Assembly (NCBI GenBank): GCA_022496785.1
Contig: SNAP01000002.1
Span: 248,001-312,000 of the forward strand
Direction of reading: 5' to 3'
Source: Marinilabiliaceae bacterium JC040
Lineage (GTDB): Bacteria > Bacteroidota > Bacteroidia > Bacteroidales > Marinifilaceae
DNA: 64,000 bases
The position numbers were made by a program, and so were the translations under genes. A model generated the notes under the pieces. It was not told the origin of the DNA, ran no database searches, and worked only from the letters and a program-made list of their open reading frames with translations. Shown here one piece after another: positions 1 to 64,000 of this stretch (positions are counted from its first letter, which is position 1; every line of letters begins with the position of its first letter).

Positions 1-1
1 T

Positions 2-2368
2 GGGCTAGAAGTAGAAGGCCTTGAAAAGTATGAAGCTATTAAAGGTGGGTTAGATAAAGTCTTTATTGGAGAGGTGCTTACATGCGTACCTCACCCTAAT
101 TCTGATCACCTTAATATTACAACTGTTAATGTCGGTTTTGATGAACCTCTTCCTATCGTTTGTGGAGCAAGTAATGTTGCTGCTGGTCAGAAAGTTGTTG
201 TTGCTACAGTAGGCACAGTGCTTTACGACGGTGACGAATCTTTTACAATTAAAAAATCTAAACTTAGAGGTGAACCTTCTATGGGTATGATTTGTGCTGA
301 AGATGAATTAGGCTTAGGTGAATCTCACGAAGGTATTATGGTTCTTCCTGAGGATGCTGTAGTTGGTACTCCTGCTGCAGACTATTTTGATATATTCAGA
401 GATGATGTTATTCAAATAGGATTAACTCCTAACCGTATTGATGGTGGTTCACATATTGGGGTAGCTAGAGATTTAGTAGCTTATTTTAAGCAATTCGAAG
501 ACATAGATTATAAAACTCCTTCTGTTGATGATTTTAAAATAGATAATAACGATATAAATATCGATTTAGATATACAAACACCTGAAGCCTGTTCAAGATA
601 TTCTGGTGTTGCAGTGTCGGAATTAAAAGTTGAAGAATCTCCAGAATGGTTAAAAAATAGATTAAAAGCTATTGGTTTAAATCCAATAAATAATCTTGTA
701 GATATTAGTAATTACGTTCTTTTTGAAACAGGACAACCTTTGCATTTCTTTGATGCTGATAAGATTAAAGGTAATAAGATTGTTGTTAAGACTCTTGAGA
801 AAGGAACAAAATTCACAAGTCTTGATGAAGTAGAAAGAGAACTTCATGAAAATGATTTAATGATATGTGATTCAGAAGAACCTATGTGTATTGCTGGTGT
901 ATTCGGTGGTATTGATTCAGGTATTTCTGAGAACACAAAAAATGTGTTTATAGAATCTGCATCTTTCGATCCTGTTTATGTTCGTAAAACAGCTAGACGT
1001 TTTGGTTTAAATACTGATGCTTCTTTCCGTTTTGAAAGAGGAACAGATGCTAATGCAACAATTTACGCTCTTAAACGTGCAGCTTTACTTTTAAAAGAAC
1101 TTGCAGGTGGTAAAATTTCTTCTGATATAAAAGATTACTATCCAGTAAAAGCAGAACATTTTGAGGTTGAGGTAAAATATAGCCACGTAAACAGATTACT
1201 AGGTAAAGAATTAGGAAAAGATAAAATTAAAAACATACTTTCTTCTCTAGAAATGATTATAGAGAAAGAAGATGGAGATTTACTTTTATTAAAAGTTCCT
1301 CCTTATAGAGTAGATGTTAGAAGAGAGGCTGATGTTATCGAAGATATCTTAAGAATTTATGGTTTTAACAATATAGAAGTTCCATCTCAAGTACATTCTG
1401 TATTAAGTTACGCTAAGAATCCAGATGTTTATAAATTAAGAAATACTGTTTCTGATTTACTTGCAAGCAATGGTTTTAACGAGATTATGAATAACTCTTT
1501 AACTAAAATGAGTTATTATGAAAATATGGAATCATATAATCTTGATAATTGTGTAGCAATTGTTAATCCTTTAAGTAGTGATTTAAATTGCTTAAGAAGA
1601 AATCTTCTTTTCGGTGGTTTAGAATCAATTTCTTATAATATTAATAGAAAAAACACAAATCTACGCTTTTTCGAATTTGGTAAAGATTATTTCAAAATAG
1701 AAAAAGAGGGACAAGAAAAACCTGTAGATAAATATAACGAAGAAGAACATTTAGCTTTATTTATTTCTGGTAATAAAGAAAATGAGAATTGGAATTTAAA
1801 AGAAGAACCTACAAATTTCTTTAACTTAAAAGCTTATACAGAATTAGTTCTTTCTAAATTAGGTTTCTCAATTGATAGCCTTAAAGTAAAAGAAATTGAA
1901 TCTGATATATTCTCTGAAGGTTTAGCTTACTATAGAGGTAAAGTAAAATTGGTTGAATTCGGTCTTGTTAACCCAAAACAATTAAAGAAAACTGATGTTG
2001 AAAATGCTGTATTTTATGCAGACTTCTCTTGGTTCTCAATAATTAAAGAAATAAGTAAGAATAAAACAACATTTAAACCTATCTCTAAGTTTCCTGCTGT
2101 TAGAAGAGATTTAGCTTTATTAGTTGATAAATCGACTTCTTTCCAAGAAATTAAAAAGATAGCTAAGAATTGTGAAAAGAAATTCTTGAAAGCTGTTTCT
2201 ATTTTTGATGTTTATGAAAGTGATAGTTTAGGAGAAAATAAAAAATCGTATGCTATTAGCTTTATTCTTCAAGACGAAGAAAAAACATTAACAGATAAAC
2301 AAATTGATAAAATAATGCAGAAGTTTATTAAGAGTTTTGAAAAACAACTTAATGCAAGCATTAGATAA
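2..2368 (+). CDS. pheT: Phenylalanyl-tRNA synthetase beta subunit (5' end outside window)
   Basis: Large subunit of the alpha2-beta2 enzyme that charges tRNA-Phe in the cytoplasm. The open frame runs in from the window edge (first full codon at base 2, reading GLEVEG), so the GTG at 74 is internal and not the start. The 788 visible codons are close to the usual length of about 800-820 residues, so only around 30 N-terminal residues are missing. Order seen: EMAP/OB-like tRNA-binding domain (VFIGEVLTCVPHPNSDHLNI), B3/B4 editing region, B5 domain (PPYRVDVRREADVIEDILRI), the catalytic-like core, and a C-terminal FDX-ACB anticodon-binding domain starting near KFPAVRRDLALLVD. A strong hairpin terminator follows directly, so it ends a transcript. 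Confidence 0.97.
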   Translation, partial: GLEVEGLEKYEAIKGGLDKVFIGEVLTCVPHPNSDHLNITTVNVGFDEPLPIVCGASNVAAGQKVVVATVGTVLYDGDESFTIKKSKLRGEPSMGMICAEDELGLGESHEGIMVLPEDAVVGTPAADYFDIFRDDVIQIGLTPNRIDGGSHIGVARDLVAYFKQFEDIDYKTPSVDDFKIDNNDINIDLDIQTPEACSRYSGVAVSELKVEESPEWLKNRLKAIGLNPINNLVDISNYVLFETGQPLHFFDADKIKGNKIVVKTLEKGTKFTSLDEVERELHENDLMICDSEEPMCIAGVFGGIDSGISENTKNVFIESASFDPVYVRKTARRFGLNTDASFRFERGTDANATIYALKRAALLLKELAGGKISSDIKDYYPVKAEHFEVEVKYSHVNRLLGKELGKDKIKNILSSLEMIIEKEDGDLLLLKVPPYRVDVRREADVIEDILRIYGFNNIEVPSQVHSVLSYAKNPDVYKLRNTVSDLLASNGFNEIMNNSLTKMSYYENMESYNLDNCVAIVNPLSSDLNCLRRNLLFGGLESISYNINRKNTNLRFFEFGKDYFKIEKEGQEKPVDKYNEEEHLALFISGNKENENWNLKEEPTNFFNLKAYTELVLSKLGFSIDSLKVKEIESDIFSEGLAYYRGKVKLVEFGLVNPKQLKKTDVENAVFYADFSWFSIIKEISKNKTTFKPISKFPAVRRDLALLVDKSTSFQEIKKIAKNCEKKFLKAVSIFDVYESDSLGENKKSYAISFILQDEEKTLTDKQIDKIMQKFIKSFEKQLNASIR

Positions 2369-2377
2369 TATAATTAT

Positions 2378-2406
2378 AAAGGCCGTCAATTGACGGCCTT
2401 TTTTTT
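2378..2406 (+). terminator. Rho-independent terminator after pheT
   Basis: A perfect 24-base palindrome (AAAGGCCGTC-AATT-GACGGCCTTT, 2378-2401) runs into eight T residues. It lies 10 bases after the pheT stop. It may also help end the convergent gene on the minus strand, although the U-run in that direction is poor. Confidence 0.93.
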
Positions 2407-2455
2407 CTATATATTTCTATTACTACTATATATATGTTCAATATTATAATTGCTA

Positions 2456-4921
2456 TTATTTTATTGAAATTACTCCTGAGTTCGTTTTGTTGTATGCTTT
2501 TATAGTATTTGTATACGTAACTCTACATCCATTATGATCTGTAACAATAACCTTTACTCTATTGTTATTCCCTAATTTATTTATCTTCTTTGTTTTTGGA
2601 AAGTATTTTTCTAAATCTCTTGAATTAGTAATCTTATCTCCTGTTTGCTCAATATTATTTATATAGAAATCATAAGTAAATACATTTTCTTCCGCTGGAC
2701 TAACAGAATTAGAATCTAGCAAAACTGAGAAATTGTAATCATTTCCCATACATTCTTCATCTCTAAAATTATTACTATCTATTTGCATATCTATTTCTTT
2801 TAGAGTGAATGAATTTGTTGAAATAATATATCCATCTAGACTTACTGTAAGAGTGTAATCTCCAGGAGGCTTATTATATAAGCTTCTAGTTCTTGATCCA
2901 TCAGACCAAATCATATCTGCAGGATGCCAATATGGTAGACTTCTTCCACTATCACCATCTGCAAAGCTAGCTCCTACCGTATTCATTTCTCCTTTTGGAT
3001 TAATAGTATTACCACTACCCTCAAAGAAATTATAACCTGCTATTAATCCTGAATCAAAATCTGAATAATTCTTAAATTCTGTGTAATGCTTTGCTACTTG
3101 ATCGTCGCTTAAGGCCACTTTCCAGAATCCTACTTTTGAAAGATCTCCTAAGAATGTGTTTGAGGCCATTCCTGAACCATCAAAAACATATCCTCCTATA
3201 CATGCTGTAGATTCACTTCCATTATGATGTCCATATGAACTAACAGGTGTATGATCTGCAGTTTGTACAAGAACTCCATCAAAGTATAATTTATATTGCC
3301 TTCCTGTCCCTACAATTGCTATATAATGCCATGCTCCGTCATCTGGGTATCTATCTAAACCGTGACTGAAATGTACACCTCCTGCTGTTTCCGACCATAT
3401 GTGAAATTTATTTGTAGAATATATTCCAAATTCAACTACATTATCTTGACCAAAGAAAGAGTATTTCTTACCTGATACATAATCTGATTTTTTAAATCTA
3501 AACCACCCTTCCATCGTGAATTGAGAAAGATTGTCCATTATGTATTGGTTTGTTACTATTCTTTGACGTTTACCTGGTTTGTCAAAACTCACCTGACTTG
3601 TTAAATCAATTTTAATTTCACCATTAGACATTCCTTTACATGGATGTTTCATAGTAGCAGTTGGTTTCATACACTTCTCTGCTCCAGATATTGTTCTATC
3701 TGTCGATTTTTTCCCTATATAGAAATAAGAATCTGCATTATTTAAAGCAAGATATTCATCTCGAACACTAATATTGAAATATGGATTGCCATCACTATCA
3801 AATTGCATATTGATAGGAAAGGATCTTTTATATCCGTTTCTTAATGAACTATCATTATCAAAAAAGATGTAATATTGTTCACTTGTATCTGAGTATTCTG
3901 CTTTATTCAATCTTACATACATACCAAAAGTATTAAGATTGTAGTTTGATGTTCTTTGAACTTTCCATATTAATTCTGACTTTGCATATAAATGTCCAGA
4001 ATTATCATATTCACTTACTAAATTTTCTACATTCTTTCCATTACTTGCAATTATAATAAATGATTTGTCTGTTGTAAAATATGGCTGAGTAAACCCATGA
4101 GGTGTTCCATAAGTAGAATGAACATCTCTATTTAAACAAGAATATGTATTATTTGTAGAAATTGTAATCCTACCATCACTATCTATCAATTCACTTGATG
4201 TTGAAATTCTTTGAAGAAAATTATATTTATCCCACCTACCTAAAGCAATTATATTGTGTTTATATTCTGAACTTATATCATATAAAGATCTTCCATCCAT
4301 AATATAGTTACTTGAATATGTTTTGCCGTATTTTAAATGTAAGTAGGTATTTATTTCACTTGCCTTAGTATTACTTGAATTAAGTATTATTTCTAATATC
4401 TTTCCATTGAATCTTCTTCCTATTCTAATATTCTTATCGTAATAACCTCCACTTATATTTATCAATTTATTATTTTTTCTTTGAGAAATCACAAGATCGC
4501 CACTTGAATTTAAATAAGCAGAATATAGATATAAATCTCTCATTCGATAAGGGAAATAAGAATAATCTTGATCTACATAATTACTACTAGTAAAACTCAT
4601 AGCTGGGTAAAAATTCATTGCAGATTTAGTATAATTAATTCTAACTCCACCCATGTTTACACCATACCATGAATTACTACTATATCTATCGTATAGAGGT
4701 TTTAACCAAACTTGACTATTAATATTATTAATATAAATATCCCAATCATCTAGAAGATTTTCAGGAGAAAACCATAAGATATTGTTATTGATTGTTGGAG
4801 TTCTCAAACTAAAGTTTCTGGTATTTCTATGAATTATTTCAACAGATCCTTTTGTACTAGCACTATTAAAAATAAATAGTATCAGAACTAAAATTCTTAA
4901 AATATTAGAAATCATATACAC
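2456..4921 (-). CDS. Exported LamG-domain protein with SprB-like repeat (paralog 1)
   Basis: 821-residue predicted secreted or surface protein. It has an N-terminal hydrophobic signal segment (about residues 5-23). The N-terminal half resembles the Bacteroidota module that carries a 'NTYLHLKYG' signature and an 'IIALGRWD' motif (DUF8202-like, recognised by eye). A cysteine-containing 'HPCKGMSNGEIKID' segment typical of the start of a SprB repeat is followed by a LamG/concanavalin-like domain (FTMEGWFRFKK, WHYIAIVG, YKLYFDGVLV, IGGYVFDG), and then by what looks like the rest of the SprB repeat (IWSDGSRTRSL, PPGDYTLTVS). It ends shortly after a 'DHNGC' motif with no recognisable type IX sorting domain. 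The next gene (5076-7469) has the same architecture. Likely an adhesin or carbohydrate-binding surface protein; ligand unknown. Confidence 0.75.
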   Translation of the reverse strand: MYMISNILRILVLILFIFNSASTKGSVEIIHRNTRNFSLRTPTINNNILWFSPENLLDDWDIYINNINSQVWLKPLYDRYSSNSWYGVNMGGVRINYTKSAMNFYPAMSFTSSNYVDQDYSYFPYRMRDLYLYSAYLNSSGDLVISQRKNNKLINISGGYYDKNIRIGRRFNGKILEIILNSSNTKASEINTYLHLKYGKTYSSNYIMDGRSLYDISSEYKHNIIALGRWDKYNFLQRISTSSELIDSDGRITISTNNTYSCLNRDVHSTYGTPHGFTQPYFTTDKSFIIIASNGKNVENLVSEYDNSGHLYAKSELIWKVQRTSNYNLNTFGMYVRLNKAEYSDTSEQYYIFFDNDSSLRNGYKRSFPINMQFDSDGNPYFNISVRDEYLALNNADSYFYIGKKSTDRTISGAEKCMKPTATMKHPCKGMSNGEIKIDLTSQVSFDKPGKRQRIVTNQYIMDNLSQFTMEGWFRFKKSDYVSGKKYSFFGQDNVVEFGIYSTNKFHIWSETAGGVHFSHGLDRYPDDGAWHYIAIVGTGRQYKLYFDGVLVQTADHTPVSSYGHHNGSESTACIGGYVFDGSGMASNTFLGDLSKVGFWKVALSDDQVAKHYTEFKNYSDFDSGLIAGYNFFEGSGNTINPKGEMNTVGASFADGDSGRSLPYWHPADMIWSDGSRTRSLYNKPPGDYTLTVSLDGYIISTNSFTLKEIDMQIDSNNFRDEECMGNDYNFSVLLDSNSVSPAEENVFTYDFYINNIEQTGDKITNSRDLEKYFPKTKKINKLGNNNRVKVIVTDHNGCRVTYTNTIKAYNKTNSGVISIK

Positions 4922-5075
4922 GTTGTTTTACTAAGTTAATAACGATTTTGCCCATTAATTATTATAAACGAAGTAAAGAAAATGCAAATAATTAGTAATT
5001 ACTATCTATTCTTGATTAAAGAACTATTTATCATGATTAAATACACAAATAATCTGACTAAAATTTTAGATCTAC

Positions 5076-7469
5076 CTATATCTTAATTGATATCTTTTTA
5101 GATTGTACAATTTTGTGAACATTTACTATATAATCTAATTTTATACTACATGAATTATTATCTATTATTTCTATTTTAAAATGTACCTCTCCATTGTGCT
5201 GATTATTATATAACAACTCTTCACCACTGTTCTCTAAGAAACTCTCTGTTAACTTATTCGTTTTATTTATCTCGCGCCTTAATTTATCATCTTCTATAAA
5301 TTTATATGTAAATATATTCTGATTTACATATTCTGAAATTGTTGATTTATTAATCTTTACACCAAAATTACAGATATCATGCTCACAACATTCCCCTACC
5401 ACATCGACTAAAGATGCTTCCAATGATGTTTCCTTAAGAGAAAATTTTAATTCTTTTTCTTTTATTCCATTCATACTAATAGAAAGATTATATGATTTAG
5501 ATTTACTAAGATCATGTCTTTCTATGATATTTGTTTGACTTTTATCTTTCCAATGTATTTGATACTTATAAAGATATTGAATAGGATCATTACTTATAAA
5601 TTTTGCTTTTGATTGAATTTTTGAACTTATAGGTATAATCTTATTTTCAGAATCAATATCATTAAATGCATAAGCAGATATTAATCTATTATCTTTTCTA
5701 TCATACTGATATTTTGTATTATACATTTGTTTCATCTCTCTTTCACCTAGTACTGTATTCCACAATCCCACTCTAAGTATATAACCACTAAAGAAATCGT
5801 TGTAATTAGTTATTTTCCCTCCAATACAAAAATGATTATTTTTGTTGGTATACTGAAGTTCATTTATAATTTTTCTATATTTCAAAATTCCATCAATATA
5901 AAATTTCATTCTATTTTTTGATACTGTTAAAGCTATATGGTGTAAAAGACCATCGTTTGGATATTCATTAATACTACATAAATAAGTTATTTTTCCATTA
6001 TGAAATGAACAAAAATAATTCCCTGATATTCCAATAGAAATATAAGATTTTTGCCCAAGTAAGAAATACATTTTTTGATCATTTATATCGCATTTTCTGA
6101 TTCCAAAAAGACCTTCTAAGGTATAGCCATTTTCACTTTTAGGAATACTAAAATTACAATCAATATATTCGCTAGTATTAGTTTTATTTAAAATTATAGG
6201 ATTATCTATAAGAACTTTAGCATATCCATTATTTTTACCTTTACAAGGATTCATTAGTTTTAAATGACAATCAAGATGAGATTTTATGGAAGTATATGAA
6301 TCTTTACAAGCAAAATATATATACTCACCCCTCTTAAAATCATTTGAATTGATGGTTACAGACTTATATTTATCATTTTTATTTGTATAATATATATCTA
6401 CTTCTTTTATATATCCATTGTTAGGATTATCATCTTTGTCTATTATTACTTTATAAGAATCCATATTCTCTGGAGTTTTAATTTTTAAAACTACATTATT
6501 GATATCTCGGTTATAGAATCCTCCTTCAGTAATATATCTCCATTTTCTTTTTAAAACTTTGTATCCTTTATCTATTGATTTATCTACATCAAAATTCTTA
6601 CCATTACTTGCAAAAAATAAATATGAATTCTCATTAAAGAAATTACAAAGATTGTTATTGTCTTTGGTATTGTTAATAGATACAATAAGATCTCCTATTT
6701 CATTCTCTGTATTTACAGAGTGAGAGATTCCTTGAGATAAGGTATAGTCTATATTTTCATAATTGAATTTCATATTCCCTAGAGCAAATATATCTTTAGA
6801 ATATTCTTCTCTTGATTTAAAAATTGTCTTTTCTGTATATCTATTTGAATAATTAATCTTCTTCAGGATTTTATAATCTTTTCCTGAATTTGATATTCCA
6901 TACTTTAAATTAAAATAGATATTTAAACCAATATCACTTAATCTTGGATTAGTTAACATTACTTCAGATATTTCTCCTTTGAAGTCATCCCCTAAGTGAA
7001 GAGATTTATAATATCTATAGCCATCAGAAGACCATCTTTTCTTAAGTATCTTTGTATTATTGTTTGTTATAGAAAACTTTCCATTCTCATTTCTTATAAC
7101 AGCATACATATTTGCATTATCAATATCAGGGAACTGCCTATAAGTTTTTATATACGTAAAATCTCCATTAAATCTCAAAGTAGAATAAAAGTTGATATTT
7201 CCATTATTATTTGTTTGGTCAATTTTCCCATCTAAAATATAATCTCCTGATCCATATTCATCTATTTTCATAGATATTCTATTATAATCGTATGACAAAG
7301 AAGCCATATCAATATTTAATAATACATGCTTTAACCTATATGGAGGTGTATTTTTACTTGGATTATAATTATTACTAATTAAATATGTACTCGAATTTGC
7401 ATATAATAGCAAATTAGTATTCATAAAGATGAATAAATAAAGAATAGTTGTTTTTAAAATCAATCTCAT
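5076..7469 (-). CDS. Exported LamG-domain protein with SprB-like repeat (paralog 2)
   Basis: 797-residue diverged tandem paralog of the neighbouring 2456-4921 gene, with the same order of parts: signal peptide (about residues 1-25), a 'NIYFNLKYG' module with 'IFALGNMKF', a split SprB-like repeat (MNPCKGKNNGYAKV and later IHWKDKSQTN), and a LamG-like domain between the two halves (YTLEGLFGIRK, LHHIALTVS, MKFYIDGILK, FCIGGKI). It also ends just past a 'DNNSC' motif in ...KISIKI without a sorting domain. The LamG core is more degenerate than in paralog 1. Probably arose by local duplication; a surface role is inferred, the ligand is unknown. Confidence 0.72.
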   Translation of the reverse strand: MRLILKTTILYLFIFMNTNLLLYANSSTYLISNNYNPSKNTPPYRLKHVLLNIDMASLSYDYNRISMKIDEYGSGDYILDGKIDQTNNNGNINFYSTLRFNGDFTYIKTYRQFPDIDNANMYAVIRNENGKFSITNNNTKILKKRWSSDGYRYYKSLHLGDDFKGEISEVMLTNPRLSDIGLNIYFNLKYGISNSGKDYKILKKINYSNRYTEKTIFKSREEYSKDIFALGNMKFNYENIDYTLSQGISHSVNTENEIGDLIVSINNTKDNNNLCNFFNENSYLFFASNGKNFDVDKSIDKGYKVLKRKWRYITEGGFYNRDINNVVLKIKTPENMDSYKVIIDKDDNPNNGYIKEVDIYYTNKNDKYKSVTINSNDFKRGEYIYFACKDSYTSIKSHLDCHLKLMNPCKGKNNGYAKVLIDNPIILNKTNTSEYIDCNFSIPKSENGYTLEGLFGIRKCDINDQKMYFLLGQKSYISIGISGNYFCSFHNGKITYLCSINEYPNDGLLHHIALTVSKNRMKFYIDGILKYRKIINELQYTNKNNHFCIGGKITNYNDFFSGYILRVGLWNTVLGEREMKQMYNTKYQYDRKDNRLISAYAFNDIDSENKIIPISSKIQSKAKFISNDPIQYLYKYQIHWKDKSQTNIIERHDLSKSKSYNLSISMNGIKEKELKFSLKETSLEASLVDVVGECCEHDICNFGVKINKSTISEYVNQNIFTYKFIEDDKLRREINKTNKLTESFLENSGEELLYNNQHNGEVHFKIEIIDNNSCSIKLDYIVNVHKIVQSKKISIKI

Positions 7470-7566
7470 TGCGTGTTATAATTATTTTATTAAATATTTA
7501 TAAGTCAAATATATAAAATTATAACGTCTACAAGTAATTGATTTATATTATTCTTTAGAATTTATT

Positions 7567-7600
7567 ACAAAAAAAAGGTTACATAAACATGCAACCTTAT
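7567..7600 (-). terminator. Terminator after GIN-domain gene 1
   Basis: Read on the minus strand, the stem AAGGTTGCAT / ATGTAACCTT (one G-U pair) with a four-base loop is followed by an uninterrupted run of T. It lies about 20 bases past the stop of the 7619-8500 gene and separates the GIN-domain genes from the LamG genes. Confidence 0.85.
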
Positions 7601-7618
7601 ATATTTATAATTAATAAT

Positions 7619-8500
7619 TTACTTTCCTATAACAAATCCATCCATTTTAACATTTCCTGAAGATTTATTATTAAATTTAAATTTCTTTGAGTGACCTAAT
7701 AAATATACATTACCACAAGATTTAGTTGTTAAAATCAGATTCTTTAAATCACAATTTAAATTGACATTTGTTATTGAATTGAATGTAATATCTAAACTAC
7801 CACTACTATTAGACATAAAATCAAATTCATTAGATTTATTACAATCTACTACTGCTGTTTCAAATTTTAAATTTAAATTGACATTCTCTGATGCCTTTGT
7901 TTTAAATCTAAAATCTTTTACACTTCCTTTTACAATACATTTATCAATTGAATTTAATCTTGCTTCAAACTTCTGAGCATTAATATCCATCTTAAAATCT
8001 GGAATAGATGAGAATTTTGCAACACCTTGATTTATTCTAAAATTCTTTAATAATGCTTTATCAGATGTTTCTAATTTTAGATCTATTTTATTGAAACTTA
8101 AATTATTTAAACACACATCGTTACACTTTGATATGTTTAATTTAAAATCTCTAAGGTTTAAGTTAGTGAATATCACTTTCTTACAACCTTCTACAACAAA
8201 ATCTCTTAGCTTATGTATAGTAATACATATCTGAACTCCTTGCTCATTTATTGTATTCTTCTTTATCCTCATTTTAAAACATTTTCCATCTTGCCCAACT
8301 TGAATGTATTTTGCATAAGCTTCATGATATTTTACAATTACACTTTCCATATCCCCTTCCCTTACCATAACATCATCAAAAGACGATAATTCAAGCTTGC
8401 TGAAACCTGTAAGAGTATAAGTCTTTTCAACTAATTGCCCTTTCATATTCAATGTAAAAATGGTACTTAATACAAAAATTAAAAATATACTTTTATTCAT
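7619..8500 (-). CDS. Exported GIN-domain (DUF2807) protein 1
   Basis: 293-residue protein with a signal peptide (MNKSIFLIFVLSTIFTLNMKG). The mature part fits the head GIN / DUF2807 family: an opening 'KTYTLTGFSKLELSSFDDVMVREGD...SVIVKYHE' strand set followed by short beta-strand repeats rich in Asn, Lys, Ser and Leu ('DVCLNNLSFNKIDLKLETSDKALLKNF') that suggest a right-handed beta-solenoid. The family is common in Bacteroidota and is often annotated as a putative auto-transporter adhesin, but its function is not established. Next to a second family member (8683-9558), with its own terminator. Confidence 0.8.
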   Translation of the reverse strand: MNKSIFLIFVLSTIFTLNMKGQLVEKTYTLTGFSKLELSSFDDVMVREGDMESVIVKYHEAYAKYIQVGQDGKCFKMRIKKNTINEQGVQICITIHKLRDFVVEGCKKVIFTNLNLRDFKLNISKCNDVCLNNLSFNKIDLKLETSDKALLKNFRINQGVAKFSSIPDFKMDINAQKFEARLNSIDKCIVKGSVKDFRFKTKASENVNLNLKFETAVVDCNKSNEFDFMSNSSGSLDITFNSITNVNLNCDLKNLILTTKSCGNVYLLGHSKKFKFNNKSSGNVKMDGFVIGK

Positions 8501-8682
8501 ACTGCTACTTTTTTATTTTTACTTTCTTTTTCATAAATATACAAAAAAATGTTAACGTTTGAATAAAATAATGAAATATATAACGGACTATTTACAGAAA
8601 AAATTACTTTTTGTATAAACTATATTATAATAGATTCTCTAACTATCATACTTAAATTAGAGTTAATAATATTTAAAATGAT

Positions 8683-9558
8683 CTATTTATGATTATATGT
8701 AAAACATTCCATATTACATTTATCTACTCCTAAATTATTATAAATAAATTTAGAAGATTCTCCTACTAGATATAAATCGTTACAACTCGATGTGTTTAAT
8801 ATAAATTTGTTTAACTTTCCTCCAATAACTATTTTCTTAGAGTAGCATATAGATAAATCGAGGTCTTTTGATGTATTTGCTGAAAGCTTAAAAATATTAG
8901 CACACTTACTCGATATAATAGCTTTATCAAAAGATGCATCTACATTTACCTCATCAATAGTTGAAAATGATAATGAAAGATTTGAAATTTTACCTTTTAT
9001 ATTTACATCATCAGAGGCTTTTATACCCATCTTTATACTTTTAGAAGATAAAAATAAAGCCACATCCTTACAAGCTGCTATTTTTAGATGCCCTATATTT
9101 ATATTCACATTACTGAAAACTATATTATCTGAAGATTTCAGATAAAAATCTCCACTTGATAAAGTTATATTGTCTAGATAAATATTATTACAAGAGGATA
9201 TCAATAAATCTAAACTGTCTATATCAATATTATTCAACTTGATATCTCCACAGTTGATTATTTTAAGACTCTTCATTTCTTTTATTGATATAAATAATTT
9301 AGGAGATTGCTTTGGTATTCTGTTTGCATCAATATAGATATGAATATTATCATCATTCTTATCAATCTTTATATAACGTTTATATTCCTCTTCGTAAACT
9401 ATTCTTACACTTTCTTCTTCCCCTTTTGATATTATAATATCCCCAAAAGATTCTATTTTGAATTTTACTAGATTATTTATATCAATTTTTCTTTCTATTG
9501 TTTGAGCACCTACCATTTCACTCATAAAGATGAAAAGGATAATACATAATGTTCTCAT
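8683..9558 (-). CDS. Exported GIN-domain (DUF2807) protein 2
   Basis: 291-residue paralog of 7619-8500, with signal peptide MRTLCIILFIFMSEMVGAQ, the same N-terminal pattern (IDINNLVKFKIESFGDIIISKGE..SVRIVYEEEYKRYIKI) and the same repeating short strands (LKSSDNIVFSNVNINIGHLKIAACKD). A 182-base AT-rich gap separates the two genes, so they may be transcribed separately. A TACATTTG minus-strand -7 box lies upstream (9597-9604). Likely cell-envelope associated; precise role unknown. Confidence 0.8.
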   Translation of the reverse strand: MRTLCIILFIFMSEMVGAQTIERKIDINNLVKFKIESFGDIIISKGEEESVRIVYEEEYKRYIKIDKNDDNIHIYIDANRIPKQSPKLFISIKEMKSLKIINCGDIKLNNIDIDSLDLLISSCNNIYLDNITLSSGDFYLKSSDNIVFSNVNINIGHLKIAACKDVALFLSSKSIKMGIKASDDVNIKGKISNLSLSFSTIDEVNVDASFDKAIISSKCANIFKLSANTSKDLDLSICYSKKIVIGGKLNKFILNTSSCNDLYLVGESSKFIYNNLGVDKCNMECFTYNHK

Positions 9559-9596
9559 ATAAATGCGTTTTAATTAATTTAATACATATTGTAAAA

Positions 9597-9604
9597 CAAA
9601 TGTA
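9597..9604 (-). promoter_or_regulatory. Bacteroidota -7 box (TACATTTG) for GIN-domain gene 2
   Basis: Exact TAnnTTTG match on the minus strand, 38 bases before the ATG at 9558. No well-spaced TTTG -33 element: the nearest TTG on that strand is only 15 bases upstream. Confidence 0.5.
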
Positions 9605-9674
9605 TGAATAAAAACAATACAAGGGTAAAAGAAATATGTACCCCTAATATGTATATTTTATAACTTTCTTTACT

Positions 9675-9682
9675 TACTTTTG
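9675..9682 (+). promoter_or_regulatory. -7 box (TACTTTTG) immediately before ygiQ
   Basis: Exact TAnnTTTG match ending four bases before the ygiQ ATG (9687). With the usual initiation 5-7 bases past the box, the transcript would begin at or next to the start codon, suggesting a leaderless or near-leaderless mRNA. No clear -33 TTG. Confidence 0.55.
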
Positions 9683-9686
9683 CAGA

Positions 9687-11513
9687 ATGGCAAAATATGA
9701 TACAAATTTGTGGTTACCAACCACTGCAAAAGAAGTTAAAAATAGAGGATGGGAACAATTAGATGTAATTCTTTTTTCAAGTGATGCATACATTGATCAT
9801 CCTTCGTTTGGTGCAGCCGTAATTGGAAGAGTGCTTGAATCTATGAATTTAAAAGTTGCCATTGTTCCTCAACCTAATTGGAGAGACGATTTAAGAGATT
9901 TTAAAAAACTTGGATGCCCTAAATTATTTTTTGGAATATCAGCAGGAAGTATGGATTCTATGATTAATCATTATACAGCTGCAAAGAGAAGACGTAATGA
10001 TGATGCATATACTCCAGACGGAAAAGCAGGAATGCGTCCGGATAGACCTTCAATTGTTTATTCTAAAATTCTAAAAGATTTATTTCCAGACATACCTGTT
10101 GTTTTGGGAGGTATTGAGGCCTCTTTACGTAGATTAACACATTATGATTATTGGGATGATGAATTAAAACCTTCAATATTATTTGAAAGTGGAGCTGATA
10201 TGTTAATATACGGTATGGGTGAAAAACCAATTAAGAATTTAGCTCGTTTAGCTAGTAAGGGCATTCCGTTTGAATCATTAACAAATATTCCTCAAACAGC
10301 TGTAATAACCAAAGATTATAATACCTGTGCCAAGAATAAAAAATGGGACGATATTATCTTATCTTCTCACCAAACTTGCATAAAAGATAAAAAAGCTTTC
10401 GCAAGAAATTTTAGATTTATTGAACAAGAATCAAATTCATACGATGCTGCTAGATTAATACAAAAAAATAAAGATGAATATATAGTTGTAAATCCACAAT
10501 ATAATGTTTTATCTACAAAAGAAATAGATAAAATTTATGACCTGCCCTACACAAGACTTCCTCATCCTAAGTATAAAGATAAGAAAATACCTGCATACGA
10601 AATGATAAAACATTCTGTAACTCTGCATAGAGGGTGTTTCGGCGGTTGTGCTTTTTGTACTATTTCTGCACATCAAGGAAAATTAATAGCTTCTCGATCT
10701 GAAAAATCTATTCTAAAAGAAGTTGATACAATTTCTAAGATGGACGATTTTAAGGGGTATATTTCTGATCTTGGTGGACCATCTGCAAATATGTACAATA
10801 TGCATGGAAAAGACATATCTATCTGTAAAAAATGTAAAAGAGCATCTTGTGTTTTTCCAAATGTATGTTTTAATTTAAATACAGATCATTCAAGCTTAAC
10901 TTCTTTATATAAAAACGCTAGTCAAAACGAAAATATTAAAAAGATTTTTATAGGAAGTGGAGTAAGATACGATTTAGTATTACATAAAACTACAGACAAT
11001 CAAATAAACAAAAACAATCTATTTTATTTAGAAAATCTTATAGCGAATCACGTTTCTGGAAGATTAAAAGTTGCTCCAGAACACACCTCTGATTCTGTTC
11101 TAAGAATAATGAGAAAACACAAGTTTGATCTATTCAATATTCTAAATGAGATTTTTATAAAAATAAATAAGAAATATAATCTAAAACAACAATTAATACC
11201 ATATTTTATATCTTCTCATCCAGGTTGTCACAATGTAGACATGGCCGATCTTGCTATTAAGACAAAAGAGTTAAACTTTAAATTAGAACAAGTTCAGGAT
11301 TTCACCCCTACTCCTATGACTGTTGCAACAGTTATATATTATTCAGGATATCACCCTTATTCTTTAGAAAAAGTGTATACAGCAAAGACAAAAAAAGAAA
11401 AAGAACTTCAAAGAAATTTCTTCTTTTGGTATAAAAAAGAAATTAAACCAATTCTTATTAAAGAACTTAAAAAAGCTCATAAATTCGAGTGGGTAGAAAA
11501 ACTACTTAAATAA
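9687..11513 (+). CDS. ygiQ: YgiQ family radical SAM protein
   Basis: 608-residue member of the YgiQ/UPF0313 radical SAM family; substrate not established. The radical SAM motif CFGGCAFC (Cys317, Cys321, Cys324) would bind the [4Fe-4S] cluster that cleaves S-adenosylmethionine. It is preceded by the family's N-terminal region (FSSDAYIDHPSFGAAVIGRVLE, GGIEASLRRLTHYDYWDD) and followed by typical family signatures (SDLGGPSANMY, a Cys-rich CKKCKRASCVFPNVC stretch, LKVAPEHTSDSVLRIM, LEQVQDFTPTPMTVATVIYY). Length is normal for the family. The start is supported by the -7 box at 9675-9682. It is followed by a 68-base gap before the next gene. Confidence 0.95.
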   Translation: MAKYDTNLWLPTTAKEVKNRGWEQLDVILFSSDAYIDHPSFGAAVIGRVLESMNLKVAIVPQPNWRDDLRDFKKLGCPKLFFGISAGSMDSMINHYTAAKRRRNDDAYTPDGKAGMRPDRPSIVYSKILKDLFPDIPVVLGGIEASLRRLTHYDYWDDELKPSILFESGADMLIYGMGEKPIKNLARLASKGIPFESLTNIPQTAVITKDYNTCAKNKKWDDIILSSHQTCIKDKKAFARNFRFIEQESNSYDAARLIQKNKDEYIVVNPQYNVLSTKEIDKIYDLPYTRLPHPKYKDKKIPAYEMIKHSVTLHRGCFGGCAFCTISAHQGKLIASRSEKSILKEVDTISKMDDFKGYISDLGGPSANMYNMHGKDISICKKCKRASCVFPNVCFNLNTDHSSLTSLYKNASQNENIKKIFIGSGVRYDLVLHKTTDNQINKNNLFYLENLIANHVSGRLKVAPEHTSDSVLRIMRKHKFDLFNILNEIFIKINKKYNLKQQLIPYFISSHPGCHNVDMADLAIKTKELNFKLEQVQDFTPTPMTVATVIYYSGYHPYSLEKVYTAKTKKEKELQRNFFFWYKKEIKPILIKELKKAHKFEWVEKLLK

Positions 11514-11581
11514 TTGTAATTGCATGGAGTTTTTTTATTAATTTTATAATAGTTATTTGTATAATAAAATTAGAATAATTG

Positions 11582-12289
11582 ATGAATAAGACTATAAACA
11601 GCATATTTATAATTTTAATCTTTCTTACAGCTTGTAGTAATGATGCAACTAATTATAATCAAGAAGCAATTAAAAGAATTAAAAATGGTAAGTACCAAGA
11701 AGCACTAATATTTACACATAAGGGATTAAAAGAAGATTCTTATTATACTCCTCTTTATTACAATAGAGCTATTGCACTTGCAAATATTGGAAAATATAAA
11801 GATGCTTTAGAGCTTTTAGACTATGTTATAAAAGATAATATCAATTTTTATGATGCCTATTTAAACAGAGGTATCATATTTGAAAATCAAAGAGATTACA
11901 TAAGAGCTACAAAAGATTATTCTTACGCTATAAATTTAGTCCCATCTAATAAGAAAGCTTATTTATATAGAGGAATTGTAAGATTAAAGAATAAAGATAC
12001 TAATGGAGCTATCGCAGATTTTACTAGAGCTATTAATAATGAACTCAATTCTACTAGTGTCTATTTTAATAGAGGTTTGGCATATTATTTAGTAAATAAT
12101 TATAAAAAAGCTTTAAATGATTTCTCACACGCAATATCAATAGATCCTTCCTCTGCAAATTCATATTTGTATAAAGGAATTATTTATAATAAATTGAATA
12201 ATAAAACAAAAGCTATAAAAGAGTTAAATTTAGCTGTAAACTACGGTTCAAATAAAGCTAATCAACTATTAAAGACTATAAACAAATGA
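11582..12289 (+). CDS. TPR-repeat lipoprotein
   Basis: About 235-residue predicted lipoprotein. Signal peptide MNKTINSIFIILIFLTAC ends in a lipobox (LTAC), so the mature protein would be anchored through that Cys. The rest is a run of about six tetratricopeptide repeats (for example ALIFTHKGLKEDSYYTPLYY, AYLNRGIIFENQRDYIRA, SVYFNRGLAYYLVNNYKKAL, SYLYKGIIYNKLNNKTKAI), a protein-protein interaction scaffold. I place the start at ATG 11582 rather than the TTG one codon earlier. The stop overlaps the start of the following TlpA-like gene by four bases (ATGA), so the two are translationally coupled and probably act together in the envelope. Confidence 0.85.
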   Translation: MNKTINSIFIILIFLTACSNDATNYNQEAIKRIKNGKYQEALIFTHKGLKEDSYYTPLYYNRAIALANIGKYKDALELLDYVIKDNINFYDAYLNRGIIFENQRDYIRATKDYSYAINLVPSNKKAYLYRGIVRLKNKDTNGAIADFTRAINNELNSTSVYFNRGLAYYLVNNYKKALNDFSHAISIDPSSANSYLYKGIIYNKLNNKTKAIKELNLAVNYGSNKANQLLKTINK

Positions 12290-13671
12290 CATTAAAATAC
12301 CTCTTTTCAAGTTTAATACTATTAATATCTTTTCCTTTATTTTCTCAATCACAAGGATATGAAATCAAGATAAATACAAAAAAAAACATTAATAAGAAGA
12401 TTATTCTTGCAAATTACTACAATTCTAAAGTTTATTCGATTGATACAGCTAAACTTATAGGCCCTAGACAAGCTGTTTTTAATGGAAATAAGAAATTACC
12501 TTCAGGTTTATATGTTATTATCCTTTCTAAAAACAAATACTACGATTTATTTATAGGAAAAGATCAAACTATTGATATAGATATTGACAGTACTATAAAT
12601 ATTAGAAATTCAAAAGAAAGTATTGCATTCAAAAAGTATGAGGATTTCCTACAGGAAATAAATAATAAGAAAAGAAGTATTATTATAGAAAATAGACCAA
12701 AAAAAACACTACTGAGAAAGAAACTTCAAGAATTAGATGTTCTTGTTAGAAATGAATTAGCAGATATTAATAAGCAATTCCCAAATACGTCATTAGTGAA
12801 TTTCATAAATTTTTCAGTCGGTATAAAAATACCTGACTACAATAATTCTGTTGATAAGAATATCAAAAACAGAAAACAAATTATAAATAAAAAAATCTAT
12901 AATTATAATAAAAAACATTTTTGGGATAATGCAAATCTATCAGATAGTACTCTTATAAGAACACCTATATTAAGAAGAAAATTAGATTTGTTTTTTAAAA
13001 GAATCTTACCTCAAGATGCTGATACTATAAGTAAATATGCTATACAATTAATTGAAAAAACAAAAAATAATAAGTCTTCTTTTAGATATATAACTTCATA
13101 TTCCTATAACTATTGTCTTAGAAATAAATATATGGGAATGGATAAAGCGTATTATAATATTGCAAAGAAATACTACGCTTCTAAGAAAGCATATTGGATT
13201 AGTGATTCTTCTTATTTAAAAATTAAAAGTAATTTAAATCTTATGAAGTATTCATTCATAGGTATGAAAGCTAAAAATCTTAAGATGCAAAATATTGATG
13301 GTGAAATTGTAGATCTACACAATATAAAAGCTCCATTAACAATTTTGATATTTTGGGAACCAGATTGTGGTTTGTGTAAGGAAGAAGTCCCTGCTCTTAA
13401 TAAACTACTTAATACAAAATATAAAAACAGTGGTATAAAAGTTTTCTCTGTATATACTTTAAACAATAAGCAAAAATGGATTGAATTTATTGAAAATCAC
13501 AATCTGTATAACTTTATTAATTGCTATGATCCTTTTTTAACATCTAAATTTCATCTATACTACAATATCAAACAAACACCTATGATATTTTTGTTAGATA
13601 AGAATAAAAAGATTATTGCTAAGAAAATTAATACTGAGACCCTAGATAAGATTATTAAAGAGTATTTATAA
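12286..13671 (+). CDS. TlpA-like thioredoxin-fold protein (DUF4369/DUF5106-type)
   Basis: 461-residue exported protein with signal peptide (MTLKYLFSSLILLISFPLFSQ). The N-terminal part (YEIKINTKKNINKKIILANYY..., LPSGLYVIIL...IGKDQTIDIDID) resembles the DUF4369 region that precedes many Bacteroidota TlpA proteins. A helical middle (DUF5106-like) follows. The C-terminal 135 residues are a TlpA/thioredoxin domain with active-site WEPDCGLC (Cys361, Cys364) and the cis-Pro motif KQTPMIFLLD. Expected to act as a periplasmic thiol oxidoreductase; the partner is unknown. It overlaps the TPR lipoprotein by 4 bases and is followed after 2 bases by the DUF2284 gene, so it forms an operon with both. Confidence 0.88.
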   Translation: MTLKYLFSSLILLISFPLFSQSQGYEIKINTKKNINKKIILANYYNSKVYSIDTAKLIGPRQAVFNGNKKLPSGLYVIILSKNKYYDLFIGKDQTIDIDIDSTINIRNSKESIAFKKYEDFLQEINNKKRSIIIENRPKKTLLRKKLQELDVLVRNELADINKQFPNTSLVNFINFSVGIKIPDYNNSVDKNIKNRKQIINKKIYNYNKKHFWDNANLSDSTLIRTPILRRKLDLFFKRILPQDADTISKYAIQLIEKTKNNKSSFRYITSYSYNYCLRNKYMGMDKAYYNIAKKYYASKKAYWISDSSYLKIKSNLNLMKYSFIGMKAKNLKMQNIDGEIVDLHNIKAPLTILIFWEPDCGLCKEEVPALNKLLNTKYKNSGIKVFSVYTLNNKQKWIEFIENHNLYNFINCYDPFLTSKFHLYYNIKQTPMIFLLDKNKKIIAKKINTETLDKIIKEYL

Positions 13672-13673
13672 TA

Positions 13674-14240
13674 ATGGAATATTCAATAGATTATTTCTAC
13701 CATCAAATTAATATAAATCAATTATTGAAATATTATAACAAAGAAGAGGTTTTTAAGCTTTGTAGAGAGTGTAATAATTACAATAAAAATTGGTCGTGTC
13801 CTCCTCATAATGTAGGAATTCATTCATTTTTATCAAATTTTGATTATATGCATATTATCGTCGCCAAGATAAACTTATATAATGAGAATATAAATTCAAA
13901 CGATTCAATTTTAGAATCTTTTATAATAGAACGTAAAAATTTCAATAATAATTTATATAATATCTTTCGTGATAATATAAATTGTGAAATTCTAATATCA
14001 GGAGCTTGTGACAAATGCAATCTTTGTAATAGAGTGAAAAATATAAAATGCTTTAATAGAACAGAATGCAAGTTTTCGTTAGAGTCTCTTGGATTTAGAG
14101 TAGATGAAATAGTAAAAGAAATTTTCAAATTAGAAATTATGTGGATTAATAATAAATCAGCACCTAAATACTTATTAAATATTGGAGCTGTTTTATCTAC
14201 AAAATTAAATCCTATAAATCTAGAAGATTATTTACATTAG
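13674..14240 (+). CDS. DUF2284 cysteine-rich putative metal-binding protein
   Basis: 188-residue cytoplasmic protein matching the DUF2284 pattern: N-terminal FKLCRECNNYNKNWSCPPH and a central GACDKCNLC followed by further cysteines before TECKFSLESLGFRVDE. The clustered Cys residues suggest Fe-S or other metal binding; the function of the family is not known. It starts two bases after the TlpA-like stop, hence is probably co-transcribed. Its last 29 bases overlap the convergent LuxR-type gene. Confidence 0.85.
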   Translation: MEYSIDYFYHQININQLLKYYNKEEVFKLCRECNNYNKNWSCPPHNVGIHSFLSNFDYMHIIVAKINLYNENINSNDSILESFIIERKNFNNNLYNIFRDNINCEILISGACDKCNLCNRVKNIKCFNRTECKFSLESLGFRVDEIVKEIFKLEIMWINNKSAPKYLLNIGAVLSTKLNPINLEDYLH

Positions 14241-14799
14241 CATAATTAATTAAATCTGGTATCGATTTTATTCCTAATTTATCTGTAAGATTTTTTCTAT
14301 GATTGATTACAGTATACACGCTAATATTAAGTTTATTTGCTATTTCTTTATTAAGATACCCATTTGCTATATATGACAATATTTCTTTCTCTCTTGGCGT
14401 TAAAGTTGCATCCACACTCAATTCTGCTAATTTTAGCAATTCCATTTGCATCTTATGACTCTTTATACCTTTAAGAAATAAAGTTTGAATATCCTTTATA
14501 AGATTATCTTTTATTTGGAATATATTTAAAAGGTTATAAGTGGAATATTTTATCTTATCTTCTTCTTTACCTAATAGTATAATTTTCTGTTTTCTATCCA
14601 AAAAATATGCCTTATTCTTAAGATAAATATCAATAGATAAAAAACAATGTATTATAATTAATTGATCTGAAGCAGTATAAGATTCTACACTATTATAATA
14701 CTGAATTAATATTTCTGGATATAATTTATTAAGAATATTTTTAAGTCCAAGACACGCCAATACATTACTATCAATTATTATAATTGAAGGTCTTCTCAT
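14212..14799 (-). CDS. LuxR/NarL-type regulator with degenerate receiver
   Basis: 195-residue transcription factor. The C-terminal LuxR helix-turn-helix is clear (LTPREKEILSYIANGYLNKE, KLNISVYTVINHRKNLTDKL, about residues 133-190). The N-terminal 120 residues have a receiver-like start (SIIIIDSNVLACLGLKNIL), but the acidic pair and the phospho-acceptor Asp at the end of the third strand (LIIIHCFLSID) are not evident, so phosphorylation control looks lost. No histidine kinase lies next to it. It is convergent with and overlaps the DUF2284 gene by 29 bases. Confidence 0.85.
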   Translation of the reverse strand: MRRPSIIIIDSNVLACLGLKNILNKLYPEILIQYYNSVESYTASDQLIIIHCFLSIDIYLKNKAYFLDRKQKIILLGKEEDKIKYSTYNLLNIFQIKDNLIKDIQTLFLKGIKSHKMQMELLKLAELSVDATLTPREKEILSYIANGYLNKEIANKLNISVYTVINHRKNLTDKLGIKSIPDLINYANVNNLLDL

Positions 14800-14939
14800 T
14801 TTTTAAAACATTTAATTTTATACTATTATAATTTTACTAATACAATAATAAATAAAATTTTATCATAAATTTTTAATTATATACTAATTAAAAGAAATTA
14901 AATAAAACTAGAAGAAAATAATAGATTATTGGAAAATTG

Positions 14940-15013
14940 AGCCGATGGAGGGACTCGAACCCACGACCTGCTGATTACAAATCAGCTGCTCTAGCCAGCT
15001 GAGCTACATCGGC
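14940..15013 (-). tRNA. tRNA-Thr(UGU), copy 1 of 4
   Basis: A 74-base cloverleaf on the minus strand: acceptor GCCGATG / CATCGGC, D-arm GCTC...GAGC, anticodon stem GCTGA / TCAGC around loop TTTGTAA (anticodon TGT), T-loop TTCGAGT. The T-stem has a U-U mismatch at one position in all copies. CCA is not encoded. Last of a tandem array in the direction of transcription. Confidence 0.96.
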
Positions 15014-15043
15014 GTTACTGTATAATACCTTTTTAAAAAATTG

Positions 15044-15117
15044 AGCCGATGGAGGGACTCGAACCCACGACCTGCTGATTACAAATCAGCTGCTCTAGCC
15101 AGCTGAGCTACATCGGC
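15044..15117 (-). tRNA. tRNA-Thr(UGU), copy 2 of 4
   Basis: Identical in sequence to the copy at 14940-15013, displaced by 104 bases, with a 30-base AT-rich spacer. Same TGT anticodon. Confidence 0.96.
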
Positions 15118-15148
15118 GTTATTATATAATATCTTTTCTCAAAAATTG

Positions 15149-15222
15149 AGCCGGTGGAGGGACTCGAACCCACGACCTGCTGATTACAAATCAGCTGCTC
15201 TAGCCAGCTGAGCTACATCGGC
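15149..15222 (-). tRNA. tRNA-Thr(UGU), copy 3 of 4 with acceptor-stem mismatch
   Basis: Same as its neighbours except for one base: the 3' acceptor strand reads CACCGGC instead of CATCGGC, which converts an A-U pair at acceptor position 5 into an A-C mismatch. Otherwise intact, with anticodon TGT. May be less stable or less well processed. Confidence 0.93.
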
Positions 15223-15253
15223 GTTATTATATAATACCTTTTTTAAAAAATTG

Positions 15254-15327
15254 AGCCGATGGAGGGACTCGAACCCACGACCTGCTGATTACAAATCAGC
15301 TGCTCTAGCCAGCTGAGCTACATCGGC
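15254..15327 (-). tRNA. tRNA-Thr(UGU), copy 4 of 4
   Basis: Identical to copies 1 and 2. First tRNA of the array downstream of the SRP RNA; the SRP RNA U-run lies within the 10-base gap, so the array could receive read-through from the SRP promoter. Confidence 0.96.
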
Positions 15328-15330
15328 GTT

Positions 15331-15436
15331 AAAAAAGGGTAAGCTAACTACATCGCACTGCTACAACCACATACCCTTGCTGCCTTCCGACCCTGGGGGA
15401 GTTCTGTAGGAGCTAGTCGTGTAGCACTTACCCGAC
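15331..15436 (-). ncRNA. ffs: Signal recognition particle RNA (small bacterial 4.5S type)
   Basis: Minus-strand RNA of about 100 bases that carries the invariant SRP core CCAGGGTCGGAAGGCAGCAA with its closing stems, and outer strands GGGTAAG / CTTACCC that pair end to end. It ends in six T residues (15331-15336), a natural U-tail. Binds Ffh and targets nascent membrane proteins. A strong promoter lies just upstream. Confidence 0.96.
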
Positions 15437-15438
15437 GA

Positions 15439-15468
15439 CAAAAGTACAAAAAAAGTCTTTCACACCAA
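15439..15468 (-). promoter_or_regulatory. Promoter of SRP RNA
   Basis: Minus strand: TTG (15466-15468), 19-base spacer, TACTTTTG (15439-15446). Exact TAnnTTTG with ideal spacing; initiation would fall near 15434, matching the 5' end of the SRP helix. One of the clearest Bacteroidota-type promoters in the window. Confidence 0.85.
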
Positions 15469-15634
15469 GCTTTCTAGCAAAAAAAATACAAGTATTTTCA
15501 AGCAAAACTCCTATGTATATTCATTTTCAGGACTTTATATCAAAAAAAAATTTTATATTTTATTTCGAATATATTTCTAAATCTACTCATAAAAGAAATA
15601 TCTTTGTCTTCGTAATAATAAACTAATATCAAAA

Positions 15635-16147
15635 ATGAACAATTTATACAAAAAAGCTTTTAAAATTAATGTACACTTCTCAATCCTTATAGCAATTGGA
15701 TTCATTCTTCTAAGCGTTATCTATTATTTTAAAGGTGCATCAATCATTATAAATCCAAATATTTTAAATATTAACTACATCATTTGCTTGTGCGGATTAG
15801 TTATAAGTATAAAAAAAACACAGAAAGAGGTTTTTAAAAACATGACATTTAGTAACATCTTCTTTACTTGTTTATTTACTTGTTCAGTTTCTGCATTAAT
15901 ATATGCTATATACGCTTTCTTTATTACTAAATACGATCCCAATATAATAACACAAACAATAAGTATCTTAAAACATTCATTAGAAGATCTAAATTATCCT
16001 GATAAAGAGGTGACAACTTTAATTAAACTTTACAAAGCAATATCTTCGCCTATTACAATTGCAATAAGCCAATTTATATCTAAAACTTTAATGGGATTAT
16101 TTTTTTCTTTAATATTGGGATTAATATATAACCGTAGAAAAATATAA
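15635..16147 (+). CDS. DUF4199 family membrane protein
   Basis: 170-residue integral membrane protein with about four hydrophobic segments (residues 13-31, 45-57, 71-94 and 140-162), matching the DUF4199 family that is largely confined to Bacteroidota. Function unknown. It lies 29 bases upstream of a DPM1-like glycosyltransferase, an arrangement that suggests co-transcription and perhaps a membrane partner role. Confidence 0.82.
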   Translation: MNNLYKKAFKINVHFSILIAIGFILLSVIYYFKGASIIINPNILNINYIICLCGLVISIKKTQKEVFKNMTFSNIFFTCLFTCSVSALIYAIYAFFITKYDPNIITQTISILKHSLEDLNYPDKEVTTLIKLYKAISSPITIAISQFISKTLMGLFFSLILGLIYNRRKI

Positions 16148-16176
16148 AAACTTCAATCTAAACATATAAAATACAA

Positions 16177-17127
16177 ATGGATATTTCAGTCATTATACCT
16201 TTATTCAACGAAGATGAATCTCTTCCAGAATTAAATACATGGATTTGTAAAGTCATGAATGAGAATAATTTCTCTTTCGAAATCATTTATGTAGATGATG
16301 GATCAACTGATGATTCTTGGAAAGTTATTTCTTATCTATCAAAAGACAACGAAAACATTAAAGGTATTCGTTTCAAACGTAATTATGGAAAATCTGCTGC
16401 ACTATTTTGTGGATTTGAGAAATGTAATGGTAATGTAGTTATTACAATGGACGCCGATTTACAAGATTCTCCAGAAGAAATTCCATCTCTATTTGATAAA
16501 ATAACCAATGGAGGTTTTGATCTTGTATCTGGGTGGAAACAAAAAAGATATGATCCAATAATGAAAACGGTTCCTAGCAAACTATTTAATTATACGGCAA
16601 GACGTTTTTCTAAAATCAAATTAAATGATTTCAACTGTGGACTTAAAGCATATAGAAAAGAAGTCGTTAAATCAATTGAGGTTTATGGAGAGATGCACCG
16701 TTATATTCCAATATTAGCAAAACAAGCAGGTTTTTCAAACATAGGGGAACAAATTGTACAACATCAAGCAAGGAAATATGGAACTTCTAAATTTGGTCTT
16801 AATAGATTCATAAATGGATTTTTAGATCTATTAAGCATACTTTTTATTACTAAATTTGGAAAGAAACCTATGCACTTTTTCGGAACTATAGGATCGTTAA
16901 TATTTCTAATTGGTTTTATCTCTATTCTTGTTATAGGATTTAGCAAATTATATGCTTTAGGAACTGGCGTACACGCTCCTTTAATAACAGATAGTCCATA
17001 TTTTTATATAGCACTAACTTCTATGATATTGGGAACTCAACTATTTTTAGCTGGGTTTATAGCTGAATTAATATCAAGAAATTCATCAGAAAGAAACAAA
17101 TATCTTATTAAAGATGTAATTTCATAA
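16177..17127 (+). CDS. Family 2 glycosyltransferase (DPM1/GtrB-like)
   Basis: 316-residue GT2 enzyme. The N-terminal catalytic domain has DISVIIPLFNEDESLPEL, IIYVDDGSTDDS, FKRNYGKSAAL, and the MDADLQDSPEEIP metal-binding DxD region, then NCGLKAYRKEV and MHRYIPILAKQAG. Two C-terminal membrane helices (about residues 230-255 and 270-295) tether it to the inner membrane. Family members transfer a sugar from a nucleotide donor to polyprenyl phosphate on the cytoplasmic face; the sugar here is not evident. Follows the DUF4199 gene and ends at a hairpin terminator. Confidence 0.92.
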   Translation: MDISVIIPLFNEDESLPELNTWICKVMNENNFSFEIIYVDDGSTDDSWKVISYLSKDNENIKGIRFKRNYGKSAALFCGFEKCNGNVVITMDADLQDSPEEIPSLFDKITNGGFDLVSGWKQKRYDPIMKTVPSKLFNYTARRFSKIKLNDFNCGLKAYRKEVVKSIEVYGEMHRYIPILAKQAGFSNIGEQIVQHQARKYGTSKFGLNRFINGFLDLLSILFITKFGKKPMHFFGTIGSLIFLIGFISILVIGFSKLYALGTGVHAPLITDSPYFYIALTSMILGTQLFLAGFIAELISRNSSERNKYLIKDVIS

Positions 17128-17140
17128 ATATATATAAAGC

Positions 17141-17177
17141 AAAGAGTTGAATTTAAATTAATTCAACTCTTTTTTTA
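17141..17177 (+). terminator. Terminator between glycosyltransferase and miaA
   Basis: Stem AAAGAGTTGAATT / AATTCAACTCTTT with a short AT loop, followed by a T-run on the plus strand. The right arm overlaps the last codons of the convergent miaA gene. Confidence 0.85.
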
Positions 17178-18060
17178 TAGCTTTTAATATTTCTTGATGA
17201 TCATCTGGGTTAAACCATTGTATATCGGAATCTCTATTAAACCAAGATAATTGACGTTTTGCATATCTTCTCGAATTTCTCTTAATTAATCTCTTTGCTT
17301 CTTCAAGATCATACTCTTTGTCAAAATAACCAAACAACTCTTTGTAACCTACCGTATTTAATGAATTAAGATTCTTATAAGGAAACATTTGTTTAGCTTC
17401 TTCTAATAATCCTTCTTCAAACATTAAATCAACTCTTCTATTTATTCTATCATACAATTCTTCTCTATCCCTATTCAACCCTATTTTAATTATTTCAAAA
17501 TTTCTTTTTTTAGAAATATTAGTTCTTAGTGATGAATATGGTTTACCTGATTGTATACATACTTCTAAAGCATGAATTACTCTTTTATGGTTATTTAAAT
17601 CAACTTCATTATAGAAAGAAGGATCTAGTTTTTTTAATTCATTTTTAATAGGCTCTATCCCTTCATTATTATACCTATTCATAATTTCATCTCTCAGCTC
17701 AGTATCTATAGTTGGAATATCATCAATACCTTTACAAACTGCATCAATATACATCATTGATCCACCAACTAATAAGACTACATCGCTAGTTTCATGTAAT
17801 TCCTCAATTTGCTTTATTGCTTGTTTTTCGTACTCCCAAGAATTAAAATAATCGTGAATAGAAAGTGATGATATAAAATAATGCTTAATCTTATTTAAAG
17901 ATTCTTCATCAGGAACTGCTGTACCAATCTTTATTTCTTTATATATCTGACGAGAATCAGAAGATACTATAGAAGATTTAAAATATTCTGCTAGAAAAAT
18001 ACTTAAATCAGTTTTCCCTACCCCTGTTGGTCCAAGTAGAACTACTAAATACTTCTTCAT
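17158..18060 (-). CDS. miaA: tRNA dimethylallyltransferase
   Basis: 300-residue MiaA, which adds a dimethylallyl group to A37 of tRNAs that read codons starting with U. P-loop GPTGVGKTDLS near the N-terminus, SSDSRQIYKEIKIGTAVPD substrate region, LLVGGSMMYIDAV, and LNTVGYKELFGYFD near the C-terminus; ends with the typical RRYAKRQLSWFNRD motif. Full length. Five bases downstream of the pRiA4b ORF-3-like gene, so probably the second gene of a two-gene operon. Confidence 0.96.
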   Translation of the reverse strand: MKKYLVVLLGPTGVGKTDLSIFLAEYFKSSIVSSDSRQIYKEIKIGTAVPDEESLNKIKHYFISSLSIHDYFNSWEYEKQAIKQIEELHETSDVVLLVGGSMMYIDAVCKGIDDIPTIDTELRDEIMNRYNNEGIEPIKNELKKLDPSFYNEVDLNNHKRVIHALEVCIQSGKPYSSLRTNISKKRNFEIIKIGLNRDREELYDRINRRVDLMFEEGLLEEAKQMFPYKNLNSLNTVGYKELFGYFDKEYDLEEAKRLIKRNSRRYAKRQLSWFNRDSDIQWFNPDDHQEILKAIKKELN

Positions 18061-18065
18061 TCTGA

Positions 18066-18626
18066 TTACATTAAATTGTCATAGTCATCAATATTCTCAA
18101 AGGAAACTTCAGATTCATTCCCATATTCATCATCCATCAAATAAGGATCATTAAGATAATCATCTGCAGAAAATCGTTCTTCAGATGTTTTCATTCCATT
18201 CAACATAGTGTCATCTAATAATTGAGGAGGGATCTCTCCTTTTATTTCTATACATTTTGGATATTCATCCTTATCATCATCATTTCTTATTTCAACAAGA
18301 TTTATATCTAGATATCTGTTATCAAAGAAATCAAACAGATATTGTAATTTATCATTAAGATTGGAAATCACTTCTCTAATTTCTGTTACATCCATAACGT
18401 ATACATCATCATCATCATTTTCTCCAGACATATCGAATAAACAAACCTCTCTACCTCTTACTTCATTATTATCTATACTATAAAAAGATGTTATTACTGT
18501 TGAATCGTAATTCATTGATTTTTGAATACAATCGTGTAATTGAAGAAAAGTTTGATTTGCTTTAATTTCAACCTTTGAATAAAAATCTAATTTTTCTTTA
18601 CTTGTAATTTCTAATTGGTAAATCAT
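18066..18626 (-). CDS. Plasmid pRiA4b ORF-3-like (IS1096 TnpR-annotated) family protein
   Basis: 186-residue protein with the family's opening (YQLEITSKEKLDFYSKVEIKANQTFLQLHDCIQKSMNYD) and a central LNDKLQYLFDFFDNRYLDINLVEI region; the C-terminal third is very acidic. Databases often label this family 'IS1096 passenger TnpR', but nothing here suggests a transposon: no terminal repeats or transposase are near. Function unknown. Tightly linked to miaA (5-base gap). Confidence 0.8.
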   Translation of the reverse strand: MIYQLEITSKEKLDFYSKVEIKANQTFLQLHDCIQKSMNYDSTVITSFYSIDNNEVRGREVCLFDMSGENDDDDVYVMDVTEIREVISNLNDKLQYLFDFFDNRYLDINLVEIRNDDDKDEYPKCIEIKGEIPPQLLDDTMLNGMKTSEERFSADDYLNDPYLMDDEYGNESEVSFENIDDYDNLM

Positions 18627-18708
18627 ATTTAATTATTTCATTTATAATACAAATATATAAAGTTTAAAATTATTCATATTTGTATAAGCTATTTTGTTCA
18701 AAAAAACT

Positions 18709-18716
18709 TAGTTTTG
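18709..18716 (+). promoter_or_regulatory. -7 box (TAGTTTTG) before the class V aminotransferase
   Basis: Exact TAnnTTTG match ending 15 bases before the ATG at 18732. A TTTG occurs 12 bases upstream, shorter than the usual spacing, so the -33 element is uncertain. Confidence 0.5.
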
Positions 18717-18731
18717 TGAAAAATCACAATC

Positions 18732-19820
18732 ATGGAAGATAATATTTTAAGAATGATTCCTGGACCTACTTATATTAGCAAAGAGGTTCTTAATGCAGGA
18801 AATCACAGTTTTGGATCAGCAGATATAGAATCTGAATTTCTAAATTTATACATAGAGTGCGAAAATCATTTAAAAGAAATCTTAAAAACAAAAAATGATA
18901 TTGCAATTATGTCTGGCGAAGGCATGGTCGGACTATGGGGAGCTATGAAATCATGCTTAAAACCTGGAGACAAAGTATTATCTATTGCTACGGGACTTTT
19001 CGGATTTGGTTTTGAAGATATGGCAAAAAGTATCGGTTGTGAAACAAAACACATTGCATACAATTATAACGAATCAGTAAAAGATTTTGATAAGATAGAA
19101 GAAGTTATAAAAGAATTCAGACCAAAAATGATCACAATTGTACAAAATGAAACGCCTTCTGGTACAATGAATTCTATAGAAGAAATAGGATCACTTAAAG
19201 AAAAATACAATATTCCATTATTACTTGTAGACGCAGTAAGTGGTATAGCAGGAAGTAAAGTAGAAACTGATAATTGGAATATTGATCTTTGCTTAGGTGC
19301 TTCACAAAAATGCTTATCAGCCCCAGCTAATTTAGCTTTTGTTTCGATAAGTAAAAAAGCATGGGAATGTGCTGAAGAAATCAATTATATCGGTTATGAT
19401 GCAATACTACCTTTTAAAAATGCTGTAAAAGATTTCTATTTTCCATATACAATGAACTGGCAAGGAATTGCTCAACTAAACCAAGCTTGTAAGCTTATAC
19501 TAAGAGAGGGGCTTGAAAATTGCATATCTCGCCACAACGAAGTCGCTAAATATTGTAGAAATAAAATTAAAGAAATAGGTTTAGACTTATTTTGTTCTAA
19601 CGATTCTCTTCCTTCATCTACTGTAACAGCAATTAACGTTCCAGAACATATAGATTGGAACATTTTAAATAAACAATTAAAAGAAAAAGGTTTAATACTT
19701 GGAGGTAACTATGGACCTTTAGCTCAAAAAGTTTTCAGAATTGGGCATATGGGATCACAAGCTCATAAAGACAATATCGATAGAACTATCGAAATATTAA
19801 AAGATGTAATACACTGTTAA
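18732..19820 (+). CDS. Class V pyridoxal-phosphate aminotransferase (AGXT-like)
   Basis: 362-residue PLP enzyme of the alanine-glyoxylate / serine-pyruvate aminotransferase group. Visible: N-terminal MIPGPTYISKEVLNAG, SGEGMVGLWGAM, NETPSGTMNSIEEI, LLVDAVSGIAGSKVETD (PLP-pyridine Asp), and GASQKCLSAPANLAFVSIS with the Schiff-base Lys. C-terminal FRIGHMGSQ is typical. Substrate cannot be fixed from sequence; phosphonate or purine-catabolic relatives share these motifs. No pathway genes are adjacent. Confidence 0.88.
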   Translation: MEDNILRMIPGPTYISKEVLNAGNHSFGSADIESEFLNLYIECENHLKEILKTKNDIAIMSGEGMVGLWGAMKSCLKPGDKVLSIATGLFGFGFEDMAKSIGCETKHIAYNYNESVKDFDKIEEVIKEFRPKMITIVQNETPSGTMNSIEEIGSLKEKYNIPLLLVDAVSGIAGSKVETDNWNIDLCLGASQKCLSAPANLAFVSISKKAWECAEEINYIGYDAILPFKNAVKDFYFPYTMNWQGIAQLNQACKLILREGLENCISRHNEVAKYCRNKIKEIGLDLFCSNDSLPSSTVTAINVPEHIDWNILNKQLKEKGLILGGNYGPLAQKVFRIGHMGSQAHKDNIDRTIEILKDVIHC

Positions 19821-19918
19821 TTTCACGTTAATAAAACCTTAATAATTGAAGATAGAATATTAAAACAATAATTTTAGAATGCTTTAGAAGAATAAATATC
19901 TAATAAAAATAAATACTT

Positions 19919-21121
19919 ATGAGATTAATTAAATTAACTGCTTTCGCTTTAATAGCATGTATGTTATTACCTACATCGACTTTTGCGAGAAAAAAGAAAA
20001 AAGTAAAAAAAGAAGCTTACGTTTTCACTGACATCAAACGTCTTCCTACTACTTCTGTAAAGAATCAATACAGAGCAGGAACATGTTGGTCATGGTCAAC
20101 TTTATCTTTCATGGAATCAGAAATGATTAAGATTGGTAAAAAACCTGTTGATTTATCTGCTATTTTTGTTGCTAATAGAGCTTACAAAGATAAAGGTGAA
20201 AAATATGTAAGATTACATGGTGATTTAAACTTTGGTGCAGGTGGTGCTAATGTTGATATTCTACATGTTATCAAAAAATACGGTATTGTACCTAAGTCTG
20301 TTTATGAAGGATTAAACTATGGTGAATCTAACCATGTACAAGGAGAATTAGATGCTGTACTTAAAGCATACCTTGATGGAGTTGTTAAAAACAGAAATAG
20401 AAGATTATCTACAGCATGGATGAAAGGTTTTGAAGGTGTTTTATCTGCATATTACGGTGAAATTCCAGCTACTTTCTCTTTCGAAGGTAAACAATATACT
20501 CCTCAATCATTTGCTAAAGAAAGAGTAGGACTTAATATGGATGATTATGTTCTATTAACTTCTTTCACTCATCACCCATTCTACAAAACTTTCGCAATGG
20601 AAGTTCAAGATAACTGGTTATGGGGACAAATGTACAACTTACCTATTGATGAATTAATGCAAGTAATGAATAGCGCTATCGATAATGGTTACACTATTGC
20701 TTGGGCTTCTGACGTAAGTGAAAAAGGATTCCGTTCTAGTAAAGGTTACGCTATTGTTCCATTAAGCTCTAACAAAGAGTTAGCAGACTTAGAAATGGGT
20801 AAATGGGAAAAAATGTCTAAAAGAAAGAAAAAAGCAGAAAAAGCTGCTCTTAAATTCAAAGAACTTCCTGTAACTCAAGAAATGAGACAAGAAGCTTTCG
20901 ATAGATGGGAAACTACTGATGATCACGGAATGCATATTGTTGGTACTGCTAAAGATCAAAGAGGTGCTAAATATTTTATCGTTAAAAACTCTTGGGGTGA
21001 ATACGGTAAATATAAAGGTTATTTCTACGCTTCTGAAACTTTCGTAAAGTATAAGACTATGAATATCATGATTAATAAAAATGCTATTCCTGCTGCTATC
21101 AGAGCTAAATTAGGATTATAA
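19919..21121 (+). CDS. Exported C1 family cysteine peptidase (aminopeptidase C / bleomycin hydrolase-like)
   Basis: 400-residue papain-superfamily peptidase with a signal peptide (MRLIKLTAFALIACMLLPTSTFA) and a basic stretch right after it. Catalytic residues are visible: Gln50 and Cys56 in KNQYRAGTCWSWST, His in DDHGMHIVGTA, Asn in FIVKNSWGE. The His and Asn context matches bleomycin hydrolase / PepC rather than classical papain, but the protein is exported, as in many Bacteroidota homologs. Stands alone, with a strong terminator downstream. Codon use is richer in GCT/GGT than its neighbours, compatible with high expression. Confidence 0.9.
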   Translation: MRLIKLTAFALIACMLLPTSTFARKKKKVKKEAYVFTDIKRLPTTSVKNQYRAGTCWSWSTLSFMESEMIKIGKKPVDLSAIFVANRAYKDKGEKYVRLHGDLNFGAGGANVDILHVIKKYGIVPKSVYEGLNYGESNHVQGELDAVLKAYLDGVVKNRNRRLSTAWMKGFEGVLSAYYGEIPATFSFEGKQYTPQSFAKERVGLNMDDYVLLTSFTHHPFYKTFAMEVQDNWLWGQMYNLPIDELMQVMNSAIDNGYTIAWASDVSEKGFRSSKGYAIVPLSSNKELADLEMGKWEKMSKRKKKAEKAALKFKELPVTQEMRQEAFDRWETTDDHGMHIVGTAKDQRGAKYFIVKNSWGEYGKYKGYFYASETFVKYKTMNIMINKNAIPAAIRAKLGL

Positions 21122-21164
21122 TATACAACATTATATTATCTAGTTTTTGTAACTAGAATCAAAT

Positions 21165-21210
21165 TAACAGATACTATTATAAAATATCGTAATAGTATCT
21201 GTTTTTTTAT
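21165..21210 (+). terminator. Terminator after C1 peptidase
   Basis: Stem AACAGATACTATTA / TAATAGTATCTGTT with a roughly 10-base loop followed by seven T residues. Confidence 0.92.
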
Positions 21211-21320
21211 ATTTTAAAATCTATCGTACATGATTACAGAATTGTAATAAGTTTAATTTTATCTTTAACTTTAAAACAATAATTCATACCTTTAACCAGT
21301 TTAATTAAAATTGATGATAA

Positions 21321-22517
21321 ATGAGAAACACTATTAATATTAATGATGATATTTATTGGATTGGTGTAAATGATAGAAAAACTAATCTATTTGAGAATTT
21401 GTGGCCTATACCAAAGGGTGTTGCATACAACTCTTATATTATTAAAGATGAAAAAATAGCACTAATTGATACTGTAGATCGTTCATTTATGGATGATTTT
21501 ATTGATAATGTTGATGAAATTTCTGAAGGTAGGGATATTGATTACTTAGTAATTAATCATATGGAGCCTGACCACTCAGGATCGATAAAAGCAATTATAG
21601 CTAAATACCCAAATATTCAAATTATAGGAAATAAAAAGACTTTCCCTATGCTTGAAAGATTTTACGGTATCAAAGAAAATATTATAGAAGTCAAAGATGG
21701 AGATACTATTGATTTAGGAAAACATAAACTTAACTTTGCTCTTATCCCTATGGTACATTGGCCAGAAACAATGGTAACATATGAATCAACAACTAAAACT
21801 CTATTCTCTGGAGATGCTTTCGGAGCATTTGGAACTCTTGATGGAGGTCTCTTCGACTATGAAGTAGATTTAAATTGGTTAGAAGAGGAAATTTCTAGAT
21901 ATTACTCAAATATAGTTGGTAAATACGGATCGCCTGTACAAGCAGCTCTTAGAAAATTAGAAGCTCTAGAGATTAAAATGATATGTGCTACTCATGGACC
22001 AATATGGAAAGAATTTATTCCTCAAATTATAGAGAAATATAAAAAATGGAGTACATACTCTACTGAAAAGGGTGTTGTAATTGCTTTTGCTTCTATTTAT
22101 GGCCATAACGAAAAGTTAGCTGATTTTATTGCAAGGGAATTAGTAAAAAATGGTATTAAAAATGTAAAAATCTTTGATGTATCTAAAACTCATTTATCTT
22201 ATATTATAGACGCTATATTTAAATATAGAGGAGTTATTCTAGGAAGCTCTACATACAATGGTGGAATGTTTCCTAATATGGCAAGCCTTTTACATGAACT
22301 TAAAAGTCTTAGCTTAAAAAATCATGCTATTTCAACATTTGGTTCTCATGCTTGGGCTGGTACTAGTGTGAAACTTCTTAATAAATTTGCAGAAGAATCT
22401 AAGTGGGACATTATTGCTGAATCTTGCGATGTAAAATGTAATCCACATGATGCAGAATACGAAAAATGTGAAATTATCGCTAAAGAAATGGCTAAACATT
22501 TAAACGAAATTGACTAA
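21321..22517 (+). CDS. A-type flavodiiron protein (FprA family)
   Basis: 398-residue two-domain enzyme that reduces O2 to water or NO to N2O in anaerobes. The metallo-beta-lactamase domain has the diiron ligand motif HMEPDHSG, MVHWPETMVTYE, LFSGDAFGAFG and ATHGPIW. The C-terminal flavodoxin domain (from about residue 252) has VIAFASIYGHNEKLADFIA and GSSTYNGGMFPNMASLLHEL. No fused rubredoxin, so an external electron donor is needed. Flanked by terminators on both sides, hence a single-gene transcript. Implies that the organism deals with transient oxygen or NO. Confidence 0.94.
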   Translation: MRNTININDDIYWIGVNDRKTNLFENLWPIPKGVAYNSYIIKDEKIALIDTVDRSFMDDFIDNVDEISEGRDIDYLVINHMEPDHSGSIKAIIAKYPNIQIIGNKKTFPMLERFYGIKENIIEVKDGDTIDLGKHKLNFALIPMVHWPETMVTYESTTKTLFSGDAFGAFGTLDGGLFDYEVDLNWLEEEISRYYSNIVGKYGSPVQAALRKLEALEIKMICATHGPIWKEFIPQIIEKYKKWSTYSTEKGVVIAFASIYGHNEKLADFIARELVKNGIKNVKIFDVSKTHLSYIIDAIFKYRGVILGSSTYNGGMFPNMASLLHELKSLSLKNHAISTFGSHAWAGTSVKLLNKFAEESKWDIIAESCDVKCNPHDAEYEKCEIIAKEMAKHLNEID

Positions 22518-22534
22518 TTAATTGTCATATATAA

Positions 22535-22577
22535 CAAAAAAGAGAGATTCAATTCAATATGAATCTCTCTTTTTTTG
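22535..22577 (+). terminator. Terminator after flavodiiron gene
   Basis: Stem AAAAAAGAGAGATTC / GAATCTCTCTTTTTT with a short loop and a T-run; strong in the sense direction. Confidence 0.92.
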
Positions 22578-22652
22578 TAGTATATTAGTTTATCACTACC
22601 TTTATATTATATATATAATACTAAAATACATTTTTTATATAAAAGATATAAG

Positions 22653-24767
22653 ATGACTACTCAATTTCAAAATTTAAAAAGATATCTTAAAAGTATCTAC
22701 AGAATTTTAATAATTTTAATCTCTGCATTAATTATTCTATTTCTATTTCCTCAGAAAGGAAGCTTTAAATATGAATTTCATAAAGGAAATCCATGGAAGC
22801 ACACAACTCTAATTGCTCCTTTCGATTTTCCAATATATAAAACGGATAAAACTCTAAATAAAGAGAAAGAACTTCTTCTTAATAACTATTCTCCTTTTTT
22901 CATTTTCAATGAAAATATTGTCGAGAATAATATAAAGAAATTCAAAGAACATTTCGATTCTGAATGGAATAATTTCTTAAAATATCAAACCAATTTAGAC
23001 ACAGCTCTTTTTAATAAGAAGAAACATATAACTTATAATAAATGTGAAAATCTTATAAAAGAAATATATGGAATTGGTATCATTAACAACCTAAATAATA
23101 AAGATTACAAAGATGTTATTTCAGTAAAAATAATAAAAGATAATATAGCTGGGCATACTCTACTAGCAAATATATATACTCCCAAAAAAGCTTATGAATA
23201 CTTTATTAAAGCTATAAAAGAAAAAATATCTCATAAATCAACAAAGAATTTTATTAAGAAACTAAATATTAATTCATATTTAGTTCCTAACCTTAGCTAT
23301 GATAAAGAAAAATCAAAACAATTAAAAGAAGATATGATTGCTAATATATCATTAACAAATGGTATGATTCAATCAGGTACTAGAATTATTATGCAAGGGG
23401 ATATTGTAGATGAAAATACATTCATTATACTATCTTCTCTTAAAATTGAATACGAAAAACATATAGGTTCTCAATCTCATAGATATCTATTAATGATTGG
23501 TAGATTCTTTATTATTCTAGCTTGTTTAGCATTTCTAGCTTTATTTTTATGGAACTTCAGAAGAAGAACTTTTTATACAAATAAAAAAATTCTATTTATA
23601 TATTTAATAATTACAATCCTTACTGTGGTAACATTATTGGTCAGTAAAATGCCATTCTTAAATATATACATAGTTCCTATAATATTAGTTCCTATTATTA
23701 TAGCATCTTTTACAGATCCTAAAACTGCAATGTCATCTTTGCTTACTATTTGTTTACTAACGGGATATATTGTTCCTAACAGTTACGAATTTGTATTCTT
23801 ACATTTTATTGCTGGTTCTATAGCATTATTCTCTTTACACAAACTGCATCGTAGAGGACAATTAATATTAACAACTATTTTTGTTTTCTTATCATATTCT
23901 CTTACATATATTGCCTTTGCACTTACTCAAGAAAATGATATTCTAAATATTGATTGGTATATACTAGCTTGGTTTGCAGGTAATTGTTTCTTACTTACCC
24001 TATCATATCCGTTAATATTTATATTTGAAAAGATGTTTGGATTTATTTCTGATACTACTTTAATAGAATTATCTAATCCTAATCATCCTTTATTAAGAGA
24101 ATTAACTAGAAAAGCACCAGGAACATTTCAACACTCTCTTCAAGTTGCAAATCTTGCTGAAGAAGCAATATATCAAATTGGAGGTAATCCTCTTCTAGTA
24201 AGAGCTGGAGCTTTGTATCACGATATAGGTAAAATGAATAATCCTGTCTATTTCATAGAGAATCAACCTCCAGAAATTGACAATCCTCATAATAGTTTAG
24301 AATTTAATGAAAGTGCTAATATTATCACTAAACACGTTAAAGATGGTATTAAATTAGCTAAAAAACATAACCTTCCTGATCAAATAATACAATTTATTTC
24401 AACACATCACGGTGAAGGAAAAGCTTTATATTTTTATAATTCTTACAAAAATAAATTCCCAGATAAAGAAATAAATGAAGAAGAATTTACTTATCCTGGA
24501 CCTAATCCTATTTCAAAAGAAACAGCTGTTCTTATGATGGCTGATGCTATTGAAGCTTCATGTCGTTCATTAAAAGATAAGACTGTTGAAAGTATTACCA
24601 AATTAATAAATCAGATTATAGATAAACAAATTGAAGATGGTAAATTCAATAGTGCTGATATTACTTTTAAGGACATTGAAACAATTAAGAAAGCATTTAT
24701 AAATATGGAAATAAATATTCATCATTCTCGTATTGCTTATCCAAAAGAGAAAAAGAAAAATGAATAA
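22653..24767 (+). CDS. pgpH: 7TM HD-domain cyclic-di-AMP phosphodiesterase (PgpH/YqfF family)
   Basis: 704-residue membrane protein. An N-terminal membrane anchor (about residues 16-34) leads to an extracytoplasmic 7TMR-HDED domain (to about residue 270), then six or seven membrane helices (about 275-470), then a cytoplasmic HD domain with AGALYHDIGKMNNP (HD near residue 523), preceded by RKAPGTFQHSLQVANLAE and followed by STHHGEGKALYFY. Homologs hydrolyse c-di-AMP to pApA. The stop overlaps the start of a LacI-type regulator by 8 bases, suggesting translational coupling. Confidence 0.92.
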   Translation: MTTQFQNLKRYLKSIYRILIILISALIILFLFPQKGSFKYEFHKGNPWKHTTLIAPFDFPIYKTDKTLNKEKELLLNNYSPFFIFNENIVENNIKKFKEHFDSEWNNFLKYQTNLDTALFNKKKHITYNKCENLIKEIYGIGIINNLNNKDYKDVISVKIIKDNIAGHTLLANIYTPKKAYEYFIKAIKEKISHKSTKNFIKKLNINSYLVPNLSYDKEKSKQLKEDMIANISLTNGMIQSGTRIIMQGDIVDENTFIILSSLKIEYEKHIGSQSHRYLLMIGRFFIILACLAFLALFLWNFRRRTFYTNKKILFIYLIITILTVVTLLVSKMPFLNIYIVPIILVPIIIASFTDPKTAMSSLLTICLLTGYIVPNSYEFVFLHFIAGSIALFSLHKLHRRGQLILTTIFVFLSYSLTYIAFALTQENDILNIDWYILAWFAGNCFLLTLSYPLIFIFEKMFGFISDTTLIELSNPNHPLLRELTRKAPGTFQHSLQVANLAEEAIYQIGGNPLLVRAGALYHDIGKMNNPVYFIENQPPEIDNPHNSLEFNESANIITKHVKDGIKLAKKHNLPDQIIQFISTHHGEGKALYFYNSYKNKFPDKEINEEEFTYPGPNPISKETAVLMMADAIEASCRSLKDKTVESITKLINQIIDKQIEDGKFNSADITFKDIETIKKAFINMEINIHHSRIAYPKEKKKNE

Positions 24768-25776
24768 TAAACCTATTACAATAAAAGATTTAGCTCGTAT
24801 TTTAAATATAAATGTTTCAACTGTTTCTAGAGCACTACGAGATAATCCAGAAATTAGTGCCAAAACAAGAAAAAAAGTTCAAGATTTAGCTAAACAATTA
24901 AACTATGTACCTAACCCTATAGCTGTTGCTCTTAAAACAAATAAATCATACACTATAGGAGTTATCGTACCTACTATAGTCAATTCATTCTTCTCTAATG
25001 TTGTAGTAGCAATTGAAGAATATGCTGATAAAATGGGCTATAATGTTCTTGTTGCATCATCTAATGAACAGATGATAAAAGAGATGAAGAACATTAATAT
25101 TTTTAAAGCCAATAGCATAGATGGAATAATAATATCTCTATCACAAGAAACAGACAATTACGACCATATAAAAAGAGTATGCGATAGCAACATCCCTCTA
25201 GTTATGTTTGATAGAACTACAAAAGAATTAAATGCTTCAAAAGTAGTAGCTGACGATTCAGATGCTGCAAGTATGGCTATAGAACATTTGATAGGCTTAA
25301 ATAAAAGAAATATTGCTATTTTAACTGGACCTAATCATCTATTAATTAGTAAAAATAGACTTAAAGGATATATAAAAGCACTTCAAAATAATAAAATTCA
25401 TATAAAAAATGAATTAATAATAAACTGTGAACTAGATGTCCATGATGCTAAAAAGAAAATGCTTAATGCCCTAAACAAAGGTATTAAAATTGATGCTGTA
25501 TTTGGAATATCTGACGATCTTGCTATTGGAGCCATTCAAGCTTGCGAAGAATTAAATATTAATATACCTAAAGATATTGCTATTGTTGGTTTTTCTAATA
25601 GTAATAGATCTCAATACATGAAACCTTCACTTAGTACACTTAATCTTTTCCCAAATATTATCGGTTATAAAGCAGCTGAATTATTATTTGAACAGATAAA
25701 GAAACCTAAAGATTTTAAAATAAAGAAAGAAATAGTAAAAGCAGAACTAATCATCAGAGATAGCTCCAATTTATAG
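24760..25776 (+). CDS. LacI-family transcriptional regulator
   Basis: 338-residue regulator. N-terminal LacI helix-turn-helix (ITIKDLARILNINVSTVSRA, then SAKTRKKVQDLAKQLNYVPN with the hinge helix), followed by a periplasmic-binding-protein-like effector domain (YTIGVIVPTIVNSFFSNVVV to the C-terminus; GIDAVFGISDDLAIGA-type motif). I start it at ATG 24760, where it aligns with family N-termini, not at an in-frame TTG at 24733. It overlaps pgpH by 8 bases. No sugar-use genes are adjacent, so its target and ligand are unclear. Confidence 0.92.
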   Translation: MNNKPITIKDLARILNINVSTVSRALRDNPEISAKTRKKVQDLAKQLNYVPNPIAVALKTNKSYTIGVIVPTIVNSFFSNVVVAIEEYADKMGYNVLVASSNEQMIKEMKNINIFKANSIDGIIISLSQETDNYDHIKRVCDSNIPLVMFDRTTKELNASKVVADDSDAASMAIEHLIGLNKRNIAILTGPNHLLISKNRLKGYIKALQNNKIHIKNELIINCELDVHDAKKKMLNALNKGIKIDAVFGISDDLAIGAIQACEELNINIPKDIAIVGFSNSNRSQYMKPSLSTLNLFPNIIGYKAAELLFEQIKKPKDFKIKKEIVKAELIIRDSSNL

Positions 25777-25795
25777 TCCTGCTCCAAGTTTTACT

Positions 25796-28405
25796 TTAGT
25801 TAACTTTTATCTTTAATGAGAATTTACTTCCCTTATTTACTATAGAATCTACAGTAATTTCTATACCCAATAAATCACAATACCTTTTACATATTGATAA
25901 TCCTAGACCGATACCATCTCTTAAACGATTATCTTTAGTAAATGTTTTGTAAATATCTTGAATGAAATTATTTGATATTCCACAACCTGTATCTTCGACA
26001 AAGATAGTAATTATATCATCTGTTCCAAGTGTAGCACCTAAAGTTATATCACCTTTAGTGGTATATTTAAAAGCATTTGAAAGTAATTTATTCAATATAA
26101 TGATAAGTTTATTTCTATCTGTCTTAATTCTAATATCCTTATCCAATTTAGATATTGAGAAATTTATACCGTCTTTCTCAATTATCTCTTCAAAATTTTC
26201 TTTCGATAGAAAATCATTAAGACTAAATCTTGTTTCACATTTTTCAACCTCTTTAGCTTCTAAACGAGAAATATCCATTATATCATTTATCAATTTAAAA
26301 AGATAAATACTATTCTTATGTATTTTATTAATAAATACCTTTTTCTCTTCCATCGAGTAAGATGCATCATCTAATAAATTTGCAAATCCCATAATAGAAT
26401 TCATAGGAGTTCTTACTTCGTGGCTAATACTTGACAAAAACATTGTTTTTAGCTTAAAAGATTTCTCAGCTTTCTCTCTCGCCTCTGTCAGCGCCTTATT
26501 CTCATTATATATTTCTGTTATATCTTGAATAAAACCATATACTTTAATTATTCTATAATCTTTAAAATGACATTGTCCTTTTGCTAACAGCCATCTATCT
26601 TCTCCTTCTGTATCTCTTACTTTAAAAATTACTGATTCTACGCTAGCTTTCTTTTGTATTAAACGAAGAAAATATTTCACCTTCTCAGCTTCTGGCTTAT
26701 CTAGAAATTTAAGTAATGTATTAATAGAATTGTCTCTTTCTACATTTCTAGTATCTATATGATTTATACCCCACTTGTATAGAACAATCTTTTGTGTATC
26801 TCCAAAATACTCAAAATACCCCATTTGAGAATCTTCTGCTACTTTCTTTAATCTTACTAATTCAAGCTTTTGCTTTTTCTCTAGTTTTCTTTGTTTGGTT
26901 ATATCTTTTACGTCACCAACGAATTCTATTATTTTGCCATCTTTATCTTTGGTTGCCTTTATAAAAGTTTCTAATATTCTAATTTGTCCATCATTTGCAA
27001 AAACTCTTAATTCAATTTTATAAGTTTTTAAATCATGTATGTCCTCCAATAAGTTCTTAAACTTTCTATAATCTTCCTCAAAGATATGGTATTCAAGTAA
27101 TTGTTCATTTGGTAAGACAGAATTAACATCATAACCAAACAATTTATACATTCCATCAGACCATAATAAAATATCCTTATCTATTATATATCTCCACGAT
27201 CCCAATTCTAAACTTTCTTGAATTCTTCTATAATCATCTTTTATCTCATCAGAATCAATCAATAAAGAATATTCTTCTGTAATATCTCTTATATATCCAA
27301 CAGTTTCCAGAATATTTCCTTCAGAATCAAATTTTGGAAATCCAATTATTTCTATACACTTAATCCTATCTTCAGAAACTTTGATTTTTGTTGTTAAAAA
27401 ATTTTGTTCTCCATTTATTACACTTAGTATAAGATTAGAAATCTTTGATTTATTCCTTGTATCTATAAGCTCAACAAAAGTCTCTAAACAAACAGAAGTC
27501 TCTTCTTTATTTAGCCCAAGGAAAGTAAATAATTCATCCGACCAATAATGTTGATTTGTTTTATGATCTACTCTCCATTGAAATAACTTACTATTAGGAA
27601 CTAAATGATTATAAACTCTTTTCTTATTAGATGTTCTTAATTGAGATATAATTTCTTTTGTAATATCATAGGTAACTCCTATTAACTTTATTGCCTTTCC
27701 TTCTGAATCTTTCTCTGTAACATTACAAAAAGTATTAACCCAAGCTATATTACCATCTGGTTTCATTAATCTATAATCAGCACGCCCAGTATTCAATCTA
27801 CCTTCTAAACATTTATTTAAAATCTCAAGAAATCTATCTTTATCCTCATCATGTATTTTATCAAGTATAACATCTAACTTATAATCCGTTTGAGTATCAA
27901 GACCTAATACACTTTTATTATATCTTCTAAATCTTAATTTATTTTCTTTAACATTATACTCAAAAGAATTAAATCTAGCTGTTGAAAGCACTAATGATAA
28001 CTCATTTTCTAATTCTCTCATCTGACTACATCCTTTCAACAAAGGAGTCACATCAAGAATATTTCCTACAAAAATAGGCTTTGAATTAAAGACTTTACGT
28101 GATACATGAATTAAAACATATTTATTGTCAAAATATTCATCTGACAAACGACAAGTAAAAGAATAATCTGAAACATCTACTGAGAATTTAGAACTGATAA
28201 TATTAATCACTTCTGTACTTAAATCTTCTTTTACATACTTTAATAAATCAGAAATTCTATAATGATCCTTCACTTCTATTTCAGGATAATGTTCATAAAC
28301 TTCCTTCGAGAATATAACTTTATCCTCAATTAAATCGTATTGCCAACTACACAAATTTATTTTCTCTTGTGTAAAATCTTTTAATTCATTATAACAAATA
28401 TCCAT
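25796..28405 (-). CDS. Soluble multi-PAS sensor histidine kinase
   Basis: 869-residue kinase without membrane segments, so a cytoplasmic sensor. About five PAS/PAC units occupy residues 1-640 (recurrent patterns such as LIGVTYDITKE, TVGYIRDITEEY, FVGDVKDITKQR, VYGFIQDITEIY). A HisKA domain has FLSSISHEVRTPMN (His near residue 663), and HATPase_c has the N box (LNKLLSNAFKYT), G1 (VEDTGCGIS) and G2 (GIGLGLSICKRY). No receiver domain and no cognate regulator next to it. Convergent with the LacI-type gene. The PAS ligand is unknown; redox or flavin sensing is possible. Confidence 0.93.
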   Translation of the reverse strand: MDICYNELKDFTQEKINLCSWQYDLIEDKVIFSKEVYEHYPEIEVKDHYRISDLLKYVKEDLSTEVINIISSKFSVDVSDYSFTCRLSDEYFDNKYVLIHVSRKVFNSKPIFVGNILDVTPLLKGCSQMRELENELSLVLSTARFNSFEYNVKENKLRFRRYNKSVLGLDTQTDYKLDVILDKIHDEDKDRFLEILNKCLEGRLNTGRADYRLMKPDGNIAWVNTFCNVTEKDSEGKAIKLIGVTYDITKEIISQLRTSNKKRVYNHLVPNSKLFQWRVDHKTNQHYWSDELFTFLGLNKEETSVCLETFVELIDTRNKSKISNLILSVINGEQNFLTTKIKVSEDRIKCIEIIGFPKFDSEGNILETVGYIRDITEEYSLLIDSDEIKDDYRRIQESLELGSWRYIIDKDILLWSDGMYKLFGYDVNSVLPNEQLLEYHIFEEDYRKFKNLLEDIHDLKTYKIELRVFANDGQIRILETFIKATKDKDGKIIEFVGDVKDITKQRKLEKKQKLELVRLKKVAEDSQMGYFEYFGDTQKIVLYKWGINHIDTRNVERDNSINTLLKFLDKPEAEKVKYFLRLIQKKASVESVIFKVRDTEGEDRWLLAKGQCHFKDYRIIKVYGFIQDITEIYNENKALTEAREKAEKSFKLKTMFLSSISHEVRTPMNSIMGFANLLDDASYSMEEKKVFINKIHKNSIYLFKLINDIMDISRLEAKEVEKCETRFSLNDFLSKENFEEIIEKDGINFSISKLDKDIRIKTDRNKLIIILNKLLSNAFKYTTKGDITLGATLGTDDIITIFVEDTGCGISNNFIQDIYKTFTKDNRLRDGIGLGLSICKRYCDLLGIEITVDSIVNKGSKFSLKIKVN

Positions 28406-28516
28406 ATGTAATTATATTTCTTTACTCATCTTATACTCAAAAATACAAATAATTTATAACGAATACTCATCAATATGTGTGATATTATAACAAATTGAGT
28501 AAACATCTGTTTTTAT

Positions 28517-28526
28517 TGACGAACAT
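28517..28526. promoter_or_regulatory. Shared decamer TGACGAACAT, site 1
   Basis: Lies in the 149-base gap upstream of the PAS kinase gene and beyond the end of the ATP-grasp gene. The same decamer, also followed by an AT-rich stretch, appears before the ferredoxin gene at 32720-32729. Possible regulator site; not assigned. Confidence 0.25.
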
Positions 28527-28554
28527 TAATTATTTATATAAGAAAAATAAACAA

Positions 28555-29766
28555 TTATTCATTGTAGTTTGTGATATACGATAGAAAAGCATCTTCTCTA
28601 TTGGGAAGACTAATATTTACAAATCCAGATTTAAGTCTGTTATCTACTGTACACACTGGATTCTTTAGCTTTTCTTTATTGATGAAAAGACGAACATCTT
28701 TTATATATTTTGTACAAAGATACCCCCTATAATTATGATCTATCTTCTTAGATAAGGCTAAAGCTAGTATACCCATATTATATCTAAGATTTATTTCTAT
28801 ACAAGGATGGACCTTCACTTCATTTACATCTTTATATAATAAGCAATCAATTCCAAGGTATCCATAATAACTAGTCTTCAATTTACTTTTATCTATTATA
28901 GACAAATGCTTTTCTACAATTTCCTGAAAATTTATCTTGGATACTATATTTTTAAGATCCTCATTATTTCTATAAACATCTTCAAAATGTAAATTTGTAC
29001 CCTGATAATTTCCTTCTTCATCTGTAAAGAAACTCGTTTTACCAATAAAAGATACTTCTCCTAATTCATTTATGTAATATTGTAAAGAAAAATCTATAAT
29101 CTTATCAAATTTCTTTTCAAGCATAACAAAACCATACTGTTTTATTACACCATTAATCCATTGTTTGTCATAATTAGATAATGATTTTCTATCAATAATT
29201 CTTACTCCTCTACCAGAAGAACTCCAGGGAGATTTCATTACCAAAGAATTTCCTAATCCATCAAAACTTACTAGTTCTTCAATAGATTGAACACTTATAG
29301 GACATTCCTCTATCGAAGGAAAGATTTTTACATCCTTATTTTTTAATAATTTTTCTAGAATTTTCTGAGAAAAAGTTCTACTGTATAAATCTCTAAAATC
29401 TATATTCCAAGATGAATTAATTACATCCTTATATGAATCAGAACAATAATCATAAATATCTCTAAATATGAAATGCATTACAGGACTCCACCCCCAAGGT
29501 CGTAGAAAATTTATATTTCTATCTTTTATTTCCGATAATTTAAGATATTCTGGTAAAGTAAAACCACAATTTAAAATAAAAGACAACCAATCTTTAGGAA
29601 CTTCGTTTTTAACTACAACTATATCATTTGGCTTAGCTAAAAAAGAAACTATCAATTCTAAATCTTCTTCTATAGCTCTCAATCTTGCTGGTGGCATATA
29701 TGAATGATATCCATTCCCCACTGCCAATTCACAAGTAGAATTAAAAAAATATATATCTGGATTCAC
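28555..29766 (-). CDS. Uncharacterised ATP-grasp-like protein
   Basis: 403-residue protein that I cannot place in a named family. The C-terminal two thirds look like an ATP-grasp ligase: LVMKSPWSSSGRGVRIID resembles the flexible ATP-binding loop, GFVMLEKKFDKIIDFSLQYY the adenine-linker strand, and YLGIDCLLY with HPCIEINLRYNMG the Mg-binding acidic/Asn site. The N-terminal part (FFNSTCELAVGNGYHSYMPP) is distinctive. It is the last gene of a four-gene operon and overlaps the upstream activator gene by one base, so a role linked to the dehydratase-like enzyme (ligating a small molecule or modifying a partner) is an inference only. Confidence 0.7.
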   Translation of the reverse strand: MNPDIYFFNSTCELAVGNGYHSYMPPARLRAIEEDLELIVSFLAKPNDIVVVKNEVPKDWLSFILNCGFTLPEYLKLSEIKDRNINFLRPWGWSPVMHFIFRDIYDYCSDSYKDVINSSWNIDFRDLYSRTFSQKILEKLLKNKDVKIFPSIEECPISVQSIEELVSFDGLGNSLVMKSPWSSSGRGVRIIDRKSLSNYDKQWINGVIKQYGFVMLEKKFDKIIDFSLQYYINELGEVSFIGKTSFFTDEEGNYQGTNLHFEDVYRNNEDLKNIVSKINFQEIVEKHLSIIDKSKLKTSYYGYLGIDCLLYKDVNEVKVHPCIEINLRYNMGILALALSKKIDHNYRGYLCTKYIKDVRLFINKEKLKNPVCTVDNRLKSGFVNISLPNREDAFLSYITNYNE

Positions 29767-30548
29767 TAATTCGATTCTAAATTATTTAATTTATATAACA
29801 TCTTGCCATATACACAACAACCAATCGCACCATTAAATTGAGCATCAGGCAAAGGAATAACCTCATCATATTCTGTTCCAAGAAATTTTATTACAGCTTT
29901 ATTCGAAGCTACACCACCTCCTACAAACAATTTTTTTGCTTTATAATGAGATAAAATTCCTTTTAATCTTCTAAATAAAGAATAATTAACTCCTGCACAC
30001 AATCTATCTAATGAGATTCCTTCTGCAATTTTACCTATCAATTCCGACTCTGAGAAAACAGCACAAGTAGAATTAAGCTCCACTGGATTCTCTGAATATT
30101 CTGAAAGGGTCTCAAGTGATACTTCTAAAACATTTGCCATATTTTCTAAATATCTTCCACAAGAAGCTGCACATTTATCATTTAAATCCATATTTGTTAA
30201 AACAGAATTCTCGATACGCATTACCTTTACATCCTGACCTCCTATATCTAAAAGAATAAAATCCTCTTCTTTAGATTGGTAACAAGCTCCTAATGCATGT
30301 GCCTTTAATTCATTTATAGATGTAAAATCATTTAAATTAGTATTATTCCTTCCATAACCTGTAGATATTTTTATATCAACAGGTATATCTGTAAGTCGAG
30401 ATAAATCAAAATGTAATGAATCACGATAATTACAATAATCTCTATAAAACTCCATTGTAGATAGCTGCTTTTTATAAATAACCTTATCATCATTCATAAT
30501 CATCAACTTAACAGCTCTACTTCCCATATCAGCACCTAATACATTCAT
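29766..30548 (-). CDS. BadF/BcrA/HgdC-type ATPase, activator of 2-hydroxyacyl-CoA dehydratase-like proteins
   Basis: 260-residue ASKHA-fold ATPase. Family members form homodimers that share one [4Fe-4S] cluster and inject a low-potential electron into an HgdB-type partner, driven by ATP. Motifs: GADMGSRAVKLMI (phosphate 1), LLDIGGQDVKVM (phosphate 2), NDKCAASCGRYLE and NSTCAVFSESELI (cluster cysteines), VGGGVASNKAV (adenosine). A second Cys in CAASC is unusual compared with the common CAAGTGRF form. Its start overlaps the dehydratase-like gene by 4 bases, so the pair is translationally coupled. Confidence 0.93.
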   Translation of the reverse strand: MNVLGADMGSRAVKLMIMNDDKVIYKKQLSTMEFYRDYCNYRDSLHFDLSRLTDIPVDIKISTGYGRNNTNLNDFTSINELKAHALGACYQSKEEDFILLDIGGQDVKVMRIENSVLTNMDLNDKCAASCGRYLENMANVLEVSLETLSEYSENPVELNSTCAVFSESELIGKIAEGISLDRLCAGVNYSLFRRLKGILSHYKAKKLFVGGGVASNKAVIKFLGTEYDEVIPLPDAQFNGAIGCCVYGKMLYKLNNLESN

Positions 30549-31555
30549 TCAGAACAATTTTTAAATAATTTTCTATCTTTTACCATATCAATAAATGCCT
30601 CTAAACGCAATTTTGTTCTAGCATCTACATTCACACTTTTGTCTCCTTCAATATGTAGAATAGGTATATCAATAGATTTCTTCATTAAAAGATACTGTAC
30701 ACTTCTATAGCAAAATGACTGGTTATAATATACTATCGCATCAATCTTTCTTTCTTCTATTTGTTTTTTTATTTCAGAAATTCTAGATGCTGTATCATAT
30801 GGATATGTAAATAAAAGATATTGTTCATATACATCTCTACAATCAGAATGCCTATGCATACTAAATTCTCTTTGCACCTCATTATAAACAACACATGCGT
30901 TTTGACTCTCTATAAAATCGTATAAATCTGTTGTTATTGGAGGAACTCCAACATACCCGATCCTTAAAGAAAAAGGTAAAGATTCTCTATCACGTATTTC
31001 TATGAGTTTCTCATCTATTTCTAATTCAAATTTCTTATAATCCAAATTAAAATCACTCATACAAACTTGATATAAATGATTTTCAAAACCCTTTACTTTA
31101 CATTCTGTATATGATAGTTTATCTAATTCTATAATTTTATCCCTTAATGGAGATAAAGATTTTCTTACACTCTCAACCTCTTCAAGAGAAACATTAAAAT
31201 GATTCATAAATTTATCTATAGAAGATTTAATAGATAAATAATCTCTACTTATAGGAAATTCAAAAGGATGAACAATAATTCCTCTATCTGCTAATAATTC
31301 TGCTAATACAATACTATTTGAACAATCTCCCGATACAACTGCTACTATTTCTTTTATATCATGACTTAAACAAACTCCATATATCCCCTTTATCCAAGAA
31401 CAGTAACTAGCAGGGAAACCATCTTCTTCTGCTATTTTAATATACTTAGATATATCATCTGCTGTTATAAAAATATTATTAAGATCTAAAGGAGTATATC
31501 CTGCTGCAATCAATACCTCTGACGGAACAGTAGTCGTAATTCCAATATATTTCAT
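30545..31555 (-). CDS. HgdB-type 2-hydroxyacyl-CoA dehydratase subunit-like Fe-S protein
   Basis: 336-residue protein of the 2-hydroxyacyl-CoA dehydratase subunit D family (opening IGITTTVPSEVLIAAGYTPL, then FPASYCSWIKG, VVSGDCSNSI and NQSFCYRSVQYLL). Cys52, Cys78 and Cys282 occupy the spacing expected for the three cluster ligands; additional Cys residues (62 and others) exist. True dehydratases need two such subunits and usually a CoA-transferase or CoA ligase; only one is here. A single subunit paired with its ATPase is the arrangement known for double-cubane cluster proteins, so that class is a serious alternative. One base after the PerR-like gene. Confidence 0.88.
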   Translation of the reverse strand: MKYIGITTTVPSEVLIAAGYTPLDLNNIFITADDISKYIKIAEEDGFPASYCSWIKGIYGVCLSHDIKEIVAVVSGDCSNSIVLAELLADRGIIVHPFEFPISRDYLSIKSSIDKFMNHFNVSLEEVESVRKSLSPLRDKIIELDKLSYTECKVKGFENHLYQVCMSDFNLDYKKFELEIDEKLIEIRDRESLPFSLRIGYVGVPPITTDLYDFIESQNACVVYNEVQREFSMHRHSDCRDVYEQYLLFTYPYDTASRISEIKKQIEERKIDAIVYYNQSFCYRSVQYLLMKKSIDIPILHIEGDKSVNVDARTKLRLEAFIDMVKDRKLFKNCSE

Positions 31556-31556
31556 A

Positions 31557-31979
31557 TTATACTTCTCTAGATTCTAAACAAGTCTTACATACCCCTTTTA
31601 AAAAGATATAGTGTTCATTAATTTGAAAATCTTTCAAGTTCATAAAAGTTTTTATCTCCTCCTCTAAACCAAAATCATATACAGCACCACACACTACACA
31701 TTTAAAATGACCATGCAAACTTGTGTCTGCATCATACCTCACCTCTTTCTCTTCAATTGTTAATGCTTGAACAACTCCATGTGATAAAAACAATTTCATT
31801 GTATTATACACTGTTGTTCGCGATAAAGTTGGGAACATCCCTCTTAATGAATCAAAAATCGTATCCACTGTTGGATGATTTCTTTCTCTAAGAAGATATT
31901 CTAAAATTTTCATTCTATGAAAAGAAGGACGTATACCTTGACTCTTAAGATATACATCAATATTGTTTACATCTACCAT
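31557..31979 (-). CDS. Fur-family regulator, PerR-like
   Basis: 140-residue Fur-superfamily repressor. Winged helix with FPTLSRTTVYNTMKLF. All five residues that bind the regulatory metal in Bacillus PerR align: His35, Asp83, His89, His91 and Asp102. The structural zinc cysteines are present as Cys94/Cys97 (CVVC) and Cys131/Cys134 (CKTC). Asp at the last position is the peroxide-sensing form, so I predict a PerR rather than an iron-sensing Fur. First gene of the operon with the dehydratase-like protein; a PerR-box-like palindrome lies 10 bases upstream of its start. Confidence 0.9.
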   Translation of the reverse strand: MVDVNNIDVYLKSQGIRPSFHRMKILEYLLRERNHPTVDTIFDSLRGMFPTLSRTTVYNTMKLFLSHGVVQALTIEEKEVRYDADTSLHGHFKCVVCGAVYDFGLEEEIKTFMNLKDFQINEHYIFLKGVCKTCLESREV

Positions 31980-31988
31980 AATCTAAAA

Positions 31989-32003
31989 CTGTAATAATTA
32001 CAA
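31989..32003. promoter_or_regulatory. Candidate PerR box
   Basis: CTGTAAT-A-ATTACAA: a 7-1-7 arrangement matching 11 of 14 half-site positions of the PerR consensus TTATAAT-N-ATTATAA. It overlaps the end of the -7 box of the perR-like promoter and the expected transcription start, a position that would block transcription. Confidence 0.65.
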
Positions 32004-32030
32004 AAATACAATCTTTATTCAATAATCAAA
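32001..32030 (-). promoter_or_regulatory. Promoter of the perR-like operon
   Basis: Minus strand: TTTG (32027-32030), 18-base spacer, TATTTTTG (32001-32008). Full consensus Bacteroidota promoter, 21 bases ahead of the start codon at 31979. Confidence 0.8.
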
Positions 32031-32070
32031 AATGAGTTAAAGATTTAAGATTTTTACGTATCTTTATTAC

Positions 32071-32709
32071 ATGCTAAAATCTAAAGATATTATTGATATT
32101 TTCCCTTTTGAAGAGGAAGAACTAATAAAAGATATTTTCAAAGAAAGTAGCTTTACTAGCCTTGATGAAAACACTCAACTTATAAAGGAGGGTGAATATA
32201 TAAAATCATTTCCTTTAATTGTTTCTGGCTGTATTAAAGTCTCAAGATTAGATCTTGATGGAGATGAACTACTACTATACTATCTAAATAAAGGTGAAGT
32301 CTGTACAATGGCTCTTACATGTTGTACTACTAATATTAAAAGTAATATACAAGCTATTGCAATTGAAGACAGTAAGATTCTAAAAATTCCTGTTAAATTT
32401 ATTGATGAATGGATGTATAAATATCCTTCTTGGAAAAAATTCATTATGAGTTCTTATAGATTCAAGTTTGAAGAACTTCTTAATACTATTGATTCTATTG
32501 CTTTTATGAAGATGGATCAACGACTTGTATTATACTTCAAGAATCTATACAGAAGTACACACAAAAAAGAATTTATCGGATCTCACAAACAAATAGCCTA
32601 CGACTTAAACACCTCTAGAGAAGTCGTTTCTAGACTATTAAAAAAACTTGAAAAAAATAAAAAAATAGTAATATCTAGGAATAAAATAGATTTTTCTTCA
32701 CTTCTGTAA
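32071..32709 (+). CDS. Crp/Fnr-family regulator (redox cluster)
   Basis: 212-residue regulator: cyclic-nucleotide-binding-like beta barrel (LIKEGEYIKSFPLIVSGCIK, LYYLNKGEVCTMALTCCTT) and a C-terminal helix-turn-helix (SHKQIAYDLNTSREVVSRLLKKLEK). The CTMALTCC stretch is found in several anaerobe Crp/Fnr proteins; whether its cysteines bind a cofactor is unknown. No N-terminal Fnr-type cysteine cluster. Divergent from the perR-like operon (91-base shared region) and upstream of the ferredoxin and flavoprotein genes. Confidence 0.9.
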   Translation: MLKSKDIIDIFPFEEEELIKDIFKESSFTSLDENTQLIKEGEYIKSFPLIVSGCIKVSRLDLDGDELLLYYLNKGEVCTMALTCCTTNIKSNIQAIAIEDSKILKIPVKFIDEWMYKYPSWKKFIMSSYRFKFEELLNTIDSIAFMKMDQRLVLYFKNLYRSTHKKEFIGSHKQIAYDLNTSREVVSRLLKKLEKNKKIVISRNKIDFSSLL

Positions 32710-32719
32710 CTTTTATCAC

Positions 32720-32729
32720 TGACGAACAT
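32720..32729. promoter_or_regulatory. Shared decamer TGACGAACAT, site 2
   Basis: Located 50 bases before the ferredoxin ATG, in the gap after the Crp/Fnr gene. Repeats the decamer at 28517-28526; both are followed by AT-rich sequence. Could be a site for the local Crp/Fnr protein, but it shows no internal dyad. Confidence 0.25.
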
Positions 32730-32778
32730 AATTTTTACCTCTTTATTTGTATCATATTAACAAATCATATATAAATAA

Positions 32779-32973
32779 ATGAGAGATATTATTGTAAATA
32801 ACGACCTATGTGCTAAAGATCATGTTTGTCCACTAGTAAAACTTTGTCCAGCAGATGCTATTAGCCAAAAAAGCATTTATGATGCTCCTACTGTCGATTT
32901 AGATAAATGTGTAAGATGTGGAAAATGTGTAAAATTATGTCCTTATAAAGCTTTTAACTTTAGTAAATCATAA
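32779..32973 (+). CDS. Small ferredoxin with one canonical and one irregular cysteine motif
   Basis: 64-residue Fe-S protein. The C-terminal motif is canonical, CVRCGKCVKLCP (Cys44, 47, 50, 54). The N-terminal motif is spaced C-x5-C-x5-C (Cys11, 17, 23) instead of CxxCxxC, so the first cluster may be altered or absent. It lies 5 bases upstream of a disulfide flavoprotein gene, which suggests that the two exchange electrons. Could feed the HgdC-type ATPase encoded on the other strand. Confidence 0.88.
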   Translation: MRDIIVNNDLCAKDHVCPLVKLCPADAISQKSIYDAPTVDLDKCVRCGKCVKLCPYKAFNFSKS

Positions 32974-32978
32974 AATAT

Positions 32979-34376
32979 ATGAAAAAATTTGATGCAATAG
33001 TTATTGGAATGGGTCCTGCTGGTATGGCAATTACAGCTATGGGATCTGCAATGGGTTTAAAAATTCTTTCTGTTGAAGGAAATAAAGTTGGTGGTGAATG
33101 TTTAAATATTGGATGTATTCCTTCAAAAGGAATCTTAAAAGCTTCCGAGAATATTTATAATGCAAGGAATCTTGACAAATACGGTTTTTCATCTGAATTT
33201 AAACTAAATGGAGGTGACCCTCTTGAAATAGTTAGAAACAATGTAAAAGCTATTAATAACAAAAAATTCTTAAAGACTTTTGAAAAAGCCACTCTAATAC
33301 AAGGATTTGCTAGCTTCATTGATAAAAAAACTATAAGTGTAAATAATGAAAAATACACTGCTAAAAATATATTTATAGCTACTGGTACTCATCCATTCAT
33401 ACCCCCTATACCTGGTTTAAAAGATATAGAATACCTAACAAATGAGAATATCTTTGAACTAAAACACACTCCTAAAAGCATGACTATTATTGGAGGTGGA
33501 GCAATAGGTTCAGAAATGGCTCAGGCTTTTTCTCGACTTGGTAGTAAAGTAACAATCATACAAATGGATAGTCACCTTATTCCTAATGGAGATAAAGATG
33601 CAGCAGAAATCTTAGAAGATGCTTTTAAGAAAGAAGGTATTGATGTATATAACAATACAGCTATAAGTAAAATAGAAAAAGATAATAATGAAATAATAGT
33701 TCATACAGATAAAGGTATATTCAATTCTGAAAAAATTCTTGTAGCTGCAGGAAGAGAAGCTACATTAACTGGTATGAATCTAGCTGAAATAGGTATTAAA
33801 TTAGGTAAAAATAAAATTCTTGTTGATTCTCGATTAAGAACTAATATTAAAAACATATATGCTGTTGGAGATATTAATGGAATAGCTCAACTATCACATG
33901 CCGCTATGCACCAAGGAATGCTTGCTTTAATGGATGCAATTAGTCCTATTTCTATTAAAAGATTAAAATACAAAAACTACACCTTACCTTGGTCTGTTTT
34001 CACATCTCCTGAAAGTTCTCAAGTTGGACTAACAGAAAAAGAAGCTAAAGCAAAAGGTCTTAAATATGAAATCACTAAGAAAGATTATTCTTCTTATGGA
34101 CTTACAGTATCAGTTGGTAAACCTGATGGTTTTATAAAAGTTATACATTCTCCTATGGGTAAAATATATGGAGTAACAATCATTGGAGAGAATTCTTCTG
34201 AACTTATAAACGAATGGGCATTAGCCATTCAGAATAAAATAAAATTGCATCAAGTAATGATGACTATGCATTCATTCCCTTCTTTTAGTATGCTAAACAA
34301 AATGGTAACTGAAGATTGGATGATGAAAAAAATGAATAACAATCTTCTTAAGAAGTTTATTAAATGGTTATATTAA
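32979..34376 (+). CDS. FAD-dependent pyridine nucleotide-disulfide oxidoreductase (Lpd/Mer-like)
   Basis: 465-residue flavoprotein with the fold of lipoamide dehydrogenase. N-terminal FAD site (AIVIGMGPAGMAIT), redox-active disulfide GGECLNIGCIPSKG (Cys41, Cys46), NAD(P)H site (TIIGGGAIGSEMAQAFSRLG), and AVGDINGIAQLSHAA for FAD. The C-terminal interface motif of lipoamide dehydrogenase (HPTxxE) is changed to FPSFSM, so both the catalytic His and the Glu are missing and lipoamide is an unlikely substrate. No 2-oxoacid dehydrogenase genes nearby. Five bases after the ferredoxin gene; ends one base before the convergent tamB stop. Confidence 0.9.
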   Translation: MKKFDAIVIGMGPAGMAITAMGSAMGLKILSVEGNKVGGECLNIGCIPSKGILKASENIYNARNLDKYGFSSEFKLNGGDPLEIVRNNVKAINNKKFLKTFEKATLIQGFASFIDKKTISVNNEKYTAKNIFIATGTHPFIPPIPGLKDIEYLTNENIFELKHTPKSMTIIGGGAIGSEMAQAFSRLGSKVTIIQMDSHLIPNGDKDAAEILEDAFKKEGIDVYNNTAISKIEKDNNEIIVHTDKGIFNSEKILVAAGREATLTGMNLAEIGIKLGKNKILVDSRLRTNIKNIYAVGDINGIAQLSHAAMHQGMLALMDAISPISIKRLKYKNYTLPWSVFTSPESSQVGLTEKEAKAKGLKYEITKKDYSSYGLTVSVGKPDGFIKVIHSPMGKIYGVTIIGENSSELINEWALAIQNKIKLHQVMMTMHSFPSFSMLNKMVTEDWMMKKMNNNLLKKFIKWLY

Positions 34377-37300
34377 TTATTGATTTTTTGTATCAGGCTG
34401 GGTCTTTTCTTTAGATTCAGCCTTTTTCTTTTTCTTCTTTTTTCCAAATATCGCTCTGAAATAACTCTTCAATAAATCTGTAAAACTATTAAATTCCTCT
34501 CTATATATAATACCTACTCCCTGTGTAGTTTTAGACGACTTATATGTTATTTGATCATTGGTATGCGTATAAGCTTTTAATCTTAAATTACCTTTTTCAT
34601 TTAATTTTATATCTAAATCAAAATCTCCAACTATAGGATTATCTCTTGTTACTGCATTTTTATTACTTCCTGTATCTATATTACCATTTACATTAAGTCT
34701 TACTCTATCCGAAAATAATTGTGTTGATAAAGCTAATTCAAACTCATTACTAGACACCTCATCCTCTGGTCTATATTTAAAACCAATATCAAAATCATCA
34801 CTAATCTGAGAAATTAAATTAGAAAATTGATTTGATAACATCTCACTTACTGTTGTTAAACCAGCTGCTGCTCCAATATTTCTATTTGAATTTTCTAATT
34901 GCATATAGTTTGGTGTATTAAATCTATTTAATACCATCAAATATAATATTTGCTCATTCATATCATCCTCACTTCTGAATAGGCCCTGTACATACGACTT
35001 ATTCTGCTCATTTAAAGTCGGGAAATCTATATTAAATTTTACATTAGGATCCATTATATTATTTGAAATATGCATAATACAATTCACTGGAACCTTACTA
35101 GTTTTAGAGATATTAGGATCATCATCATTTGGCATTAAATCATATAAATTTGTACGCAATTTATATATTGCCGTAATATCTACATTTGCTAATAAAGGAT
35201 CTCCATTCCAACTTATCGATCCTCCTTCTCCAAGTTCAAATTTCTTATTCACTATATTCTGAAGACTAAACATATAACTACCTTCTGATAGATTATACTT
35301 TCCATACATCTCAAGATCTTTAGTACTACTCATACTTATCTTCAGATCTCCTCTACCTTTAGCTTTTAATATATCTCCTACTTGTTTATTAAATATTATC
35401 TGTGTATCAACATCATCTGTTATTTCAAGATTACAATTCACATTATAATTAAAATAACTTTCTACTTTCTTAGACGTTTTCTTACGATTTAATAATTTAT
35501 CATCTTCTTCTATCTCTTTTTCCTCATGACTAATAAAAGTCAAACAATCTTGAGCATTTGATGCTACACTATTGGAAATAGGTATAAACAATTCTGATAG
35601 TTTATTCGTTTTAACTTTTATATCTATATCAAGATTCTTACTATCACCTACAATATCAGATTTTCCTGTTAAGAATGCTTTACCATAAAAATTCTGATTA
35701 TCTGTAAAATTAGAATTTAATACCATAAAATTATTCATACTTAATAATAACTTGCTTTTAAAAGATGGTAAAAACTTAATCATACCATTAAGTCTTGCTT
35801 CGTTATTATTAGGATCATAAATAGTAAAATCTTTAAAATTCACTGTATTATTATCAACTAATAATGAATCTGAAAAATGATATTTAACTCTAGTTGATTT
35901 AGAAACAATCTGAGCACTATCTATTTGAATAGATCCATCTATTTTAGGTGATTTTAATTTATCTCCTAAATGTAAATTTGCATTTACTTCTCCCTTCTCA
36001 CACTGTGCATAGTCTTTTATAAACAAGTCTACATAAGAAAGAGGACATTTATTTAAGATAACATTTAAATCTATATTATTGTTAGATGGCTTATATGTAC
36101 CTACTATATTTATTTTCTTTTCATTATTATAGATAGAATTTATATCCATAAGAATAGTCTGACTTTGATTATTCCATATCGAATTTATTGTAATATCACC
36201 AAATTCATGTCCGTCATATGTAAAATCATTTATACTCAAATCGGAAGTGAATTGTATCTTATCAAAAATATTTGAAACTCTTACTCCCCCATTTATTATT
36301 CCTCTAAATTTAGAATCATCATCTCCTATTAGGCTATACATTCTAGAAAAATCACAATTACTAAATGTCATAGACATAGAATTATCCTTATTCCGTGTTA
36401 ATAAACCTGAGATATTAATAAAGTGATCTCTTTTATATACCTCAAAATTATCAACCTCTATATGCTTAGAAGCTACTACAAGGTGAGAAGGCTTAAATGT
36501 CCATACACTATCTGCAACAATAAGACTTCCTTCATCAAAATTAATATCTAATTTGGGCTTATTATTAGCATCTTTTACAACCAAAGCATCACATGAGAAA
36601 TATCCTCCATAAGTTGAAATCCCCCAATTATTCCACGATAACGAACTTCTTATTTTATTATCTGATGCCTCTAGTTTGCTCTTAACATTAAAGAACTTAT
36701 ACTTATCTAATAAAATAAAAGTTCCTAATGATATTTTTGATTTAACTTTTTCTTTCTTGCTATTTAAACGTATATCTAAATCCTTAAAAACTGTCTTCTT
36801 ATATCTTAAACCATCAGAATGTATATCAAGTTTAATATCAGGACTAGAATATCTATAATTCCAATTTAAAGATGTATTATTAGAAACATACACATCAGGA
36901 TAAAATATATTTAAAATCTCATTTATATTATCAACCTTTAAATCTAATTTGAAACTATTAGACGAATAATTTCTAAGATTATATCTTGGTGGAGTAAAGT
37001 TTGGTAAATTTGAATAAATTATATACCAAAAATCTTGTATAAGATATTGTAATTCATATTTACCCATAAGATTCGCTTTTAAGAAATCTGAATCCAGCGA
37101 GATCTTCTTTACTTTATCTTTTATCCCTGTAAATAGAGTGAAATTCTTTACATCAACAACTTCCCTATCTGAAATACATTTAGTATCAGCAACATTTATT
37201 CTACCCTTTATATCATTTATATTTGTACCCTCAAAATCGGCATTTATTTTAGTAAAAATCGTTACATCCTTATCAAATAAATGTAATTCCTTTAAATTAA

Positions 37301-38885
37301 GATTACCTATACTTGCATCAAATTTTGCTGATGGCATTCTTTTATTAAAGTCTACTAAACCAGAAAATGATAAATTGATATTATCATCATCCATATTCAA
37401 TCTTCCCGAGAATTTCTTTCTATCAATTTCTCCCTCTAGATACATATTATGGTAGGTATAGTTCAATAAAGAGAAATCTGATACGTTTCCTGCTAAACTT
37501 CCAACAAATTCAACATCTTGATTTAAATAACCATCAACTGACGCTATTAAATTCAATCTTCCTATACTTTTATTATTAAAGAATTTACCTACATCAAATT
37601 CTACAAAATTTACAAAACCTTTGATATTTACGGATCTATTTCTACTTCCTGGTAGCAATTTTACATTTGTTACTAAAGAACCTATATCGGTATCTAATAT
37701 ACCTGTACACAATCCATCTGTAATTTTTCCTTTAAAAATCCCATTAAAGCTAAGATTTCCTAAATTTCTAAATTTATCCCAAATAACTATCTTTTTAGAA
37801 TCTATCCAAGGTATATATATATTCTCTACATCATTTTGATTTATAATTAAAGTATCGAATTTAGCAGTATACTTTGCATCTAGAATATTTGGTAAACCAT
37901 CTGAATCAAAACTACCTTTGATAATAGAATGCTCTCCAAATTTTAAATCAATATCTTTAACTTGAAATTTATCTATTGTATTAAAACCTGTTCCACTTCC
38001 ATAAACAACCTCCTTCAGACCTTTTAGCTTTCCATTAAAATATGCTATATCTCTAAAACTTGCATAAGAATTCTTAACTACATATAATTGCTTCATTTTG
38101 GTGATAAAATCAGGCCAATAATTTTGACCTACAACCCAATTATACTGCATTCTTTCCAAGTTTACTAAAGAATATGGTGTTTTAAAACGTATATTATCTA
38201 ACCCCATATAATTTGTAGCTACTTCTGCATCCCCTTTAAGCCACTTTAAAACAAAACCAGATTTCTCCTTTAAACTCAACTTATTAGTATGAAAAACTGA
38301 AGTATCACCTTTGAAATGTAAGTTTGAAACATCAATATTTAAATTCAAAACTCCTATATCTTCCCAATTAATTCCATAATCAATAATTTCATGCTTATCT
38401 ATCACATAGTTGAATCGTGAATTTTCCAATATCACTCTCTTAAAACTAATATTTGAAAGACTAAAATTTGAAGATGTTGTATCTTTAGGATTGGATAGAG
38501 AATCTATAAGATATTCGATATTTAATAAGGCTTTCTTATTCTCTGTCAGATTAAAATAAAAATCTTTCAATCTTACTTTATTAAATCTGTACTCATCCTT
38601 AGCAATATTAAAAGAATCAAGAACAACATCCAATCTTGAAGCAAAGAACATTGTGTCTTTTCTGTAATCCTCTATATAAAGATCTTTTACAGAAAAACTA
38701 TTAAAATTGGAAAACCTTACTGCACCAACTGTTATCTTGCAACCAGCTTTCTCAGATAAACTACTAGCAATTTCTTTTGCTATATAAGTTTGCACCTGAG
38801 GTAGCTTCGCAAGATATATCACAATGAATGGTAAAGATATAATTGTGACAAGAAGGATTAATAGTATTTTTCCTAGTTTTTTAAT
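34377..38885 (-). CDS. tamB: TamB-like outer-membrane assembly / lipid transport protein with non-ATG start
   Basis: About 1,500-residue AsmA/TamB-type protein: an inner-membrane anchor followed by a long periplasmic beta-groove, ending in the conserved TamB (DUF490) domain (about the last 350 residues). Such proteins bridge the envelope and move phospholipids or help outer-membrane assembly. The frame has no ATG, GTG or TTG before GTG 38822, yet a GTG start would cut off the anchor. The upstream in-frame sequence encodes KKLGKILLILLVTIISLPF, a perfect membrane segment, up to a stop at 38928-38930. I place the start at ATT 38885 (MKKLGKI...); ATA 38903 is the alternative. Divergent from tsaD, a neighbourhood common in Bacteroidales. 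Confidence 0.85.
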   Translation of the reverse strand: MKKLGKILLILLVTIISLPFIVIYLAKLPQVQTYIAKEIASSLSEKAGCKITVGAVRFSNFNSFSVKDLYIEDYRKDTMFFASRLDVVLDSFNIAKDEYRFNKVRLKDFYFNLTENKKALLNIEYLIDSLSNPKDTTSSNFSLSNISFKRVILENSRFNYVIDKHEIIDYGINWEDIGVLNLNIDVSNLHFKGDTSVFHTNKLSLKEKSGFVLKWLKGDAEVATNYMGLDNIRFKTPYSLVNLERMQYNWVVGQNYWPDFITKMKQLYVVKNSYASFRDIAYFNGKLKGLKEVVYGSGTGFNTIDKFQVKDIDLKFGEHSIIKGSFDSDGLPNILDAKYTAKFDTLIINQNDVENIYIPWIDSKKIVIWDKFRNLGNLSFNGIFKGKITDGLCTGILDTDIGSLVTNVKLLPGSRNRSVNIKGFVNFVEFDVGKFFNNKSIGRLNLIASVDGYLNQDVEFVGSLAGNVSDFSLLNYTYHNMYLEGEIDRKKFSGRLNMDDDNINLSFSGLVDFNKRMPSAKFDASIGNLNLKELHLFDKDVTIFTKINADFEGTNINDIKGRINVADTKCISDREVVDVKNFTLFTGIKDKVKKISLDSDFLKANLMGKYELQYLIQDFWYIIYSNLPNFTPPRYNLRNYSSNSFKLDLKVDNINEILNIFYPDVYVSNNTSLNWNYRYSSPDIKLDIHSDGLRYKKTVFKDLDIRLNSKKEKVKSKISLGTFILLDKYKFFNVKSKLEASDNKIRSSLSWNNWGISTYGGYFSCDALVVKDANNKPKLDINFDEGSLIVADSVWTFKPSHLVVASKHIEVDNFEVYKRDHFINISGLLTRNKDNSMSMTFSNCDFSRMYSLIGDDDSKFRGIINGGVRVSNIFDKIQFTSDLSINDFTYDGHEFGDITINSIWNNQSQTILMDINSIYNNEKKINIVGTYKPSNNNIDLNVILNKCPLSYVDLFIKDYAQCEKGEVNANLHLGDKLKSPKIDGSIQIDSAQIVSKSTRVKYHFSDSLLVDNNTVNFKDFTIYDPNNNEARLNGMIKFLPSFKSKLLLSMNNFMVLNSNFTDNQNFYGKAFLTGKSDIVGDSKNLDIDIKVKTNKLSELFIPISNSVASNAQDCLTFISHEEKEIEEDDKLLNRKKTSKKVESYFNYNVNCNLEITDDVDTQIIFNKQVGDILKAKGRGDLKISMSSTKDLEMYGKYNLSEGSYMFSLQNIVNKKFELGEGGSISWNGDPLLANVDITAIYKLRTNLYDLMPNDDDPNISKTSKVPVNCIMHISNNIMDPNVKFNIDFPTLNEQNKSYVQGLFRSEDDMNEQILYLMVLNRFNTPNYMQLENSNRNIGAAAGLTTVSEMLSNQFSNLISQISDDFDIGFKYRPEDEVSSNEFELALSTQLFSDRVRLNVNGNIDTGSNKNAVTRDNPIVGDFDLDIKLNEKGNLRLKAYTHTNDQITYKSSKTTQGVGIIYREEFNSFTDLLKSYFRAIFGKKKKKKKAESKEKTQPDTKNQ

Positions 38886-38914
38886 AATTTCCCCGATTTT
38901 TATACGACTTGCTA

Positions 38915-38922
38915 CAAAGTTA
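38915..38922 (-). promoter_or_regulatory. -7 box (TAACTTTG) of tamB
   Basis: Exact TAnnTTTG match on the minus strand. Initiation would fall near 38908-38910, so the transcript starts upstream of the non-ATG start candidates and contains the membrane-anchor codons. Confidence 0.55.
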
Positions 38923-38967
38923 TATAATTAGTAGCAAAAAAGCATAGGAAAATTACAAAGGAAAACT

Positions 38968-38975
38968 TAATTTTG
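38968..38975 (+). promoter_or_regulatory. -7 box (TAATTTTG) of tsaD
   Basis: Exact TAnnTTTG match, 26 bases before the tsaD ATG. -33 element not clear. Confidence 0.5.
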
Positions 38976-39001
38976 AATTAAATTTTAGAATAATTTCAAA
39001 T

Positions 39002-40033
39002 ATGAGTATAATAATATTAGGAATAGAATCATCATGCGACGATACATCTGCTTCAATCATTAAAGATGGTATTGTCCTTTCAAATATAATAGCTAGTCAA
39101 GCTGTCCACGAAGCTTACGGTGGTGTTGTACCAGAATTAGCTTCAAGAGCTCACCAACAGAATATTGTTCCTGTTGTGGATCAAGCTATTAAAAAAGCTG
39201 GAATAAAAAAAGAAGATATCAATGCTGTTGGTTTCACTAGAGGTCCTGGCCTTTTAGGTTCTCTTATGGTGGGTACATCTTTTGCAAAAGGTTTTGCTTT
39301 AGCAAATAATATTCCTCTAATAGAGGTTAATCACCTTCAAGCTCACATTCTTGCAAATTTCATTCAAGAACCTGATAAAGAATTTCATCACCCTGATTTT
39401 CCTTTCCTTGCTCTTCTTGTCTCTGGTGGTAATTCACAAATTATTATTGTGAAAGATTATTTAGATATGGAAGTTATTGGTCAAACTATTGACGATGCTG
39501 CAGGTGAGGCTTTCGATAAATGCGCTAAAGTGATGGGACTTCCTTATCCTGGTGGCCCTATTGTTGACAAATATGCCAAAGAAGGTAATCCTGATGCTTT
39601 TACTTTTAATAAACCTAGAATTCAGGGGCTTGACTATAGTTTCAGTGGACTTAAAACTTCTTTCCTATATTTTCTAAGAGATAGAATGAAAGAAAATCCA
39701 AATTTCATAAATGAGAATATGAAAGACTTATGTGCTTCTCTACAAAAAACTATTGTAGACATTCTTATGAAGAAACTTGAAAAAGCTTCTAAAGAAACAG
39801 GTCTTAAACAAATAGCTATTGCAGGTGGTGTATCTGCAAACTCTGGACTGCAACAAGCTCTAAGAGATAGAACTAAAAAATATAATTGGGATGTATTTAT
39901 ACCTAATTTAGGATTCTCTCTTGATAATGCAGGAATGGTTGCTGTTACTGCTTATCGAAAATATCTTAAAGATATGTTTATTGGCCAAGATGCTGTGCCT
40001 TATGCTAGAATGACTTTTGAAGATGTTGAATAA
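39002..40033 (+). CDS. tsaD: tRNA N6-adenosine threonylcarbamoyltransferase
   Basis: 343-residue Kae1/TsaD protein that forms t6A37 in ANN-reading tRNAs with TsaB, TsaC and TsaE. Signatures: GIESSCDDTSASI at the N-terminus, VHEAYGGVVPELASRAH, the metal-binding NHLQAH, LLVSGGNSQI, IDDAAGEAFDKCAK, LDYSFSGLKTS and GGVSANSGLQ. Normal length. Followed by a terminator hairpin. The four tRNA-Thr(UGU) genes elsewhere in the window encode ANN readers, substrates of this enzyme. Confidence 0.97.
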   Translation: MSIIILGIESSCDDTSASIIKDGIVLSNIIASQAVHEAYGGVVPELASRAHQQNIVPVVDQAIKKAGIKKEDINAVGFTRGPGLLGSLMVGTSFAKGFALANNIPLIEVNHLQAHILANFIQEPDKEFHHPDFPFLALLVSGGNSQIIIVKDYLDMEVIGQTIDDAAGEAFDKCAKVMGLPYPGGPIVDKYAKEGNPDAFTFNKPRIQGLDYSFSGLKTSFLYFLRDRMKENPNFINENMKDLCASLQKTIVDILMKKLEKASKETGLKQIAIAGGVSANSGLQQALRDRTKKYNWDVFIPNLGFSLDNAGMVAVTAYRKYLKDMFIGQDAVPYARMTFEDVE

Positions 40034-40060
40034 TAATATTTAGAATTCTCTTTCACAATA

Positions 40061-40105
40061 AAAAGACCTAATCTCCAAGAAAATCTTGTCGATTAGGTCT
40101 TTATT
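40061..40105. terminator. Terminator between tsaD and the tricorn-like protease
   Basis: Stem AAAAGACCTAATC / GATTAGGTCTTT with a loop of about 17 bases; A/T-rich on both flanks, so it may serve both convergent genes. Confidence 0.8.
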
Positions 40106-40136
40106 ATTTTTTGATAATTTATCTATAAATCATCAA

Positions 40137-43100
40137 TTATTTTTTAGCACTATCAATTTGCTTTAATAATTGCTTAACAGCAACTTTAAGTTGTTTATCC
40201 TCACCTTTTACTACAGTATTAGGATCGTTTAATACTTTAAAGTCTGGCTCTAATTGAGTGTTTTCAAGATATCTTCCATCTTCTGTTCTATATCCAATAA
40301 CTGGTATACCAAAGTATAAAGATCTATCTTGTAATGTTTCCCAATTCACACTTGTCATTGTTCCAGGAACTGGAGCACCAACTACTTTACCAATATTCAT
40401 ATGTTGGTAAACCCAAGGAGTACCATGAGCATTTGAATAGTTAGATTCACAAGTCAACATTATTGAAGCTTTAGTCCATCTACGGCTAGGCATTGTACAA
40501 GCTTCTTTTCCTCTAATCACTTGAGTTAGATATTTCTTTCCTGTAAAGAATATTTCAACATCTTCATGTAAACGACCACCACCATTAAAACGTGTATCAA
40601 TTACAATTCCGTCTTTCTTATTATATTTACCTAAAACTTTACTATACATTTCACGGAAAGCAGCATCATTCATACTTGGAATATGAACATAACCTAAACG
40701 ACCATTAGATAATTTATCAACTAAAGCAGCTTCTCTCTTAACCCATCTCTTGTATAACAAACTAGAAACATAACCTTTACTAATTGGCTTGATAACTTCA
40801 ACCCATCTAGTTTTAGTTTTTGGATTATAGAAACCTAATAAAGTTCTTTTACCTCTAATATTATTCAATAGAGGGAAATAATCTTTACCTTTTTGCAATT
40901 TAGTTCCATTAACCTTCTCAAGTACAACACCTGATTTTACTTTTGATGTTGCTCTATCAAAAGGACCACCTTCTAAAACTTCTGTTACCTTAAGTCCAGC
41001 ATCCTTAGAATTCACATCGAAGAATAATCCTAATTGAGATGTTGAATCTCCTGGTTTAGAAGCAAAATATCCACTACCTGTATGAGATACATTCAATTCT
41101 CCTAATAATTCACTTAGTAATTGAGCAAAATCGTAGTTATTATTGATATGTGGTAAGAATTTACGATACGATTTTATCATCATATCCCAATCTACACCAT
41201 GAAGATTTTTGTTATAAAAACGTTTTTTAATTTGTTGATAAACATGGTTATACATGTATTCACGCTCTTTTGCTGTATTCATTTCCATTACAGCAGCAAA
41301 ACTGATACCCTTAATACGCTTAGTTATCATACTCATTTTACGGAATGAACTACCAAGTATAAATAAGTTTTTACCTGATTTATCTAATTGCAATGAAGCC
41401 CATCCAGAATTTAATGGTTTCAATTTACGAGTATTTCCTTCTCTTAAATTAATTGTCCATAAATCGTATCTTCCTTGGAAACGAGTAAAGAAATATAAAT
41501 TTCTACCTTTTTTATCTATAATAGCATCACCTAAATTAGAAGAATGCTGAGTTAAACGTACAACTCTTTCTGTTATATTCTTCCAATCTATTTTGATTAA
41601 GTTTTTAGAAGATTTCTTCTTAGACTTTTTCTTAGATTTCTTTTTCTTTTTATTCTTCTTTTCTGCTTTAGCTTTATCGGCTTTTTGCTCTCTTTCTAAT
41701 GCTTTTAACATCTCATAATCTTCTTTAGAAAGATTAAATTTGTCATAAGCATCTTTGTTTAAGAATATCAAAAATACATCCTCTTCTGATCCCCAAGATG
41801 CATGATTACGCATTCCATATTTATTACCAGAATAAAGAATTGCATTACCATTTAATACCCATTTTGGTGATCCATCAAAATATGCACTATTTGTTAAGTT
41901 TACTATTTCCTCACCACCTTTAGAACTTACGATACCTACATCACTATATGGATCGTGCATGTTTCCTACGAAAGATAAAGTGAACCATTTACCATCAGGA
42001 GACCAACTATAGTTAACTCCTCCGTCTGTTCTAGCTCTTAATTTACCATCTGTAATTTGTCTTGTTTTCTTAGACTTAAGATTATATACCATAATCTTTT
42101 TACGACCCTCTACAAATGCTAATTCTTTACCATCTGGTGAATATTGAGGAATATCTCTATCTATTTTCTTAGAAGGTAAAATAATCTTCTCTTTAATTAA
42201 TGTTGCATGTGGGAAATCAATATCTTCTTTTCTTTCCATTGTTGCAACACAAATTTGCCATATTCCATTTCTCTCTGTTCCATATGCTAAAGATCTACTA
42301 TCAGGAGAGAATGCTAAATTATGCTCTGCCTCTGGAGTATGAGTAATTTGTTTTGTTGTTCTATAATCTACAGAAGTAACAAAAACTTCACCTCTCTTAA
42401 CAAATGCTACCATCTTACCATCAGGAGATACAACAGCTTCTGAAGCTCCTCTATAAACACCTAATCTTGTATCTTCTGGCTCATCATCACGAACAATCTT
42501 TACTTTAATTGCTTTTGGACTTGATTTTTCAGAATTTTGTACATAAATCTTTCCATCATAAGTGTAGCACATTTTACCACCTTTTGATACTGAAAGAAAT
42601 CTTACTGGATGAGTCTTGAATTTTGTTATTCTTTTAATCTCTTTTGGATTATCAATATTGAATTTTGCAACATTAAATGTTCCATATTTCTCTGTTAAGA
42701 AATAAACTGTCTTTTGATCAGGAGCAAAACGAGGATCTCTATCTTCACCTGCTCTATTAATCAATTGTTTACTTGTCTTTGTCTTTGTATCATATATCCA
42801 TATATCTCTTGTGATTGATGATGTATGATGCTTTCTCCAGTAATTCTCTCCACCTTTACAATCCATATAAAGGAAAGATTTTCCTGATTTACTGAAATTA
42901 ATTCTTTCTGCTGGAGTTGCCATCACTTGCTCTGAACGACCACCTTTTACAGAAACTTTATATACCTCTCTCATACTTCCAGATGGAAATAAGATACTTG
43001 AAGAAGGATCTTGTATATGAGCACAATAGAATATATATTTTCCATTATTAGAAAATGCCATTGGCTTCTCTGTTGTAGAATTTGTTGTAACTCTAGTAGC

Positions 43101-43397
43101 TGCACCACCATTAACAGGCATTACAAAAATATCAAAATTACCATTTCTATCACTAGAGAATGCTATTTTACTCCCATTAGGAGACCATACTGGAGAACAA
43201 TCATAACTCTCAGATGTTGTTAAACGTACAGCTTCTCCCCCTTTTGAAGAAATAGTATAAATATCACCTTTATACTCAAAGGCAATACTATTTCCATCAG
43301 GAGAAATAGCAACATCACGCATAAACAAGGCCTGATTGTCTGCATTTACTATCATCGCAAAGAATGACAGCATGAAAATCAAAATTACTTTTTTCAT
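40137..43397 (-). CDS. Exported tricorn-like protease (S41 family)
   Basis: 1,086-residue protein with signal peptide (MKKVILIFMLSFFAMIVNA). Residues 25-570 hold WD40-like/PD40 beta-propeller repeats (for example VWSPNGSKIAFSSDRNGNFD, QYSPDGKELAFVEGRK). Then comes a lysine-rich linker (about residues 575-600, almost only Lys, Ser, Glu, Ala), a second propeller part, the tricorn C1 helical domain (YMYNHVYQQIKKRFYNKNLHGVDWD), a PDZ domain (LGLFFDVNSKDAGLKVTEVLEGGPFD), and the S41 core (GYVHIPSMNDAAF, GIVIDTRFNGGGRLHEDV, PVPGTMTSVNWETLQD). Degrades peptides, probably in the periplasm. No terminal sorting domain. Confidence 0.93.
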   Translation of the reverse strand: MKKVILIFMLSFFAMIVNADNQALFMRDVAISPDGNSIAFEYKGDIYTISSKGGEAVRLTTSESYDCSPVWSPNGSKIAFSSDRNGNFDIFVMPVNGGAATRVTTNSTTEKPMAFSNNGKYIFYCAHIQDPSSSILFPSGSMREVYKVSVKGGRSEQVMATPAERINFSKSGKSFLYMDCKGGENYWRKHHTSSITRDIWIYDTKTKTSKQLINRAGEDRDPRFAPDQKTVYFLTEKYGTFNVAKFNIDNPKEIKRITKFKTHPVRFLSVSKGGKMCYTYDGKIYVQNSEKSSPKAIKVKIVRDDEPEDTRLGVYRGASEAVVSPDGKMVAFVKRGEVFVTSVDYRTTKQITHTPEAEHNLAFSPDSRSLAYGTERNGIWQICVATMERKEDIDFPHATLIKEKIILPSKKIDRDIPQYSPDGKELAFVEGRKKIMVYNLKSKKTRQITDGKLRARTDGGVNYSWSPDGKWFTLSFVGNMHDPYSDVGIVSSKGGEEIVNLTNSAYFDGSPKWVLNGNAILYSGNKYGMRNHASWGSEEDVFLIFLNKDAYDKFNLSKEDYEMLKALEREQKADKAKAEKKNKKKKKSKKKSKKKSSKNLIKIDWKNITERVVRLTQHSSNLGDAIIDKKGRNLYFFTRFQGRYDLWTINLREGNTRKLKPLNSGWASLQLDKSGKNLFILGSSFRKMSMITKRIKGISFAAVMEMNTAKEREYMYNHVYQQIKKRFYNKNLHGVDWDMMIKSYRKFLPHINNNYDFAQLLSELLGELNVSHTGSGYFASKPGDSTSQLGLFFDVNSKDAGLKVTEVLEGGPFDRATSKVKSGVVLEKVNGTKLQKGKDYFPLLNNIRGKRTLLGFYNPKTKTRWVEVIKPISKGYVSSLLYKRWVKREAALVDKLSNGRLGYVHIPSMNDAAFREMYSKVLGKYNKKDGIVIDTRFNGGGRLHEDVEIFFTGKKYLTQVIRGKEACTMPSRRWTKASIMLTCESNYSNAHGTPWVYQHMNIGKVVGAPVPGTMTSVNWETLQDRSLYFGIPVIGYRTEDGRYLENTQLEPDFKVLNDPNTVVKGEDKQLKVAVKQLLKQIDSAKK

Positions 43398-43483
43398 GAT
43401 TACTTTATATTATGAATAAAAATTAGTTATTTCTATATATTCTATGAAAGAGTGAATATAGATAAAATGATTTCTTTTATATT

Positions 43484-43681
43484 TTATCTAAATCTATTTC
43501 CTCCCCATTCTGAAGGCATAACAATCCATAAAATAATATAAGCTAAAATTCCCGTTCCATATGCTAAAGAAATAATTAGCCACAATATTCTTACTAATGC
43601 TATATCTAAACCGAAATATTCTGCTATACCAGAACAAACTCCAGCTATAACTCTATTTGATGGTCTTCTTAAATTTCCCAC
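43484..43681 (-). CDS. PspC-domain small membrane protein
   Basis: 65-residue PspC domain: RRPSNRVIAGVCSGIAEYFG followed by one long membrane helix (LVRILWLIISLAYGTGILAYIILWIV). Family members are linked to envelope stress and often partner with regulators. It starts 20 bases after the histidine kinase stop on the same strand, so is probably in that transcript. Confidence 0.93.
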   Translation of the reverse strand: MGNLRRPSNRVIAGVCSGIAEYFGLDIALVRILWLIISLAYGTGILAYIILWIVMPSEWGGNRFR

Positions 43682-43701
43682 AATTTTATAAATTTTATTA
43701 G

Positions 43702-46365
43702 TTATTTAATTAGTTTTAATGTAAATACTATTTTAGTCCCTACTCCCTCTTCTGAATAAATATCAAAATCTCCTCCATTCATTTTTGCAAATTCTTCACA
43801 TATTGAAATTCCAAATCCTGTTCCCTTTTCTCCTTGTGTTCCCAAAGTTGATAATGAAATATTACGTCTTAATCTATCCATATTTGCTTTTGAAATTCCT
43901 ACTCCATTATCCTCTATAGATATTTGAATAAAATCTTTTTCAATTTTATAGGAACATAAAACAAATCCACCATCGTCAGTAAATTTAATTGCATTTGATA
44001 TAATATTCCTTACTATTGTAGAAACCATCTTCTCATCTGCTAGGACTAGTAATTCCTCATCAAATTTACTAATTAATTTGATTTTTTTACGGTGAGCTTG
44101 CATCTTACACAAAGAAATACTTGAATTAATTATTTTAGATAAATCAATCTCTTCAAATTCTGGTTTTATTTCCTCTCCCACTGCTTCTATCCATTGAGTA
44201 AAATTGTCTACCATATTCAACATTTCTGTTGTTGTTCTATGAATATTTTTCACAAATTCAACCTTCTCTTCATATTCATAATCATCTTCTAGTAATAATT
44301 CAGAAAACCCCATAATACTTCCTATTGGGTTTCTTAAATCATGCCTTAATATTGAAGTTGTTTTATCTTTCATTTCAATAGCATTTTTCAATAAAGCATT
44401 ACTTCTTTTAATTTCATCTTGATACCTACGAACTTCATAAAATGAAGAAAACATTTTACAAGCTGTTACTGCCATATTCAATTCTTCTTTAGACATCTTT
44501 CTGTCATCATCACAAATAGAAATACACAAACTTGAAACCCACTTATTTTGAACAAAGATTGGTATTACTACCATAAAGACAATACCAAAGACTTCAAGAA
44601 ATTCTCTTTCATTTTTCTCAAGAGTCTTTACATCATCTGCTATCATCTCGTTATTACTCAGCACTTTAATCCATCTTCCTATTCCAGCCTTTTCAAATTC
44701 AATATAATCTGCTTGATGAATTATATCTGCATGTTTAAATCTTTTATCTAAATATCTATTTGATATTCGCATACATAAATGTCCTTCTTTACATTTTTCA
44801 TTATGATATAAAGATATTTTAGAAGCTCCACATGCTTTTAATATATATTCTATAGCAACATCAATACTCTCATCGGTAAGTTCTAATAGAGCTGAAGCTG
44901 TTTTATTTAAAGCAACTTCATAATCTCGTGTAATTTCTGCTGATTCTTGTAATTCTAAAGCTTTCTCTTTTTCAGATTTGAGTTCTAAAGAAGTTCTATT
45001 TAATTCCTTTACTGTTTTCTTTAAAGAATGAATAACAAGTAAAAGAACAATTAATAATAAAGTAAAAACAACACCTGCAATAATAAACATGTCTTGTTTA
45101 AATTTCGCTTTCTCAATTAGTAGATCTCTTTGATGTAAATTCTCCTTATATACATTAAAATTTCTCTTATTTAAATTCTTAATATACTGATAAGCTTCAG
45201 TGTGTTTTCCTTTTATTCTATCATATTCATGAGCTAAAGTATTTGTATAATCTGCTTTTATCCAATTTTTACTTTGGACACTATTTATTTTAGGTAAAAT
45301 CTTTTTTAATAATAAAGCTAATCTTACATGTGAATAATTCAAAGTATCTCCCCTTTGTATCATATTTTTAGTAAGTCTAACAATTCTTGAATAATCATTA
45401 TTTGAATACGCAAGGGCTAAATCGCATATCATGGAATCACCATATTTCTCCTTATATTCAGGATACTTACTAAAAGATATTTTCAAAATTTCAACATACT
45501 TCTTTATTTCTTGAGGAGATAGACTCTCAAAATTTCTTACTAATGTATGAGCATAGCTCATATATTGATATGAAAGATCCTGATATACTCTTTTTTGAGC
45601 TTTCATATCATCTTCATACAGTTTAAGAATTTTGTATAAACGGCGTATTTTATCAACAAGTCTCTTAGATTCTAATTGTCTATCAATAATATCTAATATC
45701 GCTGTCTGAGAATATATACTCAAATAAAATTCTTTATCTGGTACTTTTTCTGATACTTCTACAAATTTCTCTAAATATGAATATAGTGGAGAAGTTACTT
45801 CCTTACTTTTTGAATAATATGCTATCACCATTAAATATGGTAATTTTTCTAAATCAGATGTAGAATCATCATTTAATAATTTTAGATTTTCAAAAATGAA
45901 ATCATTCATTTTCTTATCTTGATTCTTACCATCACTAAAATAGAAAGGAGCAGCTAAAGAATAATACTTTAAAAGAGCATACAAATATTTAGTTTCTATT
46001 TCTGAATTTTTAAAATCTCTTTCAAATTTTATAAATAATTTCTTAAAACCTGAATTATCAGTCCATCCCCCAAGCAATCTATAATAGTTGAATAAATCTT
46101 TAGTATTTCCATGATGTTTTATTTCTCTATAAAGTATATGAAAATATTTATTAACCTCTTCTTTCTCGCTATAAGAATGTAAATCGATGAAATTATATAA
46201 TGAAACTATCTTTTCATCATACGATTTTGCAAAATGATATTTTTCTAACCATTCTTTTTTTAAATCGGAAATAGATTTATCAAATGCAAATAATGAAATG
46301 GATGAAAAGATCATCAATATCAAAAGTATTAACTTTAATTTAATATTATATCTTATAATTTCCAT
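43702..46365 (-). CDS. Membrane histidine kinase with extracytoplasmic helical sensor and GAF domain
   Basis: 887-residue kinase. Signal/anchor segment (about residues 9-27), an extracytoplasmic alpha-helical sensor of some 390 residues that may contain degenerate TPR-like helices, a membrane helix (about 427-448), a coiled coil, a GAF-like domain (about 480-620), then HisKA with ILRHDLRNPIGSIMGF (His near 675) and HATPase_c (IVRNIISNAIKFT, IEDNGVGISK, GTGFGISICEEF). No receiver domain, no adjacent response regulator. PspC follows downstream. Signal unknown. Confidence 0.9.
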   Translation of the reverse strand: MEIIRYNIKLKLILLILMIFSSISLFAFDKSISDLKKEWLEKYHFAKSYDEKIVSLYNFIDLHSYSEKEEVNKYFHILYREIKHHGNTKDLFNYYRLLGGWTDNSGFKKLFIKFERDFKNSEIETKYLYALLKYYSLAAPFYFSDGKNQDKKMNDFIFENLKLLNDDSTSDLEKLPYLMVIAYYSKSKEVTSPLYSYLEKFVEVSEKVPDKEFYLSIYSQTAILDIIDRQLESKRLVDKIRRLYKILKLYEDDMKAQKRVYQDLSYQYMSYAHTLVRNFESLSPQEIKKYVEILKISFSKYPEYKEKYGDSMICDLALAYSNNDYSRIVRLTKNMIQRGDTLNYSHVRLALLLKKILPKINSVQSKNWIKADYTNTLAHEYDRIKGKHTEAYQYIKNLNKRNFNVYKENLHQRDLLIEKAKFKQDMFIIAGVVFTLLLIVLLLVIHSLKKTVKELNRTSLELKSEKEKALELQESAEITRDYEVALNKTASALLELTDESIDVAIEYILKACGASKISLYHNEKCKEGHLCMRISNRYLDKRFKHADIIHQADYIEFEKAGIGRWIKVLSNNEMIADDVKTLEKNEREFLEVFGIVFMVVIPIFVQNKWVSSLCISICDDDRKMSKEELNMAVTACKMFSSFYEVRRYQDEIKRSNALLKNAIEMKDKTTSILRHDLRNPIGSIMGFSELLLEDDYEYEEKVEFVKNIHRTTTEMLNMVDNFTQWIEAVGEEIKPEFEEIDLSKIINSSISLCKMQAHRKKIKLISKFDEELLVLADEKMVSTIVRNIISNAIKFTDDGGFVLCSYKIEKDFIQISIEDNGVGISKANMDRLRRNISLSTLGTQGEKGTGFGISICEEFAKMNGGDFDIYSEEGVGTKIVFTLKLIK

Positions 46366-46580
46366 ATGGATTAAGTAATATTTTTGTTAATATAGCCCCT
46401 CAGAATAGCAATAAATGCGATATTCTATGAATAAACTAATGTAATATCTATACAATATATAAAAAAAATAGGGATCTTGAAACTTATTGAACTATTTTCT
46501 ATTTATTATAACATAATAAAACAATTAATAACATTTAACAAAACAATAATAATTATTCTAGCTGTAAATCTACCATTAAA

Positions 46581-46688
46581 TCTCCGTACTTTAAACATCT
46601 ATTTTCCATGGTTTGTCCATCCTTTTTACAAGATATGTTGAGACAAGCATGGACAAACCATGGACAAAGGATGGACAATCTACGGAGA
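46581..46688. repeat. Nested inverted and 11-base direct repeats in the clpB-kinase gap
   Basis: Outer arms TCTCCGTA (46581-46588) and TACGGAGA (46681-46688). Inner left arm CCATGGTTTGTCCATCC (46606-46622) pairs with ATGGACAAACCATGG (46649-46663). The right side is a direct array with exactly 11-base steps: ATGGACAAACC, ATGGACAAAGG, ATGGACAA (46649-46678). The 420-base gap holds no gene otherwise. It lies about 215 bases upstream of the histidine kinase and downstream of the clpB terminator. Could be a regulator array, an RNA structure or a remnant of a mobile repeat. Confidence 0.75.
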
Positions 46689-46719
46689 AGATACCTATTT
46701 GAATCCTTTTGAATAAGAT

Positions 46720-46753
46720 AAAAAAAGAGCCCTTCACAATAACGAAGGACTCC
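46720..46753 (-). terminator. Terminator after clpB
   Basis: Minus strand: GAGTCCTTC / GAAGGGCTC stem (one G-U pair), loop of about 9 bases, then seven T residues. Lies 33 bases past the clpB stop. Confidence 0.88.
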
Positions 46754-46785
46754 TAAATAAAAAATACTAATAAAAAAAACTTACA

Positions 46786-49377
46786 TTAACTATTTCTAAA
46801 AACTATTTGACCATCTTGGCCAATTATTTCTATAATATTATCTTTTGTTATTTCTCCTTTTAATATACTTACTGATAATTCATTAAGTATATATTTTTGA
46901 AGAATTCTCTTAACAGGTCTTGCTCCAAATTGAGGTTCATAAGATTTATCTGCTAAAATATCTAAAGCATTATCATCTATATCAATACTTATCTCTCTTT
47001 CTATCAACATCTTCTTGATTTTGTTGAATTGTAATCTAACAACCTTCTTAATATCCAAACGAGATAAAGGAGAGAAAACAATATTTTCATCTATTCTGTT
47101 TAGAAATTCTGGAGGTAATGTCTTTTTAAGTAAATCTGAAACCTCTGTATTCACTTTAGAAAGAATCTCATTCTTATTATCTGCACTTATTTCTAACATT
47201 CTGTTCATAATAAGATGAGAACCCAAATTAGAAGTCATTATAATTACTGTATTCTTAAAATCAACTGTTCTACCCTTATTATCGGTTAACCTTCCATCAT
47301 CTAGAACTTGCAATAATAAATTAAAAACATCAGGATGTGCTTTTTCTATCTCATCGAGTAATACAACAGAGTATGGTTTTCTTCTTACAGCTTCTGTTAA
47401 TTGACCTCCCTCATCGTATCCAATATATCCCGGAGGTGCTCCTATCAATCGTGAAACAGAATGTCTTTCTTGATATTCCGACATATCTATTCTAGTCATT
47501 TGATTTTCATCATCAAATAAATAATCAGCTAAACTTTTAGCAAGTTCTGTTTTTCCTACACCTGTTGTTCCTAGAAAAATAAATGAACCTATGGGCCTGT
47601 TTTCATCTTGTAATCCTGCTCTAGATCTCCTTATTGCATCAGAAACAGCTACTATTGCTTCATCTTGCCCTATAACCCTTTTGTGTAGTTCATCTTCTAA
47701 TTGCAAAAGTTTCATTCTCTCAGATTGCATCATCTTAGAAACAGGTATACCCGTCCATTTAGCAACTATATCTGCAATATCATCTGAATCTACTTCTTCT
47801 TTTATAATAGCATCATTTTTCTGATTATTCTTAAGTTGAATTTTAAGATTTTCAATCTCTTCTTCCAGACTTTTTAAAGAAGAATAACGAATTTCGGCAA
47901 CCTTAGCATAATCTCCCTCTCTCTCCGCTCTATCAGCTTCAAACTTTAAATTTTCTATTTCTTGCTTGCTATTCTGGATTTTATCAATTACCTCTTTTTC
48001 TAATTGCCATTTAGCTTTATATTTATTCTTTTCGTCTGTTAATTCAGAGATTTCTTTATTTAATCTATCAAGTTTAACATCATCCTTTTCTCTTGAAATA
48101 GCTAACTTCTCTATTTCTAATTGTTTTAATTTTCTCTCTAATTCATCAAGCTCTTCTGGTAAAGAATTAATCTCTATACGTAATTTTGCTGCTGCTTCAT
48201 CTACCAAATCAATTGCTTTATCTGGTAAAAATCTATCACTAATATATCTTTGAGAAAGATCTACTGCAGCAATTAATGCATCATCTTTAATTCTTACTTT
48301 ATGGTGAGTCTCATATTTCTCTTTTAAACCTCTTAAGATTGAGATTGTACTCAATTTATCTGGTTCATCAACCATCACTTTCTGGAATCTACGCTCCAAA
48401 GCTTTATCTTTCTCGAAATATTTTTGATATTCATCAAGAGTGGTAGCCCCTATAGCACGAAGATCTCCTCTGGCCAAAGCTGGTTTTAAGATGTTTGCTG
48501 CATCCATTGCTCCTTCTCCTTTTCCTGCTCCTACAAGTGTATGTATTTCATCTATAAATAGAATTACATCACCCTCTGAAGCTACAACATCTTTAACAAC
48601 CGATTTAAGCCTTTCTTCAAACTCCCCTTTATATTTTGCTCCTGCTACAAGAGCTCCCATATCTAATGAAAAAATTTGTTTCCCCTTTAAATTTTCAGGG
48701 ATATCACCACGAATTATTCTATGAGCCAAACCTTCTGCTATTGCTGTTTTACCTACTCCTGGCTCACCTATAAGAATAGGATTATTCTTTGTCCTTCTCG
48801 ATAATATTTGTAATATTCTTCTTATCTCATCATCTCTACCTATCACTGGATCTAGTTTACCATCTAAAGCCTTTTTATTTAGATTTATTGCAAAACGACC
48901 AAGTGCATCATAAGTATCCTCAGCTGTTTGAGAATCAACTTTTGAACCCTTTCTTAAATCTTCTATTGCTTTTATAAGTTCAGATTTTCTAAAACCAGCA
49001 TCCTTCATCATACTAGATACCTGATCTTTATTATCTAACAATGAAATTAGAATATGCTCAACTGATGTATAAGAATCTTGCATCTTATGTGCTATATTTT
49101 GAGCATTTTGTAATACTTTATTGCAGTCATTAGAAAGATATTCTTGACCTCCAGAAACTTTTGGATAAGAAGAGATAATGCTATCTAATACCGTTTTTAA
49201 ATGATTATTATTAATTCCCAGTTTATTAAAAATAAATGAGCACACATTATCACTACTATCAATTATTCCTTTTAGTAGATGTCCTGTCTCTACTACCTGT
49301 TGTCCACCACTACTTGTAAGCTGTATAGCTTTCTGAATGGACTCCTGTGCTTTAATTGTGAAATTATCAATATTCAT
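46786..49377 (-). CDS. clpB: ClpB protein disaggregase
   Basis: 863-residue AAA+ chaperone that resolves protein aggregates with DnaK. Clp N-domain (residues 1-145), AAA-1 with GEPGVGKTAIAEGLA and VILFIDEIHTLVGAG, the coiled-coil middle domain that distinguishes ClpB from ClpA/ClpC (about 400-530), AAA-2 with LGTTGVGKTELAKSLA, VVLLDEIEKAHPDVF, and the C-terminal D2-small domain. No ClpP-binding loop evident. Full length. A perfect inverted repeat and a -7 box lie upstream and a terminator downstream, so it forms its own transcript. Confidence 0.97.
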   Translation of the reverse strand: MNIDNFTIKAQESIQKAIQLTSSGGQQVVETGHLLKGIIDSSDNVCSFIFNKLGINNNHLKTVLDSIISSYPKVSGGQEYLSNDCNKVLQNAQNIAHKMQDSYTSVEHILISLLDNKDQVSSMMKDAGFRKSELIKAIEDLRKGSKVDSQTAEDTYDALGRFAINLNKKALDGKLDPVIGRDDEIRRILQILSRRTKNNPILIGEPGVGKTAIAEGLAHRIIRGDIPENLKGKQIFSLDMGALVAGAKYKGEFEERLKSVVKDVVASEGDVILFIDEIHTLVGAGKGEGAMDAANILKPALARGDLRAIGATTLDEYQKYFEKDKALERRFQKVMVDEPDKLSTISILRGLKEKYETHHKVRIKDDALIAAVDLSQRYISDRFLPDKAIDLVDEAAAKLRIEINSLPEELDELERKLKQLEIEKLAISREKDDVKLDRLNKEISELTDEKNKYKAKWQLEKEVIDKIQNSKQEIENLKFEADRAEREGDYAKVAEIRYSSLKSLEEEIENLKIQLKNNQKNDAIIKEEVDSDDIADIVAKWTGIPVSKMMQSERMKLLQLEDELHKRVIGQDEAIVAVSDAIRRSRAGLQDENRPIGSFIFLGTTGVGKTELAKSLADYLFDDENQMTRIDMSEYQERHSVSRLIGAPPGYIGYDEGGQLTEAVRRKPYSVVLLDEIEKAHPDVFNLLLQVLDDGRLTDNKGRTVDFKNTVIIMTSNLGSHLIMNRMLEISADNKNEILSKVNTEVSDLLKKTLPPEFLNRIDENIVFSPLSRLDIKKVVRLQFNKIKKMLIEREISIDIDDNALDILADKSYEPQFGARPVKRILQKYILNELSVSILKGEITKDNIIEIIGQDGQIVFRNS

Positions 49378-49450
49378 AATTGTAATGTTTTATTTACAAT
49401 ACTCTTCTATCAATTGATATGCCACAAATTATACACTATAATATTTATGC

Positions 49451-49489
49451 AATTTTGTCAGAGTTAAGCAAAAACAGACTGACAAAATT
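49451..49489. promoter_or_regulatory. Perfect inverted repeat upstream of clpB
   Basis: AATTTTGTCAG (49451-49461) and CTGACAAAATT (49479-49489), exact 11-base arms separated by 17 bases. The right arm overlaps the clpB -7 box. Candidate operator for a heat-shock regulator; it matches neither CIRCE nor the CtsR repeat. Confidence 0.6.
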
Positions 49490-49490
49490 A
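49483..49490 (-). promoter_or_regulatory. -7 box (TAATTTTG) candidate for clpB
   Basis: Exact TAnnTTTG on the minus strand within the right arm of the inverted repeat, about 105 bases before the ATG at 49377. No clear -33 element. Confidence 0.45.
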
Positions 49491-49565
49491 CAGTTTATTT
49501 AAAACTTGTAAATTATTAAATAAAAAAAATCTGCTAAAGCAATTTATAATTCTAAAAAAGTAAAC

Positions 49566-49573
49566 TATATTTG
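49566..49573 (+). promoter_or_regulatory. -7 box (TATATTTG) of the fluoride-riboswitch transcript
   Basis: Exact TAnnTTTG; initiation would fall near 49579, immediately before the riboswitch aptamer. Confidence 0.6.
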
Positions 49574-49581
49574 CACCAAGA

Positions 49582-49673
49582 AAGGAAATGGAGTCTTCCT
49601 TCCCCGAACTGCCATGAGCTAATGACTCCTACGATAAACTGTAATATTAACCATCATTGCAGTCTTTGTAGGA
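49582..49673 (+). promoter_or_regulatory. Fluoride (crcB) riboswitch
   Basis: The aptamer (49582-49634) follows the crcB-motif layout: GGAAATGGAGTCTTCC first helix with the ATGG core, CGAACTGCC, and the hallmark GCTAATGACTCCTAC. The ACTCCTAC end can instead pair with GTAGGA at 49668-49673, which gives a plausible expression platform. Sits directly upstream of the cation:proton antiporter gene, a class of gene that known fluoride riboswitches control. Confidence 0.88.
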
Positions 49674-49714
49674 TTATATATAGCAAAGAAATGTAATGGG
49701 AAAAATTGAAGGAA

Positions 49715-50950
49715 ATGAACATAAGTATTGCATTAACTTTTCTTTTAGGAATGCTTTTAGCTTTTTTATCGAAAAAAGTAAAACTACCAACTCTAGTTGG
49801 TATGTTGTTAACGGGTATTATTCTTGGCCCGTATGGATTAAATCAATTAACATCTTCTTTATTAGGAATTTCTGTAGATCTAAGGCAAATTGCTTTAGTC
49901 ATTATTCTTATGCGAGCTGGTTTAGCTCTTGACATTAGTGAATTAAAAAGAGCTGGTAGACCTGCTTTATTGTTATGTTTTCTACCTGCATGTTGCGAAA
50001 TGTTAGGTGTTACCCTTATAGCACCATCACTATTAGGAATTTCAACACTTGAAGCTGCAACTATAGGATCGATAGTAGCTGCTGTCTCCCCAGCTGTTAT
50101 AGTACCTAAGATGCTTAGGTTAATGAAAGAAGGATATGGAACTCAGAAATCAATTCCACAATTTATTATGGCTGGTGGTTCAGTAGATGATGTTTTTGTA
50201 ATTGTTATATTCACTGTATTAACTAGTCTTTTAATGGGAAAAGAAGTCTCTGCCGTGAGTTTTCTCCATATTCCTATATCTATAATAGTTGGTTTGCTTG
50301 TAGGTATATTATCTGGATATTTAATAATTCAATTTTTCAGAAAATTCAATATGAGTGATACATCAAAAGTAATTTTACTACTATCAGTATCATTTATTCT
50401 TTTAGGCTTAGAAAAAGAGATTAAAGATATTATACCAATGTCTGGATTATTGGCTATAATGAGTGTTGGTATAATGATATATAAACAAGATAAATCTCTA
50501 GCACCAAAACTATCGTCTAAATTTAGTCAACTATGGATAGCAGCAGAAATCATTCTTTTTGTTTTAGTTGGTGCTGATGTTAATATAGACTATGCCCTTG
50601 CATCTGGATTAAATGCCATATTTGTTGTATTAGGAGGTCTTGTTTTTAGAATGATAGGTGTATATTTGTGCGTTATTGGAACTAAGCTTAATAATAAAGA
50701 AAGATTATTTTGTATGATTGCATACACTCCAAAAGCCACTGTACAAGCTGCAATAGGTTCTTTACCACTAGCTTGGGGTTTAGAATGTGGAAATATCGCC
50801 TTAACAGTAGCGGTATTAGCTATTCTAATTACTGCACCTTTAGGAGCTTTTGGTATAGAGATGACTTACAAGAAACTTCTTAGAAACAGTGGTGAAATTA
50901 AACTTTCTGATACTCAAAAAGAAGAAGAAGAAGCTTTTTCAATGAATTAA
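49715..50950 (+). CDS. Cation:proton antiporter (CPA family) under fluoride riboswitch
   Basis: 411-residue membrane protein with about 12 helices, of the Na+/H+ exchanger type (SIALTFLLGMLLAFLSKKVKLPTLVGML..., ILGPYGLNQL, VVAAVSPAVIVPKMLRL, AGGSVDDVFVIVIFTVL with the SVDD ion-site pair, TPKATVQAAIGSLPLAWG). Start at ATG 49715 (MNISIALTF), not at the TTG three codons earlier. The upstream riboswitch implies induction by fluoride, so the protein likely helps fluoride resistance by moving ions or acting as an exporter. No crcB/fluc or eriC gene is adjacent. Confidence 0.9.
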   Translation: MNISIALTFLLGMLLAFLSKKVKLPTLVGMLLTGIILGPYGLNQLTSSLLGISVDLRQIALVIILMRAGLALDISELKRAGRPALLLCFLPACCEMLGVTLIAPSLLGISTLEAATIGSIVAAVSPAVIVPKMLRLMKEGYGTQKSIPQFIMAGGSVDDVFVIVIFTVLTSLLMGKEVSAVSFLHIPISIIVGLLVGILSGYLIIQFFRKFNMSDTSKVILLLSVSFILLGLEKEIKDIIPMSGLLAIMSVGIMIYKQDKSLAPKLSSKFSQLWIAAEIILFVLVGADVNIDYALASGLNAIFVVLGGLVFRMIGVYLCVIGTKLNNKERLFCMIAYTPKATVQAAIGSLPLAWGLECGNIALTVAVLAILITAPLGAFGIEMTYKKLLRNSGEIKLSDTQKEEEEAFSMN

Positions 50951-51058
50951 TAAACAGTAGTTTTAATGGTTTAATATTTAAATTTTATTAAATTCGTATT
51001 ATACTTTAGATACTGAAATAAAAATAATAAAAAGAGAGATAATAAAAGCTTATATAGA

Positions 51059-53176
51059 ATGATAGAAAATACAGAATTAGAACTTGCTAATAAATTTGTA
51101 AAAGAAACAAACAGAAATATATTTCTTACAGGAAAAGCAGGAACAGGAAAAACTACATTCTTAAAAAATCTTAGGCTACACTCTCACAAAAGGATGATTG
51201 TTGTTGCTCCAACTGGTATTGCAGCTATCAATGCAGAAGGAGTAACAATACATTCTTTTTTTCAACTTCCATTTGCCCCCACCATTCCTTATAGACTTTC
51301 AGGTGTAAAACCTGATGTTGTTAAGATTAATAAGACTAAAGTAAAGATTATTAAATCTCTCGATCTTTTAATAATTGATGAAGTTAGTATGGTTAGAGCA
51401 GATACTTTGGATGCTATAGATACTATTCTTAAATTGTTTAGAAATCCTGATAAACCTTTTGGGGGAGTACAAGTTTTAATGATTGGTGATATACTTCAAC
51501 TTGCACCAATAATAAAAGAAGATGAATGGCATATTTTAAGAAAATACTATAATGGAATCTATTTCTTTAACAGTCTTGCTTATAGTGAAGCTAATCCAAT
51601 ATATATAGAATTAAAACATATTTACCGTCAAGATAATGCCGATTTTATAGAAATTCTTAATAAAGTAAGAAACAAGACTTTAGATCAAAATTCATTAGAA
51701 ATTTTAAATTCAAGATATAAACCAAATTTTAAACCTCCGAAGAATAGTGATTATATAAATCTTACTACTCATAATAATAATGCTCAAAGAATTAATGATA
51801 TAGAACTAGAATCTATAAATTCTAAAACATATAAATTTACAGCAAGTTTAACGGGTGATTTTAATGAACATTTATATCCTACAGATTTTCAATTAAAACT
51901 GAAAGTTGGTGCACAAGTAATGTTTATAAAAAATGATAGCAGCCACGATAAATTATACTATAACGGTAAAATTGGTAAAATTTCTAAACTAAATGATACA
52001 AGTATATGGGTTATTTGTAGTGATAGTAAAAGAGCTATTGAAGTAAAAAAAGAACATTGGGATAATGCGAAATATTCCTTAGACAAGGAAACTAACGAAA
52101 TAAAAGAAGAGGTGATTGGAACTTTTACTCAATATCCACTTCGTTTAGCTTGGGCTATTACAATTCATAAGAGTCAAGGACTTACATTCGATAAAGCTAT
52201 TATTGATACAGAAGCTGCTTTTGCTCATGGTCAGACATATGTTGCTTTAAGTAGGTGTAGAACTTTAGAAGGGATTGTACTTTCTAGTCCTATAGCCATG
52301 AAATCAATTATTTTCGATAAATCTATTTCACAATTTAATGAACAAGCAAAAGAATTAAGTCCAGATAATAAAGATTATACAAGCTCAAAGAGACAATATG
52401 AACTATCTTTAATTCAGGAATTATTTAATTATAAAAATGCTGCTCATTTTCTATCTATTTGTATTCATATATTACAACAGAACGACCATAATATTAATGG
52501 GAACATGCTAGAATCTATGAATTTGATATACGATAATATAATTAATAAGTATGTCCCTATAGGAAATAAATTTGCTTCACAAGTGAATTCACTATTTACA
52601 AAAGAATTAGATGAGAATAAAACTCTTCAAGAAAGAATTAATAAAGCTTGTACATATTTCTTAGAAAATAGTAGAAAAGAATTAAGTAACAAAATAAAGA
52701 ATATTCATTTTACTTGCGATAATGTTACAATAGGTTCAAAAGTAAAAGAATTATATAAAAAGATATTAGAAATAATACTTGTAAAAGAAGCATGCTACGA
52801 AGAGTGCATTTCAGGATTTGATATAGATGAATATCTTAAAGTAAAAGCAAATAAACTAATAGAACTAGAAGACAAAAAAGTAAAATTTGCAGAACCTTCT
52901 ATAGCTGGTAAATGTGATCATCCTGAACTCTACGAAATATTGAAAGAGTGGAGAGCTAAACGAGCTAAAGAGCTCGATTTAAGAGCTTATAATATCATTA
53001 GTAATAAAATGATGTTAGATCTTTCACAAATTCTTCCTCAGACAGCTACAGAACTTAAATTGGTTAAAGGCCTTGGAGTTAAAAGAATACAAAATTATGG
53101 AAATGATATTTTAAATATTATTTCAAGATATAGAAAAGATAAAGATATTAGTGGAACACAATATTCTATTCTTTAG
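51059..53176 (+). CDS. PIF1-like superfamily 1B helicase with HRDC-type C-terminus
   Basis: 705-residue helicase. Walker A GKAGTGKTTFLKNL, Walker B LLIIDEVSMVRADTLDAID, motif with GDILQLAPI, HIYRQDNADFIEILN, and C-terminal motif WAITIHKSQGLTFDKAIID with VALSRCRTLEGIVL, all as in PIF1/RecD-like enzymes. The last 80 residues look like an HRDC domain (ELYEILKEWRAKRAKELDLR, LPQTATELKLVKGLGVKRIQNYG). Probable DNA helicase. The last 11 bases overlap the convergent TRIC gene. Confidence 0.9.
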   Translation: MIENTELELANKFVKETNRNIFLTGKAGTGKTTFLKNLRLHSHKRMIVVAPTGIAAINAEGVTIHSFFQLPFAPTIPYRLSGVKPDVVKINKTKVKIIKSLDLLIIDEVSMVRADTLDAIDTILKLFRNPDKPFGGVQVLMIGDILQLAPIIKEDEWHILRKYYNGIYFFNSLAYSEANPIYIELKHIYRQDNADFIEILNKVRNKTLDQNSLEILNSRYKPNFKPPKNSDYINLTTHNNNAQRINDIELESINSKTYKFTASLTGDFNEHLYPTDFQLKLKVGAQVMFIKNDSSHDKLYYNGKIGKISKLNDTSIWVICSDSKRAIEVKKEHWDNAKYSLDKETNEIKEEVIGTFTQYPLRLAWAITIHKSQGLTFDKAIIDTEAAFAHGQTYVALSRCRTLEGIVLSSPIAMKSIIFDKSISQFNEQAKELSPDNKDYTSSKRQYELSLIQELFNYKNAAHFLSICIHILQQNDHNINGNMLESMNLIYDNIINKYVPIGNKFASQVNSLFTKELDENKTLQERINKACTYFLENSRKELSNKIKNIHFTCDNVTIGSKVKELYKKILEIILVKEACYEECISGFDIDEYLKVKANKLIELEDKKVKFAEPSIAGKCDHPELYEILKEWRAKRAKELDLRAYNIISNKMMLDLSQILPQTATELKLVKGLGVKRIQNYGNDILNIISRYRKDKDISGTQYSIL

Positions 53177-53891
53177 TTCTTTTTAATGCTTTTTTATGTA
53201 TTCTTTTGCGTCTTCTTTGTCCTGAAGAAATTGTTGGTAACTGAACTCTAAAATAAATAGCAGAGAAACGTACTGCAATAATTACAAGTATTGTTAAAAC
53301 AATATTCACACTTCTATCACAATCAAAGGCATATAAAATAAGGAATAATCCTGAACCCAAAATACATGCTGTTGCATATATTTCTTTTCTAAAGATTACA
53401 GGAACATCATTTACAAAAGTGTCTCTAAGTACTCCACCAAATACAGCTGTAGATACCCCCATCATAACAGCTACAATAGGATGGAATCCAAGCGCTAATG
53501 TTTTTTCTAGTCCTATTATTGTAAAAACTCCTATTCCTATAGTATCGAACAGAAATAGTGTTTTCTTTAATTTCATTACAGAATTTTTGAATATAAAAGT
53601 AAGAATTACAGCTAGTGTTATTACTGCAATATATGCCATATCTATTGTCCAAAAAACAGGAGTTGCACCTAAAAGAGTATCTCTAATAGTACCACCACCA
53701 AAAGCAGTAATTGAAGCAGCAAATAATGCTCCAAATAAATCTAGCTTTTTCCTAGCAGCAGCGAGGGTTCCAGATATAGCAAATACAAATGTTCCAATTA
53801 AATCGCAAACATAGATTATATCAGACCCTAAAAGGTCTATAAAATGTTTAATATCAAGACTTAACAAGTCGTAAAATTCTGCTATATTCAT
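53166..53891 (-). CDS. TRIC-type (YicG/UPF0126) cation channel protein
   Basis: 241-residue membrane protein built of two inverted three-helix repeats, each with the family glycine motif: AFGGGTIRDTLLG and VFGGVLRDTFVNDVP. About seven membrane helices. Prokaryotic TRIC proteins form homotrimeric K+-permeable channels. The basic C-terminal tail (RRRKRIHKKALKRTKE) would face the cytoplasm. Alone, convergent with the helicase gene. Confidence 0.92.
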   Translation of the reverse strand: MNIAEFYDLLSLDIKHFIDLLGSDIIYVCDLIGTFVFAISGTLAAARKKLDLFGALFAASITAFGGGTIRDTLLGATPVFWTIDMAYIAVITLAVILTFIFKNSVMKLKKTLFLFDTIGIGVFTIIGLEKTLALGFHPIVAVMMGVSTAVFGGVLRDTFVNDVPVIFRKEIYATACILGSGLFLILYAFDCDRSVNIVLTILVIIAVRFSAIYFRVQLPTISSGQRRRKRIHKKALKRTKE

Positions 53892-53975
53892 GGTCTAAAA
53901 ATTTTGTGCAAATATATAGCTTTATTTGAATTATAAAGCAATATACAACAATTATTAATAGGAGTTTTACAGACT

Positions 53976-56336
53976 TTATTTTACTTTAAATAATCTTTGC
54001 AATTCTTGACCTTTTCCATCTACAATTGTTAATATATGTTTCCCTTTTTGTATTCTTACTTCTTTTATATGATCACCTATTGTTGTTCCTATGTATTCTT
54101 TGTCAATATACCAATGGATAGGAGTATTTCTACTAGAATGTACTGCTTCGAATACTAAAAATCCTTTCTTTCCTCCCATCAATCTAGGAATAAAGAGTGA
54201 TGCATTAGGTTCTGGATATATAATATCCATTTTCGAAGAATTATTCTCTTTACAATCGTATCTATATGGAGGTAAACTTTCATATGATGGGTCTACTTTC
54301 TTATAAAAATATTCCATGACTGGTGGTAATACAAAATACGATTTAGTACACATATTCGAGATACTCTCACACTTACTATTAACTCTATATTTCTTATCAG
54401 GACTTAGTTTATATTCCCTGCAATAAGGACATAATTCTGTCTTTAATCCAGATTTCATTGCCCATATAGTATCTTTGATTTTACAATATCGAGATGCTCT
54501 ATATCCACTCTTAGTACATATTTCCATTTTCACCATCTCATCTGTAGGTTGTTCATACCATTCTTTAGAAGGTAAACTATTAAAAACATCAAACATAAGA
54601 GGAGCTGCAGATTTTGCTCCTAATAAACCAGCTCTTCCCTCTCCATCGGCATTTCCTGCCCAAACACCTACTATATAGTTTTTATTTATTCCTACTGCCC
54701 ATGCATCTCTAAAACCAAAACTAGTTCCTGTTTTCCACGATATTTTATTAGCAGATAAAAAAGAATCCCAACCTGTTTCTTGTTCTGGACGTTTTACTTT
54801 TAAAAGTGCCTTGTAGGTAAGATAAATTGCTGAAGCAGATATTATTGGTTTAGTCTGTAATTCTTCTTTTATATTTTCTTTTTCTGATAATATATAGTCT
54901 AATTTAGAATACTCATTTTTATAATAATTCCCATCATCTTCATTATAATGAATTAAACATGATGACATACCTAGGTATGCAGATACTACATCTTCGAGAC
55001 TTACTTCTGCTCCTCCTAATATAAGTGATAATCCATAATTATCTGCACCTCTATTGATAGTTGAAAATCCTAATCTATTAAGATATTTATAAAAAATGTT
55101 ATAAGATATCATTTGTAACATCTTCACAGATGGTATATTAAGTGAACGAGCTAAAGCATCACTTGCTTTTACAGCACCATCATATCTTAATGAATAGTTT
55201 TTAGGAGTATAAGAACCGAAATTTGTTGGTATATCTGCTACTATTGTTGTTGGAAGAATATACCCCTCATCTTGAAGAATTGCATATAAAAATGGTTTCA
55301 AAATACTACCTGAACTTCTAGCAGAACTGATAATATCAACCATATTACCATTATTATGACCTTTGGTTGATTTCGAATTACCTATATATGCAATTACTTT
55401 CTTAGTATGTATATCAACAACAAGACAAGCCATATTATTCACTCCATTTGCTTGTAGTATTTTTGAGTGCTCATTTAATAAACGATTAATAATCTTTTGA
55501 TATTCTATATCTATAGAAGTATTTACAACATTCTCTTCTCTTTCCTTTGAAGCCCTCTCTAACAAATGAGGTGCTATATGAGGAAAAGAATAGACTTTCT
55601 TGTCAATAATCTCTTCCTTAGAAAGGCTGCAAGTTAAAGAGTCTATTATACCTTTTTTATACATCTTATTCAATAAGAAATCTCTTTTCTTTTTTAGTAT
55701 ATCAGTATTTTTCCCTGGATATATTAAAGAAGGAGCATTCGGTAATACTGCTAATAAAGCTGCTTCTGCCCATGATAAATCAAGAGGTCGTCTATGAAAA
55801 TATTTCCATGAAGCAGATTCCAATCCAACAATATTTCCTCCAAATGGTGTGTTTTCTGCATATAGTTTTAATATCTCTTCTTTGGAATAAGATAGTTCTA
55901 ATCTTGTTGCAAGTATCATCTCTACCAATTTCTCTCCTATTGTTCTTGATTTATTTCCTCTTGAGAGTCTAATAACTTGCATACTAATTGTAGAGGCTCC
56001 ACTAATAATCTTTCCTCGCTTAATATATTGAAATAAAGCTCTAAAAAGCGAAACAGGATTTACTCCTAAGTGATAATAGAAATATTCATCTTCAAAACAC
56101 AATAAAGCCTTTTTATATTTATCTGGTATTGTAGTTTGAAGAGGTAATCTCCATTGTTCATCACTGGCTAACTTAACTCCTAATATATTCTTATTTCTAT
56201 CAAGTAATATAGTAGATTTTGGATTTTTGAAAAGAGGTTGTGGCAATGACTGCCAGAATAATATAAATAGAAATAAAGAGGATACTATTAAGATCCTCTT
56301 TATTAATTTTCTTTTATTTGATAGTTTGAAATTCAC
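53976..56336 (-). CDS. pbpC: Penicillin-binding protein 1C
   Basis: 786-residue bifunctional PBP. Membrane anchor (about residues 12-27), transglycosylase domain (LLCFEDEYFYYHLGVNPVSL, ISGASTISMQVIRLSRG), transpeptidase domain with SARSSGSILKPFLYA (SxxK), SLN, and WKTGTSFGFRDAW (KTG box), and the PBP1C-specific C-terminal domain (from about residue 690). It builds or repairs peptidoglycan in the periplasm. Directly follows the alpha-2-macroglobulin gene on the same strand (31-base gap), the classical yfhM-pbpC arrangement. Confidence 0.95.
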   Translation of the reverse strand: MNFKLSNKRKLIKRILIVSSLFLFILFWQSLPQPLFKNPKSTILLDRNKNILGVKLASDEQWRLPLQTTIPDKYKKALLCFEDEYFYYHLGVNPVSLFRALFQYIKRGKIISGASTISMQVIRLSRGNKSRTIGEKLVEMILATRLELSYSKEEILKLYAENTPFGGNIVGLESASWKYFHRRPLDLSWAEAALLAVLPNAPSLIYPGKNTDILKKKRDFLLNKMYKKGIIDSLTCSLSKEEIIDKKVYSFPHIAPHLLERASKEREENVVNTSIDIEYQKIINRLLNEHSKILQANGVNNMACLVVDIHTKKVIAYIGNSKSTKGHNNGNMVDIISSARSSGSILKPFLYAILQDEGYILPTTIVADIPTNFGSYTPKNYSLRYDGAVKASDALARSLNIPSVKMLQMISYNIFYKYLNRLGFSTINRGADNYGLSLILGGAEVSLEDVVSAYLGMSSCLIHYNEDDGNYYKNEYSKLDYILSEKENIKEELQTKPIISASAIYLTYKALLKVKRPEQETGWDSFLSANKISWKTGTSFGFRDAWAVGINKNYIVGVWAGNADGEGRAGLLGAKSAAPLMFDVFNSLPSKEWYEQPTDEMVKMEICTKSGYRASRYCKIKDTIWAMKSGLKTELCPYCREYKLSPDKKYRVNSKCESISNMCTKSYFVLPPVMEYFYKKVDPSYESLPPYRYDCKENNSSKMDIIYPEPNASLFIPRLMGGKKGFLVFEAVHSSRNTPIHWYIDKEYIGTTIGDHIKEVRIQKGKHILTIVDGKGQELQRLFKVK

Positions 56337-56367
56337 AAACTTTTATTTTTTATTTAAAAATAGATTA

Positions 56368-59300
56368 TTACTGCTTTATTGTAATAGTTTTTGAAGCACT
56401 TCTTGCAGAAACTTCATTTCTATATAAAGATGAACATATTACTGATGGAAGATAATATTTACCCATATAAGAAACATGTAAATGTATAGAAAATTCTTTA
56501 GCTTGATGTTTAGATAAACCGAAAAAGAATGAAACACTATCGTCTCTATAATCTATATAATCGTATCTATTTGTAGATCTACCATTTGTTCCATAAGCCG
56601 ATTGAACATCATATAATCTAGTATTATTTATTTCAAATGCTGAAGGCATCATTGCTGTTAAAGCTAAATTAGAATAATGTTCGTTCAATGAAGTATTTTT
56701 AATTCTAATATGCGCAACAATATCTTGACCGACTTTAAGATTATTCAAATCTACTGATTGACCTTTTTCATTTGTATATCTTATATCTAAACTGATATTA
56801 GATGATTTTGCCTCTATTGGTTTACTTGTTGGTCTACCTTTAGATATTGTTTTTATATATACTGTTGCATTACCTTGATTCTTAACAGAAAGCATTGAAC
56901 TAGATGCTGGATTCTCAAGATTTATAAGTTGCATACTTCCTTTGAAAACAATCTTCTGGTCTTTATCTTTATAATTTAAAGCTATACGACTTTCTGAATC
57001 AATAGGTTTAAATTTAAGATAATATGCTGCAATAGATCTGATAGCAAAACTCTTAGATATTGTTGAATAATATTCTTCACTTGAAAGTTCTTTAGACATT
57101 TTCACAACTTGCTTATAAGCTTTAGAATCTTTCTTTCTTTGAATATAATTCTCCAATATAATAGCATCATCTCTTAATGAACTATAGAATGTATAATAAT
57201 CATACTCGTTATGTACAACTTTCTTATTCTTAAGTCTTTCTATTAATTTATCAGCTACATCTTTCTTACCCAATAAATCGTATGCTGTAGAAAGTTGAAC
57301 TAATGCCATATCAGATAATTTACTTCTTTCTCTTAATCTATTCATAGCACCAAAATTTGGAGAATCAGATAAAGCTAATACATATAATCTATATGCTTGA
57401 GTTAAGTCTGAATAGTAGTTATATTTACTACTAGTCCAATTAGAAGCTCTATTTCTAGAATATGAGATAACTTTTTGATAAAGACTAGATGGTACTGAAT
57501 ATCCTTGAAGTTTTGCAAGTGTTAAGAAATGAAGAGCATATACATTTGTCCATTCATTTATGTAGTTACAATCTCTCCAATATGAAAGAGCTCCATTACC
57601 TTTTTGGAATGAGATAATTCTATTGATATATGAATTTACTTTATTTTCATATTTTACATTTGCCTTCTTATCTGAATTGAATAGTCCAATATATAGATTT
57701 AAGAAAGATTTTGATACAATTCTTTCCAAATTACCATATGAATTATTCTCAATTTCATCATAAGTTTTTACAATATCAATTGAAGGTATAGAAGATAATT
57801 CTACTCTATGAGAATTTGTTCCTTTAATTCCAATATTATTTATAGAAATCTTAGTCTTTTCTCCCTTTCTCAGTACTATATCATTTACCTTACTAATCTC
57901 TGGATTTGGATTTCGGATTTCAATATCTGTATTATAAATTGAAGTTTCTTTACCTGATTTTGCAATTAATTCAATATTTGAAGTACCTACCTCTTCACTT
58001 ACTTTTAAACTTATATATGCAACTTTATCTCCTTTTTCTGAGAAAGAAAGTACTTGAGATATATTATCTAAAACTTTAAGTTTATTGTCAACCTTAACTT
58101 TTAACGAGACATTCTTAATTTTATTATCCATAACAAATACTGTTACTGGAATTTTAACCTCATCACCTGGTGTTAATATTCTAGGTAAGTTTGCATGAAG
58201 CATAATTGGTGTTTTCACCTCAGATGTCTTTTCTTTGCTTCCAAATGCCGAATCGTTTGATGCTACAACCATAGTTCTTACAGCCCCTATATAATTAGGA
58301 AGATGCAGTTTATGAGTCTTAGTTTCTCCTGATTTTAGAGAAAATGGCCCTTTAAAAATTACTACTGGTTTAAAACGATTTATTCTTCTTGAAGATTTTG
58401 AACTTAAAGAAGCATCACCACCAATAGCAAAAGCTTTCTCTAAACGCCCTCCATATGCACCAATAACATCTTCATACATATCGAATGTTCTTACACCTAA
58501 AGCTTCTCTTTTAAAGAAAGCATTATGTGGATTTGGTGTTTTGAATCCTGTTATTCCTAATAATCCTTCATCTACTATTGCTATAGTATATTTCATTGCT
58601 TTACCATCTCTTTCTTTGACTTTTACCTCAAAATCTTGATTAGGACGAAGTTCTTTCTTCTGCTTTATAATAGGATTTAAGAATGTGTTTGGAGATTCTA
58701 CACTCATAGAAGCTATTCCATACATTCTTATAGGATTATCGTTATTCTTATCATTAAATTTCTGTATTAATGTAACATTTACATATACATTTGGTGACAT
58801 TTTATCAGTAACTGTAAAATTCAATGATGTTGTTGTTCCTTTAGTAGGTACAACAAATTTTTCAACTACACTAGTTCCAGATTCTATTGAAACAAGAGCT
58901 ACTCCTCCTTCTGAAGACGGGAATTTTACTGTTGCTTCTTCTCCTACTTTATATTTATTCTTTAGTAATTGTACTTTAAGAATGTTGGCAAATTTACTTC
59001 CATAGATATCTGAACTATCTCCCCATCTTGAGAAATAAACTATACGGCCACTTGATTGACCTGTTGCAGTATTTGTTGCCTTTATATAATATCTACCATA
59101 TTCTTTAACTTTAAAGTTAAGAGATTGCATTTTCTCTATCGAAAATGTTTTCTCATATACAGGTCTATTGTATCTTCTATTTACATATGAACCTATATTT
59201 CGAGAATCTGAATCCCACCACCAAGACCATGATAGTTTATAAACTGCAAAATGAACCCTTCCTTTCTTTATAGGTTTTCCTTTAATATCTAGATTTACAA

Positions 59301-61839
59301 ATCTAACTTTTTGATTCTCATTTGTTTTATACCATGAATCATCTGATTTAGGTAGCTTAAACCCTACATACGATTTATATACAGAACATTTTATCTTTTC
59401 ATATGACACACTGTATTCACCACTCTTCTCATATGCTCTAATTAATACATTTGCTCTTAACATTCCAGGAGCAACTTTAGGACATATATTTGACAAATCA
59501 ATTTTATCTATTCCTTTTTCATCAAGATTATAAATCTTAGATGTTTTTTTATTTGCATTTAAAGAAACTGATTGATCAGAGAAGATGTACGATTTATAAC
59601 CTTTAAAATTTGTTGGTATCGAACTAAAACTTGTTGTAATATCGTATGTCAGATTTGAAGCTGGACTTCCATGTAACCATTTCACTTCAATATTTGAATC
59701 TGTTTTTTCTCCTTTTACAAGAACCTTAGGATGATTAAATTTGATTTTTAATCTGTTTGGTTTTATATTCTCTACCTTAAGATTCTTTGTAAAGACATTA
59801 CTTCCTACTTTAATTTTAGCTATCCAAGTTCCTGTTGGAGATTCTTTATCTGTATTAAATGAAAATGCAAATTGTTTATGCTTTCCTTCAATATATTTGA
59901 TTTTTGTTTTTATTAACTGACCTCTTGCATTTATTAAAGATGCAGAAATAGGATGTCCTTCAGGTAATATATTATTTCTATCATATAAAATAAATCCTAA
60001 ATGTATATCATCACCAGGACGCCAAACTCCTCTTTCTCCATATATATATCCTTTTATTCCATTTCTTACAGTTTCTCCTGATACATCAAAATTACTTACA
60101 GATAAAGAATTACCATCTCTAACTTTTAAATAAACTATATTACCATCTTTTTCTGCACTGATTAAAAATGGCTCATCTTTACAATTCAATTTGATATATC
60201 CATTTCTATCTGTTAGCTCTTCAGCTATTATTTGCTTTTGGAAATTGTAAACTTTAACCTTTGCTAGTTTAATTACTTTAGCACTTAATAAATCAGTTAC
60301 AAAAACATGTAATGATTTATCTTCACACTTTTTAGCTACTAATCCTATATTTGTATAAAAAACATTTCTACTATCAAAATGATTATAATTATAGTATGAA
60401 ACATGATTAGGATCGTTTCTAAATCTCCATCTATATCCTTTAGGAGTATAATATGTCGAATACCAATCGGAACTTACCCATTTTATATCGTAATATTCAG
60501 CATCTTTTGCCCCTTTAGCATACGAAATTGTATTAGATTGTTTGAAACGAAGTTCTAATCTGTATAAAGATGATCTATCAAATTTCATATACTTATTCAA
60601 ATCTAACCTAAAGTCATTCCATATTGTTAAATCTTTATTTGAATTCTCTAGAGATATTGTTTTATTAAGTACTAATCGTCCAAAATTAACAAGGTTACTA
60701 CTTCCTGAATATCCATTATTTTGGAAAAAGTTATGAAGGTTGTTATTATAAATTTTTATAACTCTTAAATCTACAGCTTTTAATCCTACTGCTTCAAATG
60801 GTATTAAACAGTCAGTTCTTGATGGAGTAATTGTTGCTTTACCTATGAATCGCGCTACAGGTAATATCTCTTTAAAAGAAACTTCACTTGTCTGAGTATT
60901 AGAAAAAGATTTTCCATTTACTGATTTTATTCCTTGATATATTTTTACTTTATGAAGACCATAAATTTCTTTTGGAGCGTATACTAAGATTTTATTGCCA
61001 AGAATAGTAAATTTAAGATTTTTGATATTTTCTATTTCTATTAGACCTCTAAGATCTTGAGAAGTTTCTATATTATCTGAAAATACAATTTCTAAACCTT
61101 TAGCTGTTCCTTCTGCTGCTTTTGCATATATCAAGTTAAGGCTATCACTTCCATCAATTGTAAATTTATATTTCTCTTGCTTTGCATCTTTTACAAAATT
61201 ACTAGCATCCCAAACTATTGTATACTCTTTTTCTTTGTTTCCAACAGGTATATCTCTAAATGTTAGAATATGTTCTCTACCTGCATTTAAATGCGACCAT
61301 GTATATTTAAGATCTTTACTATCTTTTAATATCTTCTCTATAATTTTATCTTCTACTACATCTGCTGTTTTAAAAGTAATTTTATAATCTACCGTTTTAC
61401 AATCAGAAGAAAGTAGATAATCATTATTCGAAATATTTATTGCTTGATCTTTAATATTGAATTTAAAGTTAAAATATTCACTTCCTTCCTTTAAATCAAA
61501 TAACTTTCCTAAATTAATTTTACCTTTAAATGATTCTCCATTTTTCATCCTTTTTGAAGGAGTAAAAACAATAGAATAATCAGAAAGGATTTCTGTTGTT
61601 CCTTTAATATTAGGACTGAAAGAAAAAATGTCATTTACTTTTCCTTTTTTTAACTTTGAGATCTCTTTAGAGAACTCTATTCGAATATTATCTCCAGAAG
61701 ATAAATAAAGATTTGGCACAGCTGATATATATTTATCATTTGTTTGTGCTTGCTCCTCATTTGATTTTTGTGGAGAATTTGAACAGGATGCTAGTATAAA
61801 AGAAAATACTAGAATCATTATAAAAGAATATCTTCTCAT
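56368..61839 (-). CDS. Bacterial alpha-2-macroglobulin-like lipoprotein (MG2 family)
   Basis: 1,823-residue lipoprotein: signal peptide with lipobox LASC (Cys19), a series of macroglobulin-type beta domains, MG2 motif GERGVWRPGDDIHLGFILYD, the bait/A2M region (FKPVVIFKGPFSLKSGETKT), and an alpha-alpha toroid (TED-like) near residues 1380-1640. The thioester CxEQ motif is lost: the equivalent site reads SYGNLERIVS. Such proteins are thought to trap invading proteases in the periplasm; without the thioester, covalent trapping is not expected. Coupled with pbpC downstream. Confidence 0.93.
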   Translation of the reverse strand: MRRYSFIMILVFSFILASCSNSPQKSNEEQAQTNDKYISAVPNLYLSSGDNIRIEFSKEISKLKKGKVNDIFSFSPNIKGTTEILSDYSIVFTPSKRMKNGESFKGKINLGKLFDLKEGSEYFNFKFNIKDQAINISNNDYLLSSDCKTVDYKITFKTADVVEDKIIEKILKDSKDLKYTWSHLNAGREHILTFRDIPVGNKEKEYTIVWDASNFVKDAKQEKYKFTIDGSDSLNLIYAKAAEGTAKGLEIVFSDNIETSQDLRGLIEIENIKNLKFTILGNKILVYAPKEIYGLHKVKIYQGIKSVNGKSFSNTQTSEVSFKEILPVARFIGKATITPSRTDCLIPFEAVGLKAVDLRVIKIYNNNLHNFFQNNGYSGSSNLVNFGRLVLNKTISLENSNKDLTIWNDFRLDLNKYMKFDRSSLYRLELRFKQSNTISYAKGAKDAEYYDIKWVSSDWYSTYYTPKGYRWRFRNDPNHVSYYNYNHFDSRNVFYTNIGLVAKKCEDKSLHVFVTDLLSAKVIKLAKVKVYNFQKQIIAEELTDRNGYIKLNCKDEPFLISAEKDGNIVYLKVRDGNSLSVSNFDVSGETVRNGIKGYIYGERGVWRPGDDIHLGFILYDRNNILPEGHPISASLINARGQLIKTKIKYIEGKHKQFAFSFNTDKESPTGTWIAKIKVGSNVFTKNLKVENIKPNRLKIKFNHPKVLVKGEKTDSNIEVKWLHGSPASNLTYDITTSFSSIPTNFKGYKSYIFSDQSVSLNANKKTSKIYNLDEKGIDKIDLSNICPKVAPGMLRANVLIRAYEKSGEYSVSYEKIKCSVYKSYVGFKLPKSDDSWYKTNENQKVRFVNLDIKGKPIKKGRVHFAVYKLSWSWWWDSDSRNIGSYVNRRYNRPVYEKTFSIEKMQSLNFKVKEYGRYYIKATNTATGQSSGRIVYFSRWGDSSDIYGSKFANILKVQLLKNKYKVGEEATVKFPSSEGGVALVSIESGTSVVEKFVVPTKGTTTSLNFTVTDKMSPNVYVNVTLIQKFNDKNNDNPIRMYGIASMSVESPNTFLNPIIKQKKELRPNQDFEVKVKERDGKAMKYTIAIVDEGLLGITGFKTPNPHNAFFKREALGVRTFDMYEDVIGAYGGRLEKAFAIGGDASLSSKSSRRINRFKPVVIFKGPFSLKSGETKTHKLHLPNYIGAVRTMVVASNDSAFGSKEKTSEVKTPIMLHANLPRILTPGDEVKIPVTVFVMDNKIKNVSLKVKVDNKLKVLDNISQVLSFSEKGDKVAYISLKVSEEVGTSNIELIAKSGKETSIYNTDIEIRNPNPEISKVNDIVLRKGEKTKISINNIGIKGTNSHRVELSSIPSIDIVKTYDEIENNSYGNLERIVSKSFLNLYIGLFNSDKKANVKYENKVNSYINRIISFQKGNGALSYWRDCNYINEWTNVYALHFLTLAKLQGYSVPSSLYQKVISYSRNRASNWTSSKYNYYSDLTQAYRLYVLALSDSPNFGAMNRLRERSKLSDMALVQLSTAYDLLGKKDVADKLIERLKNKKVVHNEYDYYTFYSSLRDDAIILENYIQRKKDSKAYKQVVKMSKELSSEEYYSTISKSFAIRSIAAYYLKFKPIDSESRIALNYKDKDQKIVFKGSMQLINLENPASSSMLSVKNQGNATVYIKTISKGRPTSKPIEAKSSNISLDIRYTNEKGQSVDLNNLKVGQDIVAHIRIKNTSLNEHYSNLALTAMMPSAFEINNTRLYDVQSAYGTNGRSTNRYDYIDYRDDSVSFFFGLSKHQAKEFSIHLHVSYMGKYYLPSVICSSLYRNEVSARSASKTITIKQ

Positions 61840-61910
61840 TATAATAAATTGATAATGGTTTATAATTGTACAATATTAGTAAATTAATCTTTTGATTTGC
61901 TTTTTTATAA

Positions 61911-61952
61911 AACAAAAAAATGACCACTTTTGAAAAAAGTAGCCATTTTTTT
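61911..61952 (-). terminator. Terminator-like hairpin upstream of the alpha-2-macroglobulin gene
   Basis: AAAAAAATG...ACTTTT / AAAAGT...CATTTTTTT with two mismatches, A- and T-runs on both sides. It is upstream, not downstream, of the neighbouring gene, so it must end a different transcript or act as an attenuator. Confidence 0.7.
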
Positions 61953-62027
61953 AATTAATCAAACACTATACCTTAAATTATTCTCAATATTCCTAATTCC
62001 ATCCCATTGGATGTGAATAATTTTAGA
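61912..62027 (-). ncRNA. Candidate ~115-base small RNA or leader
   Basis: Bounded by a consensus promoter at 62033-62061 and the terminator hairpin at 61911-61952, with no reading frame of note. An internal hairpin forms from ATTC..ATCC-AATG-GGAT..GGAAT (about 61996-62018). Either an independent small RNA or an attenuated leader of the alpha-2-macroglobulin/pbpC transcript. Not matched to a known family by eye. Confidence 0.45.
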
Positions 62028-62032
62028 CACTA

Positions 62033-62061
62033 CAAATGTAGAAAGATAATGATATATACAA
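62033..62061 (-). promoter_or_regulatory. Promoter of the candidate small RNA / alpha-2-macroglobulin operon
   Basis: Minus strand TTG (62059-62061), 18-base spacer, TACATTTG (62033-62040). Full consensus. Confidence 0.65.
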
Positions 62062-62111
62062 TAGTAATTGTACGTATAAGATTTACCCTAAAATACCAAA
62101 TAAAACACACC

Positions 62112-62141
62112 AAAATATAGTGTAAATTCTCACTATATTTT
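62112..62141. promoter_or_regulatory. Dyad resembling a Crp/Fnr operator
   Basis: AAAATATAGTG-TAAATTCT-CACTATATTTT: 11-base perfect arms with GTG-N8-CAC, the same spacing as the core of Crp-type sites (TGTGA-N6-TCACA). It lies about 95 bases before the Crp/Fnr gene at 62236, so autoregulation is possible. Confidence 0.5.
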
Positions 62142-62235
62142 CCTAATCCAAAAAAAAGACTACCTTTATACAGCATAAAACAAGAGTGTAATTTTTCACT
62201 TGGACTATAAAAAAACAATGTTTTAATCTTAGAAA

Positions 62236-62913
62236 ATGAACTTTAAAGATAATATTAAGGATATTCTGAAACACGAATGTTTTCAGACTCTGTCTAATAA
62301 TGATTTTGACAATATTGCCAAGAATAGTACAATTCTTCACTTTAAGAAAGGAGAATATATTATAAAACAAGGAAGTTTTATAACTCATATATGTTATCTA
62401 CTTGATGGTTTAGCTAAAGTCAATATAAATCAAAACAATAAAACGAATACTTTAAGAATAATTCCTAATGATAGATTTATTGGGATTCAATATACTTTTG
62501 CAGATAATATTAATAATTTCTCTTCTTTAGCTATTAAAGATTCTGAAGTTTTACTTATAGATATAAATGCGTTTAAACAACTAATGACAACTAATGGTTT
62601 CTTCGCTCTTGAAATTGCTAAAACTATTTCTTTAATTTGCCATAAAACAACTTCAAGAATTATTACTTATAGAGAAAAAAATATTCATGGAAGCTTAGCT
62701 ACCTTTATTATTCATTACTCTAGGATTTATGATTCTATGAGTTTTACTCTTCCATATACTAGAGTTGAGATTTCTGAAATGATAGGATATTCTAGAGAAA
62801 GCGTGATTCATACTTTTACTAAATTCAATAAAGATGGCTTAATAAATATAAAAGACAGAAAGATTGAAATTTTAAACTATGATCTTTTAAAGAGTATTGC
62901 TATTAATGGATAA
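62236..62913 (+). CDS. Crp/Fnr-family regulator 2
   Basis: 225-residue regulator with the cyclic-nucleotide-binding-like N-terminal domain (ILHFKKGEYIIKQGSFITHI, LLDGLAKVNI) and a C-terminal winged helix (YTRVEISEMIGYSRESVIHTFTKFNKDGLI). No Fnr-type cysteine cluster. Stands alone between a possible self-operator upstream and the ppk1 gene downstream (convergent). Effector unknown. Confidence 0.9.
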   Translation: MNFKDNIKDILKHECFQTLSNNDFDNIAKNSTILHFKKGEYIIKQGSFITHICYLLDGLAKVNINQNNKTNTLRIIPNDRFIGIQYTFADNINNFSSLAIKDSEVLLIDINAFKQLMTTNGFFALEIAKTISLICHKTTSRIITYREKNIHGSLATFIIHYSRIYDSMSFTLPYTRVEISEMIGYSRESVIHTFTKFNKDGLINIKDRKIEILNYDLLKSIAING

Positions 62914-62921
62914 ACAAGAAT

Positions 62922-62949
62922 TTAGATAGATATTTTTTTGTCTATCTAA
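62922..62949. terminator. Weak hairpin between crp/fnr and ppk1
   Basis: Stem TTAGATAGA / TCTATCTAA around a T-rich loop. Could end both convergent genes; no long T-run outside the stem. Confidence 0.4.
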
Positions 62950-62956
62950 TCATTCT

Positions 62957-64000
62957 TTATATTCGATGTAATTCTGAGTCATTATTATATTCATTGATAA
63001 TATCTTTTTCTATATTTGATATTATCGAATTATCTAGTATTGGTACTAATATTTCAAGTCTCTTTGTTAATTTTTTTGTCATCCAATCTGCTGATCCTAT
63101 ATAAACCCTAGGATTACCTTTGTTTTTAAAATAGTATAATCTTTCGTGTTCCAAATAATTACTTACTCTTCTTCTGAGTCTAATATTTGCACTATATGGT
63201 TTATTTGGTACTAATCGACACATTCCTCTTACAATAATATCAATCTTAACACCAGCTAGACTTGCTTCATATAATGCAGTTATAATTGATTTATCTTGAA
63301 GTCCATTCATAATTGCAAAAATCTTTGCCTCTCCACCAGATCTTAAATTGCTAATCTCTGAATATATATTCTCCAACAGTTTTGCTTTCATATTATATGG
63401 TGATACTAAAAGATATTGATACGCATATGATACTCTTTTATCTACTATTTCCTGAAATAATTGATAAACTTCTTTACCTATCGCTTGATTCGATGTTAGT
63501 AATGCATAGTCAATATAAGCTTGAGATGTTTTTTCATTGAAATTACCTGTGCTTATATACGAATAATATCTTTTCCTACTGTTCATCATTTTTACAATCA
63601 ATAGCATTTTTGCATGAACTTTTAAAGTATTTGGAGTAAGAATAATATTTATACCTGAATTTTTAAGCTCTTCATAAGCTTCCAAATTTCTTTCTTCTTC
63701 CATTTTAGCTTTAAGTTCAATAACAATATTGACTTTTATATTATTATTTACAGCCTGTAGAAGCAATTCTTTTATTCTGGAATTCTTATTGAATCTGTAC
63801 CATGTTATATATATTTCTGATACTTCTTTATCTTTTATTATATCTTCTATATATTGTATTAAGCTATTAAAAGAGTATTTTGGATACTGTATAAAGATAT
63901 CTCCATTTTCTATTTCTTCATATATATTATCTTTATATATTTTTAAAGATTTTCCAATAACTTTCTGATTAATTGCACCTGCATCAATCTTTAATATATC
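62957..64000 (-). CDS. ppk1: Polyphosphate kinase 1 (5' end outside window)
   Basis: C-terminal 347 codons of PPK1, which makes polyphosphate from ATP. The frame stays open to the window edge (reading DILKIDAGAIN at the border), so the TTG at 63766 is not the start. Both catalytic histidines are in place: KVHAKMLLI (autophosphorylated His) and YLEHERLYYF. Also EIYITWYRFNKNSRI, YISTGNFNEKTSQAYIDYALLT and IGSADWMTKKLTKRLEILVPI. Full PPK1 proteins are about 690 residues, so about half is visible. Confidence 0.95.
   Translation of the reverse strand, partial: DILKIDAGAINQKVIGKSLKIYKDNIYEEIENGDIFIQYPKYSFNSLIQYIEDIIKDKEVSEIYITWYRFNKNSRIKELLLQAVNNNIKVNIVIELKAKMEEERNLEAYEELKNSGINIILTPNTLKVHAKMLLIVKMMNSRKRYYSYISTGNFNEKTSQAYIDYALLTSNQAIGKEVYQLFQEIVDKRVSYAYQYLLVSPYNMKAKLLENIYSEISNLRSGGEAKIFAIMNGLQDKSIITALYEASLAGVKIDIIVRGMCRLVPNKPYSANIRLRRRVSNYLEHERLYYFKNKGNPRVYIGSADWMTKKLTKRLEILVPILDNSIISNIEKDIINEYNNDSELHRI

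Follow-up and report, generated by a model that had tools for sequence, protein, structure and literature searches.

A stand-alone Fe-S protein with its own ATPase

What is the function of a single-subunit HgdB-type Fe-S protein that is encoded together with an activator ATPase in Marinilabiliaceae bacterium JC040? The question arises from a preliminary description of the window, i.e. the whole 64-kb stretch of DNA analysed here, in which the two proteins were seen as the core of a low-potential redox system. The gene set described there is real and lies in the order first given, all reading frames being open and their positions confirmed. On the minus strand a gene for a PerR/Fur-family regulator (31557..31979) is located 1 nt upstream of the gene for the HgdB-type (HGD-D) protein (30545..31555, 336 aa), followed by the genes for an activator ATPase of the ASKHA type that carries [4Fe-4S]-type cysteines (29766..30548, 260 aa) and for an ATP-grasp-like protein (28555..29766, 403 aa) that is translationally coupled here; the first two genes are separated by 1 nt, and the next two junctions overlap by 4 nt and 1 nt, respectively. 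A divergent region of 91 nt (31980-32070) separates the PerR-like gene from a plus-strand gene for a Crp/Fnr-family regulator (32071..32709; cNMP_binding 38.8 bits), and the same strand carries genes for a small ferredoxin with Fer4 domain matches (32779..32973) and for a pyridine nucleotide-disulfide oxidoreductase, a disulfide flavoprotein (32979..34376; Pyr_redox_2 213.5 bits). The G+C content of the four minus-strand genes (0.275-0.31) matches that of the window (0.28), so composition gives no sign of recent transfer from a mobile origin.

The HgdB-type protein scored 118 bits against HGD-D (PF06050; cut-off 28.4), which places it in the BCR-HAD superfamily; HGD-D was its sole Pfam match, and no homology to QueF (PF14489) was seen. 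The ASKHA protein gave 109 bits with BcrAD_BadFG and 162.6 bits with CoA_E_activ (TIGR00241; cut-off 125.4), and belongs to the activases by this score and by the presence of the cluster cysteines. It is 55-56% identical to the partners in L002 and L003, and C126 and C162 are invariant across the three aligned sequences; C130 is also listed as invariant. For the PerR-like protein a FUR (PF01475) score of 77.9 bits was obtained, and its closest NCBIfam model is a PerR, with 97 of 180 bits.

Only one HGD-D protein is encoded in the whole 2.56-Mb genome (G000), and a dehydratase alpha subunit is therefore absent genome-wide. This bears out the earlier claims that the HgdB-type protein stands alone with its ATPase and that amino-acid fermentation is a poor fit. 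A classical 2-hydroxyacyl-CoA dehydratase subunit acting in such fermentation would explain the HGD-D and activator family matches, but a second HGD-D subunit is missing, the chain of 336 aa compares with 374-399 for HadB/HadA, and the neighbours in relatives are queuosine genes (see below), leaving this explanation with a negligible probability. Assignment as a dehydratase beta subunit was rejected on the single HGD-D protein.

Cluster site and clade

With 58 relatives aligned, C52, C78 and C282 were the only invariant cysteines of the HgdB-type protein, and they align with cysteines of HadB and DCCP. Three invariant cysteines suit a single [4Fe-4S] cluster rather than a double cubane, and this three-cysteine site is common to BzdO/HadB. 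An AF2 model of the protein (pLDDT 78.7) matched BzdN, DCCP and HadB in the PDB at Z 28-29.5, showing a predicted fold that resembles low-potential reductases.

The preliminary description had likened the pair to the double-cubane cluster proteins (DCCP), which would reduce small molecules at very low potential with electrons fed by the ferredoxin and the flavoprotein. The pair is indeed like DCCP/DCCP-R in that a single HGD-D subunit goes with an activator and the fold is similar (Z 29.0 to 7yyl/7yzm), and a weak match to NF040772 was found. This match, however, reached 45.8 bits, far below the cut-off of 350, and only three of the six ligand cysteines are present. In BzdN six cysteines hold the [8Fe-9S] cluster (PMC11971306); BzdN Cys36 aligns with T7 of the HgdB-type protein, and Cys263 and Cys293 fall in cysteine-free stretches, leaving the distal-cubane positions without cysteine. 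A six-cysteine double-cubane site was thus ruled out by the cysteine count, and as the operon partners in relatives are queuosine genes, we consider a DCCP function very unlikely.

In the tree the HgdB-type protein was placed, with support 100/100, in a clade that we call type A. The conserved residues of type A and of its sister clade, type B, are nearly identical.

Linkage to queuosine genes

Type A members were found in 15 of 98 Fusobacteriota, in a few Bacillota and in one Bacteroidales genome, that of the window, and of the 348 sampled genomes of the Bacillota phylum 64 carried a pair of type A or type B. Queuosine genes (queD-queE-folE-queC) share an operon with the HgdB-type gene and its activator gene in 18 of 22 type A loci. 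This linkage recurs in separate lineages: the order is HgdB-ASKHA-queD-queE-folE-queC in Fusobacteriota, among them Ilyobacter polytropus DSM 2926, HgdB-ASKHA-queD-queE-queC in Peptoclostridium, HgdB-ASKHA-queC-queD-queE in three Bacillota and HgdB-ASKHA-queC in one Fusobacteria MAG. In I. polytropus the pair has the accessions WP_013388700.1 and WP_013388699.1. Of the 21 type A genomes, 18 have QueC, the window's among them; two or three lack it, including G848, where the pair has no que neighbour, and G864, a fragmented assembly. Genome G095 has QueA and QueG without QueC, and its pair adjoins the importer gene queT, which is the pattern expected for salvage of preQ0. Scans of the window, 18 type A loci, 9 type B loci and 13 que loci gave no preQ1 riboswitch that reached the gathering threshold, a weakly informative result.

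The other genes of the window did not follow the pair. The seven-gene circuit proposed earlier, joining PerR, HgdB, ASKHA and ATP-grasp to Crp, ferredoxin and flavoprotein, was absent from the 21 other type A loci, and neither the ATP-grasp gene nor the Crp/Fnr, ferredoxin and flavoprotein set occurred in any of these 21 neighbourhoods. Co-occurrence of the two operons in relatives, which had been set beforehand as a check, was not found, and the link between the operons is thereby refuted. Of the earlier redox reading the lone Fe-S protein with its ATPase thus stands, while the double cubane and the circuit do not, and the steady partners are queuosine genes. A link of Crp/Fnr to HgdB is unsupported; the ferredoxin could possibly donate electrons to the pair, and the flavoprotein might act as reductase of the ferredoxin.

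The PerR-like regulator probably controls the HgdB operon in this species only, as no PerR-type gene was linked to HgdB in the 21 other type A loci; a PerR-type regulator upstream would suit an oxygen-sensitive enzyme. A PerR-box consensus scan of the window gave nothing above shuffles. The divergent region holds a candidate PerR/Fur operator, the perfect 6-1-6 palindrome TGTAATAATTACA (31990..32002), which is AT-rich and possibly due to chance.

The 403-aa ATP-grasp-like protein had no Pfam or PHROGs match and a weak match to LdmS (31 bits), and its single-sequence AF2 model (pLDDT 30.8) was too poor for use. Its ATP-grasp-like motifs are conserved in Bacteroidales relatives, with about 25% identity in Parabacteroides, Phocaeicola, Prevotella and Bacteroides, where the neighbours in annotated records are e.g. 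nifJ or DUF349 and never HgdB. The gene is Bacteroidales-wide and lies outside the conserved HgdB system.

Mutual exclusion with QueF

QueF was found in none of the 21 type A genomes and in none of the 12 sampled type B genomes. Among 37 genomes with QueC, 29 carried the pair without QueF, seven carried QueF without the pair, none had both and one had neither, the last being also without QueA. This exclusion is significant (Fisher p = 8e-7), also within the Fusobacteriota (13/0 versus 1/5, p = 5e-4), with the reservation that the 80 genomes examined were picked by HgdB status and are phylogenetically non-independent. Where QueF is present it adjoins QueC, in all six que loci read and, by coordinates, in the seventh.

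All 21 type A genomes have QueA, and 19 have QueG or QueH: QueG scored above cut-off in G000, G095, G382, G360 and G178, and of the remaining 16 genomes 14 have QueH. Since QueA is always and QueG/QueH mostly present, the gap that remains in the pathway is the conversion of preQ0 to preQ1. An early idea from the que linkage was that the pair is a third epoxyqueuosine reductase replacing QueG/QueH, and reductive deoxygenation would suit dehydratase-type chemistry. QueG/QueH act at the last step, however, and mostly accompany the pair, which argues that the pair does not perform this step; with the pathway gap lying at QueF, the idea was rejected on the QueG/QueH profile across the type A genomes and is now highly improbable.

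Proposed function

It appears probable to us that QueF is replaced by the HgdB-type protein together with its ASKHA activator, the two acting as an ATP-dependent [4Fe-4S] reductase of the preQ0 nitrile. Behind this reading are family, clade, operon linkage and the exclusion of QueF, from which we infer the probable substrate, product, electron count and target, be it the free or the tRNA-bound base. The HgdB-type protein would be the catalytic component and the ASKHA protein its ATP-driven electron donor. The activator dimer would accept single electrons from ferredoxin, hydrolyse ATP and hand electrons of very low potential to the cluster on C52, C78 and C282, whose non-cysteine iron may bind or protonate the nitrile of preQ0 (7-cyano-7-deazaguanine); the aminomethyl group of preQ1 would then arise by uptake of four electrons and four protons.

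QueF, a tunnelling-fold enzyme with a thioimide cysteine and NADPH (PMC5372742), has the same reaction and pathway slot as proposed for the pair and lies beside QueC, a place that the pair takes in type A operons, but its fold and cofactor are unrelated to those of the pair, an ATP-driven Fe-S enzyme. HadBC (2-hydroxyisocaproyl-CoA dehydratase) and BzdNO (class I benzoyl-CoA reductase) share with the pair the HGD-D fold, the three-cysteine [4Fe-4S] site and the ASKHA activator; unlike them, the window protein is a single, shorter subunit without CoA genes nearby, and its relatives are linked to queuosine genes. QueG and QueH, like the proposed pair, are metal-dependent reductases of the queuosine pathway.

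Several points speak against the preQ0-reductase reading: the divergent and que-unlinked window copy, relatives without QueF and pair, type A genomes without QueC, and DUF366. In 15 of 35 same-family relatives both QueF and the pair were absent, a count scored on these two features. In most type B que loci queC and queE are separated by DUF366, and QueC is missing from the pair-bearing genomes G848 and G076, as would be expected if the pair had another 7-deazaguanine role or served redox protection, and preQ0 was turned into preQ1 by an unrecognised enzyme, e.g. DUF366 in type B. Type A operons, however, contain neither DUF366 nor any other constant extra gene, and with conserved residues nearly the same in A and B such a role seems unlikely.

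A preQ0-reductase family could also include a window copy that has shifted to another substrate or to use under special conditions. This copy differs at 8/75 near-invariant positions, including P234H, Y249F and H276Y, the most departures among the members checked; it sits on a long branch and has new operon partners, with queC-queD-queE intact on another contig (L135 383-2427). Against such a shift, which we judge decidedly unlikely, the genome retains queCDE, QueA and QueG without QueF, and the copy retains the cluster cysteines and the activator.

For the family as a whole, the balance tips modestly towards the view that pairs of both types supply many anaerobes with preQ1, acting as ATP-driven [4Fe-4S] nitrile reductases. 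The QueF reaction would then have been invented a second time independently, and a role in tRNA modification would be the first for an enzyme of the dehydratase/benzoyl-CoA reductase type with its ATP-driven activator. Our literature search found no paper tying this HGD-D family to queuosine, and to our knowledge preQ0 reduction by QueF is the only known enzymatic reduction of a nitrile to an amine in primary metabolism. If true, the proposal would add a second, unrelated, ATP-driven Fe-S route for this reduction and fill the queuosine gap in Fusobacteriota and many Clostridia that have QueC and QueA without QueF. Part of the large orphan branch in the HGD-D superfamily would also gain a physiological substrate, annotations as "2-hydroxyacyl-CoA dehydratase" would be corrected, and predictions of which anaerobes make queuosine would change.

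The window and its own genome

On the minus strand of the window, genes for a PerR/Fur-type regulator (31557-31979), an HgdB-type Fe-S protein (30545-31555), its ASKHA activator (29766-30548) and an ATP-grasp-like protein (28555-29766) follow one another, the successive junctions being a gap of 1 nt and then overlaps of 4 nt and 1 nt, and past a 91-nt gap the plus strand carries a Crp/Fnr regulator (32071-32709), a ferredoxin (32779-32973) and a disulfide flavoprotein (32979-34376). Family matches confirmed both regulators, the HgdB-type protein, the activator, the ferredoxin and the flavoprotein, and the genes and arrangement in the preliminary description are real. Its statement that a second dehydratase subunit is missing also stands, since the window's own genome (G000; 2.56 Mb, 117 contigs) contains only one HGD-D (PF06050) protein and therefore no dehydratase alpha subunit. 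The origin of the window is supported by its Bacteroidales-type SRP RNA, a small RNA (15333-15440) adjoining four tandem tRNA-Thr(TGT) genes (14939-15327). A fluoride riboswitch (49575-49638, plus strand) precedes an ORF at 49706-50950.

The proposal of a seven-gene redox circuit was not supported, as the PerR-type control and the divergent ferredoxin and flavoprotein are particular to the species of the window. Relatives of the ATP-grasp gene, approximately 25% identical, occur elsewhere in Bacteroidales, and HgdB is missing from their surroundings in the annotated records opened; the gene therefore belongs to the lineage and has ended up beside the HgdB-activator pair. Oxidative-stress control of the operon and electron supply by the ferredoxin are possible but unsupported.

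Two clades of HgdB-type pairs

A degenerate-pattern scan placed the nearest relatives of the window protein in two MAGs, one from Peptoclostridium at 55% identity and one from Fusobacteria at 50%. A profile built from these three sequences matched in 64 of 348 Bacillota genomes, 15 of 98 Fusobacteriota genomes and 1 of 395 Bacteroidota genomes, solely G000. In a tree drawn with midpoint rooting the proteins split with 100/100 support into type A (22 loci, window included) and type B (36 loci, Clostridia). Type B pairs occur once per genome within a conserved block (L043-L078), next to genes that we read from sequence, with partial checking, as murI-like, MBL-fold, RNase PH-like, RdgB-like and YfcE.

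Of the 22 type A loci, 18 have at least one of queD, queE and queC after the pair. All three follow directly in the Peptoclostridium MAG (L002), queC does so in the Fusobacteria MAG (L003), and the majority order in Fusobacteriota is HgdB-ASKHA-queD-queE-(folE)-queC. A cultured case is Ilyobacter polytropus DSM 2926 (plasmid pILYOP01, ILYOP_RS11680 to RS11655). Linkage to que genes is missing in the window, in G848 (L110) and in the second copy of G846 (L099 6936-7901), a decayed pair on the same contig with an activator of only 53 aa. In genome G095 it is the QueT importer gene (PF06177) that comes after the pair; QueA and QueG are present and QueC is missing, a gene set that fits import of preQ0 and its subsequent reduction. 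Bacteria are known to salvage preQ0 (PMC5372724, PMC11130926). At L039 (5439-6664) a gene reading as CbiZ-like lies between two cobalamin riboswitches, divergent from HgdB-ASKHA-QueT.

The pair and QueF exclude each other

Our first guess, a third epoxyqueuosine reductase, was ruled out, since 19 of the 21 type A genomes have QueG or QueH. QueA was found in all 21 and QueC in 18, and QueF in none, G000 included; among 12 type B genomes QueC was present in 11 and QueF above the cut-off in none. The genomes were picked on HgdB status before their QueF and QueC status was known. Among the 37 genomes with QueC, 29 had the pair only, 7 had QueF only, one had neither and none had both (Fisher p = 8e-7, ignoring shared ancestry), and Fusobacteriota alone gave the same contrast (13/0 vs 1/5, p = 5e-4, shared ancestry again ignored). 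QueF adjoins QueC in 6 of 6 QueF-containing que loci read and, by coordinates, in a seventh (G841); it is thus QueF's place, in genome content and operon, that the pair has taken. With QueD, QueE and QueC upstream and QueA and QueG or QueH downstream, preQ0 to preQ1 is the step left for it. The genome with neither is G849 (Fusobacteriota), which has a queC-queD-queE cluster (L147 5000-6762) but lacks QueA, QueF and HgdB; contamination or transfer is likely, because the QueC proteins of G849 and the Bacillota genome G360 share 73% identity.

In G000, queC-queD-queE are clustered (L135 383-2427), QueG is present, and QueA occurs twice (C1:459162-460211 and C114:31890-33068, the latter with its score from a longer frame of 406 aa); neither QueF nor QueH was found there. 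Among 35 same-family relatives QueF is present in 20 and missing in 15, where the entire pathway may have been lost or another solution may operate.

Most type B genomes have a DUF366 gene (PF04017) between queC and queE (L139-L146, e.g. L141 4334-4891, L144 5596-6153), making it a candidate second uncharacterised gene of queuosine synthesis. All of these lack QueF, and DUF366 rather than the pair might carry out the QueF step there. Next to the que locus of some type B genomes lies a further HGD-D-like pair, distinct from the first and equipped with an activator of its own (L139 7799-10601, L143 7003-10011), with a Fur-family gene close by, and L143 carries an ORF of tandem 34-aa peptide copies (886-1329; AQAKFHLIPVRKHSSGEALIQLGLPPASKKDLDL).

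Cluster site and proposed chemistry

The only cysteines invariant in the 58 type A and B proteins are C52, C78 and C282, which align with cysteines of HadB and DCCP; C62 is invariant within type A only. The catalytic [4Fe-4S] of BzdO is held by three cysteines and a water or hydroxide, and the double cubane of BzdN by six cysteines (PMC11971306). The double-cubane cluster suggested earlier is not supported: in our alignment the three extra BzdN positions are free of cysteine (Cys36 aligns with T7, and the regions matching Cys263 and Cys293 contain none), so the expected centre is a single [4Fe-4S] cluster that leaves one iron site open. A structure model predicted from three sequences (pLDDT 78.7, pTM 0.78) matched BzdN (Z 29.5, rmsd 2.7, 312 aligned), DCCP (Z 29.0, rmsd 2.6, 311 aligned) and HadB (Z 28.1, rmsd 3.1, 314 aligned), which are tied. 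Polar residues conserved in both types lie close to the motifs (N159, H160, D168, N225, E226, Q228, R229, Q279).

Reduction of a nitrile to an amine takes four electrons, and ATP-driven delivery of single electrons is established for activators of the HGD-D family. By analogy, the activator would feed the HgdB-type protein single electrons, driven by ATP, for nitrile reduction.

Our search, which covered few subscription papers and preprints, found no literature linking HGD-D/activase pairs or DUF366 to queuosine, and the main text of a 2026 survey of QueC neighbourhoods (PMC13329287) does not mention a dehydratase; earlier publication is possible.

We regard gene content, clade, operon linkage, mutual exclusion with QueF and the three-cysteine site as strong. 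With moderate confidence, the genomic evidence points to the type A pair as a preQ0 reductase. The same reaction is proposed more weakly for type B, because DUF366 is a rival there, and the window copy, in which 8 of 75 near-invariant positions are changed, more than in any other member checked, may, again with less confidence, still function as a preQ0 reductase.
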